Below the pieces are notes generated by a model that was not told the DNA's origin, did no database searches, and was given only the letters and a program-made list of their open reading frames with translations. This document shows, in pieces, positions 1-49,643 of a DNA stretch of 49,643 bases. Both the position numbers and the translations under genes were made by a program. The stretch is from positions 1 to 49,643 of the forward strand of contig JAPOXY010000100.1 of assembly GCA_026706845.1 (NCBI GenBank). Reading direction: 5' to 3'. Each line of letters begins with the position of its first letter. The first letter of the stretch is position 1. This DNA is from Gemmatimonadota bacterium (lineage in GTDB: Bacteria > Latescibacterota > UBA2968).

Positions 1-2476
1 TGGATCGCGCTGCGCGAATGGCCTGCATGCTCACGGTTCCAAAGGCGATGATCAGGGCCATTATCGCGCTTGCAACAAATGGCAAGACATTCAGACCTGT
101 CTGATAGGCAAACCCGGAGAGCCAGTCGCGCATCAGGTAATAGGCGATTGGCCAGGCGATGAGATTGGCGAGCAGGATGAGCAACATAAACTCGCGTGAG
201 AGTAGCATGACCAGATGTGGTGTGGATGCGCCCAGTACTTTGCGCACGCCAATTTCTTTGGTGCGAGATTGAACCATGAATGCGGCCAGTCCGAACAGTC
301 CTAAACACGCCACAAAAATTGCCAGTAGTGAGAATATCCCGAGCATTTTGCCGGTGAGTTGCTCGTTGTAATAGATCCAATCTATGATTTCGTCCAGAAA
401 GTGATATTCGAAAGGCGCATCTGGTACAAAGCGTTTCCACTGCGTTTCGAGGAAGGATAGGGTTTGCACGGTGTTTTCTGGTCGGATGCGTAAAGCCAGA
501 GAATAAAACATCTTCCAGCGGGCCAAAAATCCCATGGGGGCGATTTCTTCTCGTAGTGTCAAATTGTGGTAGTCTTTTACGACCCCAATTACGGTCAGGG
601 ACAGGTTGTCATACGCTGGTAACACAATCTGTCTGCCAATCGGGTCGTCCTCCCAGCCGAGCAAGCGCACGGCTGTTTCGTTCAAAATAATTGCCTGAGA
701 GGTATCGCTGGCAACAGTGGATGAGAAGGTGCGACCGCGAAGTACGGGGATTTCAAATGTTTCAAAGAACGAATCGTCAACTTCGTTTATGCGAAGTGTC
801 CGTTCTTTTGTGCGGTCTCCATTGGGCCAGATTAGTCGCAGTCGCCCGCTGTATCCCGTGATGTCGAAACGCAGTGCCGACGCGCTGAGGATATTGGGGT
901 GTTCGAGAAAGACCTGTTTGACCATCTGGTGGCGTGCCGAAAGGCGTATTTGTGGGTTGGATTCCTTCTTAAAATCGCGGACAAAAATAGGTAAACGCAC
1001 AATGTGATCGTGTGCAAAACCCATATCTTTGGTTTCTATAAATCGTAGTTGCTGATAAACCACCAGGGTACAGATCACCAGTAAGATGGACATGCCAAAC
1101 TGAAAAACTACGAGTCCTTTCCGTAGCCCTGTGGATCCCGATGAGGAATACGCACTGCCTTTTAACGCGGTCACCGGGCGAAAAGAAGAAAGGAAAAATG
1201 CCGGATACCATCCCGCCAGTAATCCGACCAACAATGTGAATGCCAGTACTGCCGGTGCACCTGCCATCACTGTAGCTGCATTGAGGTGTAAATCGCCGCG
1301 CACAAATTGGTTGAATAAGGGCAGGCATAACTCGACCAGTGCCAGTGCAATCAGCAAGGCGGTGGAGGTTAAAAGCAGGGATTCGCTCAAGAACTGAACC
1401 ATTAGTTGTGGGCGATGCGCCCCAACGACTTTGCGCACGCCTACCTCGCGCTTGCGGGTGACAGCGCGTGCAGTTGCCAGGTTTGTAAAATTCACGCATG
1501 CAATTACGACCAGGATCAGTCCAATAGCCGCCAGCATGTAAATTTTTTCAATAGGGCTATTGGCAGTCGGGTTAAAATCGGATTCGCCATACAGGTACAC
1601 GCGATGCAGGGGCTGTAGATGATAGGCGTTTTTTTCTGCAACTTCATCTCCCATATACTGCTTGATTAACGGCTGAAGAGGATAATGAGGCCAACGAGAC
1701 TTATTTTCAGCCGCGACTTTATCCCCCATATACTGCACGATCAGCGACTGCATTTTCGCCTGGAGAGTTTCTGCGTTTTGCCCTGCTTTTAATAGCACAT
1801 AGGTTTTTACCGGACGCCACGATTGCTTGGGTAGCCACATCGTCCATACTTCTTGCGTTTCTTCTACGGGGGGTGTTGTGGTTGAGAGTATTTGAAAATA
1901 AAGGTCTGATGAGAGGTGTGGTGCCTTCACAATACCCGTTACTGTGTACTCGCCCGGAAAATTGCGATTGTCGATTGAAACTGTTTGCCCCATGGGGTCT
2001 GTATCGCCAAACAAGAGTTGCGCCATGTCGTCGGTAATGACCACAGAGTAGGGCAGGCGAAACGCGGTCTTTGGATCGCCTTTTATGAGGGGAAAATCAA
2101 ATACGTCCAAAAAGTTGTCATCCACCAGCCTCAGCAGAAACACGCCCTCGCGTTCGCCGTATTGTGCAGATATGGTCAGCGGGAACGTACGCACCGTTGT
2201 TTCTACTTCGGGAAATGTTTCTTTCAGCACAGGACCGAGTGCGCCCGAAGTTCCGCTACTATAAGTTGTTTGCGTTGTGCTGCGTTCTTCCCGAATTACT
2301 TTGTAAATTCTATCACCCAGGGTGTGAGTGCGATTTACTGCAAACTCCTGCTGGATATACAACAGGATCAGAATGCCACACGCCAGGCCGATGGCGAGTC
2401 CCAGTACATTGATGGAGGTGTACAATTTGTGCCGCATCAAATTGCGGATCGCAACGGTTAGATAATTTTTAATCAT
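1..2476 (-). CDS. MacB/FtsX-type ABC transporter permease, truncated by the window edge
   Basis: Inner-membrane permease of a MacB-type ABC exporter. It starts at the ATG at 2474-2476 behind the Shine-Dalgarno-like AGAGGAT. The frame stays open for 825 codons to base 1, where the sequence reads as the conserved C-terminal stretch (SMQAIRAARS), so only about 10 residues should be missing. It is a very close paralogue of the permease at 5946-8375, with long stretches nearly identical in DNA, which implies a recent duplication. It differs by a 26-residue tandem duplication near residues 245-285, where the motif QYMGD appears twice. Expected architecture is one N-terminal membrane segment, a large periplasmic domain, then FtsX-type membrane blocks. 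Last gene of the array in this window; its own ATPase would be the one at 5065-5844. Confidence 0.9.
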   Translation of the reverse strand, partial: MIKNYLTVAIRNLMRHKLYTSINVLGLAIGLACGILILLYIQQEFAVNRTHTLGDRIYKVIREERSTTQTTYSSGTSGALGPVLKETFPEVETTVRTFPLTISAQYGEREGVFLLRLVDDNFLDVFDFPLIKGDPKTAFRLPYSVVITDDMAQLLFGDTDPMGQTVSIDNRNFPGEYTVTGIVKAPHLSSDLYFQILSTTTPPVEETQEVWTMWLPKQSWRPVKTYVLLKAGQNAETLQAKMQSLIVQYMGDKVAAENKSRWPHYPLQPLIKQYMGDEVAEKNAYHLQPLHRVYLYGESDFNPTANSPIEKIYMLAAIGLILVVIACVNFTNLATARAVTRKREVGVRKVVGAHRPQLMVQFLSESLLLTSTALLIALALVELCLPLFNQFVRGDLHLNAATVMAGAPAVLAFTLLVGLLAGWYPAFFLSSFRPVTALKGSAYSSSGSTGLRKGLVVFQFGMSILLVICTLVVYQQLRFIETKDMGFAHDHIVRLPIFVRDFKKESNPQIRLSARHQMVKQVFLEHPNILSASALRFDITGYSGRLRLIWPNGDRTKERTLRINEVDDSFFETFEIPVLRGRTFSSTVASDTSQAIILNETAVRLLGWEDDPIGRQIVLPAYDNLSLTVIGVVKDYHNLTLREEIAPMGFLARWKMFYSLALRIRPENTVQTLSFLETQWKRFVPDAPFEYHFLDEIIDWIYYNEQLTGKMLGIFSLLAIFVACLGLFGLAAFMVQSRTKEIGVRKVLGASTPHLVMLLSREFMLLILLANLIAWPIAYYLMRDWLSGFAYQTGLNVLPFVASAIMALIIAFGTVSMQAIRAARS

Positions 2477-2560
2477 GATTTTATCCTCTGTTTCGTCCAG
2501 TTATTTTGCAGCCAGCAGTCAGCGGTCCCAATCCTCAGCCCTCGGCCCCAACCTCCATTT

Positions 2561-4930
2561 TCACTCATCTCGCAACGCATCTACGGGATTGCGATGTGCG
2601 GCTTCCCAGGCTTGATAACTCACAGTGGTCAATGCGATGAGTAACGCCAGAAGACCACCCAGGACAAAAGGCCATACATCCAGATCAATGCGATAGGCGA
2701 AATCCTTCAGCCAGTTTTCCATCGCGTAATAGGCGATTGGCCAGGCAATCAGGTTGGAAATTATCACAAGTTTTACGAACTCTCTGGAAACCAATTTCAG
2801 GATGTCGGGGACCGAAGCTCCCATGACTTTGCGAATGCCAATTTCTTTGTTGCGCTGTTCAGCCGCAAAAGAAACCAGGCCGAACAATCCGATACAGGCT
2901 ACGAAGATAGCCAGTAAACTGAATGAGGTGAGAATACGACCCAGCCGTTCTTCCGCGCGGTATAGCCGCTCGAAATCCGAATCGAGAAAATTGGCTGAAA
3001 AAGAGTACGTAGAAGTGATTTGTTCCCACGCCTCTCTAGCATAAGTCAGAGTTCCGGGAATATCTCTGCCAGTGATCTTGACAGCAATTATACCGTACCA
3101 GGCAGGTTTCTGATGAATGACAAGAGGTTCGATTTTATGATGCAAAGACTTGAAATTGAAATCGCGGACCACTCCAACAACCTGGCCCATCTCTTTTTCA
3201 TCCCAAACGCGGAACGGCTTGCCTACAGCATCTGTCCATCCGAGTTCTTTGACAGCAGCTTCATTTAGCAGATATGCCTGTGTGTTGTCCGTTTCGATGT
3301 CCCAGGACATATTCCTTCCAGCCACCAGTTCCAGGTCCAGTGTCTTGACCAGATCTGGATCACCCATCAAAGAATAGAAACTCACCGCCTTATTCTTTTC
3401 CCAGAAATATCCCCTGCTCGTTGCGACTCTGCCCGGAAGAGCCGTGGTGGATGCTACCGAAAGGATGTTGGGATTTTGTAGCAATTTTTGTTTGAAAACG
3501 GTGTAATGCGCGTTGATATCTCGATTCCGTCCGAAGAAAACGACGCGTTCTTTTTCGAATCCCAAATTTTGTGATCTCATAAATTGGAACTGCCGAAACA
3601 CAGTAACCGTACCTATGATTAACACAATGGTGATAGCAAATTGCAACACGATCAGGATTTGCCTGAAAGAAGTGCCCCTGGTGTGAAGGTGGGCAATGCC
3701 CTTTAGTACAGAGGTGGGCTGAAAAGAAGAGAGATAGAACGCGGGATAGCTGCCTGCAATAATGCCCACGACCAACCCGGTACACAGCAATTTGAGGAAT
3801 AAATCCACATTGTCCAGGTATCTGAACATCACATTCTGACCCGAGAGCGCGTTGAAGTGGGGCAGTAAAAGTTCCGATAGGGCAAGAGCCATAACCAGTG
3901 CCATGAAACTCAGGAGAATCGCCTCGCCCAGGAATTGTCTGATGAGATGCCAGCGATGTGCTCCGAACACTTTTCGCAATCCCACTTCTCGGGCGCGCTT
4001 TGATGAACGCGCAGTAGCCAGATTCACAAAATTGATGCAGGCAATGAGCAGGACGGACATGGCGATAGTCAGGAAGGTATAGATGTGCCGGATATCCGTC
4101 TTGGGACCGAAGCTGTAATTTGTCTCTGTATCAAAATGGATATCTGCAATGGGCTGGAGCCGAAGGTCTTTGTTTCTCCATTGCTCGTCGCTGTGTTTTT
4201 CTCTGGAAACAGCGAATTTTTTTTCCAGGTTTTCGGGCGCGTAGCCTTTTGGCAGGAGAAGGTAGGTGTAATAATTCCAGTTCACGAATTCGTCCAGGGC
4301 ATCAGCTCTTCCGAGAACCTCTTTCAAAGATGCGAAAGTAGCAAGATAATTGAACTGAAGGTGTGAGTTTGACGGTGGGTTCTCCATAACGCCGGTTATC
4401 TTAAACTGAAACTTGTTGTCATACAGCAGGACCTTTCCCAGAGGATTTTCATTGCCAAACGCCCGTCGTGCAGCGCGTTCGGTCAGCACGATTGAAAAAG
4501 GATCGCGCAGTGCCGTTGTGGGATCACCATGGGTCATGGGAAATGAGAAGACTTTTAAGAAAGAGGGATCTACATAATAAAATCCAGAGGAACGGAGCCT
4601 TTTCTCACCGTATTTCAACAATTTGGAATAGGAATGCACGCGGACGGCGTGGATGACCTCGGGAAATTCTCGCATAAACACAGGCGCGCATCCCGATGGT
4701 GTTACAGCAGATCTGCTCTGTTCTCCAGTATCATTTTTGAATTCCCAGTTGATCTGGAAGATCCGATTCCCTTTTTCGTGAAATCGATCGTAGCTTAGTT
4801 CGTGCTGCACGTACAAAGAAATAATCAGGAAACAGGCAATGCCTACAGCCAATCCGAGAATATTGATCAACGAATACATTTTTTGATTGCGCAGATTGCG
4901 GATCGCAATAACAAAGTAATTTTTGATCAT
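2561..4930 (-). CDS. MacB/FtsX-type ABC transporter permease
   Basis: Full-length 789-residue permease. Membrane segments are visible near residues 22-42, 284-305, 335-355, 378-398, 425-445, 670-690, 722-740 and 755-775, the usual eight-segment layout with two periplasmic domains. Both FtsX signature motifs are present (REVGLRKVFGA and KEIGIRKVMGA). The start follows GAGGATAAGATC-ATG. The 5' leader (about 4926-4960) resembles the leader of the neighbouring permease (about 2472-2510), supporting tandem duplication. The C-terminus RNPVDALRDE is identical to that of the permease remnant just upstream. Substrate unknown; related arrays in other bacteria are usually annotated as antimicrobial peptide or macrolide exporters, which I cannot confirm here. 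Confidence 0.93.
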   Translation of the reverse strand: MIKNYFVIAIRNLRNQKMYSLINILGLAVGIACFLIISLYVQHELSYDRFHEKGNRIFQINWEFKNDTGEQSRSAVTPSGCAPVFMREFPEVIHAVRVHSYSKLLKYGEKRLRSSGFYYVDPSFLKVFSFPMTHGDPTTALRDPFSIVLTERAARRAFGNENPLGKVLLYDNKFQFKITGVMENPPSNSHLQFNYLATFASLKEVLGRADALDEFVNWNYYTYLLLPKGYAPENLEKKFAVSREKHSDEQWRNKDLRLQPIADIHFDTETNYSFGPKTDIRHIYTFLTIAMSVLLIACINFVNLATARSSKRAREVGLRKVFGAHRWHLIRQFLGEAILLSFMALVMALALSELLLPHFNALSGQNVMFRYLDNVDLFLKLLCTGLVVGIIAGSYPAFYLSSFQPTSVLKGIAHLHTRGTSFRQILIVLQFAITIVLIIGTVTVFRQFQFMRSQNLGFEKERVVFFGRNRDINAHYTVFKQKLLQNPNILSVASTTALPGRVATSRGYFWEKNKAVSFYSLMGDPDLVKTLDLELVAGRNMSWDIETDNTQAYLLNEAAVKELGWTDAVGKPFRVWDEKEMGQVVGVVRDFNFKSLHHKIEPLVIHQKPAWYGIIAVKITGRDIPGTLTYAREAWEQITSTYSFSANFLDSDFERLYRAEERLGRILTSFSLLAIFVACIGLFGLVSFAAEQRNKEIGIRKVMGASVPDILKLVSREFVKLVIISNLIAWPIAYYAMENWLKDFAYRIDLDVWPFVLGGLLALLIALTTVSYQAWEAAHRNPVDALRDE

Positions 4931-4977
4931 GATCTTATCCTCTATTCCGCCCAGTTATTTCGCAGTAAGCGCGACGA

Positions 4978-5165
4978 TTACTCATCTCGCAACGCATCCA
5001 CGGGATTGCGACAAAAAGTGTCCGAACTATTGTTATAACACCAATCACAGTCAGGATTTGGTTTTTAAATGCTGGCGACTTGATCTGTTTGCCAATCGGG
5101 TCGTTCTTCCAGCCGAGCAGGCGCCTGGCTGTTTTGTTCAAAATAGTTGCTCGATTGGCTGTCGC
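4978..5165 (-). pseudogene. Remnant of a deleted ABC permease paralogue
   Basis: On the minus strand, 5165-5050 encodes a fragment (ILNKTARRLLGWKNDPIGKQ) that matches an internal segment of the permeases at 5946 and 1 (ILNETAVRLLGWEDDPIGKQ). About 40 bases later, in another frame, 5010-4978 encodes RNPVDALRDE and a stop, the exact C-terminus of the permease at 2561. Everything else of a roughly 800-residue gene is gone: the N-terminal two thirds, and the stretch between the periplasmic fragment and the last ten codons. The ATPase gene now reads into this remnant out of frame and stops inside it at 5065. This looks like deletion by recombination between neighbouring paralogues. Confidence 0.85.
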
Positions 5166-5844
5166 GATTTTCTTTAATATTTTCTGTCGAGACATGACCG
5201 TCGAACAGGTGGATGATGCGATGCGCGTAGCCCGCGTCGTGAAAGTTATGGGTCACCATTACGATTGTCGTGCCGCTTTTGTTCAGTTCGGTCAACAGAT
5301 CCATGACTTCGTTGCCGTTTGCCGAGTCGAGATTACCCGTTGGCTCGTCTGCGAGGATGATGTTGGGGTTTGCTATGACGGCTCTTGCCACGGCCACGCG
5401 CTGCTGCTGACCGCCCGATAATTGCTGCGGGAAATGCTTTTCGCGGTGTTTGATGCCCATGTATTCCAGCGATTCATCCAGGCGCTGTTTGCGCTCACTA
5501 ACTGGTAAGCCCAGATATAGCAGGGGCAGTTCCACGTTTTCGGCGACGGTCAGTTCGTCGATGAGGTTGAAGCTTTGAAATACAAAGCCGATGTTTGACT
5601 TGCGGGTGTTGGCTCTTTGTCGCTCGGTGTGTTTGGATACTTCTTCTTCGTTCAGAAAGTATTCCCCACCGCTCGGATTGTCCAGCAGACCGAGGACGTT
5701 CAAGAGTGTGGATTTGCCGCATCCCGATGGTCCCATTACGGCGACGAATTCGCCTTCGTCAATGTCTATATTGACACTGTTCAGGGCGGTTGTTTCCACT
5801 TCTTCTGTGGTATAGACTTTCTGGAGGTTGACGGTTTTGATCAT
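5065..5844 (-). CDS. ABC transporter ATP-binding protein (MacB/LolD type)
   Basis: Cytoplasmic ATPase that powers the surrounding permeases. Visible motifs are Walker A GPSGCGKST near residues 39-47, Q-loop FVFQSFNLID, signature LSGGQQQRVAVARA, Walker B IILADEPTGNLDS and the H-loop MVTHNFHDA. The start has AAAGGAG upstream. It is 259 residues; the family normally ends shortly after the HLFDGHV segment near residue 215. The last 25 or so residues are translated from the permease remnant at 4978-5165 in the wrong frame, so the tail is acquired by deletion and is probably not functional. It is the only ATPase for at least five permeases in the window. Confidence 0.95.
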   Translation of the reverse strand: MIKTVNLQKVYTTEEVETTALNSVNIDIDEGEFVAVMGPSGCGKSTLLNVLGLLDNPSGGEYFLNEEEVSKHTERQRANTRKSNIGFVFQSFNLIDELTVAENVELPLLYLGLPVSERKQRLDESLEYMGIKHREKHFPQQLSGGQQQRVAVARAVIANPNIILADEPTGNLDSANGNEVMDLLTELNKSGTTIVMVTHNFHDAGYAHRIIHLFDGHVSTENIKENRDSQSSNYFEQNSQAPARLEERPDWQTDQVASI

Positions 5845-5945
5845 TGTGAGACTCCTTTTGTAAAAAGCGATCAGCGATCAGCTTTTAAAGACGACCTGCA
5901 TTAAGCCTCGAGATTGAGGCCGTGAGCATTCTTTCAATACTGTTT

Positions 5946-8375
5946 TTATTCATATCTCAACGCATCAATTGGATTGGAACGCGCGGCGCGAATGGCTTGC
6001 ATGCTCACGGTGCCAAAGGCGATGATCAGTGCCAGTATCGCGCTTGCAATAAATGGCAAGACATCCAGGTCTGTCTGATAGGCAAATCCAGAGAGCCAGT
6101 CGCGCATCAGGTAATAGGCGATTGGCCAGGCGATGAGATTGGCGAGCAGGATGAGCAACACAAATTCGCGCGAGAGTAGCATGACCAGATGCGGTGTGGA
6201 TGCGCCCAAGACCTTCCGCACGCCAATTTCTTTGGTGCGAGACTGAACCATAAATGCCGCCAGTCCGAATAGCCCCAAACAGGCTACAAAAATTGCCAGT
6301 AATGAGAACACGCCGAGCATTTTGCCGGTGAGTTGTTCGTTGAAATAGTACCACTGTATGATTTCATCTAAAAAGTGACATGCAAAGGGTACCTCTGGCA
6401 AAAAGTGTTTCCACTGCATTTCGAGAAAGGACAGAGTTTGCGCGGTGTTTTCTGGTCGGATGCGCAGGGCCAGCGAAACAAACAGTCTCCATTTGCCTAT
6501 AAATCCCATGGGTGCGATTTCTTCTCGTAGTGTCAAGCTGTGGTAGTCTTTTACGACCCCAATTACTATCAGGGATCGGTTTTCATATGCTGGTAACAAA
6601 ATTTGCTTGCCAATCGGGTCGTCCTCCCAGCCGAGCAGACGCACGGCTGTTTCGTTTAAAATAATTGCCTGTGATGTATCGCTGGCAACAGCGGCTGAAA
6701 AGGCGCGACCGCGAAGTACGGGGATTTCAAATGTCTCAAAAAACGAGTCGTCAACTTCGTTTATGCGAATTGTCCGTTCTTTTGTTCGGTCTCCATCGGG
6801 CCAGATCCGTCGCGGTCGTCCGCCGTATCCAGAAATGTCATATCGCAGAGCTGATGCACTGAGGATATTGGGGTGTTCGAGAAAGACCTGTTTGACCATC
6901 TGATGGCGTGCCGAAAGGCGTTTTTGTGGGTTGAATTCATGTTCACGGTCGTGAGCAAAGATCGGCAAACTCACAATGTGATCGCGTGCAAAACCCATAT
7001 TTTTGGTTTCTATAAATCGCAGTTGCTGATAAACCACCAGGGTGCAAATCACCAGCAAAATGGACATGCCAAATTGGAAAACTACGAGTCCTTTCCGCAA
7101 TCCTGTGGATCCCGATGAGGAAGATGCCCTGCTTTTTAACACTGTGACCGGGCTAAAAGAAGAGAGGAAAAACGCCGGATACCATCCCGCCAGTAATCCG
7201 ACCAACAATGTGAATGCCAGTACCGCTGGTGTGCATGTTATCACTGTAGCTGCGTTGAGGTGTAAGTTGCCGCGCACAAATTGGTTGAATAAGGGCAGGC
7301 ATAGCTCGACCAGTGCCAGGGCAATCAGCAGGGCAGAACAGGTTAAAAGCAGGGATTCAGTTAAAAATTGGACCATCAATTGTGGACGATGCGCGCCAAC
7401 GACTTTTCGCACGCCGACTTCGCGCTTGCGGGTGACAGCGCGCGCAGTTGCAAGATTTGTAAAATTCACGCAGGCAATGACCACGAGGATCAGTCCAATA
7501 GCTGCCAGCATGTAAATTTGTTGCATGGGGCTGCTGGCAGCCGGGTTAAAATCAGATTCGCCATACAGGTACACGCGGTGCATGGGCTGTAAATGGTAGG
7601 TATTGTTTGCCGCAACGTCATCCCCCATATACTGCACGATCAACGACTGCATTTTCGTCTGGAGGGTTTCTGCGTTTTGTCCTGCTTTTAATAGTACATA
7701 AGTTTTTACCGGACGCCAGGATTGCCTGGGTAGCCACATCATCCACGGCTCTTGTGTTTTTCCTACGGAGGGTATTGTGGTTGAGAGTAAATGAAATTGA
7801 AGGTCTGATAAAAGGTGTGGCGCTTTTACGATGCCGGTAACTGTGTACTCGCCTGGAAAATTGCGATTGTCCACCGAAACTGTTTTGCCCATTGGATCAG
7901 CATCGCCAAATAAGTGTTGTGCCATATCATCGGTAATGACCGCAGAGTAGGGCGTGCGAAACGCGGTTTCTAAGTCGCCTTTTATGAGAGGAAAATCGAA
8001 CACATCCAAAAAGTTGTCATCTATCAGCGCAAGGGTATATAGATTCTTGCGTTCTTCATATTTTGCAGATACGCCCCACCGCCAGATACGCACGGTTGTT
8101 TCTACTTCGGGAAATGTTTCTTTTAACACGGGACCAAGTGCGCCTGATGTACCTTCTGCGTATGTTGTTTGTGTACTGCCGCGTTCTTCCCGGATCACTT
8201 TATAAATGCGGTCACCCAGGGTGTGAGTGCGATCTACTGCAAATTCCTGCTGGATGTACAACAGGATTAAGATGCCACACGCCAGCCCGATGGCAAGTCC
8301 CAGCACATTGATGGATGTGTACAATTTGTGCCGCATCAAATTGCGGATTGCGACTGTCAGATAATTTTTGATCAT
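5946..8375 (-). CDS. MacB/FtsX-type ABC transporter permease
   Basis: Complete 809-residue permease, closest to the gene at 1-2476. The N-terminal membrane segment (INVLGLAIGLACGILILLYI, residues 23-42) is followed by a periplasmic MacB-like domain, an FtsX block with KREVGVRKVVGAHR, a second periplasmic domain, and a C-terminal FtsX block with KEIGVRKVLGAS. It ends in RSNPIDALRYE. The start is supported by AGGAGGCTTCTC-ATG. It lies directly between the ECF sigma gene (25-base gap) and the ATPase gene (about 100-base gap), so it is probably the core partner of the ATPase. Confidence 0.94.
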   Translation of the reverse strand: MIKNYLTVAIRNLMRHKLYTSINVLGLAIGLACGILILLYIQQEFAVDRTHTLGDRIYKVIREERGSTQTTYAEGTSGALGPVLKETFPEVETTVRIWRWGVSAKYEERKNLYTLALIDDNFLDVFDFPLIKGDLETAFRTPYSAVITDDMAQHLFGDADPMGKTVSVDNRNFPGEYTVTGIVKAPHLLSDLQFHLLSTTIPSVGKTQEPWMMWLPRQSWRPVKTYVLLKAGQNAETLQTKMQSLIVQYMGDDVAANNTYHLQPMHRVYLYGESDFNPAASSPMQQIYMLAAIGLILVVIACVNFTNLATARAVTRKREVGVRKVVGAHRPQLMVQFLTESLLLTCSALLIALALVELCLPLFNQFVRGNLHLNAATVITCTPAVLAFTLLVGLLAGWYPAFFLSSFSPVTVLKSRASSSSGSTGLRKGLVVFQFGMSILLVICTLVVYQQLRFIETKNMGFARDHIVSLPIFAHDREHEFNPQKRLSARHQMVKQVFLEHPNILSASALRYDISGYGGRPRRIWPDGDRTKERTIRINEVDDSFFETFEIPVLRGRAFSAAVASDTSQAIILNETAVRLLGWEDDPIGKQILLPAYENRSLIVIGVVKDYHSLTLREEIAPMGFIGKWRLFVSLALRIRPENTAQTLSFLEMQWKHFLPEVPFACHFLDEIIQWYYFNEQLTGKMLGVFSLLAIFVACLGLFGLAAFMVQSRTKEIGVRKVLGASTPHLVMLLSREFVLLILLANLIAWPIAYYLMRDWLSGFAYQTDLDVLPFIASAILALIIAFGTVSMQAIRAARSNPIDALRYE

Positions 8376-8399
8376 GAGAAGCCTCCTGGTAGATCGTGG

Positions 8400-8981
8400 T
8401 CAGCCTGCCCAACCTCCGACCTCTTGCTTTTCCAGTGCGCGTTTTAGCTGATGGCGCCCGCGGTGGAGCCAGATTTTTACGGTGCCGAGGGGTGCTTGCA
8501 TTTCCCATACGATTTCGCGGTAGGACAGTTCTTTTATGTAGCGAAGCCACATTGCGCGTTGTTGTGCTTTGGGCAATGTGCGCAAGCCCTGTGTTAAGCG
8601 TTGATGGCGTTCTTTTTGTATAATGCTATCTTCTGGCGTTGTCAGAGTGATTGGTTCGGGCATGTGTTGCGCTGCTGTTTCCAGGCCGTTTTTTCGGGAT
8701 AGCCGGGATCGTAGGTGTGACCGCCCGACGTTGATGGCAATGCGCGTCAGATAGGTTGTGAATGCCGATTCGCCGCGAAAATGGCGCAGGCTCTGAAAGA
8801 CTTTCATGAATACCACCTGGATCAAGTCATCGGCTTCCTCGCGGTCCTGCACATATCGCCCGACAATGGCGCGCACGCGATTCTGGTGTAGATGGTAGAG
8901 TTTGCCAAACGCGCTTTTGTCGCCGGCTTTGATCATGTGGATCAATTGCACATCGTTTTCTATTTCTGATCGTTTATTCAT
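8400..8981 (-). CDS. ECF-type RNA polymerase sigma factor
   Basis: 193-residue sigma-70 factor with only regions 2 and 4. Region 2 covers about residues 20-95, with FGKLY, the DDLIQVVFMKVF -10 recognition helix and the FRGESAFTTYLTRIAINV segment. Region 4 covers about 130-185, with LPKAQQRAMWLRYIKELSYREI followed by the helix-turn-helix GTVKIWLHRGRHQLK. The ATG overlaps the stop of the upstream permease by eight bases (TATGAATAA). A perfect GGAGG lies nine bases before it, inside the permease codons for its conserved C-terminus, so translation should be coupled. No anti-sigma gene is adjacent. Its position inside the exporter array suggests it controls this array or its stress response (inference). 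Confidence 0.93.
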   Translation of the reverse strand: MNKRSEIENDVQLIHMIKAGDKSAFGKLYHLHQNRVRAIVGRYVQDREEADDLIQVVFMKVFQSLRHFRGESAFTTYLTRIAINVGRSHLRSRLSRKNGLETAAQHMPEPITLTTPEDSIIQKERHQRLTQGLRTLPKAQQRAMWLRYIKELSYREIVWEMQAPLGTVKIWLHRGRHQLKRALEKQEVGGWAG

Positions 8982-11325
8982 ATCGCAATGCCTCCACGGG
9001 GTTCATTTTTGCCGCTTTCACGGCTTGCAGGCTCACTGTTCCGATTACGACAAGGAGGGTCAATACACCGCCCAGCGCGAATGCCCCAATGCCCAACTCA
9101 ATCCGATACGCGAAGTCCGATAGCCATTTGCTCATTGCCCAATAGGCGACTGGCCAGGCGAATACATTTGCTATGCCTACCAGCAGTACGAATTCGCGCG
9201 ATAGCAAACGCACCACATTTGTGACGCTGGCGCCCAATATTTTGCGAATGCCGATTTCTTTGGTGCGCCGGGTCACGGCGAGTGCTGTCAATCCAAATGC
9301 GCCCAGGCACGCGATAAAAATGGCAAACAGGGTTCCGTATCCGATCATGCGATGCCAGCGCTCTTCGGTTCGGTATTGGCGATCGATGCCTTCGTCGAGA
9401 AATGAATAGCGGAATCCAGGGGATTGTGTTACGGCTTCCCATTGCGCTTTCATGAATGTCAGTGTGCCGGGGATATCTTCGGCACGCACTCGAACCAGCA
9501 ATCGGTTAAATTGATGTTCCGGGTTGCATTTCAGGAGTGCGGGACCAATTTTGTGGTGGAGAGAGCGAAAATGAAAATCGTTTACTACGCCGATTACTGT
9601 CATATCATCAAAAAATTTCAGTGTTTTTCCGAGCGGTGGTCCCGGCCCCAATTGTCGGGCCAGCGTTTCATTGATGATCACAGACTTAGCAGGGTCTGTT
9701 GCAAGTTCTCGTGAATAATTTCGTCCTTCGATCAATTTGATGTCGAGGGTTGGTACAAAGTCGTAATCGACGAAGAAGACCTCCACGCCTTTTAAGGTTG
9801 TTCCTTCATGTACCACAGCCCCGCGCGACTGGTATCCATTGCGCATCATGTGATATATTTGGGTCACGCCGAGAATTGCATGATGGGGTAAGAGGGCGTC
9901 CCGATAGGTTTCAATGCCTTTTGGTCCCAGGCCTCGCAGTTTGCTGAGGCGACTGACGGCAATCAGGTGTTCGCTGTCAAATCCCAGGGGTTTGGTCCGC
10001 AAATAGTCGAGTTGAGAGGTCATAATGAGGGCACTGATGACCAGGACCGCAGACATCGCGATCTGGAAGACCACGAGAAACTGGCTGAAAAGTCCCGCGC
10101 TGACAATTTTCAATCTGCCTTTGAGTACGTGGATTGGCATAAAGCCGGACAGGACAAAGGCTGGATAGGTACCTGCGAGCAGGCCGACAATTAGAGTTAG
10201 ACCCATTAGCGAGGCAAATGCCAGACCATCCAGATGTGCAACTATGGATAGTTTTTGCGCCATGAGGTTGTTGAACAATGGCATTAAAAGTTCTGATAGT
10301 GCGAGTCCGATTACAAATGCTATGAGGCTTATGAGTACGGATTCTGTGAGGAATTGCACGATGATCTGGGGCTTGTGTGCGCCAACGACTTTGCGGATGC
10401 CGATTTCCCGCGCCCGAGAAGCCGACCGTCCCAGGGCGAGGGTCATAAAGTTCACGCAGGCGACAAAGAGTACCAGGGCTGTAATGCACAACAGGATGTA
10501 GCTGTATGCCGGGTCAGTGGCGGGTTCAGGTGCGCGGATATTTGGGCTGAAATGCACATCGGCAAGGGGCTGCAATTTCAACTCCTGGTTTTCCCCCGTG
10601 ATGGGCCACGACCAGTTTAGAAAACGCGGAAATAATTTTTCTATGTCTTCGGCGCGAACCTGATTGTGGAGTAAGACGTAGGTACTGGTGCTACCTGTGT
10701 AGTTCCATGTGTTGAGCGCGTCTTCGACATTCTCATAGGACTGGATGCAGTCGAATTGAATGCTGGATGTTTCGGGGAGGTCTTTCACGATGCCCGTAAT
10801 CAGAGCCTGATGTATTTTTGAGTTTCTTGTGAAAGAGATCGATTTCCCCATTGGGTCGATGTTGCCGAAGAATTTTTGAGCGGCTGTTTCTGATATGATA
10901 ATGGTATCTTTGCGGTCCAGTGCTGTTGCGGGGTCGCCTTTTATTAGAGGAAATGAGAATACATCCCAGAAACCCGGATCGACATAAATAACGCGTTCTC
11001 GAGATGCATGGTCGTCGTATTGGAGTGTGCGAGAGGTGTTATCGATTCTGACGACGTGTTGCATTTGTGTGGGGAATGCTTCTGCCAATGCAGGAGCAAG
11101 AGGACCAGGCATATAAGCCGAGGCATCGCTTTCTCCTTTGGTGTAAACGCGATAAATTCGATCTGCTTTTTCGTGGAATGCGTCAAAGGACCATTCGTGT
11201 CGCACATACAAGAAGGTCAAGATGCAAAACGCAATGCCGATTGCCAGGCCAGTAATGTTAATCGCCGAATACACTTTGTAACGGACGAGGTTGCGGTACG
11301 CTACGGTCAGGTAATTGCGGAACAT
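8974..11325 (-). CDS. MacB/FtsX-type ABC transporter permease
   Basis: 783-residue permease of the second subfamily in the array (N-terminus MFRNYLTVAYRNLVRYKVYS, shared with the gene at 12706). First membrane segment near residues 22-41, FtsX motifs REIGIRKVVGAHK near the middle and KEIGIRKILGAS near the C-terminus, ending in NPVEALRYE. The start follows AAGGAGAACAAA-ATG. The stop overlaps the ECF sigma start. It is separated from the upstream TlpA-like gene by about 80 bases. Substrate not predictable from sequence alone. Confidence 0.93.
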   Translation of the reverse strand: MFRNYLTVAYRNLVRYKVYSAINITGLAIGIAFCILTFLYVRHEWSFDAFHEKADRIYRVYTKGESDASAYMPGPLAPALAEAFPTQMQHVVRIDNTSRTLQYDDHASRERVIYVDPGFWDVFSFPLIKGDPATALDRKDTIIISETAAQKFFGNIDPMGKSISFTRNSKIHQALITGIVKDLPETSSIQFDCIQSYENVEDALNTWNYTGSTSTYVLLHNQVRAEDIEKLFPRFLNWSWPITGENQELKLQPLADVHFSPNIRAPEPATDPAYSYILLCITALVLFVACVNFMTLALGRSASRAREIGIRKVVGAHKPQIIVQFLTESVLISLIAFVIGLALSELLMPLFNNLMAQKLSIVAHLDGLAFASLMGLTLIVGLLAGTYPAFVLSGFMPIHVLKGRLKIVSAGLFSQFLVVFQIAMSAVLVISALIMTSQLDYLRTKPLGFDSEHLIAVSRLSKLRGLGPKGIETYRDALLPHHAILGVTQIYHMMRNGYQSRGAVVHEGTTLKGVEVFFVDYDFVPTLDIKLIEGRNYSRELATDPAKSVIINETLARQLGPGPPLGKTLKFFDDMTVIGVVNDFHFRSLHHKIGPALLKCNPEHQFNRLLVRVRAEDIPGTLTFMKAQWEAVTQSPGFRYSFLDEGIDRQYRTEERWHRMIGYGTLFAIFIACLGAFGLTALAVTRRTKEIGIRKILGASVTNVVRLLSREFVLLVGIANVFAWPVAYWAMSKWLSDFAYRIELGIGAFALGGVLTLLVVIGTVSLQAVKAAKMNPVEALRYE

Positions 11326-11405
11326 TTTGTTCTCCTTGGCTGTCTCTGGTGGTCATAACACAGCTTGTCTTAAAGGAGCGGAGAGATTAGAGGGAGAATG
11401 ATTGT

Positions 11406-12713
11406 TCAGTCCGTCAAGTGCGAAGTCACAAGATCTCTTAGCTGACTCGCAAAGGCATACTTTGCGACAAGCAAACCGTTCTGATCTATCAGGAAGTATG
11501 CTGGAATCATATCGACATTGTAGGCTCTCGATATCCTTCTCTCGGGCTGGGTGTCCACGACGTGATGCCAACCCATTTGGTTGTCCTGTGTGAACTGCAA
11601 CACTTTGTCCTTGGATTTGTCAGCACTTACACTGATGATGGCAAAACCTTTGTCGGCATAGTCCCGCCACAGACTTCTGAGTGCAGGTATATGGCTTATG
11701 CACGGCCCGCAGTATGTTGACCAGAAGTCCAGGAGTACAAGCTGATTTCGAAAGGACTCCAGATTGATCTCACTTCCAGACAAATCTGCGGCGGTGAAAG
11801 ACGGTGCGGGTTTGCCCAATTCGAGGTCTCGTCTCTCTTCAACTGCAACGTCGTGGACAGCCAGTGTAAGCGTGCTACCATCAGGAGATATTCGTTCGAC
11901 GCGGTACGGTGTTCCATTGATAGAGAAAGGCTTACTGGCTCTATAGACTTCGATTGACCTGTATCCGTTGTCGAGAATACCGTCACCATTTGTGTCAAGT
12001 ATTAACCTGGATGTCTTAGGATCATAGGTTGCGTACTCCCCCTCTGCGTGAAGTCCCAGACGCATTTGTATCCCACCAAATTGTACCTTTCCTGTTAGAA
12101 GTTCTCTTACTTGTCCACGGAATTTAGGAATAGGGTGCTCGCCGGTTCTTTTTGTGTAGTTCGTGAATCGGTAAACCTCAATATCTACGTTTCGAGAGCG
12201 TACACTACCATCCTGTACATACTCGAATGCTACTTCGGCCACGCCCTTGTAGCCTCCTGTGTCTTCGCCAAAACTAAACGCGAGCCCCTGGAATATCTTC
12301 TCGTCTGAGAAATTCTCGTCATTGTCGGTATCGAATAAGAAGACATATTCGCCTGTCTCCGATTGTCCGGCCAAAAACGATACTGTGTCATCTGGTATGA
12401 TCCCGCCATGAGGAGTGCCGGATGAGGAAAGTCTATACCCACCGAAAAATTGTACAGGAAAATCTTCAGGTATGCCTCTCAGTTCCTCTGCTGGCTCAAG
12501 ACTAACCATCTTATGATCGGAGAGATCCATTGACGGCCAGAGAAAGGTGACATCGTCAGGATCAGGCGTGGATCGCTCAAGATTAATCGTTATAGTATTA
12601 TCACCCTCCGCCTCAAGGGGCTTGCCAGACGAGAGAATTATTAAGAGAAGAGACGCGAAATAGATGATTGTCCGGTTCATGAGAATACCATCCTTTCTGA
12701 GTAGTTTATTCAT
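11406..12713 (-). CDS. Exported TlpA-like thioredoxin-fold protein
   Basis: 435 residues, predicted to be exported. A basic N-terminus is followed by a hydrophobic stretch (IIYFASLLLIILSSG). The first 290 or so residues are an uncharacterised beta-rich region. The C-terminal 140 or so residues are a TlpA/AhpC-TSA thioredoxin fold with the redox motif CGPC at about residues 335-338 and the cis-proline segment MIPAYF near 404. The likely role is periplasmic thiol-disulfide exchange. The outer start overlaps the upstream permease stop in TATGAATAA with GGAAG nine bases earlier. A second ATG at 12680, with AAAGGA before it, gives a shorter and equally good signal peptide. Its place among exporter permeases suggests a shared envelope function. 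Confidence 0.85.
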   Translation of the reverse strand: MNKLLRKDGILMNRTIIYFASLLLIILSSGKPLEAEGDNTITINLERSTPDPDDVTFLWPSMDLSDHKMVSLEPAEELRGIPEDFPVQFFGGYRLSSSGTPHGGIIPDDTVSFLAGQSETGEYVFLFDTDNDENFSDEKIFQGLAFSFGEDTGGYKGVAEVAFEYVQDGSVRSRNVDIEVYRFTNYTKRTGEHPIPKFRGQVRELLTGKVQFGGIQMRLGLHAEGEYATYDPKTSRLILDTNGDGILDNGYRSIEVYRASKPFSINGTPYRVERISPDGSTLTLAVHDVAVEERRDLELGKPAPSFTAADLSGSEINLESFRNQLVLLDFWSTYCGPCISHIPALRSLWRDYADKGFAIISVSADKSKDKVLQFTQDNQMGWHHVVDTQPERRISRAYNVDMIPAYFLIDQNGLLVAKYAFASQLRDLVTSHLTD

Positions 12714-15174
12714 ACCGCAACGCTTCCACGGGGTTCATTTTTGCCGCTTTTACGGCTTGCAGGCTCACTGTTCCGATTACGACCAATAGCGTTAGCAAGG
12801 CGCCGAGTACAAAGACCCCGGCTGTCAATCCGATGCGGTAGGCAAAACTCTGTAACCACCAGATCATTACCAGATAAGTCAGGGGCCAGGCACATAGAAT
12901 TGCGACTATAACCAGTATTACAAACTCACGCGATAGCAGGGATACAATATTTAAAACCGAGGCGCCCATAATTTTTCGAATGCCTATTTCTTTAGTTCGC
13001 CTTGCCACGGCCAGTGCCGTTAATCCAAATGCCCCCAGACATGCGATGAAGACAGCCAGAATCGTTGCATAGCTCACGATTTTGCTCCAGCTCAAAAAGT
13101 CCCGGTAATAATTCTCAATATCCTCGTCCAAAAACGTGAAGAGAAACGGTTCACCAGCGGGCGCGATCTCTTTCCATCCGGTTTCCAGATATTTCAGGGT
13201 CCCGGCAACATCGTCTGGTTTGATCCGCACAAAGAAGTTTCTTGCGTCATCTCCTATTCCTGGATTTAGTAAAAGCATCGCGGGTTGAACGTTTTGCTGG
13301 AGTGGCAGTAAATAAAAATTCTGTACCACGCCAATGACCCGGGTAACCCCTTTTGGCTTTCTCAATAAACGTGCTGCTTTGCCCTCAAATGTGATGGTCT
13401 GTCCAAGGGGATCGTCCCATCCCATCTGTTTGACCAGTTCTTCGTTCACGAGCGCACTGCCCCGTGCTTGATCATTCGTATTAGAGTCAAAATCTCGTCC
13501 CGATAATACCTTCATCTCAAACGTTTTTACAAAATCGTAATCTACATAGAAGCGTCTTGCCCGTATAGACTGTCCTTGTTCATCTTTCCCTTCGTACCCC
13601 ATCCCGCGTTGCGATCTTTTGTCGAACAGCAGGTATCTCGCTGTCGTGCATCCAATTACCTTGTGATGTTGCAAATAACGGTTCTTGAGCAAAGCGTGCT
13701 CCTTGCCAAAAGGAAGACTATCCGTGTTAATGTCAATGACAAATTCCTTGTTAAAACCCAGGTCTTTTTCTTTTACAAATTGAAGTTGATAGACCATGAT
13801 CAGCGTGCAGGTAATCAAAGCACTCGACACGGCAAACTGTCCAAAGACGAGTCCGCGACCAAACAGATTGCGATGGCTCAGCTTAAACCGCCCGGTGAGT
13901 ATGCGAACCGGATTAAACCCGGAGATCATAAATGCGGGATAGCTGCCAATCAGGAGGCCGACAACTCCGATCAGAGCGATCAAAAAGACAAAAGCAGGCC
14001 AGGTAAAAATATTGTTGAAGGATAGGTTCTGATGCATAAATTCGTTAAAAAACGGCAGTACCAGTTCGGCGAGTGACAGACCCAAAACTACAGCTACAAG
14101 GCTCAATAAAATCGACTCGCTTAAGAATTGTCGAATCAGTTGAGGGCGCACAGCACCTACAACTTTGCGAATGCCCACTTCTTTTGTTCGGGTGACCAGC
14201 CGACCTACCGCAAGGTTGATAAAATTGATAGAGGCCATCACCAGAACCAGCAATGAAAGACAGATTAGCCCATACCCGTTCATTGGATCTCGTGGTGCCT
14301 TCACGCCGTGATTGATGGTTTCCATAATATCTATTCGATGGTGCAGATTTGTCAGCGGCTGAAGTCGCAAATGAAAGTTGTCTTCTGAGATCTCTGGGCG
14401 GAGCATATGCGCTTTTACAATCGAACGCATCGCGGGATCTATATCTGCGAATTTTGTATTTTCACTGAGTTGAACGTAAGTGTCACACCCCCGGCCCTTC
14501 CAATCATCTGCTTCCTGGTGCAGAAAAAACCATAGATGCTGATATGGTAGCAACATTTCAAACTGAATCGATGAGTTGTCGGGTATGGGTTCGGCGACGC
14601 CGGTTACTGTGAAATCAGCGCGTTCATGGTTCCATAGAGATCGCAGTATCAGTTGTTTTCCGATTGGATTTTCATCTCCGAAAATTTTCTTTGCTGTTTT
14701 AGTGCTCAATACAACAGAGTGGGGATGTTTGAGGGCAATTTCCGAATCGCCAGAGCGAAGGGGAAACGAAAATATGTCTAAGAACTCGGGATCTACGATC
14801 AAAAAAGGCAACTTGAAGATCTGATCACCATAAGTGACCTGTATCTCGCGATCTGAGGGGTCGTCTCCTCGGCCAGCAACTAAGCGTACAGCCCGGTCCA
14901 CGCCTGTTGCCGTTTGTACCAATTCATTGCGCAAAGCGGTCGGCAATGTGGGTGTGCGATAAAATTTCTTATCGGGACCACGGAATTCAGCATATATCCG
15001 ATAAATGCGATCGGCATTCTTGTGAAACGCATCATAGGTCCATTCGTGATGTATGTACAAGAAGGTCAAAATGCAGAAGGCAATGCCGATTGCCAGGCCG
15101 GTAATGTTGATCGCAGAATACACTTTGTAACGCACGAGGTTTCGGTATGCTACGGTCAGGTAATTGCGGAACAT
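12706..15174 (-). CDS. MacB/FtsX-type ABC transporter permease
   Basis: 822-residue permease, first gene of the array in transcription order. Its first 20 residues match those of the permease at 8974. FtsX motifs TKEVGIRKVVGAVR and KEIGIRKIMGAS are present. Membrane segments surround residues 22-41, 300, 350, 395, 440 and three near the C-terminus; it ends in NPVEALRYE. The start has GGGAGAACAAA-ATG. Upstream on the same strand lie paired operator-like sites at 15299-15337, so the promoter of the whole array probably sits in 15175-15386. Confidence 0.93.
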   Translation of the reverse strand: MFRNYLTVAYRNLVRYKVYSAINITGLAIGIAFCILTFLYIHHEWTYDAFHKNADRIYRIYAEFRGPDKKFYRTPTLPTALRNELVQTATGVDRAVRLVAGRGDDPSDREIQVTYGDQIFKLPFLIVDPEFLDIFSFPLRSGDSEIALKHPHSVVLSTKTAKKIFGDENPIGKQLILRSLWNHERADFTVTGVAEPIPDNSSIQFEMLLPYQHLWFFLHQEADDWKGRGCDTYVQLSENTKFADIDPAMRSIVKAHMLRPEISEDNFHLRLQPLTNLHHRIDIMETINHGVKAPRDPMNGYGLICLSLLVLVMASINFINLAVGRLVTRTKEVGIRKVVGAVRPQLIRQFLSESILLSLVAVVLGLSLAELVLPFFNEFMHQNLSFNNIFTWPAFVFLIALIGVVGLLIGSYPAFMISGFNPVRILTGRFKLSHRNLFGRGLVFGQFAVSSALITCTLIMVYQLQFVKEKDLGFNKEFVIDINTDSLPFGKEHALLKNRYLQHHKVIGCTTARYLLFDKRSQRGMGYEGKDEQGQSIRARRFYVDYDFVKTFEMKVLSGRDFDSNTNDQARGSALVNEELVKQMGWDDPLGQTITFEGKAARLLRKPKGVTRVIGVVQNFYLLPLQQNVQPAMLLLNPGIGDDARNFFVRIKPDDVAGTLKYLETGWKEIAPAGEPFLFTFLDEDIENYYRDFLSWSKIVSYATILAVFIACLGAFGLTALAVARRTKEIGIRKIMGASVLNIVSLLSREFVILVIVAILCAWPLTYLVMIWWLQSFAYRIGLTAGVFVLGALLTLLVVIGTVSLQAVKAAKMNPVEALRYE

Positions 15175-15298
15175 TTTGTTCTCCCTGGATGTCGTTGCGT
15201 GCGTTTTGTGCCGATTTTACTGCAATAATCGTGCCAAGAATCCAAGTTTTGAAATAACAATAAGTTATGAAAATTGCTTGAAATTGACTAATTGGAAA

Positions 15299-15337
15299 GT
15301 GTCCGATTTTGATACAGTAGTGTCCGAAAATGAACAC
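15299..15337. promoter_or_regulatory. Tandem 18-bp operator-like dyads upstream of the exporter array
   Basis: Two dyads of the form GTGTCC-N6-GA(T/A)ACA(C) lie at 15299-15316 and 15320-15337. The second, GTGTCC-GAAAAT-GAACAC, is an almost perfect palindrome. They start exactly 21 bases apart, two helical turns, so proteins bound to both would face the same side. They sit about 125-165 bases upstream of the first permease start (15174, minus strand), which suits binding by an activator or repressor of the array. The regulator is not identifiable here. Confidence 0.55.
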
Positions 15338-15386
15338 TTGTAAGGGATGGGAGGGGTAAGATGGGAGAGGGAATTTGCCGCGTAAA

Positions 15387-16550
15387 TTATGGGCTTCTAC
15401 CCGGTATCCGAAATACCAGCACTACTCCGAGCAACATCAAGATCGCGCTGATTTCAAAAGCCCGGCGCAGGCCATAGGCATCTGCCATGATGCCGAGGAG
15501 CAACATTGCCACGCCGCGAAGCACGAATCCCGCGCCCATGTAAAGCCCGTTGGCAAAAGCTCGGTTTTCTGGGCAGCTTTCCTGTACCATTGCCATGACC
15601 ACGGGACCGGTGGAGAGGGCGACAAAGCCCAGGATGATTAAGATGGGAAATAAGGCCCAGCCCTGGGTTCCGAGAAAGACAAATAGGAGGAGAGGAGTTG
15701 CGATCATGGAGAATCCGAGGACTTGTTTGCGTCCCCATCGGTCGCTTACCCATCCGCCGATTAGTGCGCCGCCAATGCCCGCGCCTTCCAGTACGGAGAG
15801 AGATGCGCCCGATAGCCATAAGCTGGTGCCTTCTTCGGTCAAGAAGGTGGGGAGGAATGCGGTTAGAGAGGCCATCATAAATGCGCGGACAAAGACAATG
15901 CCCGATAGCGGTATCAGGACCGGTGCCATGCGTTTTAAGGCGGCCTGCCAGGTCAGTGCTTTATAGGCTGATATGACGCGGCTGGCGACGCTTCTCATTC
16001 GCAATAAGAGTATCAGTGAGGCCACGACGCCTGCGGGTATTAGATAGGTTGTTCCGGCGATTCCCCACAGGCCGATGACGCTTACGATTAATATAGGTCC
16101 CAGGGTGCGACCGAGTTCACCGCACAACATCCAGATGCCCATTCCGCGGCCCAGGTTGGAGCCTGAGAGCGTTCCGGCCATTGCGGGTCCAACGGCGTGA
16201 AAAGCCGCGGAGCTAAATCCCGTGATTAATAATAGGACGACGAGGGCGAGGTAACCTTGCGCTATGCCGAGCAGGCTCATGGCGATGCCCGTTATTGCAG
16301 GTCCCAGGATTACGAGAGATCGCAAGTTCAGGCGGTCTGCCTGATGTCCGATGATGGGTTGAAATACCGAGGGGGCCTGTCTGACGACCATTAACAAGCT
16401 GGCTTCGGTTTTGGATAGGGAGAGGGTTTGAATGAAAATGGGAAGTAAGGGGGGTAAGAATCCGCTGTATGTGTCGTGTACTGCATGCCCACCGGAGAGG
16501 GTGATTACGTCACGGGTCTGAAAACGACTGTTATTACTATTTGAGGACAA
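15387..16550 (-). CDS. MFS transporter, fosmidomycin-resistance (Fsr)-like
   Basis: 387-residue major facilitator with about twelve membrane segments. The N-terminus carries GGHAVHDTYSGFLPPLLP, the pattern seen in Fsr-type efflux proteins, and the loop between segments 2 and 3 has GHQADRLNLR. A second MFS loop motif, GGWVSDRWGRKQV, lies near residues 268-280. The likely role is proton-driven export of a small molecule across the inner membrane. No ATG fits the full domain; the start used is TTG at 16550, nine bases after the stop of the coiled-coil gene at 16560, suggesting co-transcription. Confidence 0.88.
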   Translation of the reverse strand: MSSNSNNSRFQTRDVITLSGGHAVHDTYSGFLPPLLPIFIQTLSLSKTEASLLMVVRQAPSVFQPIIGHQADRLNLRSLVILGPAITGIAMSLLGIAQGYLALVVLLLITGFSSAAFHAVGPAMAGTLSGSNLGRGMGIWMLCGELGRTLGPILIVSVIGLWGIAGTTYLIPAGVVASLILLLRMRSVASRVISAYKALTWQAALKRMAPVLIPLSGIVFVRAFMMASLTAFLPTFLTEEGTSLWLSGASLSVLEGAGIGGALIGGWVSDRWGRKQVLGFSMIATPLLLFVFLGTQGWALFPILIILGFVALSTGPVVMAMVQESCPENRAFANGLYMGAGFVLRGVAMLLLGIMADAYGLRRAFEISAILMLLGVVLVFRIPGRSP

Positions 16551-16559
16551 GGGCAGGTC

Positions 16560-16889
16560 TTACAGTTTGATCACGGCGATGAGAATGCCCGTTATTGCGA
16601 CCATGGTGGTAATGATCCAGATGAAACGGGATTCAAGGATTTTATTCGTGTCATCAATGCGTTTATTTGTCTCGTCAATGCGCTGTCCCAGGGACTGGTT
16701 GGTCTCGTCAATGCGTTTATTTGTCTCGTCAATGCGCTTATTTGTTTCGACCATCTGCAGGCGCAACTCTTTGCTGTCTTCGCGCATCTGCAGGCGCATG
16801 TCTTGCAGGTCTTCGCGTAGATACGCAATGCCCCAATGGGTATTATCGTCAGATGTGGTCGCTTGAGATTCGGATGTTTCGGCCATCAT
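16560..16889 (-). CDS. Small coiled-coil protein with C-terminal membrane anchor
   Basis: 109 residues with no enzyme motif. Residues 28-85 form a regular heptad coiled coil that includes five copies of a RIDETN(K/Q)-like heptad encoded by near-identical 21-bp units at about 16640-16750. The last 20 or so residues (from FIWIITTMVAITG) are one membrane helix with the C-terminus just outside it. A tail-anchored, probably oligomeric protein. AGGAG lies just before the paired ATG codons at 16889 and 16886. Similar short proteins are widespread and mostly uncharacterised; function unknown. Confidence 0.75.
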   Translation of the reverse strand: MMAETSESQATTSDDNTHWGIAYLREDLQDMRLQMREDSKELRLQMVETNKRIDETNKRIDETNQSLGQRIDETNKRIDDTNKILESRFIWIITTMVAITGILIAVIKL

Positions 16890-17081
16890 AGATCTCCTGT
16901 TTCTCTTTGGAGAGAGGGGGCGGAGTCATATAAACAAGATATGCTATCACAGCAAAAAGTCAATGGTCTATCGACTATTTCACCATAGGCTAAGTTCAGC
17001 ACTGTTTCTTAGGGTTGCGGGAATAGAACTGGGGACATAATTTAGGGACTGGAACGGCCCATTATTATAAAGGATTATTAC

Positions 17082-18242
17082 ATGTCCGATTATCCCCCCA
17101 TTCGCGCGATTACTCAGGGACCTGAGTACCACTGGTTCGGTTATTACGACAAGTGGCAAATAGACCCGTCAGGCCGATACGCGCTCGGTATGGCGGTGGA
17201 TTTTGAACACCGGTCACCTGAGGCGGATGATACAGTTGCGCTGGGTATTATTGATATGGCGGGTCGGGATACGTGGTCTGAGTTCGGGCGCACGCGGGCC
17301 TGGTGCTGGCAACAGGGGTGTATGTTGCAGTGGATTCCCAATTCGGATACGGATGTTATTTTTAATGATCGCGAGGGGGATGCGTTTGTTTCGCGGGTTT
17401 ACAATGTGAAAACGGGGGCAATTAGGACGCTTCCGCAGGCGATTTATACGGTTTCGCCCGATGGGAAGACCGCTATTGGTGCGGATTTTCGCCGGATTAA
17501 TCACATGCGGCCCGGGTATGGGTATGCGGGGATTCCCGATCCCAATCGCGATGTGCGCGCGCCCGATGATGTGGGTGTTTATTCTGTGGATCTGCAGACG
17601 GGTGAATCAAGGCTTGTTGTTACAATTGCCGAGGTTGCTGCGATTCCGTATCCGCATGGTGATATTTCCGGGGCACGGCATTATTTTAATCATTTGCTGT
17701 TTAATACGGATGGGTCGCGGTTCATTTTTTTGCATCGCTGGCGATTTGGTGAGGGAGGCTTTGATACGCGGATGATGACGGCAAGTGCCGATGGGTCAAA
17801 TTTGCATGTGGTTGATGATTACGGTAAGATGTCGCATTTTATCTGGCGCGATCCAGAGACGATTCTCGGGTGGGCGTATCACCCGTCGCACGGGAATAAG
17901 TTTTATCTCTATCGGGATCTTTCCGATGCGGAGCCAGAGGTGATTGGCGATGGGGTTATGACGGTTAATGGGCACTGTACGTATTTGCCGGGCAATGAGT
18001 GGATTCTCAACGACACGTATCCGTCACAGGGGCATCGCAGTCAAGTTCCGTATCTTTATCACGTTGCGACTGGCAAGCGCGTCGATCTGGGTGTTTTTCC
18101 GTCGCCGGAGCCTTATACGGGCGAGTGGCGCTGTGATTTGCATCCGCGCTTTAGTCCCGATGGGCAGTTTGTGGTGATTGATTCGCCACATCTGGGCAAT
18201 GGACGGCAGATGTATCGGATTGAGGTTGGAGATATTGTATAA
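17082..18242 (+). CDS. Oligogalacturonate-lyase-like beta-propeller protein
   Basis: 386-residue protein made of repeated propeller blades, with several SPDG/DPSG/SPDGQ-type turns (for example YTVSPDGKTAIG and RFSPDGQFVVID), as in TolB/PD40 and oligogalacturonate lyase families. No signal peptide is seen, so it is probably cytoplasmic. AAAGGATTATTAC precedes the ATG. First gene of a five-gene plus-strand run with 11-19-base gaps, followed by PhyH, enolase-superfamily, PhyH and FucU genes. This fits breakdown of an acidic sugar or oligosaccharide. The lyase activity itself is an inference; catalytic residues were not verified. Confidence 0.78.
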   Translation: MSDYPPIRAITQGPEYHWFGYYDKWQIDPSGRYALGMAVDFEHRSPEADDTVALGIIDMAGRDTWSEFGRTRAWCWQQGCMLQWIPNSDTDVIFNDREGDAFVSRVYNVKTGAIRTLPQAIYTVSPDGKTAIGADFRRINHMRPGYGYAGIPDPNRDVRAPDDVGVYSVDLQTGESRLVVTIAEVAAIPYPHGDISGARHYFNHLLFNTDGSRFIFLHRWRFGEGGFDTRMMTASADGSNLHVVDDYGKMSHFIWRDPETILGWAYHPSHGNKFYLYRDLSDAEPEVIGDGVMTVNGHCTYLPGNEWILNDTYPSQGHRSQVPYLYHVATGKRVDLGVFPSPEPYTGEWRCDLHPRFSPDGQFVVIDSPHLGNGRQMYRIEVGDIV

Positions 18243-18253
18243 GGAGATATGAG

Positions 18254-18997
18254 ATGGCAATAGCTGAAGCACCGGCAGTACTGACGGAGGAGGAGATGCT
18301 GCATTTTCGCACGCGGGGCTTTCTCGGTCCGTATCCGCTGTGTTCTGAGGCGGAGATGGCGGATCTTCGACCGGCGATTGAAGAGGTGCTGGAGACCGAT
18401 CCGCCGAATGGTAAGAATCGCATTCACAACCGGCATCTGGATAGTCGGGTGGTTTACGATTTGTCAACGCATCCCGAGATTCTCAGTCGCATGGTGGTTC
18501 TGTACGGGGCGGATTTGTTGTTGTGGCGCACGAATTTTTTTATCAAGTACAAGGGTACGAAGGCGATTCCCTGGCATCAGGATTTCAATTATTGGCCGCT
18601 CGAGCCGCCGATTATTGTTTCGGCGTGGATTGCGGTGGATGCTTCGACTAAGGAGAATGGGAATTTGCAGCTTATTCCCGGGTCTCATCGCAAAATTATT
18701 CCCCATGTCAAAGCCACGCCCGATGTGCAGTTTCAGGAGATGGCCGATGCGGGGTATTACGATCCGGAGCAACTGGTCGATCTGGAGATGCAACCGGGTG
18801 AGTTTATTCTGTTTAATGAGCGCACGTTGCATCATTCGAAAGCCAATTTCTCGGATTTGCGGCGCATTGGTCTGGCTGTGCGCGCGATTCCTCCGATTGT
18901 GCATGTTCTCAGGTACGATTCCGACGATCACGGACTTCCGATTATTCACGGGGAAGATACGATGGGGTTTAATCGCGTTACACAACCGCCATTATAA
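18254..18997 (+). CDS. Phytanoyl-CoA dioxygenase (PhyH) family oxygenase
   Basis: 247-residue Fe(II)/2-oxoglutarate oxygenase. The iron triad is visible as H108 and D110 in PWHQDFNYW and a distal His in TLHHSKANFSD (193/194). An Arg at 203/204 is placed to bind 2-oxoglutarate. Length is typical of bacterial PhyH proteins, which hydroxylate varied small molecules rather than phytanoyl-CoA. It starts 11 bases after the propeller gene, with AAGGAGATATGAG-ATG. The substrate is probably an intermediate of the local sugar or sugar-acid pathway (inference). Confidence 0.9.
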   Translation: MAIAEAPAVLTEEEMLHFRTRGFLGPYPLCSEAEMADLRPAIEEVLETDPPNGKNRIHNRHLDSRVVYDLSTHPEILSRMVVLYGADLLLWRTNFFIKYKGTKAIPWHQDFNYWPLEPPIIVSAWIAVDASTKENGNLQLIPGSHRKIIPHVKATPDVQFQEMADAGYYDPEQLVDLEMQPGEFILFNERTLHHSKANFSDLRRIGLAVRAIPPIVHVLRYDSDDHGLPIIHGEDTMGFNRVTQPPL

Positions 18998-19012
18998 TGA
19001 GGAACCAATTAT

Positions 19013-20200
19013 ATGAAGATTACCAATATTGAGACGTTTATTGTGGATGCGGGTTGGCGCCCGTGGATATTTGTTCGGGTGGATACCGATGAGGGGATTA
19101 GTGGCTGGGGGGAGTGCAGCGATGGCCGCAGTCCGTATGGGGTTACGGGTACGGTGCGCGATTTGACGCCTTTGCTCGTCGGTAAGGATCCGCGCGCTTA
19201 TGAGATGCGCTTTTGGGATATGTTGCGGGGGACGCGACAGAGTCCGGGGGGTATTGCGGCGAAGGCGATCGCGGGTGTTGAACTCGCGCTTATTGATATT
19301 AAGGCGCGTGCGCTCGGTATTTCTGTTGTGGAGCTTTTTGGGGGTCCAACGCGCGAGCAGGTTCGCGTTTATTGGTCGCATTGCGGTACTTCGCGTGCTC
19401 GCAATAGCGATTTGCTCAATACGCCACCGCTTCGCACGATGGACGATATTGCCGCGCTGGGGCGGGAGGTTGTGGAGAGGGGATACACGGCGTTGAAGAC
19501 GAATATCGTGGTACCGGGGAATCCTGCCAGTGTGTATTTTGGGGGTTTTGGCGGCGAACCAGGGACGACGGATGGCGTGGTTTCGCGGCAGATTCTCCGG
19601 CATATTGAGACGCTTATTGGTACGTTTCGAGATGCTGTGGGTCCGGATGTCGATATTAATCTGGATCTGAATTTTAATTTCAAACCCGAGTCGTGTATGC
19701 GCATTGCCCAGGTGCTGGAGCAATTTGATTTGCTGTGGCTGGAGATCGATATGTACGAGCCAGATGCGATTCGGCAGATTAAGGATGCGACGAGTACTAA
19801 AATTTGTACGGGTGAGAATTTGTTTTATATGCGCGAGTTTATTCCTTATTTCCAGGCGCGGTCTGCGGATGTGTTTATGATCGATGTGCCGTGGAATGGG
19901 TTTGCCCAGTCGAAGAAGGTGGGGGATTTGGCCGAGGCGTATCAACTCAATGTTGCGCCGCACAATTATTATAGCCATCTTTCGACGTGTATCAGTGCGA
20001 GTTTGTGCGCGGTTTTGCCGAATGTGCGTATTATGGAGATTGATGTTGACGATGTGCCCTGGCGCGAAGAGATGGTGACGAATGTGCCGCATATTGAGAA
20101 TGGGTATTTGACGATTCCCTCAGGTCCGGGATGGGGTATTGAGATGGTTGAAGAGGTGCTCAAAGCACATCCCTGGGATAAGGGGAATGCGAATTGGTAG
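19013..20200 (+). CDS. Mandelate racemase/muconate lactonizing (enolase superfamily) enzyme
   Basis: 395 residues with the enolase-superfamily layout: N-terminal capping domain (1-125) and TIM barrel. Putative Mg2+ ligands are D218 (INLDLN), E244 (LWLEID) and E268 (CTGENL); candidate acid/base residues are K162 (ALKTN) and H317 (APHNYY). The pattern suits a sugar-acid dehydratase of the mandelate-racemase subgroup; the exact acid cannot be read from sequence. It lies between two PhyH genes with a 9-base gap to the next gene. AGGAACCAATTAT precedes the ATG. Confidence 0.9.
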   Translation: MKITNIETFIVDAGWRPWIFVRVDTDEGISGWGECSDGRSPYGVTGTVRDLTPLLVGKDPRAYEMRFWDMLRGTRQSPGGIAAKAIAGVELALIDIKARALGISVVELFGGPTREQVRVYWSHCGTSRARNSDLLNTPPLRTMDDIAALGREVVERGYTALKTNIVVPGNPASVYFGGFGGEPGTTDGVVSRQILRHIETLIGTFRDAVGPDVDINLDLNFNFKPESCMRIAQVLEQFDLLWLEIDMYEPDAIRQIKDATSTKICTGENLFYMREFIPYFQARSADVFMIDVPWNGFAQSKKVGDLAEAYQLNVAPHNYYSHLSTCISASLCAVLPNVRIMEIDVDDVPWREEMVTNVPHIENGYLTIPSGPGWGIEMVEEVLKAHPWDKGNANW

Positions 20201-20209
20201 GAGGACAAT

Positions 20210-20947
20210 ATGAATAATCAACAACACTTGTTTGAACTCGATGTGTATGGCTTTACGGTTGTTGAAGATGTTTTGACGACTGAGGAAGCAGGTGAGATGC
20301 GTGAAGCTCTTATGCGCTGTGAGAAGGAATTTGGCACGGAGGCCAGAAATCGGGGTACTGCTCGGCATGTCGCCAATTTGCCGGTGATGGATCGCGTTTT
20401 TCACAAGACTATTGACCATCCACGGATTCTGCCGTTGCTGGAGCATTATCTGGAGAAGTCGCTTATTCTGGGTAGTCTCAATGCCCGCATTGTGCGTCCG
20501 GGCGATCCAGACCAGGGTTTGCACAGTGATATTCCGCTGGAGATGCTGAATTTTAGTTCGCCAGTTATGATGAATACGATTTGGATGCTGGATGATTTTT
20601 CGTCGGTAAATGGCGGTACGCGCGTGGTGCCGGGGTCTCATAAGAGCGGATTGGTTATTCCGCCAGAGGATGTGTCTGTCAAGCATATTGCACAACCCGA
20701 GGGATCTGCGGGTAGTGTTATTGTTATTAACGGTCAAATATGGCATGCGGGCGGCGCGAATACGGGGACGACGAATCGCCATGCGCTGTTCGGTCATTAT
20801 CGCAAACGGATGTGTATGTTCCAGGTGGATCCCCACGATGGTTTTCCGCCCGAGTGGTTTGATGGGCTTACGGATAGGCAAAAGCAATTGATGCGGATGA
20901 GCAAGGGGCTTAGATCTGCTCATGCAGCGGATGCGCATTTCAGGTAG
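20210..20947 (+). CDS. Second phytanoyl-CoA dioxygenase (PhyH) family oxygenase
   Basis: 245-residue Fe(II)/2-oxoglutarate oxygenase. H105 and D107 in [10 protein letters not shown] and H179 in QIWHAGGAN form the iron site; R190 (TNRHALF) should hold 2-oxoglutarate. It shares little sequence with the PhyH protein at 18254, so the two probably act on different substrates or steps rather than being a recent duplicate. AGGAGGACAAT-ATG gives a strong ribosome site. The fucU start follows 19 bases after its stop. Confidence 0.9.
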
Positions 20948-20966
20948 TTGGAAACAGGAGATCAAT

Positions 20967-21398
20967 ATGCTCGTTGGTATATCCCCATTGTTCAGTCCCG
21001 AGTTGTTGGCTACGATTTATCGCATGGGACACGGAGATGAGATTGTTCTGGCAGATGCACATTTTCCCGGGCATTCGGTGAATGCCAATACGCTGCGGGC
21101 AGATGGTCTGGGGGTTGCGGCATTGCTGGAAGCGATTTTGCCGCTGTTTGTGCTGGATACGTATGTGGATAGTCCGGTTTTTATGATGGATGCGGTGCCG
21201 GGCGATGCGCTCGATCCAGCGGTGGAGGCGTCTTACCGGGCTGTTATTGACAGGGTATGGCCAGATACGCCCCCTATTGCGCGCGTTGAACGTTTTGCGT
21301 TTTACGAACAGGCGAGAGATGCGTTTGCGGTTGTTATGACTGGGGAGACTGCAAAATACGGCAATGTTATTTTGAAGAAGGGTGTGACGCCTGTGTAG
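20967..21398 (+). CDS. fucU: L-fucose mutarotase (RbsD/FucU family)
   Basis: 143-residue mutarotase that interconverts the alpha and beta anomers of L-fucose (or a similar sugar). It reads like Escherichia coli FucU over its whole length: [28 protein letters not shown] with H22 and D30, RADGLGV, and the C-terminal RFAFYEQA and [10 protein letters not shown]. The ATG at 20967 is chosen over an upstream in-frame start because CAGGAG lies seven bases before it and because it matches the family N-terminus. Last gene of the catabolic run; a terminator follows. Confidence 0.95.
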
Positions 21399-21426
21399 GG
21401 GAAGGGGAGATGGGGAAAAATCAATG

Positions 21427-21453
21427 ACCTGTCCAAAAGGACAGGTTGTTTTT
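21427..21453 (+). terminator. Rho-independent terminator after fucU
   Basis: Eight-base perfect stem ACCTGTCC/GGACAGGT with loop AAAA, followed by TGTTTTT. It ends the sugar-acid cluster. The stem-loop core and about 50 following bases recur downstream of purA (47751). Confidence 0.85.
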
Positions 21454-21500
21454 GTCCCTGAGGACGATGTTTTGCGATTGTGAGTGGCATATTTTTGGGG
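21427..21500 (+). repeat. Dispersed intergenic repeat, copy 1 (terminator plus downstream block)
   Basis: From the terminator stem through about 21500 this sequence aligns without gaps to 47754-47827, roughly three quarters identical by eye. Shared blocks are CCTGTCCAAAAGGACAGG, GAGGACG, TGTTTTG and TATTTT. No plausible gene is encoded; chance antisense reading frames in both copies look alike because the DNA is repeated. Confidence 0.65.
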
Positions 21501-21536
21501 TGAGATTAGTTCATTCCAATCAAAAGGAGGCATACC

Positions 21537-23303
21537 ATGGCTGTGACGACACTTGATTATGTGCCCTGCGCGCGTGTGGAGGATATTCCCGAGGGTGGGA
21601 TTATGGCTGTGAATGTGGAGGGCCACGCGATTGCGCTGGCAAAGTCGGATGGCGAGATCCGGGCGGTGGATAATCGGTGCCCGCATATGGGGTATCCGCT
21701 GAGTGAGGGGTCGATTCACAATGGGTTGATTATTTGCCACTGGCATCACGCGCGGTTTGATCTGGTTAGTGGGTGTACGTTTGATCCGTTTGCGGATGAT
21801 GTTCGGAGTTATCCGGTGGATGTGCAGGATGGTGAGATTTATGTCAATGTGCATGCGACGCATCCCGATCCGGTGGGTCATTGGAAGCGGCGGTTGAGCG
21901 AGAGTTTGGAGCAGAATATCAATCTGGTGATTGCCAAGTCGGTGATCGCGCTTCGGGGTCAGCGGGTCGATGGCGATGAGATTGCAGAGATTGGGGCGCG
22001 GTATGGTGCGCTGAGGCGGCGCCAGGGGTGGGGTCCGGGGTTGACGATTTTGACGTGTATGGCCAATGTGGTGCCAAAGCTGGCGCCCGAGGATCAGGTT
22101 CTGGCGCTGTATCAGGGGTTGTTGCATGTGGCGAGCGAAACGAGTAATGCAGCGCCGAGGATTGTTTTTACGCCGCTGGAGACGGAGGATCTGACGCTGG
22201 CGCGGATTAAGGCGTGGTTCCGCTATTTGATTGAGGTGCGAAATGCCGATGGTGCGGAACGCGCGTTGTTGACGGCGATTCAGATGGGGGCAACGCCTTC
22301 GGAGATGTGCGATATGCTGGTGGCTGCAGCGACGGATCACTTTTATCGCGATGGCGGGCATGTGCTGGATTTTATCAATAAGGGTTTTGAGGTGCTCGAG
22401 CGCATTGGATGGGATAAGGCCGATGAGATTTTGCCGTCGCTGGTGGGGGTGCTTTCGGGTTCGCAGCGGAGTGAGGAGTTGAATCGGTGGCGCAGTCCCG
22501 TCGATCTGGTGGCGTTGTTACGCGATGCGTTTGATGAGCTTGAGGATCTGGTTCGCGAGGGCGAGGGGAAGACGTGGGACGATGCGGATGCCTTGACGGA
22601 GGTTTTGTCAGGTGATGATCCGCACGCGATTGTGGATGGGTTGAAGGCGGCATTTGCCGGTGGGGCGACGCTGACGCAGTTGACGCAGACGCTGACTTAT
22701 GCAGCGGCTTTGCGGATTGCGCGGTTTCACGTTAAGAATGAGTTTGCCGATTGGATCGCTGTGCTGCATACGCATTCGGCGGCTAATGCGCTGCATCAAT
22801 GTGCAAAGCGCGCGCCGTCTCTGGATCTGGCGCGGGGGATTTTTCACGGTGCAATGGCGCTGTATTTTGATCGGTGGTTTAATAAGCCGGCGGCCCGATT
22901 GCCGCAGGATCAGCGCGCGACCCAGCAGTTGCCGGAGGATGCGGATGAGTTGCTGGATTCTTTTGTGGAATTGCTGGATACACAGGCTCAGGTGGATGAG
23001 GCGGGACGGATTGCGTATCGGTATTTGTCGCTGGGTCATCCGCGCGGTGCTTTGTGCGAGCGGTTGGGCCATGTGTTGTTGCGAGAAGATGCCGAGTTTC
23101 ATTCGTTTCAGATGCTGGAGTCCGCGTTTAGCCAGGCAGAGGAGCTGGATGAGGAACGCGCACGGATTACGCTGGTGGGCGCGGCGCGGTATCTGGCAGC
23201 GCATGCACCAACGGCGCGCGCGTTGGGACAGACAGCGAATTTGGCACTTCGATTGCACAGGGGAGAGGATCTTTCGGCTGAGGATCCGGATGAGGAAGTT
23301 TGA
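21537..23303 (+). CDS. Rieske [2Fe-2S] protein with long helical C-terminal region
   Basis: 588 residues. Residues 8-105 form a Rieske ferredoxin domain with both cluster motifs, C48-x-H50 (CPHMGYPL) and C67-x2-H70 (CHWHHARF). The remaining 480 or so residues are mostly alpha-helical, with no transmembrane segment, no mononuclear iron triad that I can point to, and no recognised motif, so this is not an ordinary ring-hydroxylating oxygenase alpha subunit. It probably carries electrons or is a cofactor-bearing scaffold. AAAGGAGGCATACC-ATG gives a strong start. It stands alone between two terminators. Codon use matches the neighbouring catabolic genes. Confidence 0.88.
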   Translation: MAVTTLDYVPCARVEDIPEGGIMAVNVEGHAIALAKSDGEIRAVDNRCPHMGYPLSEGSIHNGLIICHWHHARFDLVSGCTFDPFADDVRSYPVDVQDGEIYVNVHATHPDPVGHWKRRLSESLEQNINLVIAKSVIALRGQRVDGDEIAEIGARYGALRRRQGWGPGLTILTCMANVVPKLAPEDQVLALYQGLLHVASETSNAAPRIVFTPLETEDLTLARIKAWFRYLIEVRNADGAERALLTAIQMGATPSEMCDMLVAAATDHFYRDGGHVLDFINKGFEVLERIGWDKADEILPSLVGVLSGSQRSEELNRWRSPVDLVALLRDAFDELEDLVREGEGKTWDDADALTEVLSGDDPHAIVDGLKAAFAGGATLTQLTQTLTYAAALRIARFHVKNEFADWIAVLHTHSAANALHQCAKRAPSLDLARGIFHGAMALYFDRWFNKPAARLPQDQRATQQLPEDADELLDSFVELLDTQAQVDEAGRIAYRYLSLGHPRGALCERLGHVLLREDAEFHSFQMLESAFSQAEELDEERARITLVGAARYLAAHAPTARALGQTANLALRLHRGEDLSAEDPDEEV

Positions 23304-23345
23304 AGGCGGGATAGATGATTCCAGATCACACAGACAGGTATTACA

Positions 23346-23380
23346 AAAGCCTGTACCAGCAAATGGTGCAGGCTTTTTTT
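23346..23380. terminator. Bidirectional terminator between convergent genes
   Basis: Stem AAAGCCTG...CAGGCTTT extended by ACCA/TGGT, loop GCAAA, with a T run on the plus strand and an A run before it. It separates the Rieske gene from the convergent cupin gene and its end touches the cupin stop at 23379. Confidence 0.85.
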
Positions 23381-23771
23381 ATGTCCTCGGTTTCCATTTT
23401 CCCTGTACGCGATAGGCTTCATCAGGACCCGGCCACGGGGGCATGGTGATGGCGATGGCGCAGAGTGGTTCGCTGTTGTGGGCGCGAAATTGGAAGTGGG
23501 TGCCCTGTGGTATGGTGAGGGTTACGCCGGGGGCGAGGGAGGCGATTTCTTCGCGGTTGCCCTGTTTGCGCCACATTTCGCCCTGTCCGCTGATGATGTA
23601 CCAGATTTCTTCGACGGTGCGGTGGGCGACGGCGATGGATATTTTTCCCGGGGGGAGTTCAAAGTGGGCCATGCCGCCATTTTTGAGTTCGAGGAGTATG
23701 CGGACGTCGGATCCATCGGGTGCGGTGACGTCGGGTTTTTGGGGCAGGGGTTTTGTAGCAAATTCGACCAT
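23379..23771 (-). CDS. Small single-domain cupin protein
   Basis: 130 residues, a single cupin beta-barrel. Cupin motif 1 is degenerate (AHRTVEEIWYIISGQGEMW, with H70 and E74/E75 as likely metal ligands) and motif 2 is PQGTHFQFRAHN. A non-heme metal is likely, but the enzyme or sensor role cannot be told. AGGAGACCACCT-ATG gives the start. It lies 14 bases after the ECF sigma gene, so the two are probably co-transcribed; small cupins next to ECF sigma genes can act as sensors of the anti-sigma type (possibility only). Confidence 0.85.
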   Translation of the reverse strand: MVEFATKPLPQKPDVTAPDGSDVRILLELKNGGMAHFELPPGKISIAVAHRTVEEIWYIISGQGEMWRKQGNREEIASLAPGVTLTIPQGTHFQFRAHNSEPLCAIAITMPPWPGPDEAYRVQGKWKPRT

Positions 23772-23785
23772 AGGTGGTCTCCTGT

Positions 23786-24349
23786 TTACATTTCTTGTTC
23801 AATGGTTTCTCGAAGTAGTATTTTCCCGCGGTACAGCCAGGTTTTTACGGTGCCTATGGGTACTTGCATTGCTTTTTCGATTTCGGCATACGAATAGTCC
23901 TCGATATAACGCAGGCGCATGGCTTCGCGATATTGTTGTGGCAGTGTTTGTATGCTTTTGCGTACGAGGTGTTGGCATTCTCGCGCGTGCAGGGTGGTTT
24001 CCGGGTCTTGTGTGCAGGATGGAGCGATTTTTTGCATGCCTTCTGGCGTGTGAAAATAGGTTGCCCATTTGCGCCGCACAGATTGCGTTTCGCAGTGCGA
24101 GAGGCATACGTTCATGGCTATGCGGGTCAACCAGGTTGAGAATGCCGCGTCACCGCGAAAGCGATTGAGTCCCTGGTATGCTTTTATAAATGCGATTTGG
24201 ACCAGGTCTTCGATGTCGTCCTTGTTTTTTGTGTGGCTGGCTACAATTGCATAAATTCGGGCTACATTTGCTTTGTACAGTTTGCCAAATGCGATCCCAT
24301 CACCCATCCGCGCTTTGAGTACCATTGTCTGTTCTTCGTTCGGTGCCAT
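23786..24349 (-). CDS. ECF-type RNA polymerase sigma factor
   Basis: 187-residue sigma factor with region 2 (FGKLYKANVARIYAIVASHT, EDLVQIAFIKAYQGL, FRGDAAFSTWLTRIAMNV) and region 4 (LPQQYREAMRLRYIEDYSYAEI, GTVKTWLYRGKILLRETI). The ATG at 24349 is chosen because AGAGGAG lies just upstream. Longer in-frame starts would translate through hairpins at 24441-24517. Related to, but clearly different from, the sigma factor at 8400. No anti-sigma gene is nearby; the following gene is a small cupin. Confidence 0.92.
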   Translation of the reverse strand: MAPNEEQTMVLKARMGDGIAFGKLYKANVARIYAIVASHTKNKDDIEDLVQIAFIKAYQGLNRFRGDAAFSTWLTRIAMNVCLSHCETQSVRRKWATYFHTPEGMQKIAPSCTQDPETTLHARECQHLVRKSIQTLPQQYREAMRLRYIEDYSYAEIEKAMQVPIGTVKTWLYRGKILLRETIEQEM

Positions 24350-24440
24350 TATACTCCTCTTGTGTCGTGAGGTCATGTTGTTTTTTTCATCATCTACTGT
24401 GTTCTGCACCGATGGGTGTCTGGGGTGGTCCCCGGAGGGC

Positions 24441-24561
24441 AACAAAAAACCCGACATCGAATTTAGCTCGATGTCGGGCACGTAGGGTATAGGCACCAAA
24501 AACCCCACTGAGGGGTTGGCAAAATTTTAGCCTCCAGGGCATAATCGCCGCCTCCTGGAGG
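24441..24561 (-). terminator. Three tandem hairpins upstream of the ECF sigma gene
   Basis: Read on the minus strand, the first hairpin is CCTCCAGG/CCTGGAGG (24531-24561). The second is AACCCC/GGGGTT with a T-rich 3' side (24496-24517). The third is an eleven-base perfect stem CCCGACATCGA/TCGATGTCGGG followed by six T (24441-24478). The last is a canonical rho-independent terminator about 90 bases before the sigma ATG. They may end transcription from the outer-membrane-type gene, or act as an attenuating leader if the sigma promoter lies upstream of them. Confidence 0.75.
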
Positions 24562-24867
24562 GATAATGGCAGTGTGAATGGACCATTTGATTTTACCTAA
24601 AGATATGTAATTTCAGGTAGTTATCTCCTATAAACAGAGGGCTTTTGTTTTTTGGATTGGAAAATATAGCCCGTTCTGTTTTTTTGTGCAAGAAAAAATC
24701 TGTACCATACAAAAAAATTATTTTTTGAAAAATGAGGCGGGGCGGCGGTCAGCGGACGATCATAATGTCATCGTAGGGGCCGTCCCTTGTGCCGTCCCAG
24801 CCTATATATTAGACCGGACAGGTGGAAATTGTACGTCACGGAGTACGGGAAAAAGAGTTTTGTGTAA
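24509..24867. other. Intergenic region between sigma leader and outer-membrane-type gene
   Basis: No convincing gene. It is A/T-rich from about 24590 to 24730. At about 24773-24800 is a GTAGGGGCC...CCGTCCC motif containing GCCGTCCC twice as a direct repeat, which looks like a decayed copy of the GTAGGGGCG-type dispersed repeats common in bacterial intergenic DNA. A copy of the 45-bp repeat shared with 29600 and 37783 follows at 24809-24850. Confidence 0.5.
24809..24850 (+). repeat. Dispersed 45-bp direct repeat, copy A
   Basis: TTAGAC, eleven variable bases, then AAATTGTACGTCaCGGaGT. The same order and spacing recur at 29600-29646 and 37783-37830. This copy is the most diverged at its 3' end and is not followed by a plus-strand gene. 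It lies at the left edge of the accessory island. Confidence 0.65.
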
Positions 24868-25818
24868 TCAAAACTGGACGACAAAATCAATATACGGAAC
24901 GCCGGGAAAGATTGTGCCTTCTCCTATTGTATTGATCAGCCCCAGATCTACGCTTAATCGTTTGCCAAAAAATCTTATTCCATAAGAGATCAGGGGGTCT
25001 TCTACACCGGGAAAGATCCAGTTTTCTGTAACAAATGCCGTCCGTCGCGTCAAGCGCTTCTCTCCCCCGATCATTACCATAGGGCGATCTGCGAGGTCTC
25101 CTTCCACAAAACCATAACCGAGTCCCGCAGTCAGGCTGGCGTCAGGTTGCCCGAATGTTGTTACACCGTATAATATGCCCGCAACTTCAGGGTCATCTTC
25201 TTGAATGTCCTCATCCTCATAATTGGGAATACGCACGAGAAGTGCGCCCATGGCAAAAGAGAAGGTCTTTTCCTGTACTAATCCGAATTTTGGTGTAATA
25301 AAGAATAATTGATCATTCATATCCACGGTGGGAAAGATGGAAAGTCCGCCGCCCAGAGTAAAGCGATCTGTGATCCCATAAGCAAAGCCTGGAAAAAAAA
25401 TATAATAATCAGAAAAATAACCTTTGCCCTGTTTCAGCATACGCGCCGTAGGTGCAAAGAATAGGCGTGTTATATTGGGATTTGGGAACCAGAACTCTCC
25501 CTTTCGTATTAACTCGGCAGACACTGTTTCAATGTGTTTGATCTTTGAAATGGGGATGTGGATAATGCCCAGGTCTGTCTTAAATGCGATCTCTTCAGCA
25601 CCAATCTCCACTATGCGTCCGACATTTGTCGATCCATCGGTTGTTTCAATTACCTGAATTTGAGTGGAATCGGGTATCGCCAACTGAGAGGTTAGGGAGG
25701 ATGGTGCGTTCTTCGCGTGTTCTTCTGCAAAGATACTGTTTAGAGAGATTGCTGTATAGATCAAGAGTAAGAGTAACCATTGCGCTCGTATCATGGCGAA
25801 CCCTTTCGTTCCAATCAT
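24868..25818 (-). CDS. Outer-membrane-type beta-barrel protein, function unknown
   Basis: 316 residues. A signal peptide (WLLLLLIYTAISLNSIFAEE) is followed by a short SH3-like module near residues 60-95 (GRIVEIGAEEIAFKTDLGIIHIP), then about 200 residues of alternating hydrophobic and aromatic strands ending in a C-terminal Phe (IDFVVQF), the typical end of outer-membrane barrels. The ATG at 25818 overlaps the stop of the upstream gene as ATGA. A second start at 25794, with AAAGGG before it, gives a tighter signal peptide and is possible. I do not recognise a specific family. Confidence 0.8.
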   Translation of the reverse strand: MIGTKGFAMIRAQWLLLLLIYTAISLNSIFAEEHAKNAPSSLTSQLAIPDSTQIQVIETTDGSTNVGRIVEIGAEEIAFKTDLGIIHIPISKIKHIETVSAELIRKGEFWFPNPNITRLFFAPTARMLKQGKGYFSDYYIFFPGFAYGITDRFTLGGGLSIFPTVDMNDQLFFITPKFGLVQEKTFSFAMGALLVRIPNYEDEDIQEDDPEVAGILYGVTTFGQPDASLTAGLGYGFVEGDLADRPMVMIGGEKRLTRRTAFVTENWIFPGVEDPLISYGIRFFGKRLSVDLGLINTIGEGTIFPGVPYIDFVVQF

Positions 25819-26162
25819 AACTCAGAGACCGAAAGCACTGTGGTATAATACGCAAGCATGGCGTTGTCGGCGTCCGATTCAGTAATTTCATAAGGGATAG
25901 ATTCAAATGATTTGTGCTCTTGTGCATCGAGTTCTTCTGAAAGGTAAAATTCATGAAGAATATCGTTTCTGCCAAAAGAAAAATTTCTGTCACCCTTATC
26001 AGCTATACGCACATCCGCTAAGAATACGACAACTGCAAATATGACTTTAACCTTTTTAGAGTGATGATTCTGTAGTGATCCTCTGGCAGTAACATTATTG
26101 TCTATCTTGCTTATAGATATACTACTTTCATCAATCTCTACTGCTGATGTATTCAGTATCAT
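25815..26162 (-). CDS. Hypothetical protein, 115 residues
   Basis: Unrecognised soluble protein with an acidic C-terminal half; a central segment, VKVIFAVVVFLADV, is strongly hydrophobic but looks like buried beta strands rather than a membrane helix. CAGGAGGATTAAACT-ATG is a strong ribosome site, and the stop overlaps the next gene as ATGA, so it is very likely a real gene co-translated with the outer-membrane-type protein. No function assigned. Confidence 0.65.
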   Translation of the reverse strand: MILNTSAVEIDESSISISKIDNNVTARGSLQNHHSKKVKVIFAVVVFLADVRIADKGDRNFSFGRNDILHEFYLSEELDAQEHKSFESIPYEITESDADNAMLAYYTTVLSVSEL

Positions 26163-26188
26163 AGTTTAATCCTCCTGTCTGGATTCAG

Positions 26189-26245
26189 ATTCTCCAGATA
26201 GTGTCTGGAGAATTTCGCTGATTTTTCAGACGTTGTCTGAAAAAT
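26189..26245. terminator. Two adjacent perfect hairpins between HEPN and hypothetical genes
   Basis: ATTCTCCAGA/TCTGGAGAAT (10 bp, loop 5) at 26189-26213 and ATTTTTCAGAC/GTCTGAAAAAT (11 bp, loop 3) at 26221-26245. They follow the stop of the HEPN gene (minus strand). Neither has a long T run outside the stem, but the second carries A/T at the stem base, so terminator action in either direction is plausible. Confidence 0.6.
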
Positions 26246-26265
26246 TTGCCTAATAGAGCAGGATA

Positions 26266-26676
26266 TCAGGCATCTTCGAGATTCAACTTTGTCCTCAAAG
26301 TGCGTCGAACACGCCGCATAACTTTAACCGCATCTTTTGACTCTTCAACAGTGGCGGTTTCTCCGGGATAGCGAAATTCAACGGCAAATGGGGATAGGAA
26401 ATTCAGATCATCTCGAAGTATCTCGAGTTCGGTGTCAATATCTACAGCGAAATCTAACAGTGCCAAAAGATCGTGAATTTTTGGAAAATGAATGCGATGT
26501 AGAACCAGAAAGGCTTTGAGATACTTTTCTATACACTGCTGCGCGCAAAAACACACATTGTCGGGAACAGGTTCTTTGCGTTTCCGAACCATTGTCGTAG
26601 CGGTGCGAAAGTCTTCTTCTGCTTTATAGACCCACGCTTGTATATCACCCGGCGGATTTGTAGAGGATGCGTCCAA
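26266..26676 (-). CDS. HEPN-domain toxin-like protein (HepT type)
   Basis: About 136 residues. The HEPN fold is indicated by DIQAWVYKAEEDFRTA, CFCAQQCIEKYLKAFLVLH and the RX6H motif RIHFPKIHDL (R61 to H68), the RNase-type signature of HepT-like toxins. No ATG is available near the domain. The start is taken as TTG at 26676 behind GAGGAAA, giving a 32-base overlap with the MNT gene; a much longer ATG frame from 26799 would run antiparallel in logic to the MNT domain and is not favoured. It works with the MNT protein at 26645: HEPN is the toxin and MNT the antitoxin in known pairs. Confidence 0.85.
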   Translation of the reverse strand: MDASSTNPPGDIQAWVYKAEEDFRTATTMVRKRKEPVPDNVCFCAQQCIEKYLKAFLVLHRIHFPKIHDLLALLDFAVDIDTELEILRDDLNFLSPFAVEFRYPGETATVEESKDAVKVMRRVRRTLRTKLNLEDA

Positions 26677-26983
26677 GTTTGAAAATTTCCTCGAGAAAGG
26701 GATCAAAATTTTGCAGATGGGTTTGAATTTCTTCAGGTGTACGCACGACAATATCCATTGCAACGTATTTGGGACGACAAATGCGAGCAATTGCGGCACT
26801 TCGCGCTGTTGGACGCAAATCTGTATCCATAATGACGAGCAAATCTAAATCGCTATCGGTCTTTGGCTCGCCATAAGCCTGAGAGCCAAAGAGGATAATC
26901 TGATCTGGATGAAAGTGTTCGACAATTTTGTTTGCGATCTCATCCAAAAGCGATTCTGTAATTTTTTGTTCTTTCACATTCAT
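26645..26983 (-). CDS. MNT-type minimal nucleotidyltransferase (antitoxin of HEPN pair)
   Basis: 112-residue minimal nucleotidyltransferase. Motif G33-S34 followed by D45-x-D47 (FGSQAYGEPKTDSDLDLLV) and a later acidic position (VAMDIVVRT) form the metal site. In characterised HEPN/MNT modules such a protein inactivates the HEPN toxin by AMP transfer. Gene order MNT then HEPN with overlap is the standard arrangement. Confidence 0.92.
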   Translation of the reverse strand: MNVKEQKITESLLDEIANKIVEHFHPDQIILFGSQAYGEPKTDSDLDLLVIMDTDLRPTARSAAIARICRPKYVAMDIVVRTPEEIQTHLQNFDPFLEEIFKLGRILYKSAG

Positions 26984-27326
26984 ACCTTGAGTATTTCCTA
27001 AAACGCGCTGTCGAACTGGGCGAATTGCCCATCCGCTTTTTGCGTATAATGATAAATGCCTATTTGCAATTTACTTGAAAAAACAGGGACTTGCAATGAC
27101 GTTTTTGCGTATAACGATAATTATATGCAAAATTCAATCCCTTCAAAATGTCTCAATGCGGAAAGCCAAAAGCGTGATCCTACCCCGAGCCTATTCACAA
27201 ATTCCTCGTCCTAAAACGCATTTGCACACTTTCGCGTAGTGCCTGTATATTGATGGTATAACTGAACAGGTGCGTGAATAACGTAGTTAGCGGACAGCCA
27301 CACAATACTGGCAAAGGATTCTCCTG
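26984..27326. other. Divergent intergenic region with direct repeats
   Basis: No gene seen. It contains a 19-base direct repeat, TTTTTGCGTATAA(T/C)GATAA, at 27037-27055 and 27102-27120, 65 bases apart with one mismatch; each copy is followed within 15 bases by TTGCAA or TATGCAA. It lies upstream of both the MNT gene (minus) and the nucleotidyltransferase gene at 27327 (plus), so the repeats may be operators for either. Confidence 0.55.
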
Positions 27327-28145
27327 ATGCTCGATATAGTCAATCTCCCTGAGCACAGACGCGTTTTTGACAGTCTATTGCGACACTTCCGGGACATAGA
27401 CGAAGTCATCGGCATCTTCGTCAGCGGAAGTCAAGCTACCGGAGAGATGGACGAGCAATCCGACCTTGATTTAGGGGTTGTTTTTGATTCCCAAAAAATC
27501 CGAGATGCTGTCTGGTCTAAAAGGTGGAATTGGGCGACCGAACCGTGGTTCCACCGATTTGATGCAGATCACATCAAGGAGTATTTCGTTATCTATCTTT
27601 TCGAGCCGTGCGTCAAGGCAGACATCAATCTGTACATAGAGGAGGACTTGCCAGGTTGGAAGGGAGGGCCCTTTCATCTTATCTGGACGAAGTCAGACAG
27701 GCTTGAAGAATGGTGTCAAGTTTCGAATGATAAGGTACGCCGCGAGAACAGGCCGACTCCCAGTGAAGAAGTGTTGATCCATGAAGACGAACGTCTCTGG
27801 GCTTGGCTTGTGTATGTTGTTTTGCACACGAAGCGTGGTGAGTACTATTCCGCAGCCTGGTCGTTTGCCGATCTACGCAACATCGTGGAGAAATGGCATG
27901 CATATCTACAGGGAGAACACAAATTCACGCCCAGGCAGTTCGAGCAGCGGATGCCATCGCACCTAACTGGCCGATTTGCGACTCTATTCCCTCAGCCAAC
28001 ACGAAATTCACTCAAGAAGGCTTACTATAACCTGGCGGAACTACATGAGGAGCAGCGCAGAGAAATCGGTTCACGACTTGGATTGACCTGGAAGATAAGC
28101 GAGTATGGTATATGTAGGGTCAAGGATATGATTGGCGAAATATAG
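27327..28145 (+). CDS. Nucleotidyltransferase-domain protein
   Basis: 272 residues. The N-terminal nucleotidyltransferase motif is complete: G34-S35 and D46-x-D48 in VSGSQATGEMDEQSDLDLG, with a later acidic residue in a CVKADINLYIEED strand. The C-terminal half is helical, as in aminoglycoside/lincosamide nucleotidyltransferase-like proteins. AAAGGATTCTCCTG-ATG gives the start. Its stop touches the reading frame of the ART-like gene at 28187, so the two form a unit. It could be an antibiotic-modifying enzyme, or the antitoxin half of a toxin-antitoxin pair (inference from its neighbour). Confidence 0.85.
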   Translation: MLDIVNLPEHRRVFDSLLRHFRDIDEVIGIFVSGSQATGEMDEQSDLDLGVVFDSQKIRDAVWSKRWNWATEPWFHRFDADHIKEYFVIYLFEPCVKADINLYIEEDLPGWKGGPFHLIWTKSDRLEEWCQVSNDKVRRENRPTPSEEVLIHEDERLWAWLVYVVLHTKRGEYYSAAWSFADLRNIVEKWHAYLQGEHKFTPRQFEQRMPSHLTGRFATLFPQPTRNSLKKAYYNLAELHEEQRREIGSRLGLTWKISEYGICRVKDMIGEI

Positions 28146-28186
28146 TGTGGCCGTCCGCTTGCTTTTTTGAAAAGTTTGGGTTACTG

Positions 28187-28606
28187 ATGCCAGATTGCGA
28201 CTACAGTCTTACGTGGTACCATGGCTCTCAGCAAAAGCTGACGAAACTTCGTATCGGTAGTTCGATCACACAATACAGAAATGTGGCGAAGGCGTTCTCT
28301 CACCGTCCTTCTCTTATCTCTTTGTCTGACGAAGGTGAGTCTCTATCTGACAAGCTCAGGCTGAAGCATAACGGCGTCACGCCAGGTTATCTCTATGTTG
28401 TTTCAGATGAGATTGATCCTGATGATGTGTATCCGCATCCCCATCCGGCAAATGTCGGTCGCTGGGAGTGGCTGACTAACCGGGAATTGAAACTGGAACT
28501 CATCGAACAGACTATCGTAACAGACAGTGAACGGCTGACAGACGAAGATATCGCCGAGATAAGGCGGAAACAGAAGGAAAGGGGCGAGGAGTCATTCGCG
28601 GAGTGA
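28187..28606 (+). CDS. Putative small ADP-ribosyltransferase-like (Arr-type) protein
   Basis: 139 residues from the ATG at 28187; an in-frame GTG at 28145 would abut the preceding stop. The layout recalls rifampin ADP-ribosyltransferase (Arr) and related ART folds: N-terminal WYHGSQQKL, then RIGSSIT, a central GYLYVVSDEI strand, a YPHPHPAN segment and WEWLTNREL. The conserved His of YHGS would bind NAD. Family assignment rests on pattern only. If correct, the target could be an antibiotic or a cellular macromolecule. The last 30 residues are charged and helical. Confidence 0.6.
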   Translation: MPDCDYSLTWYHGSQQKLTKLRIGSSITQYRNVAKAFSHRPSLISLSDEGESLSDKLRLKHNGVTPGYLYVVSDEIDPDDVYPHPHPANVGRWEWLTNRELKLELIEQTIVTDSERLTDEDIAEIRRKQKERGEESFAE

Positions 28607-28669
28607 TCTGTTTGAAAAAGCGCGCAACAAAAAGTAGGTGCAATGTTCTGCATATTCAGCATGACAAAT

Positions 28670-28705
28670 AAAAAAGCCGCTTCCCAGTTTAAGAAGCGGC
28701 TTTAA
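28670..28705. terminator. Bidirectional terminator
   Basis: Eleven-base stem AAAGCCGCTTC/GAAGCGGCTTT with A-run on one side and TTTAATTT on the other. It separates the ART-like gene (plus) from the convergent nucleotidyltransferase gene (minus). Confidence 0.85.
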
Positions 28706-28724
28706 TTTATCTATCACATTTAGT

Positions 28725-29558
28725 TCAGGGCGCAGGTCGTCTCACTGTCTCTTCAAAGTAAGTTGTCTCTGGATTGTCAATCCAATCGCCAACCCAACCC
28801 AGTTCTTTCAGTCCGCTTTGAACAATTGGCAATGTCGCCCGCAATTCTTTCACGGGTATCCAGTCACGCCAGTTGCGGTCGGCCGGTGGGGCGAGAAATT
28901 CTCTCATGCCGCCTACTGCCCGTTGAATCGATGGATATACCATCGCGCCCAGTTGTGTTTGTTTGGCTGCTTCAACCAGCCATTTGTCGTAGGGAAACGG
29001 CTGTCTGTCAGCAACGCAGCACATTTTGCAGAGGTGTTCGATGACGTTTCCAACCGCAACAAACGCTGTTTCCACCTTATTTCGAGCTGCCATAGCCAGT
29101 GGACCGCGCTGCGAGTAATGATACTTGCCGAATATCCACTTCAACTTGCTCTCCGCGACCGCTGGCGGATACAGGGAATAGCGATGTTTCAGCTCTTCAG
29201 CGATATTTGAACTACCGTAGAGGGTTCGCGAGGTGGCAATCACCCACATCATCTCATCCGGGTATGTTTCCAACCACGCCCGCAGGTCATCTTCATCGTA
29301 AAACGACCAGTGGGCTTCGTAGTCGCCTCTATCGACGAAGAGTTGCCCGCTTCGTTCATAAGTCCTCCGATCTTCACCGGAAAGGTGCCGCTTATCGCCA
29401 ATGATACAAAGGTCGAGGTCTGACCATTCATCGGCAAAGTTAGCGGCGCGACTCCCAATCAACATGAGGACAGGGCGTTCACCCATTCGTTGGCAAGAAT
29501 CTATGGCTCGATTGATGAACTGTTGATCTTCTGGACTGAAACGAATCTTTTCTCTCAT
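28725..29558 (-). CDS. Nucleotidyltransferase-domain protein with helical C-terminal domain
   Basis: 277 residues from the ATG at 29558, which has GGAG nine bases upstream; a TTG at 29588 is also in frame. The nucleotidyltransferase motif is G35-S36 with D47-x-D49 (GSRAANFADEWSDLDLC). The C-terminal half (SKLKWIFGKYHYSQRGPLAMAARNKVETAFVAVG and onward) is helical and resembles the substrate-binding halves of aminoglycoside 6-adenylyltransferase-like proteins. Stand-alone gene. An antibiotic-modifying role is possible but unproven. Confidence 0.85.
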   Translation of the reverse strand: MREKIRFSPEDQQFINRAIDSCQRMGERPVLMLIGSRAANFADEWSDLDLCIIGDKRHLSGEDRRTYERSGQLFVDRGDYEAHWSFYDEDDLRAWLETYPDEMMWVIATSRTLYGSSNIAEELKHRYSLYPPAVAESKLKWIFGKYHYSQRGPLAMAARNKVETAFVAVGNVIEHLCKMCCVADRQPFPYDKWLVEAAKQTQLGAMVYPSIQRAVGGMREFLAPPADRNWRDWIPVKELRATLPIVQSGLKELGWVGDWIDNPETTYFEETVRRPAP

Positions 29559-29599
29559 TGCAGACATCTCCGGGACGGTCGTTGTCAAGGTTATTCATA

Positions 29600-29646
29600 T
29601 TAGACTGCACGGATGAAAATTGTACGTCGCGGTGTCTTGTATATTG
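29600..29646 (+). repeat. Dispersed 45-bp direct repeat, copy B
   Basis: TTAGAC-N11-AAATTGTACGTCGCGGTGTCTTGTATATTG. Most similar to copy C at 37783, with the last 28 bases identical except one. It lies just upstream of the HTH gene at 29709. The final TTGTAT can serve as a -35 hexamer, with TATTAT at 29662-29667 as a -10 at a long spacing. Confidence 0.7.
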
Positions 29647-29708
29647 AAGTTTTCTTTTTGATATTATACGGCAATGCCGTATGTTTTATTTTCGTGAGGA
29701 GATTGAAA

Positions 29709-29981
29709 ATGAATGAAAAGAATAGAAATATCGGTCAAGAGATTCTATCTGGCCTACAGGAAATTAAGCGCGGCGAACACGGTCGTATTATCGCAGTGCC
29801 TGACATTGCCCAAACGAGAGCGAAAGTAGGTCTTTCTCAGGCTCAGTTTGCCCAATTGATGGGTGTATCTGTTCGCACACTGCAAGATTGGGAGCAGGGC
29901 CGCCGTCGTCCATCGGGAGCAGCCCGGACACTATTGATAATCGCAGACAAAAACCCTCAAGCGATATTGGATGTGATGTAA
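29709..29981 (+). CDS. HTH (XRE) antitoxin-like regulator, orphan
   Basis: 90 residues. The helix-turn-helix is at residues 38-65 (TRAKVGLSQAQFAQLMGVSV followed by RTLQDWEQGRRRPSG), the pattern of HigA/NadS-type antitoxin regulators. The ATG at 29709 is preferred over an upstream in-frame start at 29613 because GAGGAG lies nine bases before it and the upstream part reads as repeat DNA. Such regulators normally follow a RelE/HigB toxin gene; none is present here, so this is an orphan antitoxin or a remnant of a broken pair. Confidence 0.85.
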   Translation: MNEKNRNIGQEILSGLQEIKRGEHGRIIAVPDIAQTRAKVGLSQAQFAQLMGVSVRTLQDWEQGRRRPSGAARTLLIIADKNPQAILDVM

Positions 29982-30019
29982 AACCTGTAACCTGAAATCT
30001 GGAATAGAATTGAAAAATA

Positions 30020-30047
30020 AACGCCCTGCTCAAGCAAGCAGGGCGTT
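30020..30047 (-). terminator. Terminator of the HEAT-like gene
   Basis: Eleven-base stem AACGCCCTGCT/AGCAGGGCGTT with loop CAAGCA. On the minus strand it is followed by TATTTTTC, so it ends the gene at 30076; it may also work for the convergent HTH gene. Confidence 0.75.
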
Positions 30048-30075
30048 GACGTAATTAGAGCAGAATTGATCGCGT

Positions 30076-30570
30076 CTATTCCCCAAGGTCGTCAATGACG
30101 TCAGAAATATAATCTCGCAGCCACGATTCTGGATCAGAATGCGATTTCAGAACTGGCAGAATGTCACTATCACCCCACAATTCCGCTGCTTGAACTGCGG
30201 CATCTCTAATCTCCACATCATCCAAAGCCAACGCATCGCGCACGAGTTCGGAACGCCATGAGCTTGTTCCTAAATGTTCTTGACACCCAAGGCAACGCAG
30301 AACAGACGCCGCGAAGACCGGTTGTGCGGTATCTAAGGAGAAATCTCTCAGCCACTCGAGAATTCGCGCGTCTTCCCCGGATTGTAATGTCTGTTCTATA
30401 ATGTCCTCAGCCTTATGGTGCATACCGTCCTCAAGAGGCTCGGTTTCAAAGGCTACGTGCAATTTGTTTGCAAGTCGCACTTGTTCGCGCTCCTCATCCC
30501 GATCCGGTTTGAAACGAAACTCACAGACTGCTTCCTCAATAGGTGGATTACTGTAGAGACGTTGCACCAT
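30076..30570 (-). CDS. HEAT-like protein with short TIGR04255-like N-terminus
   Basis: 164 residues. The first 20 (LYSNPPIEEAVCEFRF) look like the start of TIGR04255-family proteins, which are usually 230-270 residues. From about residue 50 onward it is instead a set of HEAT-like helical pairs (DARILEWLRDFS, VFAASVLRCLGC, VEIRDAAVQAAELWGD). It may be a chimera made by an internal deletion that joined two neighbouring genes. GGAGAGAATCTA-ATG gives the start. Function unknown; HEAT repeats usually bind proteins. Confidence 0.7.
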   Translation of the reverse strand: MVQRLYSNPPIEEAVCEFRFKPDRDEEREQVRLANKLHVAFETEPLEDGMHHKAEDIIEQTLQSGEDARILEWLRDFSLDTAQPVFAASVLRCLGCQEHLGTSSWRSELVRDALALDDVEIRDAAVQAAELWGDSDILPVLKSHSDPESWLRDYISDVIDDLGE

Positions 30571-30783
30571 TAGATTCTCTCCGTAAATAGTACACCGCTT
30601 GTCCTTCTTTTTTGGACTGACAATTTGATGTTAAAAAACAGACCGTGACCTATTCGTCAATGACTAAAGGTTGGCACCCGAGCAACCGGAGAATGAAGGA
30701 TAAAAGGTATTTTGTGACTTTTGTTAGATACCAAAATACTGAGCAAGATGCTGAGTCTTTCCAGCAGAATCCTACCTTTAGGA

Positions 30784-31755
30784 CTATGATTGCTGATATA
30801 CTCTCAAAATCTCCTCTTTTGAAAATCGAACAATGTCTTCTTCACGTATTATAGGATTTATCTCACTGCTCAGAATACTTTGAGATGGTTGCCATGGTGC
30901 TTCAAAATACGACTTATCCTGAGGGTAAAAAAACTTAACAGATTCGGCGTCTGTACCGTTCGCTACTTTGAGAAATGCAAGTATATTATTTAGGGAAATG
31001 GATATTAGATTCAAGCCATGTACAAGACATTTTGGGTCCCAATTCAGTGCAGGTTTTTTGAGCCTAAAGTGTGTTGGATTTCGTTTGTCTATCTCATCTC
31101 CAATTCCTTCGGACACAAAAAAAGATGAACCAAAATCGCTACCTCCGAGATAGGACATTTTCTCTGGTGGAGCAGGCACCCCGGGTATATCCTCGGGGCC
31201 AACCCAAAAACTAGAGCCACCTGGTCTCACCCGGAATCCATGCTTTATATTGTTGTATTCGGCAATTAGCTTATCATCCAGAAAATCTTTTGCAAATCGA
31301 TACCATAAGGTTGTAAACGATTCTTTAAGTTGCTGCTCTTTATCTTCATCTTGAAGGTTAAAATCGTTTATCAAATTTGATAGTTCCTCCAACGTAACGG
31401 ATTGAAGATTGAGTTTACAGAAAATCGGAGTTTGGTAGTTGATAATTTTTTTTACCAAGTCCCTCAACTGCTTTAAGGTATACTTTTGAAGCCAACCCAT
31501 AATACAGTCTGGAGCTTGAATACACGCACAAAGTAATGCAAATAGTGTTTCAAGACCATGACAATAGGCTATTCTTATGGCTATAGCCGCATACTGAGCC
31601 CCATCACCTTGCAGAGATCCTTTATTAATTGCTGCAATATATTCATAATAGGTAGGGTCAATTCCTTCGATGAATTCAAGATTCGTTCTCCTTATTTCTG
31701 GATCCCAGACACAGTAAGGAATATCTAACACAGCGAATCTACTATTTTCTATCAT
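30784..31755 (-). CDS. Unknown protein with HEPN-like features, partner of the 1242-residue nuclease protein
   Basis: 323 residues. Helical N-terminal half with AIAIRIAYCHGLETLFALLCACIQAP (55-81) and a motif AEYNNIKHGFRVRPGG (165-180) whose N-x2-KH arrangement resembles HEPN-type helices of defence proteins. The C-terminal third is a mix of strands with several FF/WVG turns. The start ATG overlaps the stop of the large upstream gene as ATGA, so the two proteins are translationally coupled and probably act together. I do not recognise the family. A/T-rich with codon use unlike the catabolic genes, suggesting transfer. Confidence 0.75.
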   Translation of the reverse strand: MIENSRFAVLDIPYCVWDPEIRRTNLEFIEGIDPTYYEYIAAINKGSLQGDGAQYAAIAIRIAYCHGLETLFALLCACIQAPDCIMGWLQKYTLKQLRDLVKKIINYQTPIFCKLNLQSVTLEELSNLINDFNLQDEDKEQQLKESFTTLWYRFAKDFLDDKLIAEYNNIKHGFRVRPGGSSFWVGPEDIPGVPAPPEKMSYLGGSDFGSSFFVSEGIGDEIDKRNPTHFRLKKPALNWDPKCLVHGLNLISISLNNILAFLKVANGTDAESVKFFYPQDKSYFEAPWQPSQSILSSEINPIIREEDIVRFSKEEILRVYQQS

Positions 31756-34700
31756 TTTAATACCTTTCCTTTTGCTGTGGAATTGAGCAACTTTAGCGGG
31801 CCTATCTTGTCGGCCTCAATGGGCAATGAAGTTAAGTACGTCATCGGCACATCGACATTGGTTACAAGTCTGTCATCGATATTAGATGGATCTGGTAAGA
31901 ATCCGACGATATGTTGGAGACATGCAGCATTTGCTCTAATCCATTCGACACGTTTTACATGCTTGCCTAACTCATCCTTTGCTTCCCCACGAAAACGGCG
32001 ACAAATTTCGGCAAACTCAGCAACAGTTCGGGCCAATTGCAGACGCTTACACTCAACGATCTGTATTTCTCCGCTTGGCTTCCACGCTAAGACATCTACA
32101 TCACCGAGTTTATCAGAAGCACCTAATTCGGTCATTTGTACCTCATTACGGGTATGCCATCCTTTTTCGCACAGCTTATTAGCAACAGACTGAGCAAAGG
32201 CGTGCCCTTTTTCGTCGTTTACCATTCCAACATATTGTTTCATCTCTGTTGAGGTGAAGAATTCTTGCGGTAGGTGCCCCTCGTCAATCCTACCCAATAG
32301 ATTAAGGATACTTTGTTTTAGTGTACCAATTCCAAAAAGCACCTTATCATTGTTTTGCTTTCCAAAAACAAACAAGGGTTTCGCTGTTACAGAAAGTCTG
32401 CGTTTGAAGCGCCAAGGGTAAATATCTTTCCCCGTAAAACCCGATGGAGGTTTATCCCATTGAGGGCGATGAAAAATTCCGAAAGAGCGGACAAATGCTT
32501 CGCTTGCATCTACTGATAAGCCTCTGTTCGAAGTCAGTCTGGCTTTGATATCACCAAGCGTTGTTTCGACGATTACACTGTCGTATTCAACAGCAAGGTC
32601 CATGAGTTTTGAAATTCCTTCTACCGCTTCGTCCAGAGACAAACCGAACTCGACACGGGATGCATGAATTAATTCTGAAGAAAATATTTCGTCAGGTCTC
32701 TTTCGCTCATCATAAGATTCGTTTTCATATAACTCGCGGTATTCTTGTACAGCCGTTTTAAATCCTTTCGAAAAATGAGATTCCAAGAATGGTTTGATAA
32801 CGGTACTTTGGAACTCATGGTCAATAGTGTACTCACCATTTGGGTGCAATTCGATTCGGGGTGTAACTAGATCATTTTTGACGGCATCCGAGACCCTTGC
32901 AACTTCGAGTAATAGCGTCACTTTGGCTAATAGTTCGTCCAGTTTCCAGCGTGAAAGCTGACGACCACCTGTTTTAGGACACTCACAAATAGCCATTTCT
33001 ATGATTGTACGGGCTGATATTGCAGTATTGACTCGATCCGCTTCCCGACCTCGTGATATGGCAATAACATCTTCCTCTGATGCGTGAAGCGCCTGTACTG
33101 CCTGCGCGGTACGACGCCAGTGTTCACGGTCATAAATAATGGCTTCATGTACTCGGAGTGCTTCACGTATCACTGATGCTCGATCAAGTTGTTTCAACTG
33201 GCTGCGTATTTGGCTCCAAATTTTATCTACAACTTTGTGCAAAAATTCATTGCATTCAACTTTCGAATTGATCTCCCCAATTGTCGTTGCTGATGTGCAT
33301 CCTTCGGACAGCTTCAACTTGGAAAAAGCAAAATCCTCTTGAGCTATGAATATTGGAGCTTGGTTTTGTTTTGCTTTTAGTTGTTCAATAGGATCTATAG
33401 GAAAGGCATGGAGAATCCGCATACCTGGATCACTGATCACTTTGTTTAATAAAGCTTCCAGTATGTCCTTATCAACATTCTTATTTGTATCTTGATGTAG
33501 ACTGATAAGACCTTTCGCGATGCTTCTCAGGACTATCCGCTCACCAGTATTCTCAGGTTGCTGAAAATACTGAAGGAAATCAGGAGGTAACTTGACCACA
33601 GCGGTTCGCTGTTTATTTTGAATGGTAACTTCAAATTCGTTGACTTTCGTGTCTATTTGAGGTTTCATATTTTTCTCAACTATAAGTATGCCATCTACAT
33701 CAATTACGTCATCTGCATTGAGTTTAATTTCTACCGGACCGAATGGGGCATCTGGGTAGAGGGACTCAATCTCGGATACGAGCCTGTCATACAGACCGAT
33801 GAATCCCTCCCATATATCATAAAGGAAGCGAGGGAATTTTTCGTCACTCTCGCGTATCATGACTAGCCAACTGGGGCCACGCGCCGTTTCCACAGTCCCC
33901 GCAAATATGCCTGAACTCAGATGGATCAGGCTCGCATAAATTGGACGGTCACACACGGATTTGAAGTATGAGTTACTAAAAAATCGTACTACGGGTACGT
34001 AGATCCCGTCTGTTGTCTTAAGGACATGTCGATCTACAAGATTTCGGACTTCCTGTCGGGCGACCAAAATCCAATCGTTTTCAATGATAAGCATAGAGGG
34101 GGAATCTATAGCTAAATCATGAGGCACAATTTGGTAGTTCGATTGACGCCAGTAGCTAAAAGAATTCAAGTCGCCGCTCATGTCTTGAATAGTGACTCCT
34201 TCCTTATCTACCCATGTCCTCTGTTTGATATATTTGAGGTAGCGTGTGATCGGTTGATCGGGCAGGTGGCCTAGCATGAGAAGGTTGGATATACTAATAG
34301 CCGATAGATGCCATTGATCCGGACACTCATCAAAGCCCAGAGCGAAGCCGCGGCCGAGTCCCCCCATTATCAAAAGTGTCATTCCTTCATTAAAATCTGG
34401 TAATGACATGCAGTAAGAGGCGGTTTTAGATATATAATCATTAAGACCCGTCATCAATTCTTGCGGATATGTCATGAAACCGGATAAATCATAGGGTTTC
34501 AACGAATCTAAACGGTCATGGACAAGCACGACATGAAGGTACTTGTTGACATCATATTTGAGCAGCCAAGCATGAAGTGGTGGAGTCTTTCTATCGAATT
34601 CGGGTAGCTTGAGAGAGAAAACATCTTGCTCCAGTTGCTTGAACACCTCTCCTTCGACTTGTTTGGCTTGATAAGTGGCCAACGCACGAGAGAAGGCCGA

Positions 34701-35480
34701 CAAGTAACCCCTTCGCCGCAACTCAGAGAGAATGAACGTCCTAATTGCTGGGCTAACCGCGTTAGGTAAAGCCAAAACCACTTTATCGCCAAAGTCTATA
34801 AGGGGGCGTTTCTCAAGGGAAGATTTTCCGATTGTCTCAGTTTTGAGGGCCTGCCTATCTTCATATCGCAGAATAAAGGGTGCCAACAGGTGACGTTTGA
34901 TCCCCATTGCATTAAGTTCGCTATCTGAGAAGATTACCGCTTGGGCCCGTTCCGCCCTGTCACTCACACAGGCGACTCCGATTTTATCCTTCGCGGTCGA
35001 AGGTGCGTTATGCCATCTCCGTAAACCGACACGCTCAGCGACACTATCGCTCAATTTTAGCAATGCAAAAGCAGGGCTTAGAAGATTTCGACACTCCTGC
35101 AGAGCAAGATGGATACTTAGGATATTGATAGCTGCTTGAACAAAGTAGTCACTTGATTCCCATATTCCTTGGAATATGCGCCGATTGCCCTCATGCGTCT
35201 CGACATTGGTGATAAAGACATCCTCCACAGGGTCTTCGTATATTGCGATCCTGTTGCCGAGATATTGATTTAGCCAGTGGTCTATCTCGGCTAACTTGAG
35301 ATTTCGAGAGCCTTCGCAGTTCGCTACAGTCAGGTGAATGGCTGTTTCTATCCGGAGTGTATTCGCATGCAAAGAGGGGACGGTGAGTAAGCCGGCGAGT
35401 TGTGTAACTGAAGACTGTAGGTCGTGTTTTTCAAAAAACTTCGCAAACCGCCTAAAATCAGAAAAATTAATTGACACCAT
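31752..35480 (-). CDS. Large unknown protein with C-terminal PD-(D/E)XK nuclease motif
   Basis: 1242 residues, no signal peptide or membrane segment. The C-terminal 150 or so residues show a restriction-endonuclease fold signature: helix GHAFAQSVANKLCEKGWHT, then strand pair D1127-V-D1129 ... E1143-C-K1145 (GDVDVLAWK, QIVECKRL), followed by a helix with conserved polar residues. This is a PD-(D/E)XK active site of Mrr/NERD type. The 1100 preceding residues are unrecognised: helical blocks with a beta-rich middle (about 480-620), no Walker A or helicase motif. AAAGG lies eight bases before the ATG. It overlaps the 323-residue partner gene. A defence role is inferred from the nuclease plus context. 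Confidence 0.85.
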   Translation of the reverse strand: MVSINFSDFRRFAKFFEKHDLQSSVTQLAGLLTVPSLHANTLRIETAIHLTVANCEGSRNLKLAEIDHWLNQYLGNRIAIYEDPVEDVFITNVETHEGNRRIFQGIWESSDYFVQAAINILSIHLALQECRNLLSPAFALLKLSDSVAERVGLRRWHNAPSTAKDKIGVACVSDRAERAQAVIFSDSELNAMGIKRHLLAPFILRYEDRQALKTETIGKSSLEKRPLIDFGDKVVLALPNAVSPAIRTFILSELRRRGYLSAFSRALATYQAKQVEGEVFKQLEQDVFSLKLPEFDRKTPPLHAWLLKYDVNKYLHVVLVHDRLDSLKPYDLSGFMTYPQELMTGLNDYISKTASYCMSLPDFNEGMTLLIMGGLGRGFALGFDECPDQWHLSAISISNLLMLGHLPDQPITRYLKYIKQRTWVDKEGVTIQDMSGDLNSFSYWRQSNYQIVPHDLAIDSPSMLIIENDWILVARQEVRNLVDRHVLKTTDGIYVPVVRFFSNSYFKSVCDRPIYASLIHLSSGIFAGTVETARGPSWLVMIRESDEKFPRFLYDIWEGFIGLYDRLVSEIESLYPDAPFGPVEIKLNADDVIDVDGILIVEKNMKPQIDTKVNEFEVTIQNKQRTAVVKLPPDFLQYFQQPENTGERIVLRSIAKGLISLHQDTNKNVDKDILEALLNKVISDPGMRILHAFPIDPIEQLKAKQNQAPIFIAQEDFAFSKLKLSEGCTSATTIGEINSKVECNEFLHKVVDKIWSQIRSQLKQLDRASVIREALRVHEAIIYDREHWRRTAQAVQALHASEEDVIAISRGREADRVNTAISARTIIEMAICECPKTGGRQLSRWKLDELLAKVTLLLEVARVSDAVKNDLVTPRIELHPNGEYTIDHEFQSTVIKPFLESHFSKGFKTAVQEYRELYENESYDERKRPDEIFSSELIHASRVEFGLSLDEAVEGISKLMDLAVEYDSVIVETTLGDIKARLTSNRGLSVDASEAFVRSFGIFHRPQWDKPPSGFTGKDIYPWRFKRRLSVTAKPLFVFGKQNNDKVLFGIGTLKQSILNLLGRIDEGHLPQEFFTSTEMKQYVGMVNDEKGHAFAQSVANKLCEKGWHTRNEVQMTELGASDKLGDVDVLAWKPSGEIQIVECKRLQLARTVAEFAEICRRFRGEAKDELGKHVKRVEWIRANAACLQHIVGFLPDPSNIDDRLVTNVDVPMTYLTSLPIEADKIGPLKLLNSTAKGKVLK

Positions 35481-35792
35481 AAACGAAACCTTTCTCAGAA
35501 ACTTTATGTTTGTAAAGTTTTATAATGATAGAACGGTATATTTCAAATCTATGGATGAGTAACTGAATCTGCTTTTGACATCGTGTGCAGATCGTACTTA
35601 AGCAAAGCAACGTAGCACTTCTGTTCCCAGGCGGCTACAGACCCGGCTTGCCATTGCAGCAGAGTTTCTGTCATAAATTAAATTAGATGTGTCATTCCGC
35701 CCTATGGATTTGACTGTTGACCTGATCCCCGATATTCTTATATTCAGACATCTTTCATCAGGGTTACCGGACGTTCCGGTGACTTCTACAGA

Positions 35793-35823
35793 CCTCGGCA
35801 GTGCCAGCTGCCGAGGTTTTTCT
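35793..35823 (+). terminator. Rho-independent terminator, plus strand
   Basis: Nine-base perfect stem CCTCGGCAG/CTGCCGAGG, loop TGCCAG, followed by TTTTTCTTT. No plus-strand gene lies directly upstream, so it may end an unrecognised transcript or be left from a lost gene. Confidence 0.8.
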
Positions 35824-35837
35824 TTGCTAAAAAAGAC

Positions 35838-35871
35838 CAAAAAGCCCCATCAAGAATTATCCGAAGGGGCT
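35838..35871 (-). terminator. Possible terminator, minus strand
   Basis: Stem AGCCCC/GGGGCT with a 17-base loop; on the minus strand TTTTTGG follows. Weaker than the plus-strand terminator beside it. Confidence 0.5.
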
Positions 35872-36112
35872 GACCTCACGTAGATATATACCTTCGGGTC
35901 GGAGCGTAAAAACAGGGGAGATTTGGTAGGGGAGAGAGCTACGAGAAACAGCACCGAGGGGGAGAGCCCAGAGGGGGATTGCACAGGTGGTAATATACAC
36001 AGTTTTTTCTAAGAGTCAAGCAACTTCAAAACCCTCAGTAGTCATCTTGGCTCAATGCCGTTGTAGGCTGGGTATGGATCCGATTTCTCATCTTTACCTC
36101 AGGCATGACCTC

Positions 36113-36140
36113 TTGACAAAATATAACGAGTTTGTTATAT
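36113..36140 (+). promoter_or_regulatory. Sigma-70 promoter with embedded operator palindrome
   Basis: TTGACA at 36113-36118, a 16-base spacer, and TTATAT at 36135-36140. The palindrome TATAAC-GAGTTT-GTTATA (36122-36139) covers the spacer and the -10 box, the expected place for a repressor. Autoregulation by the HTH protein encoded at 36205 is likely, as for HigA-type antitoxins. Confidence 0.75.
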
Positions 36141-36204
36141 GCGAAAATTGAAATTATTCTGAACACGTTGCAGGGAGGATGAAATAATCCTCATAGGAGG
36201 GAAA

Positions 36205-36489
36205 ATGCTCAGTCATAAAGAATTGATCGCAACAATGCGGTCCCAACCTGGATATAAAGAAAAGTATGATGAGGCAGCACCTGAGTTTGAGTTGCTACAC
36301 AAGATGCTTGAAGCGCGAAAACGCGCTGGTATGACTCAAGAGCAAGTCGCTGAGAAGATGGGCACGAAGGCAACAGCGATCACTCGCTTAGAGTCTGCCA
36401 ATAGCCGACATTCCCCCAAAGTAGAGACGTTGCGAAAATATGCAGAGGCCGTAGGCTGTCGGCTCAACATTGAGTTGATCCCCGGTTGA
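36205..36489 (+). CDS. HTH (XRE) antitoxin-like regulator, orphan
   Basis: 94 residues with a helix-turn-helix at about 38-68 (KRAGMTQEQVAEKMGTKATA, ITRLESANSRHSPKV) and the C-terminal LRKYAEAVGCRLNIELIP typical of HigA-like antitoxins of phage-type HigB pairs. AGGAGGGAAA-ATG gives the start. In such pairs a short RelE-fold toxin gene should lie immediately upstream; here only intergenic DNA is present, so the toxin is missing. Likely a DNA-binding repressor of its own promoter. Confidence 0.9.
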   Translation: MLSHKELIATMRSQPGYKEKYDEAAPEFELLHKMLEARKRAGMTQEQVAEKMGTKATAITRLESANSRHSPKVETLRKYAEAVGCRLNIELIPG

Positions 36490-36551
36490 CGGGAGGGTAT
36501 CGATTAAATAAAAAAGAACGGGTAGAGAATTATAATATTCTTTACCCGTTT

Positions 36552-36704
36552 TCCTTTTGTCCTCAAAGTGTGTCGAAACGCCGATTTATAGACTCACACT
36601 TGTATATTATCCGGCGGATTTTTAGAGGGGATGTCCGTGCCGAATTGACTTCTCTTGAACCGCTCCCTGGGATCGTCAGGTGGAAAGCGTTCAGGGAGAT
36701 TCAT
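36552..36704 (-). pseudogene. Wrecked HEPN gene next to MNT gene
   Basis: From the ATG at 36704 a frame reads MNLPERFPPDDPRERFKRSQ, a typical HEPN N-terminus, then switches to the sequence NPPDNIQV and a TGA stop where the intact HEPN gene at 26266 has NPPGDIQAW. After the stop it continues VYK and jumps to RHTLRTK, matching the C-terminus RRTLRTK of that gene. DNA blocks at 36557-36585 and 36588-36640 match the 3' and 5' ends of 26266-26676, with about 330 bases deleted between. So the toxin is inactive: start-side fusion, nonsense codon and large internal deletion. Confidence 0.85.
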
Positions 36705-37005
36705 AGACCACCTTTCCTTCCCGCAGCGCGGGCTTGATGACCAGCGCGTGGCTGTCCTTGTAGCGCTCGACGGCTTGGGGCGTGACGACGAAGGCATCGA
36801 CGGCAGCACCTACCCCGTAAAGATTCCGGCGAATCTGCCGCATCAGGTCAAGCGTGTCCACGCCCTCCTTGACGATGAGCAGATCAAAGTCGCTATGGCG
36901 GTTCATGTCGCCTCGAGCGGCAGAGCCAAAAAGGATGATTCTCTGTGGATCAGCCACTTCCACAATTCGACGGACGATATTATCCAACGTCGTTTGATCT
37001 AACAT
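36691..37005 (-). CDS. MNT-type minimal nucleotidyltransferase, antitoxin without toxin
   Basis: 104 residues with an intact nucleotidyltransferase motif: G27-S28 and D39-x-D41 (FGSAARGDMNRHSDFDLLIV), plus the AAVDAFVVTP strand with the third acidic residue. It overlaps the HEPN remnant by 14 bases. It is only distantly related to the MNT protein at 26645. With its partner gene broken it may survive as a free antitoxin or a solitary enzyme. The GC-richer composition differs from the A/T-rich genes to its left. Confidence 0.92.
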   Translation of the reverse strand: MLDQTTLDNIVRRIVEVADPQRIILFGSAARGDMNRHSDFDLLIVKEGVDTLDLMRQIRRNLYGVGAAVDAFVVTPQAVERYKDSHALVIKPALREGKVVYESP

Positions 37006-37106
37006 TGTACTACCTTTTTAATCGGTTCCGAATATTTATGAACCAAATAGGCATATCTAATAAACATAAAAGAGAGAACAAAACAAGCCAAATACGGAGA
37101 ATTCTG

Positions 37107-37190
37107 GTTTAGACCCTCTAATTTAGACGGTCAGGTTTAGACGGTCAGGTTTAGACGGTCAGATTTAGACGGTCAGATTTTGACCCTCAG
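37107..37190. repeat. Six-unit 14-bp tandem repeat
   Basis: Unit (G/A)TTTAGACGGTCAG repeated head to tail six times: units 2-5 are exact apart from the first base; units 1 and 6 are degenerate with CCCTC in place of CGGTC. The array runs to the stop codon of the phosphatase gene at 37187. The 14-base period means it is not a coding repeat. No spacers, so not a CRISPR. Confidence 0.9.
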
Positions 37191-37753
37191 AATATTTCTC
37201 TTACAATGGTGTTCAATTTGTAATCCGGCAGGTCGAATACCACATAAGATGGGAGGTTTAGTTGTTGCCAGAGGTCGAAGCCGTTTGTCCGGGTTTTTTG
37301 GGCGACGAATAAAGAGATGACGGTGCCGTGGGTGGCTATGGCTATGGTTTTGTGAGGGTGTGTTTTCACTGCTTTTTCAATGGCTCGGGTGAATCGCGTG
37401 CGAGCCTGATGTGCGGTTTCATTGCCAAAGATCAGGTCGTTGGGGCGTGCAAAGAAGGTTTTTACGGTGGTGTGCCATGTTTTTTGAGGGATAAAGGGGA
37501 CGCCTTTGCGGTCGTGTTCGTGAAGGTTGGGTGCTGAGGAACAGGGGATTTGGAGGATGTCGGCGACGAGTTGTCCCGTTTGATGTGCTTTGGGTTCTTC
37601 GCTTGTGATGAGCAGATCTGGTTTGTAGGGGCGCAACGCTTCGGCGAGAGGGGTACAACTTGCGCGTCCGCTGTCCGATAGTTGCCAGTCTGGGGCGGAT
37701 TTTGCCTCGTCGATTTGAGGCAAAGCGTGTTTGATTAGGATGAGGTGGTTCAT
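37187..37753 (-). CDS. Histidine phosphatase superfamily protein
   Basis: 188 residues. The N-terminal LILIKHALP is a variant of the LxRHG phosphatase motif, with K in place of R and A in place of G but the nucleophile His retained. The second His is in IAIATHGTVIS. ITSEEPKAHQT supplies the usual second Arg region with Glu/Pro replacement, so activity may be altered. The ATG at 37753 is chosen because GGAG lies seven bases upstream; a longer frame from 37975 would cross the promoter of the divergent GNAT gene. Confidence 0.85.
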   Translation of the reverse strand: MNHLILIKHALPQIDEAKSAPDWQLSDSGRASCTPLAEALRPYKPDLLITSEEPKAHQTGQLVADILQIPCSSAPNLHEHDRKGVPFIPQKTWHTTVKTFFARPNDLIFGNETAHQARTRFTRAIEKAVKTHPHKTIAIATHGTVISLFVAQKTRTNGFDLWQQLNLPSYVVFDLPDYKLNTIVREIF

Positions 37754-37782
37754 GAAAGTGCTCCGGTTATGTGTTATATGAC

Positions 37783-37830
37783 TTAGACTGAGCGAGCAAA
37801 AATTGTACGTCGCGGTGTCTTGCATATTGG
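37783..37830 (+). repeat. Dispersed 45-bp direct repeat, copy C
   Basis: TTAGAC-N11-AAATTGTACGTCGCGGTGTCTTGCATATTG. The last 28 bases match copy B (29600-29646) except for one base. It lies at the right edge of the accessory island, between the histidine phosphatase and GNAT genes, and its end supplies the -35 hexamer of the GNAT promoter. Confidence 0.7.
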
Positions 37831-37848
37831 GGCGGTGTTCGGTATAAT
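37820..37848 (+). promoter_or_regulatory. Sigma-70 promoter giving a probable leaderless GNAT mRNA
   Basis: TTGCAT (37820-37825), 17-base spacer, perfect TATAAT (37843-37848). The GNAT ATG is at 37857, eight bases after the -10 box, so transcription should begin at or next to the start codon. There is no Shine-Dalgarno sequence before that ATG. Confidence 0.7.
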
Positions 37849-37856
37849 TTACTTTT

Positions 37857-38390
37857 ATGGATATTGATATTCGGTCTCTTAAATCGTCTGAGGTGTCTCG
37901 GCTTCGGTATTTGCCGTTTTCCCGTAAAGAAACGCAGCGGCGGCGGTTTATGCTACAGGAATCCGGCAGGCTCATTTTTTATGTGGCCTGGTGGGGCAAT
38001 TTGCCGGTGGCTCAGGTGTTGCTCAATTGGGAAGGTGGCGATGCTGCTGGCGTGCCGCCCCAGGTGCGACCATGGCCCGAGGTGTCGTCGCTTTTTGTGC
38101 ATCCAGATTATCGGCGGATGGGTATTGCGTCGCGGTTGTTAGATGTGTGTGAGCGAATTACTTTTCAGCGGGGCTATGAGAATATTGGTCTGTGCGTTTA
38201 CGTGAAGAATCATCCTGCGCTCAATTTGTACGCACGCCTCGGGTACAGGGATGCGGGATGGGAGCCGTATTTGGCACGGGGTGTTTATACTGATGCCAAT
38301 GGCGGGCAGGGTAACTGGCGAGAGACGCGCGTTTATTTGATTAAGTCACTCAGGAAAAAATATGAATCCAGATCCTTTTGTTCAGTTTGA
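37857..38390 (+). CDS. GNAT-family N-acetyltransferase
   Basis: 177 residues. The acetyl-CoA-binding core is visible as SSLFVHPDYRRMGIASRLLDVCE (motif A, with R-x2-G-I-A), followed by NIGLCVYVKNHPALNLYARLGYRDAG (motif B). Substrate unknown. Probably translated from a leaderless mRNA. Its last 29 bases overlap the pdxH gene, so the two are co-expressed. Confidence 0.9.
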   Translation: MDIDIRSLKSSEVSRLRYLPFSRKETQRRRFMLQESGRLIFYVAWWGNLPVAQVLLNWEGGDAAGVPPQVRPWPEVSSLFVHPDYRRMGIASRLLDVCERITFQRGYENIGLCVYVKNHPALNLYARLGYRDAGWEPYLARGVYTDANGGQGNWRETRVYLIKSLRKKYESRSFCSV

Positions 38391-38943
38391 TATGTGGTTT
38401 GAAGAGGCGAGGGCTTCGGAGCCGACACTGCCCGAGGCCGTAGCTCTGGCGACGGCGACGCGCGATGGAAAGCCTTCGGTGCGTATGGTGCTGGTGAAGC
38501 AGTGCGATCAGGATGGGTTTGTGTTTTTTACGAATCTGGAGAGTCGCAAGGCCGATGAGTTGGCGGAGAATCCCAGAGTAGCTTTGCTGTTTCACTGGAA
38601 GTCGCTGGTCAGACAGGTGCGTATTGAGGGACGGGTTGAGGCTGTTTCGGATGCGGTGTCTAAAGCGTATTTTGATTCGCGTCCTCGGGGTAGTCGCTTG
38701 AGTGCCTGGGCGTCGCCTCAAAGTGAGGCGATTCCCGATCGGGCGTTTTTGGAAGGTCGCGTGGCAGAATTGGAACGAAAATATCCGGGAGACGATGTGC
38801 CGTTGCCGGATTTTTGGGGGGGCTATCGGGTGGTTCCCGATCGGTTTGAATTTTGGGTGAATAGGGATGATCGGTTGCACGATCGGTTTTTGTATGTTCG
38901 GCAAGGTGATGGCGCGTGGAAGCGCGCTTTGCTGGCACCGTAG
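38362..38943 (+). CDS. pdxH: Pyridoxamine/pyridoxine 5'-phosphate oxidase
   Basis: 193-residue FMN enzyme that oxidises pyridoxine or pyridoxamine 5'-phosphate to pyridoxal 5'-phosphate, the last step of vitamin B6 synthesis. Family signatures are ALATATRDGKPSVRMVLVK, GFVFFTNLESRKADEL, FHWKSLVRQVRIEG, SRPRGSRLSAWASPQS and the C-terminal PDRFEFWVNRDDRLHDRFLY. Slightly shorter than the E. coli enzyme at the N-terminus only. The ATG lies inside the GNAT gene; pdxJ follows 12 bases later. Confidence 0.96.
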   Translation: MNPDPFVQFDMWFEEARASEPTLPEAVALATATRDGKPSVRMVLVKQCDQDGFVFFTNLESRKADELAENPRVALLFHWKSLVRQVRIEGRVEAVSDAVSKAYFDSRPRGSRLSAWASPQSEAIPDRAFLEGRVAELERKYPGDDVPLPDFWGGYRVVPDRFEFWVNRDDRLHDRFLYVRQGDGAWKRALLAP

Positions 38944-38955
38944 AGGAGGATGGGA

Positions 38956-39678
38956 ATGACCAAACTCAGTGTAAATTTGAATCGGGTGGCGCTGTTGCGG
39001 AATAGCCGGCCGCTTACTTTTCCGAGTGTGACGAGGGCGGCGCAGGTGTGTATTGATGCAGGGGCGCATGGGATTACGGTGCATCCCCGGCCCGATGAGC
39101 GGCATATTCGCAGGACGGATGTTTATGAGTTGAAAGAGGTGATTTCGGGGGTGGAGTACAATATTGAGGGCAATCCCTTTCCCGATTTTATGGATATGGT
39201 GCGGGATGTGAGGCCGGATCAGTGTACGCTGGTGCCCGATGAACCGGATCAGAGTACGTCGGATCACGGTTGGGATTTGAGGCGGGATGGCGAGCGGCTG
39301 GTGCCGATTATTGCGGAGTTGAAGGGGCTGGGTATTCGGGTTTCTCTGTTTATGGATCCGGTGCCGGAAGATATGGTTCTGGCAAAGGATCTGGGTGCGG
39401 ATCGCGTGGAGCTTTATACGGAGTCTTATGCTTCTGCTTATGACGGAGGCGATGTGGGTCCTGTTTTTCGACGGTACGCGGATTCGGCTCGCGCGGCGCA
39501 AGATGCCGGGCTGGGGGTTAATGCGGGGCACGATCTCAATCTCGACAATTTGGGGGAGTTTGTGACGATTCCCGGGATTCTCGAAGTGTCTATTGGTCAC
39601 GCGCTGATCGCAGATACTGTTTTTATGGGACTTGAGAATACGGTGAAGGCGTATTTGAAGGTGTTGGGGTATGGGTGA
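38956..39678 (+). CDS. pdxJ: Pyridoxine 5'-phosphate synthase
   Basis: 240-residue TIM-barrel enzyme that joins 1-deoxyxylulose 5-phosphate and 3-amino-2-oxopropyl phosphate to form pyridoxine 5'-phosphate. Signature parts: LSVNLNRVALLRNSR (NLNR where E. coli has NIDH), GAHGITVHPRPDERHI, YNIEGNPF, LVPDEPDQSTSDHGWDL, VSLFMDP, ELYTESYA, VNAGHDLNLDNL and SIGHALIADTVFMGLENTV. The ATG at 38956, six bases after AGGAGG, is preferred to 38950. With pdxH it gives the DXP-dependent B6 pathway. Confidence 0.96.
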   Translation: MTKLSVNLNRVALLRNSRPLTFPSVTRAAQVCIDAGAHGITVHPRPDERHIRRTDVYELKEVISGVEYNIEGNPFPDFMDMVRDVRPDQCTLVPDEPDQSTSDHGWDLRRDGERLVPIIAELKGLGIRVSLFMDPVPEDMVLAKDLGADRVELYTESYASAYDGGDVGPVFRRYADSARAAQDAGLGVNAGHDLNLDNLGEFVTIPGILEVSIGHALIADTVFMGLENTVKAYLKVLGYG

Positions 39679-39688
39679 GTGCTAATAA

Positions 39689-39717
39689 TTGACAAAGCGA
39701 TTTCATTTGTTTATTAT
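39689..39717 (+). promoter_or_regulatory. Strong sigma-70 promoter of tig
   Basis: Perfect TTGACA at 39689-39694, 17-base spacer, TATTAT at 39712-39717. It sits 60 bases before the tig ATG and likely starts the tig-clpP-clpX transcript. Confidence 0.85.
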
Positions 39718-39776
39718 TGCACGTTGGGCCAGCAGTTAATGACTAAGGTATTATAAAGAAAGGATTATCCAACGCG

Positions 39777-41141
39777 ATGAATGTGCAGGTGACCGAGTCG
39801 GGGACGTGGCGTCGGACATTGGAGATTGAAGCTCCGGCTGAGGATGTGGATAAGCGTCTCAATGATGCTTACAGGAAGTATAGCAAGACCCTTAATTTGC
39901 CGGGTTTTCGCAAGGGTAAAATTCCCCTGAGCGTTATCAAACGGCAATTTGGGCCGGCCATCCAGGGGGAGGTTGTCCAGGAGATGGTCGAGGAGTTTTA
40001 CCGGGAGGCGAGCGAGGCAGAAGGCATTCAACCCGTTTCCCAGGCGAGTATTGACGATATCAATTTTGAAGAGGGACAGCCTCTGGTGTTCAAGGCTTCT
40101 GTCGATGTCCGTCCAGAGATAACCGTGGAGACCTATAAGGGGCTGAAAGTGACGCGGCCCGTGTTTGCGGTTGAAGACGAGCATGTTGAAGGTCGGCTGC
40201 GGTATATGCAAGAGGAGAGTGCGACCGAGCAGGTCGTGGAGCGCGCTGCTGATCTCGACGATGTGGTTTTTGCCGATGTCGAAGAACTCGATGATGGCGG
40301 CAGTCCCGTGGCCGATCACAGGTCAGAAGATCAATCGATTCGATTGTTTAAGACGGAAGACGGCAAGCCGACTGAACTGGCAGAGCAATTGATGGGTATT
40401 TCGGCTGGTGAGTCCCGTGAGGTTACAGTTACGCGGCCCGTTCAGGACGATCACGATCATGCGGATTGCGATCACGACCACGATCATGACCACGATGATC
40501 ACGCGGGTCACGACCACGATCATGGGGATCACGACGAAGAACCCAGAGAAGAGACCGTGATGTTTCGCGTGACGGCGAAAGAAATACGCGAGCGCGAGTT
40601 GCCCGAATTGGATGATGCATTGGCTCAGGATGTCGGCGGTGTGGAGACGTTGGACGAACTCAAGACGCAGATTCGGAATGAGATGCAGACGCAATACGAG
40701 CAGGTGATTCGCCAGCGCGTTGAGGAGAATTTGATGGATGCGCTGATTGAGGGCAATCCTTTTGAGGTTCCCGATAGCATGGTCGAGAACTATCTCAATG
40801 GGATGGTTGAGTCGTATAAGCGAGAGCACGCGGGTCACGACCACGATATTGACGAGGATGCGATTCGCGAAAGCGGGCGCGATCAAGCCGAGCGCGGTGT
40901 CAAACGCTTTTTGTTGATGGATGCTGTTGCCGATCAGGAAAATATCGAGGTGACGGATGACGATTTGGACAAACATCTCGAGGAGATGTCGCAACGGCAC
41001 AATATTGAGGGACCGCGTTTGCGTCAGATTTTGAGCCGCACCGAACAGCTCGATCAGATTGAGTCGGAGATTAAAACGCAGAAGACGTTTGATTTTCTCA
41101 TCGATAATGCAGATGTCGAAGATGTTGAGGAAGTTGAATAG
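39777..41141 (+). CDS. tig: Trigger factor with His/Asp-rich insert
   Basis: 454-residue ribosome-associated chaperone. The N-terminal ribosome-binding domain carries the signature LNLPGFRKGKIPLSVIKRQFG (about residues 38-58). The FKBP-like peptidyl-prolyl isomerase domain follows (about 150-265), then the helical C-terminal chaperone domain. Residues 226-252 are an insert of eleven His, many Asp and one Cys placed where the normal isomerase domain has a short loop before VMFRVTAKEI. A second small cluster, HAGHDHDIDED, lies near residue 353. These are likely metal-binding. AAAGGATTATCC precedes the ATG. clpP and clpX follow, a common arrangement. Confidence 0.96.
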   Translation: MNVQVTESGTWRRTLEIEAPAEDVDKRLNDAYRKYSKTLNLPGFRKGKIPLSVIKRQFGPAIQGEVVQEMVEEFYREASEAEGIQPVSQASIDDINFEEGQPLVFKASVDVRPEITVETYKGLKVTRPVFAVEDEHVEGRLRYMQEESATEQVVERAADLDDVVFADVEELDDGGSPVADHRSEDQSIRLFKTEDGKPTELAEQLMGISAGESREVTVTRPVQDDHDHADCDHDHDHDHDDHAGHDHDHGDHDEEPREETVMFRVTAKEIRERELPELDDALAQDVGGVETLDELKTQIRNEMQTQYEQVIRQRVEENLMDALIEGNPFEVPDSMVENYLNGMVESYKREHAGHDHDIDEDAIRESGRDQAERGVKRFLLMDAVADQENIEVTDDDLDKHLEEMSQRHNIEGPRLRQILSRTEQLDQIESEIKTQKTFDFLIDNADVEDVEEVE

Positions 41142-41216
41142 GCGGAGCGGGGTACAACTGGTTCAGGCCAGTTCATAGACGGATTTTACATTTAAACATG
41201 GGATTTGAAATTAAAT

Positions 41217-41834
41217 ATGGCTCTGGTTCCTACAGTTCTCGAACAGACAGGGCGTGGTGAGCGCGCTTATGACATTTTTTCGCGGCTGTTGCGCGATAAT
41301 ATTATTTTTATTGGTACGCCGATTAACGATACGATTGCCAATCTGGTGATTGCTCAAATGCTGTTTTGCACGTCTGAAACACCCGAGAAGCCGATTCGGC
41401 TGTATATCAATTCTCCCGGCGGCAGTATTACGGCGGGTCTGGCTATTTACGATACGATGCAGTACGTGCCCAACGATATTGAGACGGTGTGTGTGGGGCA
41501 GGCGTTTTCACTGGGTGCCGTGCTTCTTGCAGGGGGCACGAAGGGGCAGCGCCGCGCATTGCCCAATTCGCGCATTTTGCTGCATCAACCCATTGGCGGT
41601 GCAGGCGGTCAGGCTTCGGATATCGAACGCCATGCCGAAGAGATTTTGCAATATCGCGACCGTTTGAACGCCCTTTTATCCGATTGTACAGGTCAACCTA
41701 TTGAGCGCATAGAAAAGGATGCAGATCGCGATTTCTTTATGTCGGCTGATGAGGCGCAGGATTATGGCCTGATTGACGAAGTGCTCATTCCCGATCAAGA
41801 TCCCAACCCCGATATCGACGAAGCCTTGTTATGA
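41217..41834 (+). CDS. clpP: ATP-dependent Clp protease proteolytic subunit
   Basis: 205-residue serine protease subunit that forms the double-ring degradation chamber with ClpX. The catalytic triad is S98 (GQAFSLGA), H123 (ILLHQPIGG) and D172 (ADRDFFMS). Other signatures: [14 protein letters not shown] and [19 protein letters not shown]. The residue before the catalytic Ser is Phe and the one after is Leu, where most family members have Ala and Met. The ATG at 41217 matches the family start; an in-frame TTG at 41205 is less likely. clpX begins 13 bases after the stop. Confidence 0.97.
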
Positions 41835-41847
41835 GGAGTGGGACGTT

Positions 41848-43095
41848 ATGAAAAGACGAACTTCCAGAACAGAAATTCGCTGTTCTTTTTGTGGCAAGAG
41901 TGCCGATCAGGTCGATAAGATCGTCACTGGTCCGAGTGTGAATATTTGCAGCGAGTGTATTAAGCTGTGCAATGAGGTATTGCGAGAGGACGATCTCAAA
42001 AAGCCCGTGACGCTGCACAAAGGGTTGCCCAAGCCGCAGGAGATTAAGACTCGTCTCGACGATTATGTGATTGGTCAAGAGCGGGCCAAGCGCGTTCTTT
42101 CGGTTGCGGTGTATAATCATTACAAGCGCATTCGGTCCAATCAGTCTGCGGAAGATGTCGAACTCGATAAGAGCAATATTTTGCTTATGGGACCCACGGG
42201 TACTGGCAAGACGCTTTTGGCACAGACGCTGGCGCGCATTTTACAGGTCCCATTTTCGATTGCCGATGCCACTATTTTGACCGAGGCGGGGTATGTTGGC
42301 GAAGATGTTGAGAATATTCTGGTGCGCCTGCTTCAGGCGGCGGATTACGATGTGGCGCAGGCAGAGATGGGTATTTTGTATTTGGACGAGGTCGATAAAA
42401 TTTCTCGAAAGTCGGCGAATCCATCTATTACGCGCGATGTGTCTGGGGAAGGTGTTCAGCAAGCGTTGTTGAAAATTCTGGAAGGTACGGTGGCGAGTAT
42501 TCCGCCCAAGGGGGGGCGCAAGCATCCCGAACAACCCCTGATTCAGCTCAATACCAAAAATATTCTGTTTATCTGTGGCGGTGCATTTGATGGTTTGGAA
42601 AGCGTTATTAGCACCCGCATTGGCAAGAAGACCATTGGCTTTGGGTCCGATTCAAACGATTTGGACGAGAGCAATACCGGTGAGATTTTCCAGCATGCCG
42701 AGCCAGAAGATTTGATCAAATACGGTTTGATTCCAGAACTCGTTGGGAGAATGCCCGTGGTGTGCGCGTTGGGCGATCTGGACGAGGCCGCTTTGTTGCA
42801 GATTTTGACGGAACCGCAAAATGCAATTACGAAGCAATACCAGAAGTTGTTCGAGCTCGATGGGGTTGAGTTGACCTTTGAGGATGACGCGCTGCGCGAG
42901 GTTGTTCGCATTACGCAGGATAAGGGTACAGGTGCGCGCGGGTTGCGGTCGGTTCTCGAGACGGTTATGACGGATTTGATGTACGATATACCCTCCAATG
43001 AGGATCTGACCGAGGTCACAGTGACCCTCGATATGGTTCAAAACCGCAACAAGCCGCGTATTGAAGTTCTCGAATCCACACAAAAACGCGCTTAA
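41848..43095 (+). CDS. clpX: ATP-dependent Clp protease ATP-binding subunit
   Basis: 415-residue AAA+ unfoldase that feeds tagged proteins to ClpP. Zinc-binding domain: C12, C15, C34, C37. Walker A GPTGTGKT at 115-122, pore loop GYVG at 148-151, Walker B ILYLDE at 176-181, RKH loop (GGRKHPEQP), Arg finger and sensor region [10 protein letters not shown], and sensor 2 GTGARGLRS. Length and order are normal. GAGGAGTGGGACGTT-ATG supports the start at 41848. A terminator follows. Confidence 0.98.
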
Positions 43096-43122
43096 AGAGA
43101 TAGATATTTCCCACAGATGGGG

Positions 43123-43151
43123 AACCGGGGCCGAATTGGACCCCGGTTTTC
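43123..43151 (+). terminator. Terminator between clpX and engB
   Basis: Eight-base stem AACCGGGG/CCCCGGTT, loop of ten, followed by TTCGTTTG. It lies 28 bases after the clpX stop and 20 bases before the engB start. The short T run suggests partial read-through. Confidence 0.75.
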
Positions 43152-43171
43152 GTTTGTGTGAAAGGGCGGTC

Positions 43172-43759
43172 ATGCAATTCCATTCGGTCGAATTTGTGAC
43201 AAGTGTTGGCTTTTTGAGGCAGTTGCCTCGCGATGGGATGGCCGAGATTGCATTTGCGGGGCGTTCCAATGTGGGCAAGTCGTCGTTGCTCAATCGGCTG
43301 TTCAATCGGAAAAATCTGGCGAAGACGAGCAGTACGCCCGGCAAGACGCGGACGCTGAATTTTTATCGCGTAAATCGCGCGTATTATTTTGTCGATTTGC
43401 CCGGTTATGGCTATGCAAAGCGCAGTTTGCAAGAGCGCCAGGCGTGGGGGCAGTTGATTGAGGGGTATGTGCAGGATCGGCCTTCTATTAAGGGTTTTGT
43501 TCAGTTAATCGATGCGAGGCACGATCCGAGCCGGGATGATTTGCAGATGATTGACTGGCTGATGCACGGCAACAAGCCGTTTGTGGTGGTTGCTACGAAG
43601 GCCGATAAGTTGTCGGGTCATAAACTCAAGAGCCGATTGGATCAAACCCGTCGGATGCTCGCTTTGCACGGCGATTTTGACCTTGTGCCGTTTTCCGCGA
43701 CGACGGGTCGCGGCAAGGATGCGGTTTGGCGATGGATTGGAGAGGTGCTGGATGTTTGA
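43172..43759 (+). CDS. engB: Ribosome-biogenesis GTPase (EngB/YsxC)
   Basis: 195-residue GTPase needed for assembly of the large ribosomal subunit. G1 GRSNVGKSS (30-38), G2 region TSSTPGKTRTLNFY, G3 DLPGYGYAK, G4 TKAD and G5 SATTGRG are all present. The ATG at 43172 has AAAGGGCGGTC before it and matches the family N-terminus (FVTSVGFLRQLP); an upstream in-frame start would run through the terminator. It overlaps the next gene by eight bases. Confidence 0.96.
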   Translation: MQFHSVEFVTSVGFLRQLPRDGMAEIAFAGRSNVGKSSLLNRLFNRKNLAKTSSTPGKTRTLNFYRVNRAYYFVDLPGYGYAKRSLQERQAWGQLIEGYVQDRPSIKGFVQLIDARHDPSRDDLQMIDWLMHGNKPFVVVATKADKLSGHKLKSRLDQTRRMLALHGDFDLVPFSATTGRGKDAVWRWIGEVLDV

Positions 43760-44852
43760 CTATCGGGTAAAGAATGCCGGGGAGATTCCCACGCCTGCGC
43801 TGCTGGTTTACAAGGCGGCGGTGGCGCATAATATTCGCGCGATTGGGGATATGATGGGCGGGTATGCGCGTTTGCGTCCGCATATTAAGACGCATAAGAT
43901 GTCGCAGATTGCGCGTTTGGAGATGGATGAGGGGATTGATAAGTTTAAGTGTGCAACGCCCAAAGAGGCGGCGATGCTCGCTGCGATTGGTGCGACCGAT
44001 GTGTTGATTTCTTATCATATCGTGGGGGCAAATATTGGGCGCGTGGTGGATTTGAAGCGGCTTTATCCCGATACCGACTTGAAAGTGATTGCGGATGATG
44101 GGGACGCGATTCAGGCGTTGTCCAATGCTTGCTCGTCGGCGGATGTGCGTCTGGGCGTTATGGTGGATGTCAATACGGGGATGGATCGCACGGGGGCATT
44201 GCCCGGCGCGCCTTCGCTGGCTCTGGCACAGCAGATTGCACAGTCGTCGGGGTTGTGTTTTGCGGGTTTGCACGTGTATGATGGGCATGTGGGTGATTTC
44301 GATGGGGATATGCGTCAAAAGACGGCGTTTGAGTCGATTGAGCGGGCTGTTGAGACCCGGTGTCTGATAGAACGGTCTGGGATTGAGGTGGAGAAATTGG
44401 TGGCTTCGGGGTCGCCGGGTTTTGAGCATACGCAACGGGTGGATGGGGTAGATGAGGTCTCGCCGGGTACGTGGATTTTTTGGGATATTGGATATAGTGA
44501 TAAGTTGCAGAGCCCCTTTGAATGGGCAGCACTGGTTTTGTCCAGTGTGATCAGTACGACCCGCGCAGATCTCGTTACACTGGACGCGGGCAGCAAGTCG
44601 GTTGCGCCCGATACGCCTGTGCCCCATTTTCGAGCGTTGGGGTTGCCAGATGATATTGCGTTTGTGCGGCGCAATGAGGAACACCAGTTGTTGCAGTTGC
44701 CGGAGGGCACGCCGCGACCGCGTGTGGGCGATCAATTTTATCTGGTGCCGCGCCATGTGTGTACGACCGTGAATTTGTGGGACGAGGTGTGCGTGATTGA
44801 TGAAAACGGGATGTTTGTGGAGACATGGGCCGTGGATGCGAGAGGGCATTGA
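43752..44852 (+). CDS. D-threonine aldolase-like PLP enzyme (alanine-racemase fold)
   Basis: 366 residues. Residues 1-250 form an alanine-racemase-type TIM barrel with the PLP lysine motif RPHIKTHK (K46). The C-terminal beta domain ends with the H335-x-C337 metal pair (VPRHVCTTVNLWDE) that binds Mn2+ or Zn2+ in D-threonine aldolases and D-3-hydroxyaspartate dehydratases. It probably splits or dehydrates a D-beta-hydroxy amino acid. The ATG overlaps the engB stop by eight bases and its own TGA is directly followed by the serA GTG, so it is translated with both. Confidence 0.92.
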   Translation: MFDYRVKNAGEIPTPALLVYKAAVAHNIRAIGDMMGGYARLRPHIKTHKMSQIARLEMDEGIDKFKCATPKEAAMLAAIGATDVLISYHIVGANIGRVVDLKRLYPDTDLKVIADDGDAIQALSNACSSADVRLGVMVDVNTGMDRTGALPGAPSLALAQQIAQSSGLCFAGLHVYDGHVGDFDGDMRQKTAFESIERAVETRCLIERSGIEVEKLVASGSPGFEHTQRVDGVDEVSPGTWIFWDIGYSDKLQSPFEWAALVLSSVISTTRADLVTLDAGSKSVAPDTPVPHFRALGLPDDIAFVRRNEEHQLLQLPEGTPRPRVGDQFYLVPRHVCTTVNLWDEVCVIDENGMFVETWAVDARGH

Positions 44853-46439
44853 GTGAAAATGGAAAAGGTTCTGATTGCCGATTCACTGGCCGATGGCTGG
44901 CAGAATGTTTTTGTTTCTTCAGATATAGAAGTCGATGTGAATACGGGGCTGTCTGAAGATGCATTGTGTGAGGTTATCGGCGATTATGCCGGGTTGATTG
45001 TGCGCAGTGCAACGCGGGTTACGCAACGGGTTATTGAGGCGGGTGTGGATCTTCGCGCGATTGGTCGGGCAGGTGCTGGTGTGGATAATATCGATGTGGA
45101 TGCCGCGACTGAGCGGGGGATTGTGGTGATGAATGCGCCGGGCGGAAATACGATTTCTGCGGCTGAGTACGCGATGGCGATGATGATGGCGCTGTCGCGC
45201 AATATCCCCCAGGCGACGGCTTCGCTTAAGGCTGGCGAATGGGAGCGCGGCAAATATACGGGTGTTGAATTATACGGCAAGACTCTGGGTATTATTGGCG
45301 TGGGGCGCGTTGGTCAGCAGGTGGCGCGACGCGCACATGCGTTTGGTATGACGTTGTTGGGTGCCGATCCCTTTTTGTCGGATGATCTGGCGCGGCAGTT
45401 GCATATACAGCAGGCGTCTTACGATGAGATTTTTGCCAGGTCGGATTATATTACGTTGCACGCGGCGTTTACGGATCAGACCCATCATCTCATTTCTGAA
45501 TCGGCGCTTGCAAGGTGCAAAGATGGGGTGCGTATTATTAACTGCGCCCGGGGCGAGCTTGTGGATGAGGAGGCTCTTGATAGGGCGATTAATGCGGGTA
45601 AGGTTGCAGGGGCTGCACTGGATGTGTTTGGGGAAGAGCCGCCTTCGGCTGATCATCCGCTGATTACAAGGCCAGAGGTGGTTTCTACGCCGCATCTGGG
45701 GGCTTCGACGTTTGAGGCGCAGGAAAATGTGGCGCGGCAGGTTGCCGTGGATATGTGCGATGCCCTGCAGGGTAAGCCCGTTCAAAGTGGTATTAATTTG
45801 CCGCCGATTGATCCGGAATATCTCGATGCGATCAGTCCTTATTTGTCGCTGGCAGAAAAGGTGGGGTCGCTGCACGCGCAACTTATGGGCGGGCATTTGC
45901 ACAGGGTGATTAATCGCTATCAGGGTGTGATTCAGGAATACGCTACGGCGCCGCTTACGGCTGCGGTTTTGAAAGGTCTTTTTGAATATCAGGCCGAGGA
46001 GCCGGTGACGCTGGTCAATGCGCCTTTGTGGGCTAAGGCGCGCAGTATTCGGGTTGAAGAGTCCAAGAGCAGTCACGCGGATTATAGCAATTTGATTACG
46101 ATAGAGGTCGAGACTTCGGAAGAGACAACATCGATTTCAGCGACGGTTTTTGGGCGGCGAGATTTGCGTTTGGTTCGCATAGATGATATTGAGGTGAAGG
46201 CCAAGCTCGAGGGGGATATGATTGTTCTGGGCAATCGGGATGTGCCCGGTGTGGTGGGGCATATGGGCAATTTGTTTGCGGTAAATGGGATCAATATTGC
46301 CGATATGGCGCTGGGGCGCAGGAGCCAGGGGGGCGAGGCGATTATGGTTTTTAATATCGATACGCCAGTGCAGGATGAGGTGCTGGTCGATATTGTGTCT
46401 CAGGAGTTTGTGAACTGGGTTAAACAGGTGAAGCTATAA
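44853..46439 (+). CDS. serA: D-3-phosphoglycerate dehydrogenase
   Basis: 528-residue enzyme for the first step of serine synthesis. The NAD-binding fold carries GIIGVGRVGQQVARR near residues 146-160. Catalytic Arg in NCARGELVDEEAL, Glu and His in the PHLGAST segment. After about residue 310 come the intervening domain and a C-terminal ACT domain (VGHMGNLFAVNGINIADMALGR) for feedback by serine. Length fits the long type I form. The start is GTG at 44853, touching the previous stop with GAGGG seven bases upstream; ATG at 44859 is possible. Confidence 0.97.
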   Translation: MKMEKVLIADSLADGWQNVFVSSDIEVDVNTGLSEDALCEVIGDYAGLIVRSATRVTQRVIEAGVDLRAIGRAGAGVDNIDVDAATERGIVVMNAPGGNTISAAEYAMAMMMALSRNIPQATASLKAGEWERGKYTGVELYGKTLGIIGVGRVGQQVARRAHAFGMTLLGADPFLSDDLARQLHIQQASYDEIFARSDYITLHAAFTDQTHHLISESALARCKDGVRIINCARGELVDEEALDRAINAGKVAGAALDVFGEEPPSADHPLITRPEVVSTPHLGASTFEAQENVARQVAVDMCDALQGKPVQSGINLPPIDPEYLDAISPYLSLAEKVGSLHAQLMGGHLHRVINRYQGVIQEYATAPLTAAVLKGLFEYQAEEPVTLVNAPLWAKARSIRVEESKSSHADYSNLITIEVETSEETTSISATVFGRRDLRLVRIDDIEVKAKLEGDMIVLGNRDVPGVVGHMGNLFAVNGINIADMALGRRSQGGEAIMVFNIDTPVQDEVLVDIVSQEFVNWVKQVKL

Positions 46440-46453
46440 AAAAAGGATAAAAA

Positions 46454-47731
46454 ATGTCTGTTTCAGCGATTGTAGGCGCAAATTGGGGTGATGAAGGCAA
46501 GGGCAAGATGACGGATGTTCTGGCGCGGGATTCCGATTTTGTCATTCGCTTTCAGGGTGGCAATAATGCCGGGCATACGATTATTAATGAGTATGGGAAA
46601 TTTGCCCTTCACCTTTTGCCTTCGGGCGTGTTTTATCCGCATACGACGAATATTCTCGGTACGGGGATTGCGTTGAATATTCCGGCTTTTATAGAGGAGG
46701 TAGATGATCTGATTGCCCGCGGCGTGCCGAAGCCAAATCTGTGTATATCCGAGCGGGCGCAGGTGTTGCTTCCCTATCATCTTCTTATGGATGTGTACGA
46801 GGAGGAGCGGTTGGGGGACCGAAAATACGGTTCGACCAAGTCGGGTATTGCGCCGTTTTATTCGGATAAGTATTTGAAGGTGGGGGTTCAGGTTGCCGAT
46901 TTGTACGATGAGGGTCGCTTGCGGGATCGGGTCGCGCGCGCGCTGGAGGTGAAGAATGTGCTTTTCGAGCATTTGTATCACAAGCCGCTGATGTCTCTGG
47001 AGGAGGTTGTGCCGGATTTGATGGCGGCCGGAGAGCAGATTGCGCCTTATGTTTGCGATACGTCGTTGCTGCTCCACAATGCGTTGAAGGAGAATAAGAA
47101 GATTCTCGTGGAGGGGCAGTTGGGTGCTTTGCGCGATCCGGATCACGGTATTTATCCCTATCCGACGTCTTCTTCTACTCTGGCGGGGTTTGCGTCGATT
47201 GGGGCGGGTATTCCACCTCATTCGATTACGCAGGTTGTCGCTGTTGCGAAGGCGTATTCTTCTTGCGTGGGGGCAGGTCCTTTTATTTCTGAGATTTTTG
47301 GCGAGGAGGCGGATGAGCTTCGCGAGCGGGGTGGCGATGCAGGGGAGTACGGTGCGACGACAGGACGGCCCCGCAGGATGGGCTGGTTCGATGCTGTTGC
47401 TACGCGCTATGGGTGTCGCATGCAAGGGGCGACTGCGGTTGCGTTGTCGCTGCTCGATGTGCTGGGTTATCTGGATGAGATTCCGGTTTGTACAGCTTAT
47501 GAGATCGATGGGGAGAAGACAGATATTTTTCCGGTTCCATCGCTGCTCGACCGGGCGACGCCTGTGCTGGAAAAATTGCCGGGATGGAGAACAGATATTT
47601 CTTCGGTGCGCCAGTTCTCGGATCTGCCGACGAATGCACAGCGTTATGTGAAGTATATCGAAGAATGGCTTGAGGTTCCGGTGAAGTGGATTTCCGTGGG
47701 GCCGAGGCGGGAAGATATTATTGAGATGTGA
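46454..47731 (+). CDS. purA: Adenylosuccinate synthetase
   Basis: 425-residue GTP-dependent ligase that joins IMP and aspartate in AMP synthesis. Signatures: P-loop GANWGDEGKGK with catalytic D13, FQGGNNAGHTI with H41, GSTKSGIAPFYSDK, EGQLGALRDPDHGIYPYPTSSST (family pattern of DxxxGTYPFVTSS), TTGRPRRMGWFDA and the C-terminal GPRREDII. AAAAGGATAAAAA-ATG gives the start, 14 bases after serA. A strong terminator follows. Confidence 0.97.
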   Translation: MSVSAIVGANWGDEGKGKMTDVLARDSDFVIRFQGGNNAGHTIINEYGKFALHLLPSGVFYPHTTNILGTGIALNIPAFIEEVDDLIARGVPKPNLCISERAQVLLPYHLLMDVYEEERLGDRKYGSTKSGIAPFYSDKYLKVGVQVADLYDEGRLRDRVARALEVKNVLFEHLYHKPLMSLEEVVPDLMAAGEQIAPYVCDTSLLLHNALKENKKILVEGQLGALRDPDHGIYPYPTSSSTLAGFASIGAGIPPHSITQVVAVAKAYSSCVGAGPFISEIFGEEADELRERGGDAGEYGATTGRPRRMGWFDAVATRYGCRMQGATAVALSLLDVLGYLDEIPVCTAYEIDGEKTDIFPVPSLLDRATPVLEKLPGWRTDISSVRQFSDLPTNAQRYVKYIEEWLEVPVKWISVGPRREDIIEM

Positions 47732-47750
47732 TGAGCGTGTGGAGATGATA

Positions 47751-47780
47751 AAAGCCTGTCCAAAAGGACAGGCTTTTTTT
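47751..47780 (+). terminator. Rho-independent terminator after purA
   Basis: Eleven-base perfect stem AAAGCCTGTCC/GGACAGGCTTT, loop AAAA, followed by a T run. Same core as the terminator after fucU. Confidence 0.9.
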
Positions 47781-47827
47781 GTTCAGGAGGACGGTGTTTT
47801 GGGTTCGCGAATGGGGTATTTTGGGAA
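47754..47827 (+). repeat. Dispersed intergenic repeat, copy 2 (terminator plus downstream block)
   Basis: Matches 21427-21500 without gaps (about three quarters identical by eye), covering the terminator and 50 or so bases beyond it. The shared part extends well past the hairpin, so this is a mobile or duplicated terminator-containing module and not just two similar terminators. Confidence 0.65.
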
Positions 47828-47901
47828 AACCTCGAACGTTTCGATTTTGTCAAAGAATATGTCGAATATCATATCAACCATAGCTTATGGAGATAAAACC
47901 G

Positions 47902-48588
47902 ATGTCGCTTCTTCCCGTTGGCGATATTGTTCCGTCTGTGTCCGAAGTGCGTATTCCGCGGCGAATGGATTATGAAGGTGAGTATATTGCGCTGTCACCT
48001 CTCGATCCCGAAAGGGATGCGCCCGGGTTATTTGCATGTTCGCACGGGGCGGAATTTGTGGAGCAGTTGTGGACGTATATGGCGTATGGGCCTTTTGTAG
48101 ATGTGTCGGACATGCAGGCGTGGCTTGAGGGGATTGCAGATTCAGAGGATCCGCTCTTTTTGAGTGTTCGGGATAGAGTATCTGATCGGCCTGTTGGTAT
48201 GGTGAGTTTTTTGAATATTGCGCCTGATGCGCGTCGGCTGGAGCTTGGGAATATCTGGTATGGTCCGGAGGCACAAAATACGTGTGCGAATACCGAGGCC
48301 GCGTATCTCATGCTTTGCGAGGCGTTTGATTGTATGGCTTATCGTCGCGTGGAGTGGAAGTGCGATGCGCTCAATGAACGCTCACGGTCTGCCGCGCTCC
48401 GCCTGGGGTTCACTTATGAAGGGCTTTTTCGCCAGCATATGATTGTGAAAGACCGCAATCGGGATACGACGTGGTTTTCCATGCTGGATACGGAATGGTC
48501 CCGGGTTAAGGAAAATATGGAGCAATGGTTGTATCACAATCCGGATAAGTCCTGGTCGCTGAGGGAGAAGAATCAAGGGTTGGATTGA
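47902..48588 (+). CDS. GNAT N-acetyltransferase, RimJ/RimL type
   Basis: 228 residues from the ATG at 47902 (GGAG nine bases upstream; 47887 is also in frame). The layout is that of RimJ/RimL/SpeG-like acetyltransferases: YIALSPLDPERDAPGLF, then the substrate lobe, then GMVSFLNIAPDARRLELGNIWYGPEAQNTCANTEA-type core and C-terminal YRRVEWKCDALNERSRSAALRLGFTYEGLFRQ, ending with NRDTTWFSMLDTEW. Acetyl acceptor unknown; proteins or small amines are usual. Single gene between two terminators. Confidence 0.92.
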   Translation: MSLLPVGDIVPSVSEVRIPRRMDYEGEYIALSPLDPERDAPGLFACSHGAEFVEQLWTYMAYGPFVDVSDMQAWLEGIADSEDPLFLSVRDRVSDRPVGMVSFLNIAPDARRLELGNIWYGPEAQNTCANTEAAYLMLCEAFDCMAYRRVEWKCDALNERSRSAALRLGFTYEGLFRQHMIVKDRNRDTTWFSMLDTEWSRVKENMEQWLYHNPDKSWSLREKNQGLD

Positions 48589-48612
48589 CGTAATGGAACG
48601 CGCCTGTGACAC

Positions 48613-48647
48613 AAAACCCCAGACGATTTTCGCCTGGGGTTTGGTTT
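48613..48647. terminator. Bidirectional terminator
   Basis: Nine-base stem AAACCCCAG/CTGGGGTTT, loop of eleven with an inner CGA...CG pairing. It separates the GNAT gene from the convergent BrnA antitoxin gene. Confidence 0.75.
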
Positions 48648-48663
48648 TGAGAACAGCGGTTAT

Positions 48664-48936
48664 CTACGAGGGCAACTCTTGTGAGATGCGTTCCGCAAGA
48701 AAGACCTTGAGCAATGATTGATAGGGCACATCGCGTTTATTGGCAAGGAGCTTCAATTGTTCCAGCATTGTTTCTGGTAAACGAATAGAGATGGTTCTGG
48801 TTGATGGTTTCAAATTGGACAATGTGACGCGCTTGCCCTTTGTCCAATCTATATACTCAGTAGAATCATGAGTATCCCAGAATGCGCGCTCCTCATCTTC
48901 ATTCTTGAACTTCGGGATCTGTTTCTTCCTGGGCAT
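48664..48936 (-). CDS. brnA: BrnA/CopG-type antitoxin
   Basis: 90-residue antitoxin. The N-terminal part (IPKFKNEDEERAFWDTHDST, YIDWTKGKRV) and the ribbon-helix-helix C-terminal part (TRTISIRLPETMLEQLKLLANKRDVPYQSLLKVFLAERI) match antitoxins found next to BrnT toxins. It should neutralise the toxin and repress their shared promoter. The gene overlaps the toxin gene by 38 bases. Confidence 0.93.
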   Translation of the reverse strand: MPRKKQIPKFKNEDEERAFWDTHDSTEYIDWTKGKRVTLSNLKPSTRTISIRLPETMLEQLKLLANKRDVPYQSLLKVFLAERISQELPS

Positions 48937-49234
48937 CGCTATAAACCTTCCTCTCTCGCCGACTCATAGGGCGTGCAGAAATCACGCGGATTAAATCCGT
49001 TCGAATTGTGAAAACAACAAATAATTGTCTTCCTGTATCTGTTTGTCCAAGCGCGTAATAACGGGCTTCTGTCGGACTGCTGCTGGCCGTATCTCCAGTG
49101 ATCAAAGGTTGATTGAAGAAAATTTGCTCACATTCTGCAGACGATACGCGATGTTTAATCCAATTCTTGTGGGAATTGCCCGAATCCCACTGAAATTCCT
49201 TACATTTTAATAATTCAAGCAAATTTGTCTCCAT
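48899..49234 (-). CDS. brnT: BrnT-family RNase toxin
   Basis: 111-residue RelE-fold ribonuclease toxin. Family pattern: CKEFQWDSGNSHKNWIKHRVSSAECEQIFF, a central YYALGQTDTGRQLFVVFTIR strand pair, and the C-terminal VISARPMSRRERKVY. The residues K26, H28, and the R-x-x-S-A-R region used for RNA cleavage in the family are present. Toxin-first order is normal for this family. Paired inverted repeats lie directly upstream at 49236-49299. Confidence 0.94.
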   Translation of the reverse strand: METNLLELLKCKEFQWDSGNSHKNWIKHRVSSAECEQIFFNQPLITGDTASSSPTEARYYALGQTDTGRQLFVVFTIRTDLIRVISARPMSRRERKVYSDAQEETDPEVQE

Positions 49235-49235
49235 A

Positions 49236-49299
49236 TTTTTTGTATATGACTATTATATACAAAAAAATGTTTTTTTACAATAGTAATTTTTTTACTATT
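49236..49299. promoter_or_regulatory. Two inverted repeats in the BrnT promoter region
   Basis: TTTTTTGTATA-N9-TATACAAAAAA (49236-49266), an eleven-base perfect dyad, and AATAGTAA-N5-TTACTATT (49279-49299). Both lie in the A/T-rich gap between brnT (minus) and the epimerase-like gene (plus). The first touches the brnT start codon region and is the best candidate operator for BrnA/BrnT autoregulation. Confidence 0.7.
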
Positions 49300-49337
49300 T
49301 TGCATATAGATTTGACATTTTTACAAAGGAGTCCACT

Positions 49338-49643
49338 ATGTCTCTCGCTGCATGTATATGGGCACTGACCTGTGCCGAGGAACTTGCTTTAGAACAGGTT
49401 GCCGATGCGGGGTTTACCCATATTGATATTCGTCCGGGTTGGCTTCAGACAGCCGATCTTCAACAACGGGCAAGGGACCTCGGTCTCGTTGTTTCGTGTA
49501 TTGCCGCTTCTGCCGATATGCCCGAGGGGGTGTCCCTTGTAGGAGATGATCCACAATCCGCACGCGATCACATAAATCGGGCATTTGAACACGGTGCTCG
49601 GCTCGGTGCAACGACTGCGTACCTGGTGCCCCAGGGCGATGAT
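49338..49643 (+). CDS. Sugar phosphate isomerase/epimerase-like protein, truncated by the window edge
   Basis: The first 102 codons are open to the window end. The N-terminus MSLAACIWALTCAEELALEQ followed by VADAGFTHIDIRPGW and LVVSCIAASADMPEG is the beginning of a xylose-isomerase-like TIM barrel, as in IolE/hydroxypyruvate isomerase-type proteins. AAAGGAGTCCACT-ATG is a strong start. Substrate cannot be told from this fragment. Confidence 0.85.
   Translation, partial: MSLAACIWALTCAEELALEQVADAGFTHIDIRPGWLQTADLQQRARDLGLVVSCIAASADMPEGVSLVGDDPQSARDHINRAFEHGARLGATTAYLVPQGDD

Follow-up and report, generated by a model that had tools for sequence, protein, structure and literature searches.

Our analyses revealed a known kind of defense gene in a distant version, a relative of the anti-phage protein Upx, together with an unnamed partner that is coupled to it here, a coupling that is not conserved elsewhere. 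In the reading that we favor, and in which we place considerable confidence, the pair represents a horizontally acquired, distant Upx-type nuclease (P0001) with a lineage-specific, translationally coupled accessory (P0002). An earlier note on the window, that is, on the whole stretch of 49,643 nucleotides analyzed, had put the pair forward as a candidate defense unit; the nuclease core, the coupling of the two genes, and the defense-type setting that it described held up, whereas the undescribed status did not, conserved pairing was not seen at the other loci compared, and a HEPN identity of the partner is unsupported. By analogy with Upx, we infer an anti-phage role for the pair.

Both open reading frames and the ATGA overlap between them were recovered as the note had reported them (Table 1), with the second ATG, that of P0002, directly preceded by a purine-rich, AGGAAAGG-like ribosome site. 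Since relatives of both proteins exist in other phyla, neither frame is a product of chance. The pair is also A/T-rich relative to its surroundings, another of the note's observations, with a GC content of 0.40–0.46 vs ~0.48–0.55 on the flanking DNA on either side.

Table 1. Coordinates in the window of the gene pair, its motifs, and the site that holds it.
Feature	Position	Strand	Basis
Variable site with the pair and other toxin-antitoxin-like genes	26216..37139		Flanks syntenic, ~91–96% identical in congeners without the pair
P0001, Upx-family protein, 1242 aa, C-terminal PD-(D/E)XK nuclease domain	31752..35480	-	Profile and PDB matches
Core G1126-D-V-D1129 ... E1143-C-K1145 of P0001	32046..32105	-	8-protein alignment; 9wuf
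P0002, partner protein, 323 aa, unnamed family, start within ATGA overlap	30784..31755	-	Relatives in other phyla
RX4H-like R61...H66 of P0002	31558..31575	-	R61 invariant; H66 in 4/6 members, Q in 2/6
NxIKHGxR motif of P0002, residues 168–175	31231..31254	-	In 6/6 aligned members
Strong inverted repeat, 13-pair stem, possible terminator, 5' of the Upx gene	35790..35819		Pattern match only
Terminator-like hairpin, 12-pair stem, first strong one 3' of the pair on its strand	30020..30047	-	Pattern match only

P0001 looks unknown at first sight because Pfam and PHROGs return zero matches for it. The PADLOC (2023) model PDLC02221 for Upx, in contrast, aligns residues 16–1218 of P0001 with positions 44–1252 of 1271 (E 3.7e-172), and the NCBIfam model NF042954, "anti-phage protein Upx," aligns residues 17–1216 with positions 27–1223 of 1240 at 617.6 bits. 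Because this score lies below the model's equivalog cut-off of 1900 bits, we file P0001 as a distant member of the Upx family and not as an equivalog; Upx relatives from Planctomycetota, from the same order, and from Bosea and Deinococcus likewise score below 1900 bits on the NCBIfam model (other relatives, 36–893). A PDB search with P0001 matched 9wuf_A, a protein of 1272 aa deposited under the name "Restriction endonuclease," over residues 18–1185 (E 5e-114), with the catalytic motifs in register, although the two sequences are distant. A Salmonella relative, when used to search the PDB, proved identical to 9wuf over all of its 844 residues, and this fragment scores 1483 bits on the NCBIfam Upx model; 9wuf can hence be taken as a structure of Upx, and P0001 as its full-length distant relative. 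As judged from these alignments, P0001 is related along its full length, though distantly, to an already described anti-phage protein of ~1250 aa, and it is only ~19–29% identical to the aligned Upx proteins. A description of the 9wuf entry was not found in the literature searched; CMoRE (PMC12923530), considered as its source, was ruled out as a different, GIY-YIG enzyme. E. coli genomes searched with the Salmonella Upx DNA yielded no near matches.

P0001 and Upx have in common a GD(I/V)D...ECK core at the C-terminus. The GDVD...ECK of P0001, in which GDVD ends at D1129 and both E1143 and K1145 lie within VECK, aligns with GDID...ECK of 9wuf, and G1126, D1129, E1143, and K1145 do not vary among the eight aligned Upx homologues, which bears out the nuclease core and the numbering of E1143 and K1145 given previously. 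A PWxxxRRLS-like stretch upstream of the core is conserved in the same alignment. The residue pattern fits a metal-dependent PD-(D/E)XK nuclease. Upx, credited to Gao et al. 2020 in PMC10855318, is listed there under nucleic acid degradation, and it occurs almost only in one defense hotspot of Pseudomonas PAGI-1 islands (PMC12629846). Given this classification and location, phage DNA is the probable substrate of P0001, by analogy.

How might such a unit operate? We propose that the large N-terminal part of P0001, ~1,000 residues of unassigned fold class, would recognize some sign of infection or the invading DNA itself, or load onto that DNA, and that the PD-(D/E)XK domain (D1129, E1143, K1145) would cut nucleic acid (most likely phage DNA) with no ATPase involved. 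Coupled via the ATGA overlap, P0002 would be made from the same message at a matched dose. It would most likely be an accessory specific to this lineage, or else a second small effector that joined the operon, and the unit as a whole would be cargo that a genomic hotspot acquired horizontally. Cleavage of DNA by P0001 and a joint function with P0002 are thus presumed, and the activity and trigger of P0001 may differ from those of Upx, given the missed cut-off and the low identity.

The genomic context is consistent with such a history. In four congeneric genomes (G012, G016, G017, and G020) both flanks of the site, that is, the window up to ~26.2 kb and from ~37.1 kb, are present in the same order and mostly 91–96% identical, and the Upx pair is absent. 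G012 shows a clean join, with window position 28711 connected to 37140 by only 9 bases. Other pieces of the cargo are found in G017 and G020, namely the HEPN gene and the HTH gene, joined in G020 by the HEAT gene. In a further genome, G018, only the 3' end of the P0002 gene is left (the last 41 codons, ~90% DNA identity over 144 bp), within a cargo array of the same order on a contig without these flanks. No Upx was found in other genomes of the genus. The absence of the pair from congeners with intact flanks supports its horizontal gain and loss, as read from these sequence comparisons. Such gain and loss is usual for defense genes, and the distribution of Upx is similarly patchy and horizontally acquired. 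Tandem 14-bp repeats of the TTTAGACGGTCAGG type occupy window positions 37103–37186 on the right-hand border of the variable site, and a shorter array of 14-bp repeats is found at the empty site of G012; it is possible that this array serves as a recombination point.

As the earlier note had recognized, the pair lies among toxin-antitoxin-like genes. It is surrounded by a HEPN gene identified by Pfam (26266–26799), nucleotidyltransferases (27327, 28725), and HTH proteins of the Xre/MqsA-like kind (29613, 36205). An NTP_transf_2 nucleotidyltransferase with a weak match to the MntA antitoxin, followed directly by a coupled 153-aa frame without a family match (window 27327–28606), is probably a toxin-antitoxin pair of the MNT-HEPN type. 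Short stretches at 36556–36628 repeat parts of the HEPN gene with 89–95% identity and are perhaps what is left of a second HEPN copy at the opposite end of the site. The HEAT-repeat-like gene at 30076–30570, a weak Pfam match that G020 has at this site in the absence of Upx, begins with residues weakly like the start of TIGR04255 proteins. Beside the P0002 remnant of G018 (locus L024), an ATPase-like protein whose C-terminus holds a nuclease-like core, GRTD...IECK (9683–11257), and an RmuC-like gene (8582–9304) possibly represent other defense cargo.

P0002 returned no match in Pfam, PADLOC, NCBIfam, or the PDB, also when a profile of six relatives was used, and only weak matches in PHROGs (E 0.04–0.1) to families of unknown function. 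Relatives with 31–45% identity occur in Armatimonadota (L013), Planctomycetota (L014 and L016), Chloroflexota (L015), and on a plasmid of Deinococcus radiophilus (L007), and 392 Planctomycetota genomes contained two more clear relatives and one fragment. Conserved in the family are E69, FAL, QAP, an E.N.IKHG.R motif, and GG, and by this measure P0002 is a member of a genuine, unnamed protein family. In Deinococcus the relative stands behind an MmeI-like (type IIL-like) methyltransferase. The relative from Armatimonadota is surrounded by SIR2-like, two DUF4238, and Schlafen AlbA_2 genes in what looks like a defense island (L013, 906–12523). The remaining relatives are mostly solitary in appearance. 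Viral contigs scanned with P0001, P0002, and both alignments held no relatives, and a phage collection gave no match to either protein.

Is the partner a HEPN protein, as had been suggested from its N-x2-KH helix? That motif, N168-x2-K171-H172, does occur and six relatives conserve it, but it is distinct from the RX4-6H motif of HEPN proteins. A likeness to HEPN proteins (Pfam PF05168 and relatives) lies in an RX4H in four of six family members and in the conserved KH motif with its helical-looking context; against it, the histidine of RX4H varies and none of the six members has any Pfam match, HEPN profiles included, up to E 5, while the same library calls the neighboring gene at 26266–26799 HEPN at 1e-22. 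An AlphaFold2 model of P0002 from five sequences had a mean pLDDT of 37 and was unusable. The HEPN assignment is left unsupported by these results.

Nor does the idea of a conserved gene pair survive comparison with other genomes. No Upx gene adjoins any of the P0002 relatives, four of whose genomes (L013–L016) contain no Upx anywhere, and the other Upx loci examined have no adjoining P0002-like gene, in a census of fewer than ~10 loci per side, some of them ended by contig or record ends. Loci L023 and L010 gave weak HMM matches to P0002 (E 0.1–0.4), which were dismissed as chance. With each family present where the other is missing, the loci compared show no conserved pairing, and P0002 is most likely not a required subunit of Upx.

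This separation bears on two other readings of P0002. One may consider an obligate two-component variant of Upx, in which the nuclease needs P0002 as a sensor, an antitoxin-like inhibitor, or a second RNase effector. The ATGA overlap and P0002's own ribosome site, its conservation across phyla, and its relatives near the methyltransferase in Deinococcus and among the SIR2 and DUF4238 genes in Armatimonadota all speak for it, and so strict an overlap may reflect a functional need for P0002 in this lineage. In view of the independent occurrence of the two families, however, we consider such an obligate variant unlikely, and it is equally doubtful that a member of an undescribed NxIKHGxR family, also found near other defense genes, works with the Upx nuclease in a two-gene variant, as its coupled regulator or as a second effector. 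Somewhat more plausible, though still short of an even chance, is that P0002 belongs to an independent, undescribed defense or toxin family that was inserted behind Upx by chance in a gene-swapping hotspot. The mostly solitary relatives in unrelated phyla, the exchange of cargo between species at this site, and the congeneric genome that retains only the last 41 codons of P0002 speak for such an insertion; a start codon within an ATGA overlap, however, exceeds what random insertion usually gives, and of the P0002 loci inspected just two have clear defense neighbors.

The proposal of a wholly undescribed defense system, to which the failure of either protein to match Pfam lends some appeal, is highly improbable. 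For P0001 it is already refuted by the full-length matches to the named Upx in PADLOC, NCBIfam, and the PDB, an outcome that the earlier note had itself named in advance as counting against its claim. We therefore retain the distant Upx-type nuclease with a lineage-specific accessory as the best explanation; it differs from other Upx loci examined in the coupled second gene.

With P0001 the Upx family gains a low-identity member from another bacterial lineage, and its comparison with other members shows which residues are fixed, a help in interpreting the solved structure 9wuf. P0002 defines an unnamed family, with members in four or more other phyla, that could be tested as a defense accessory.
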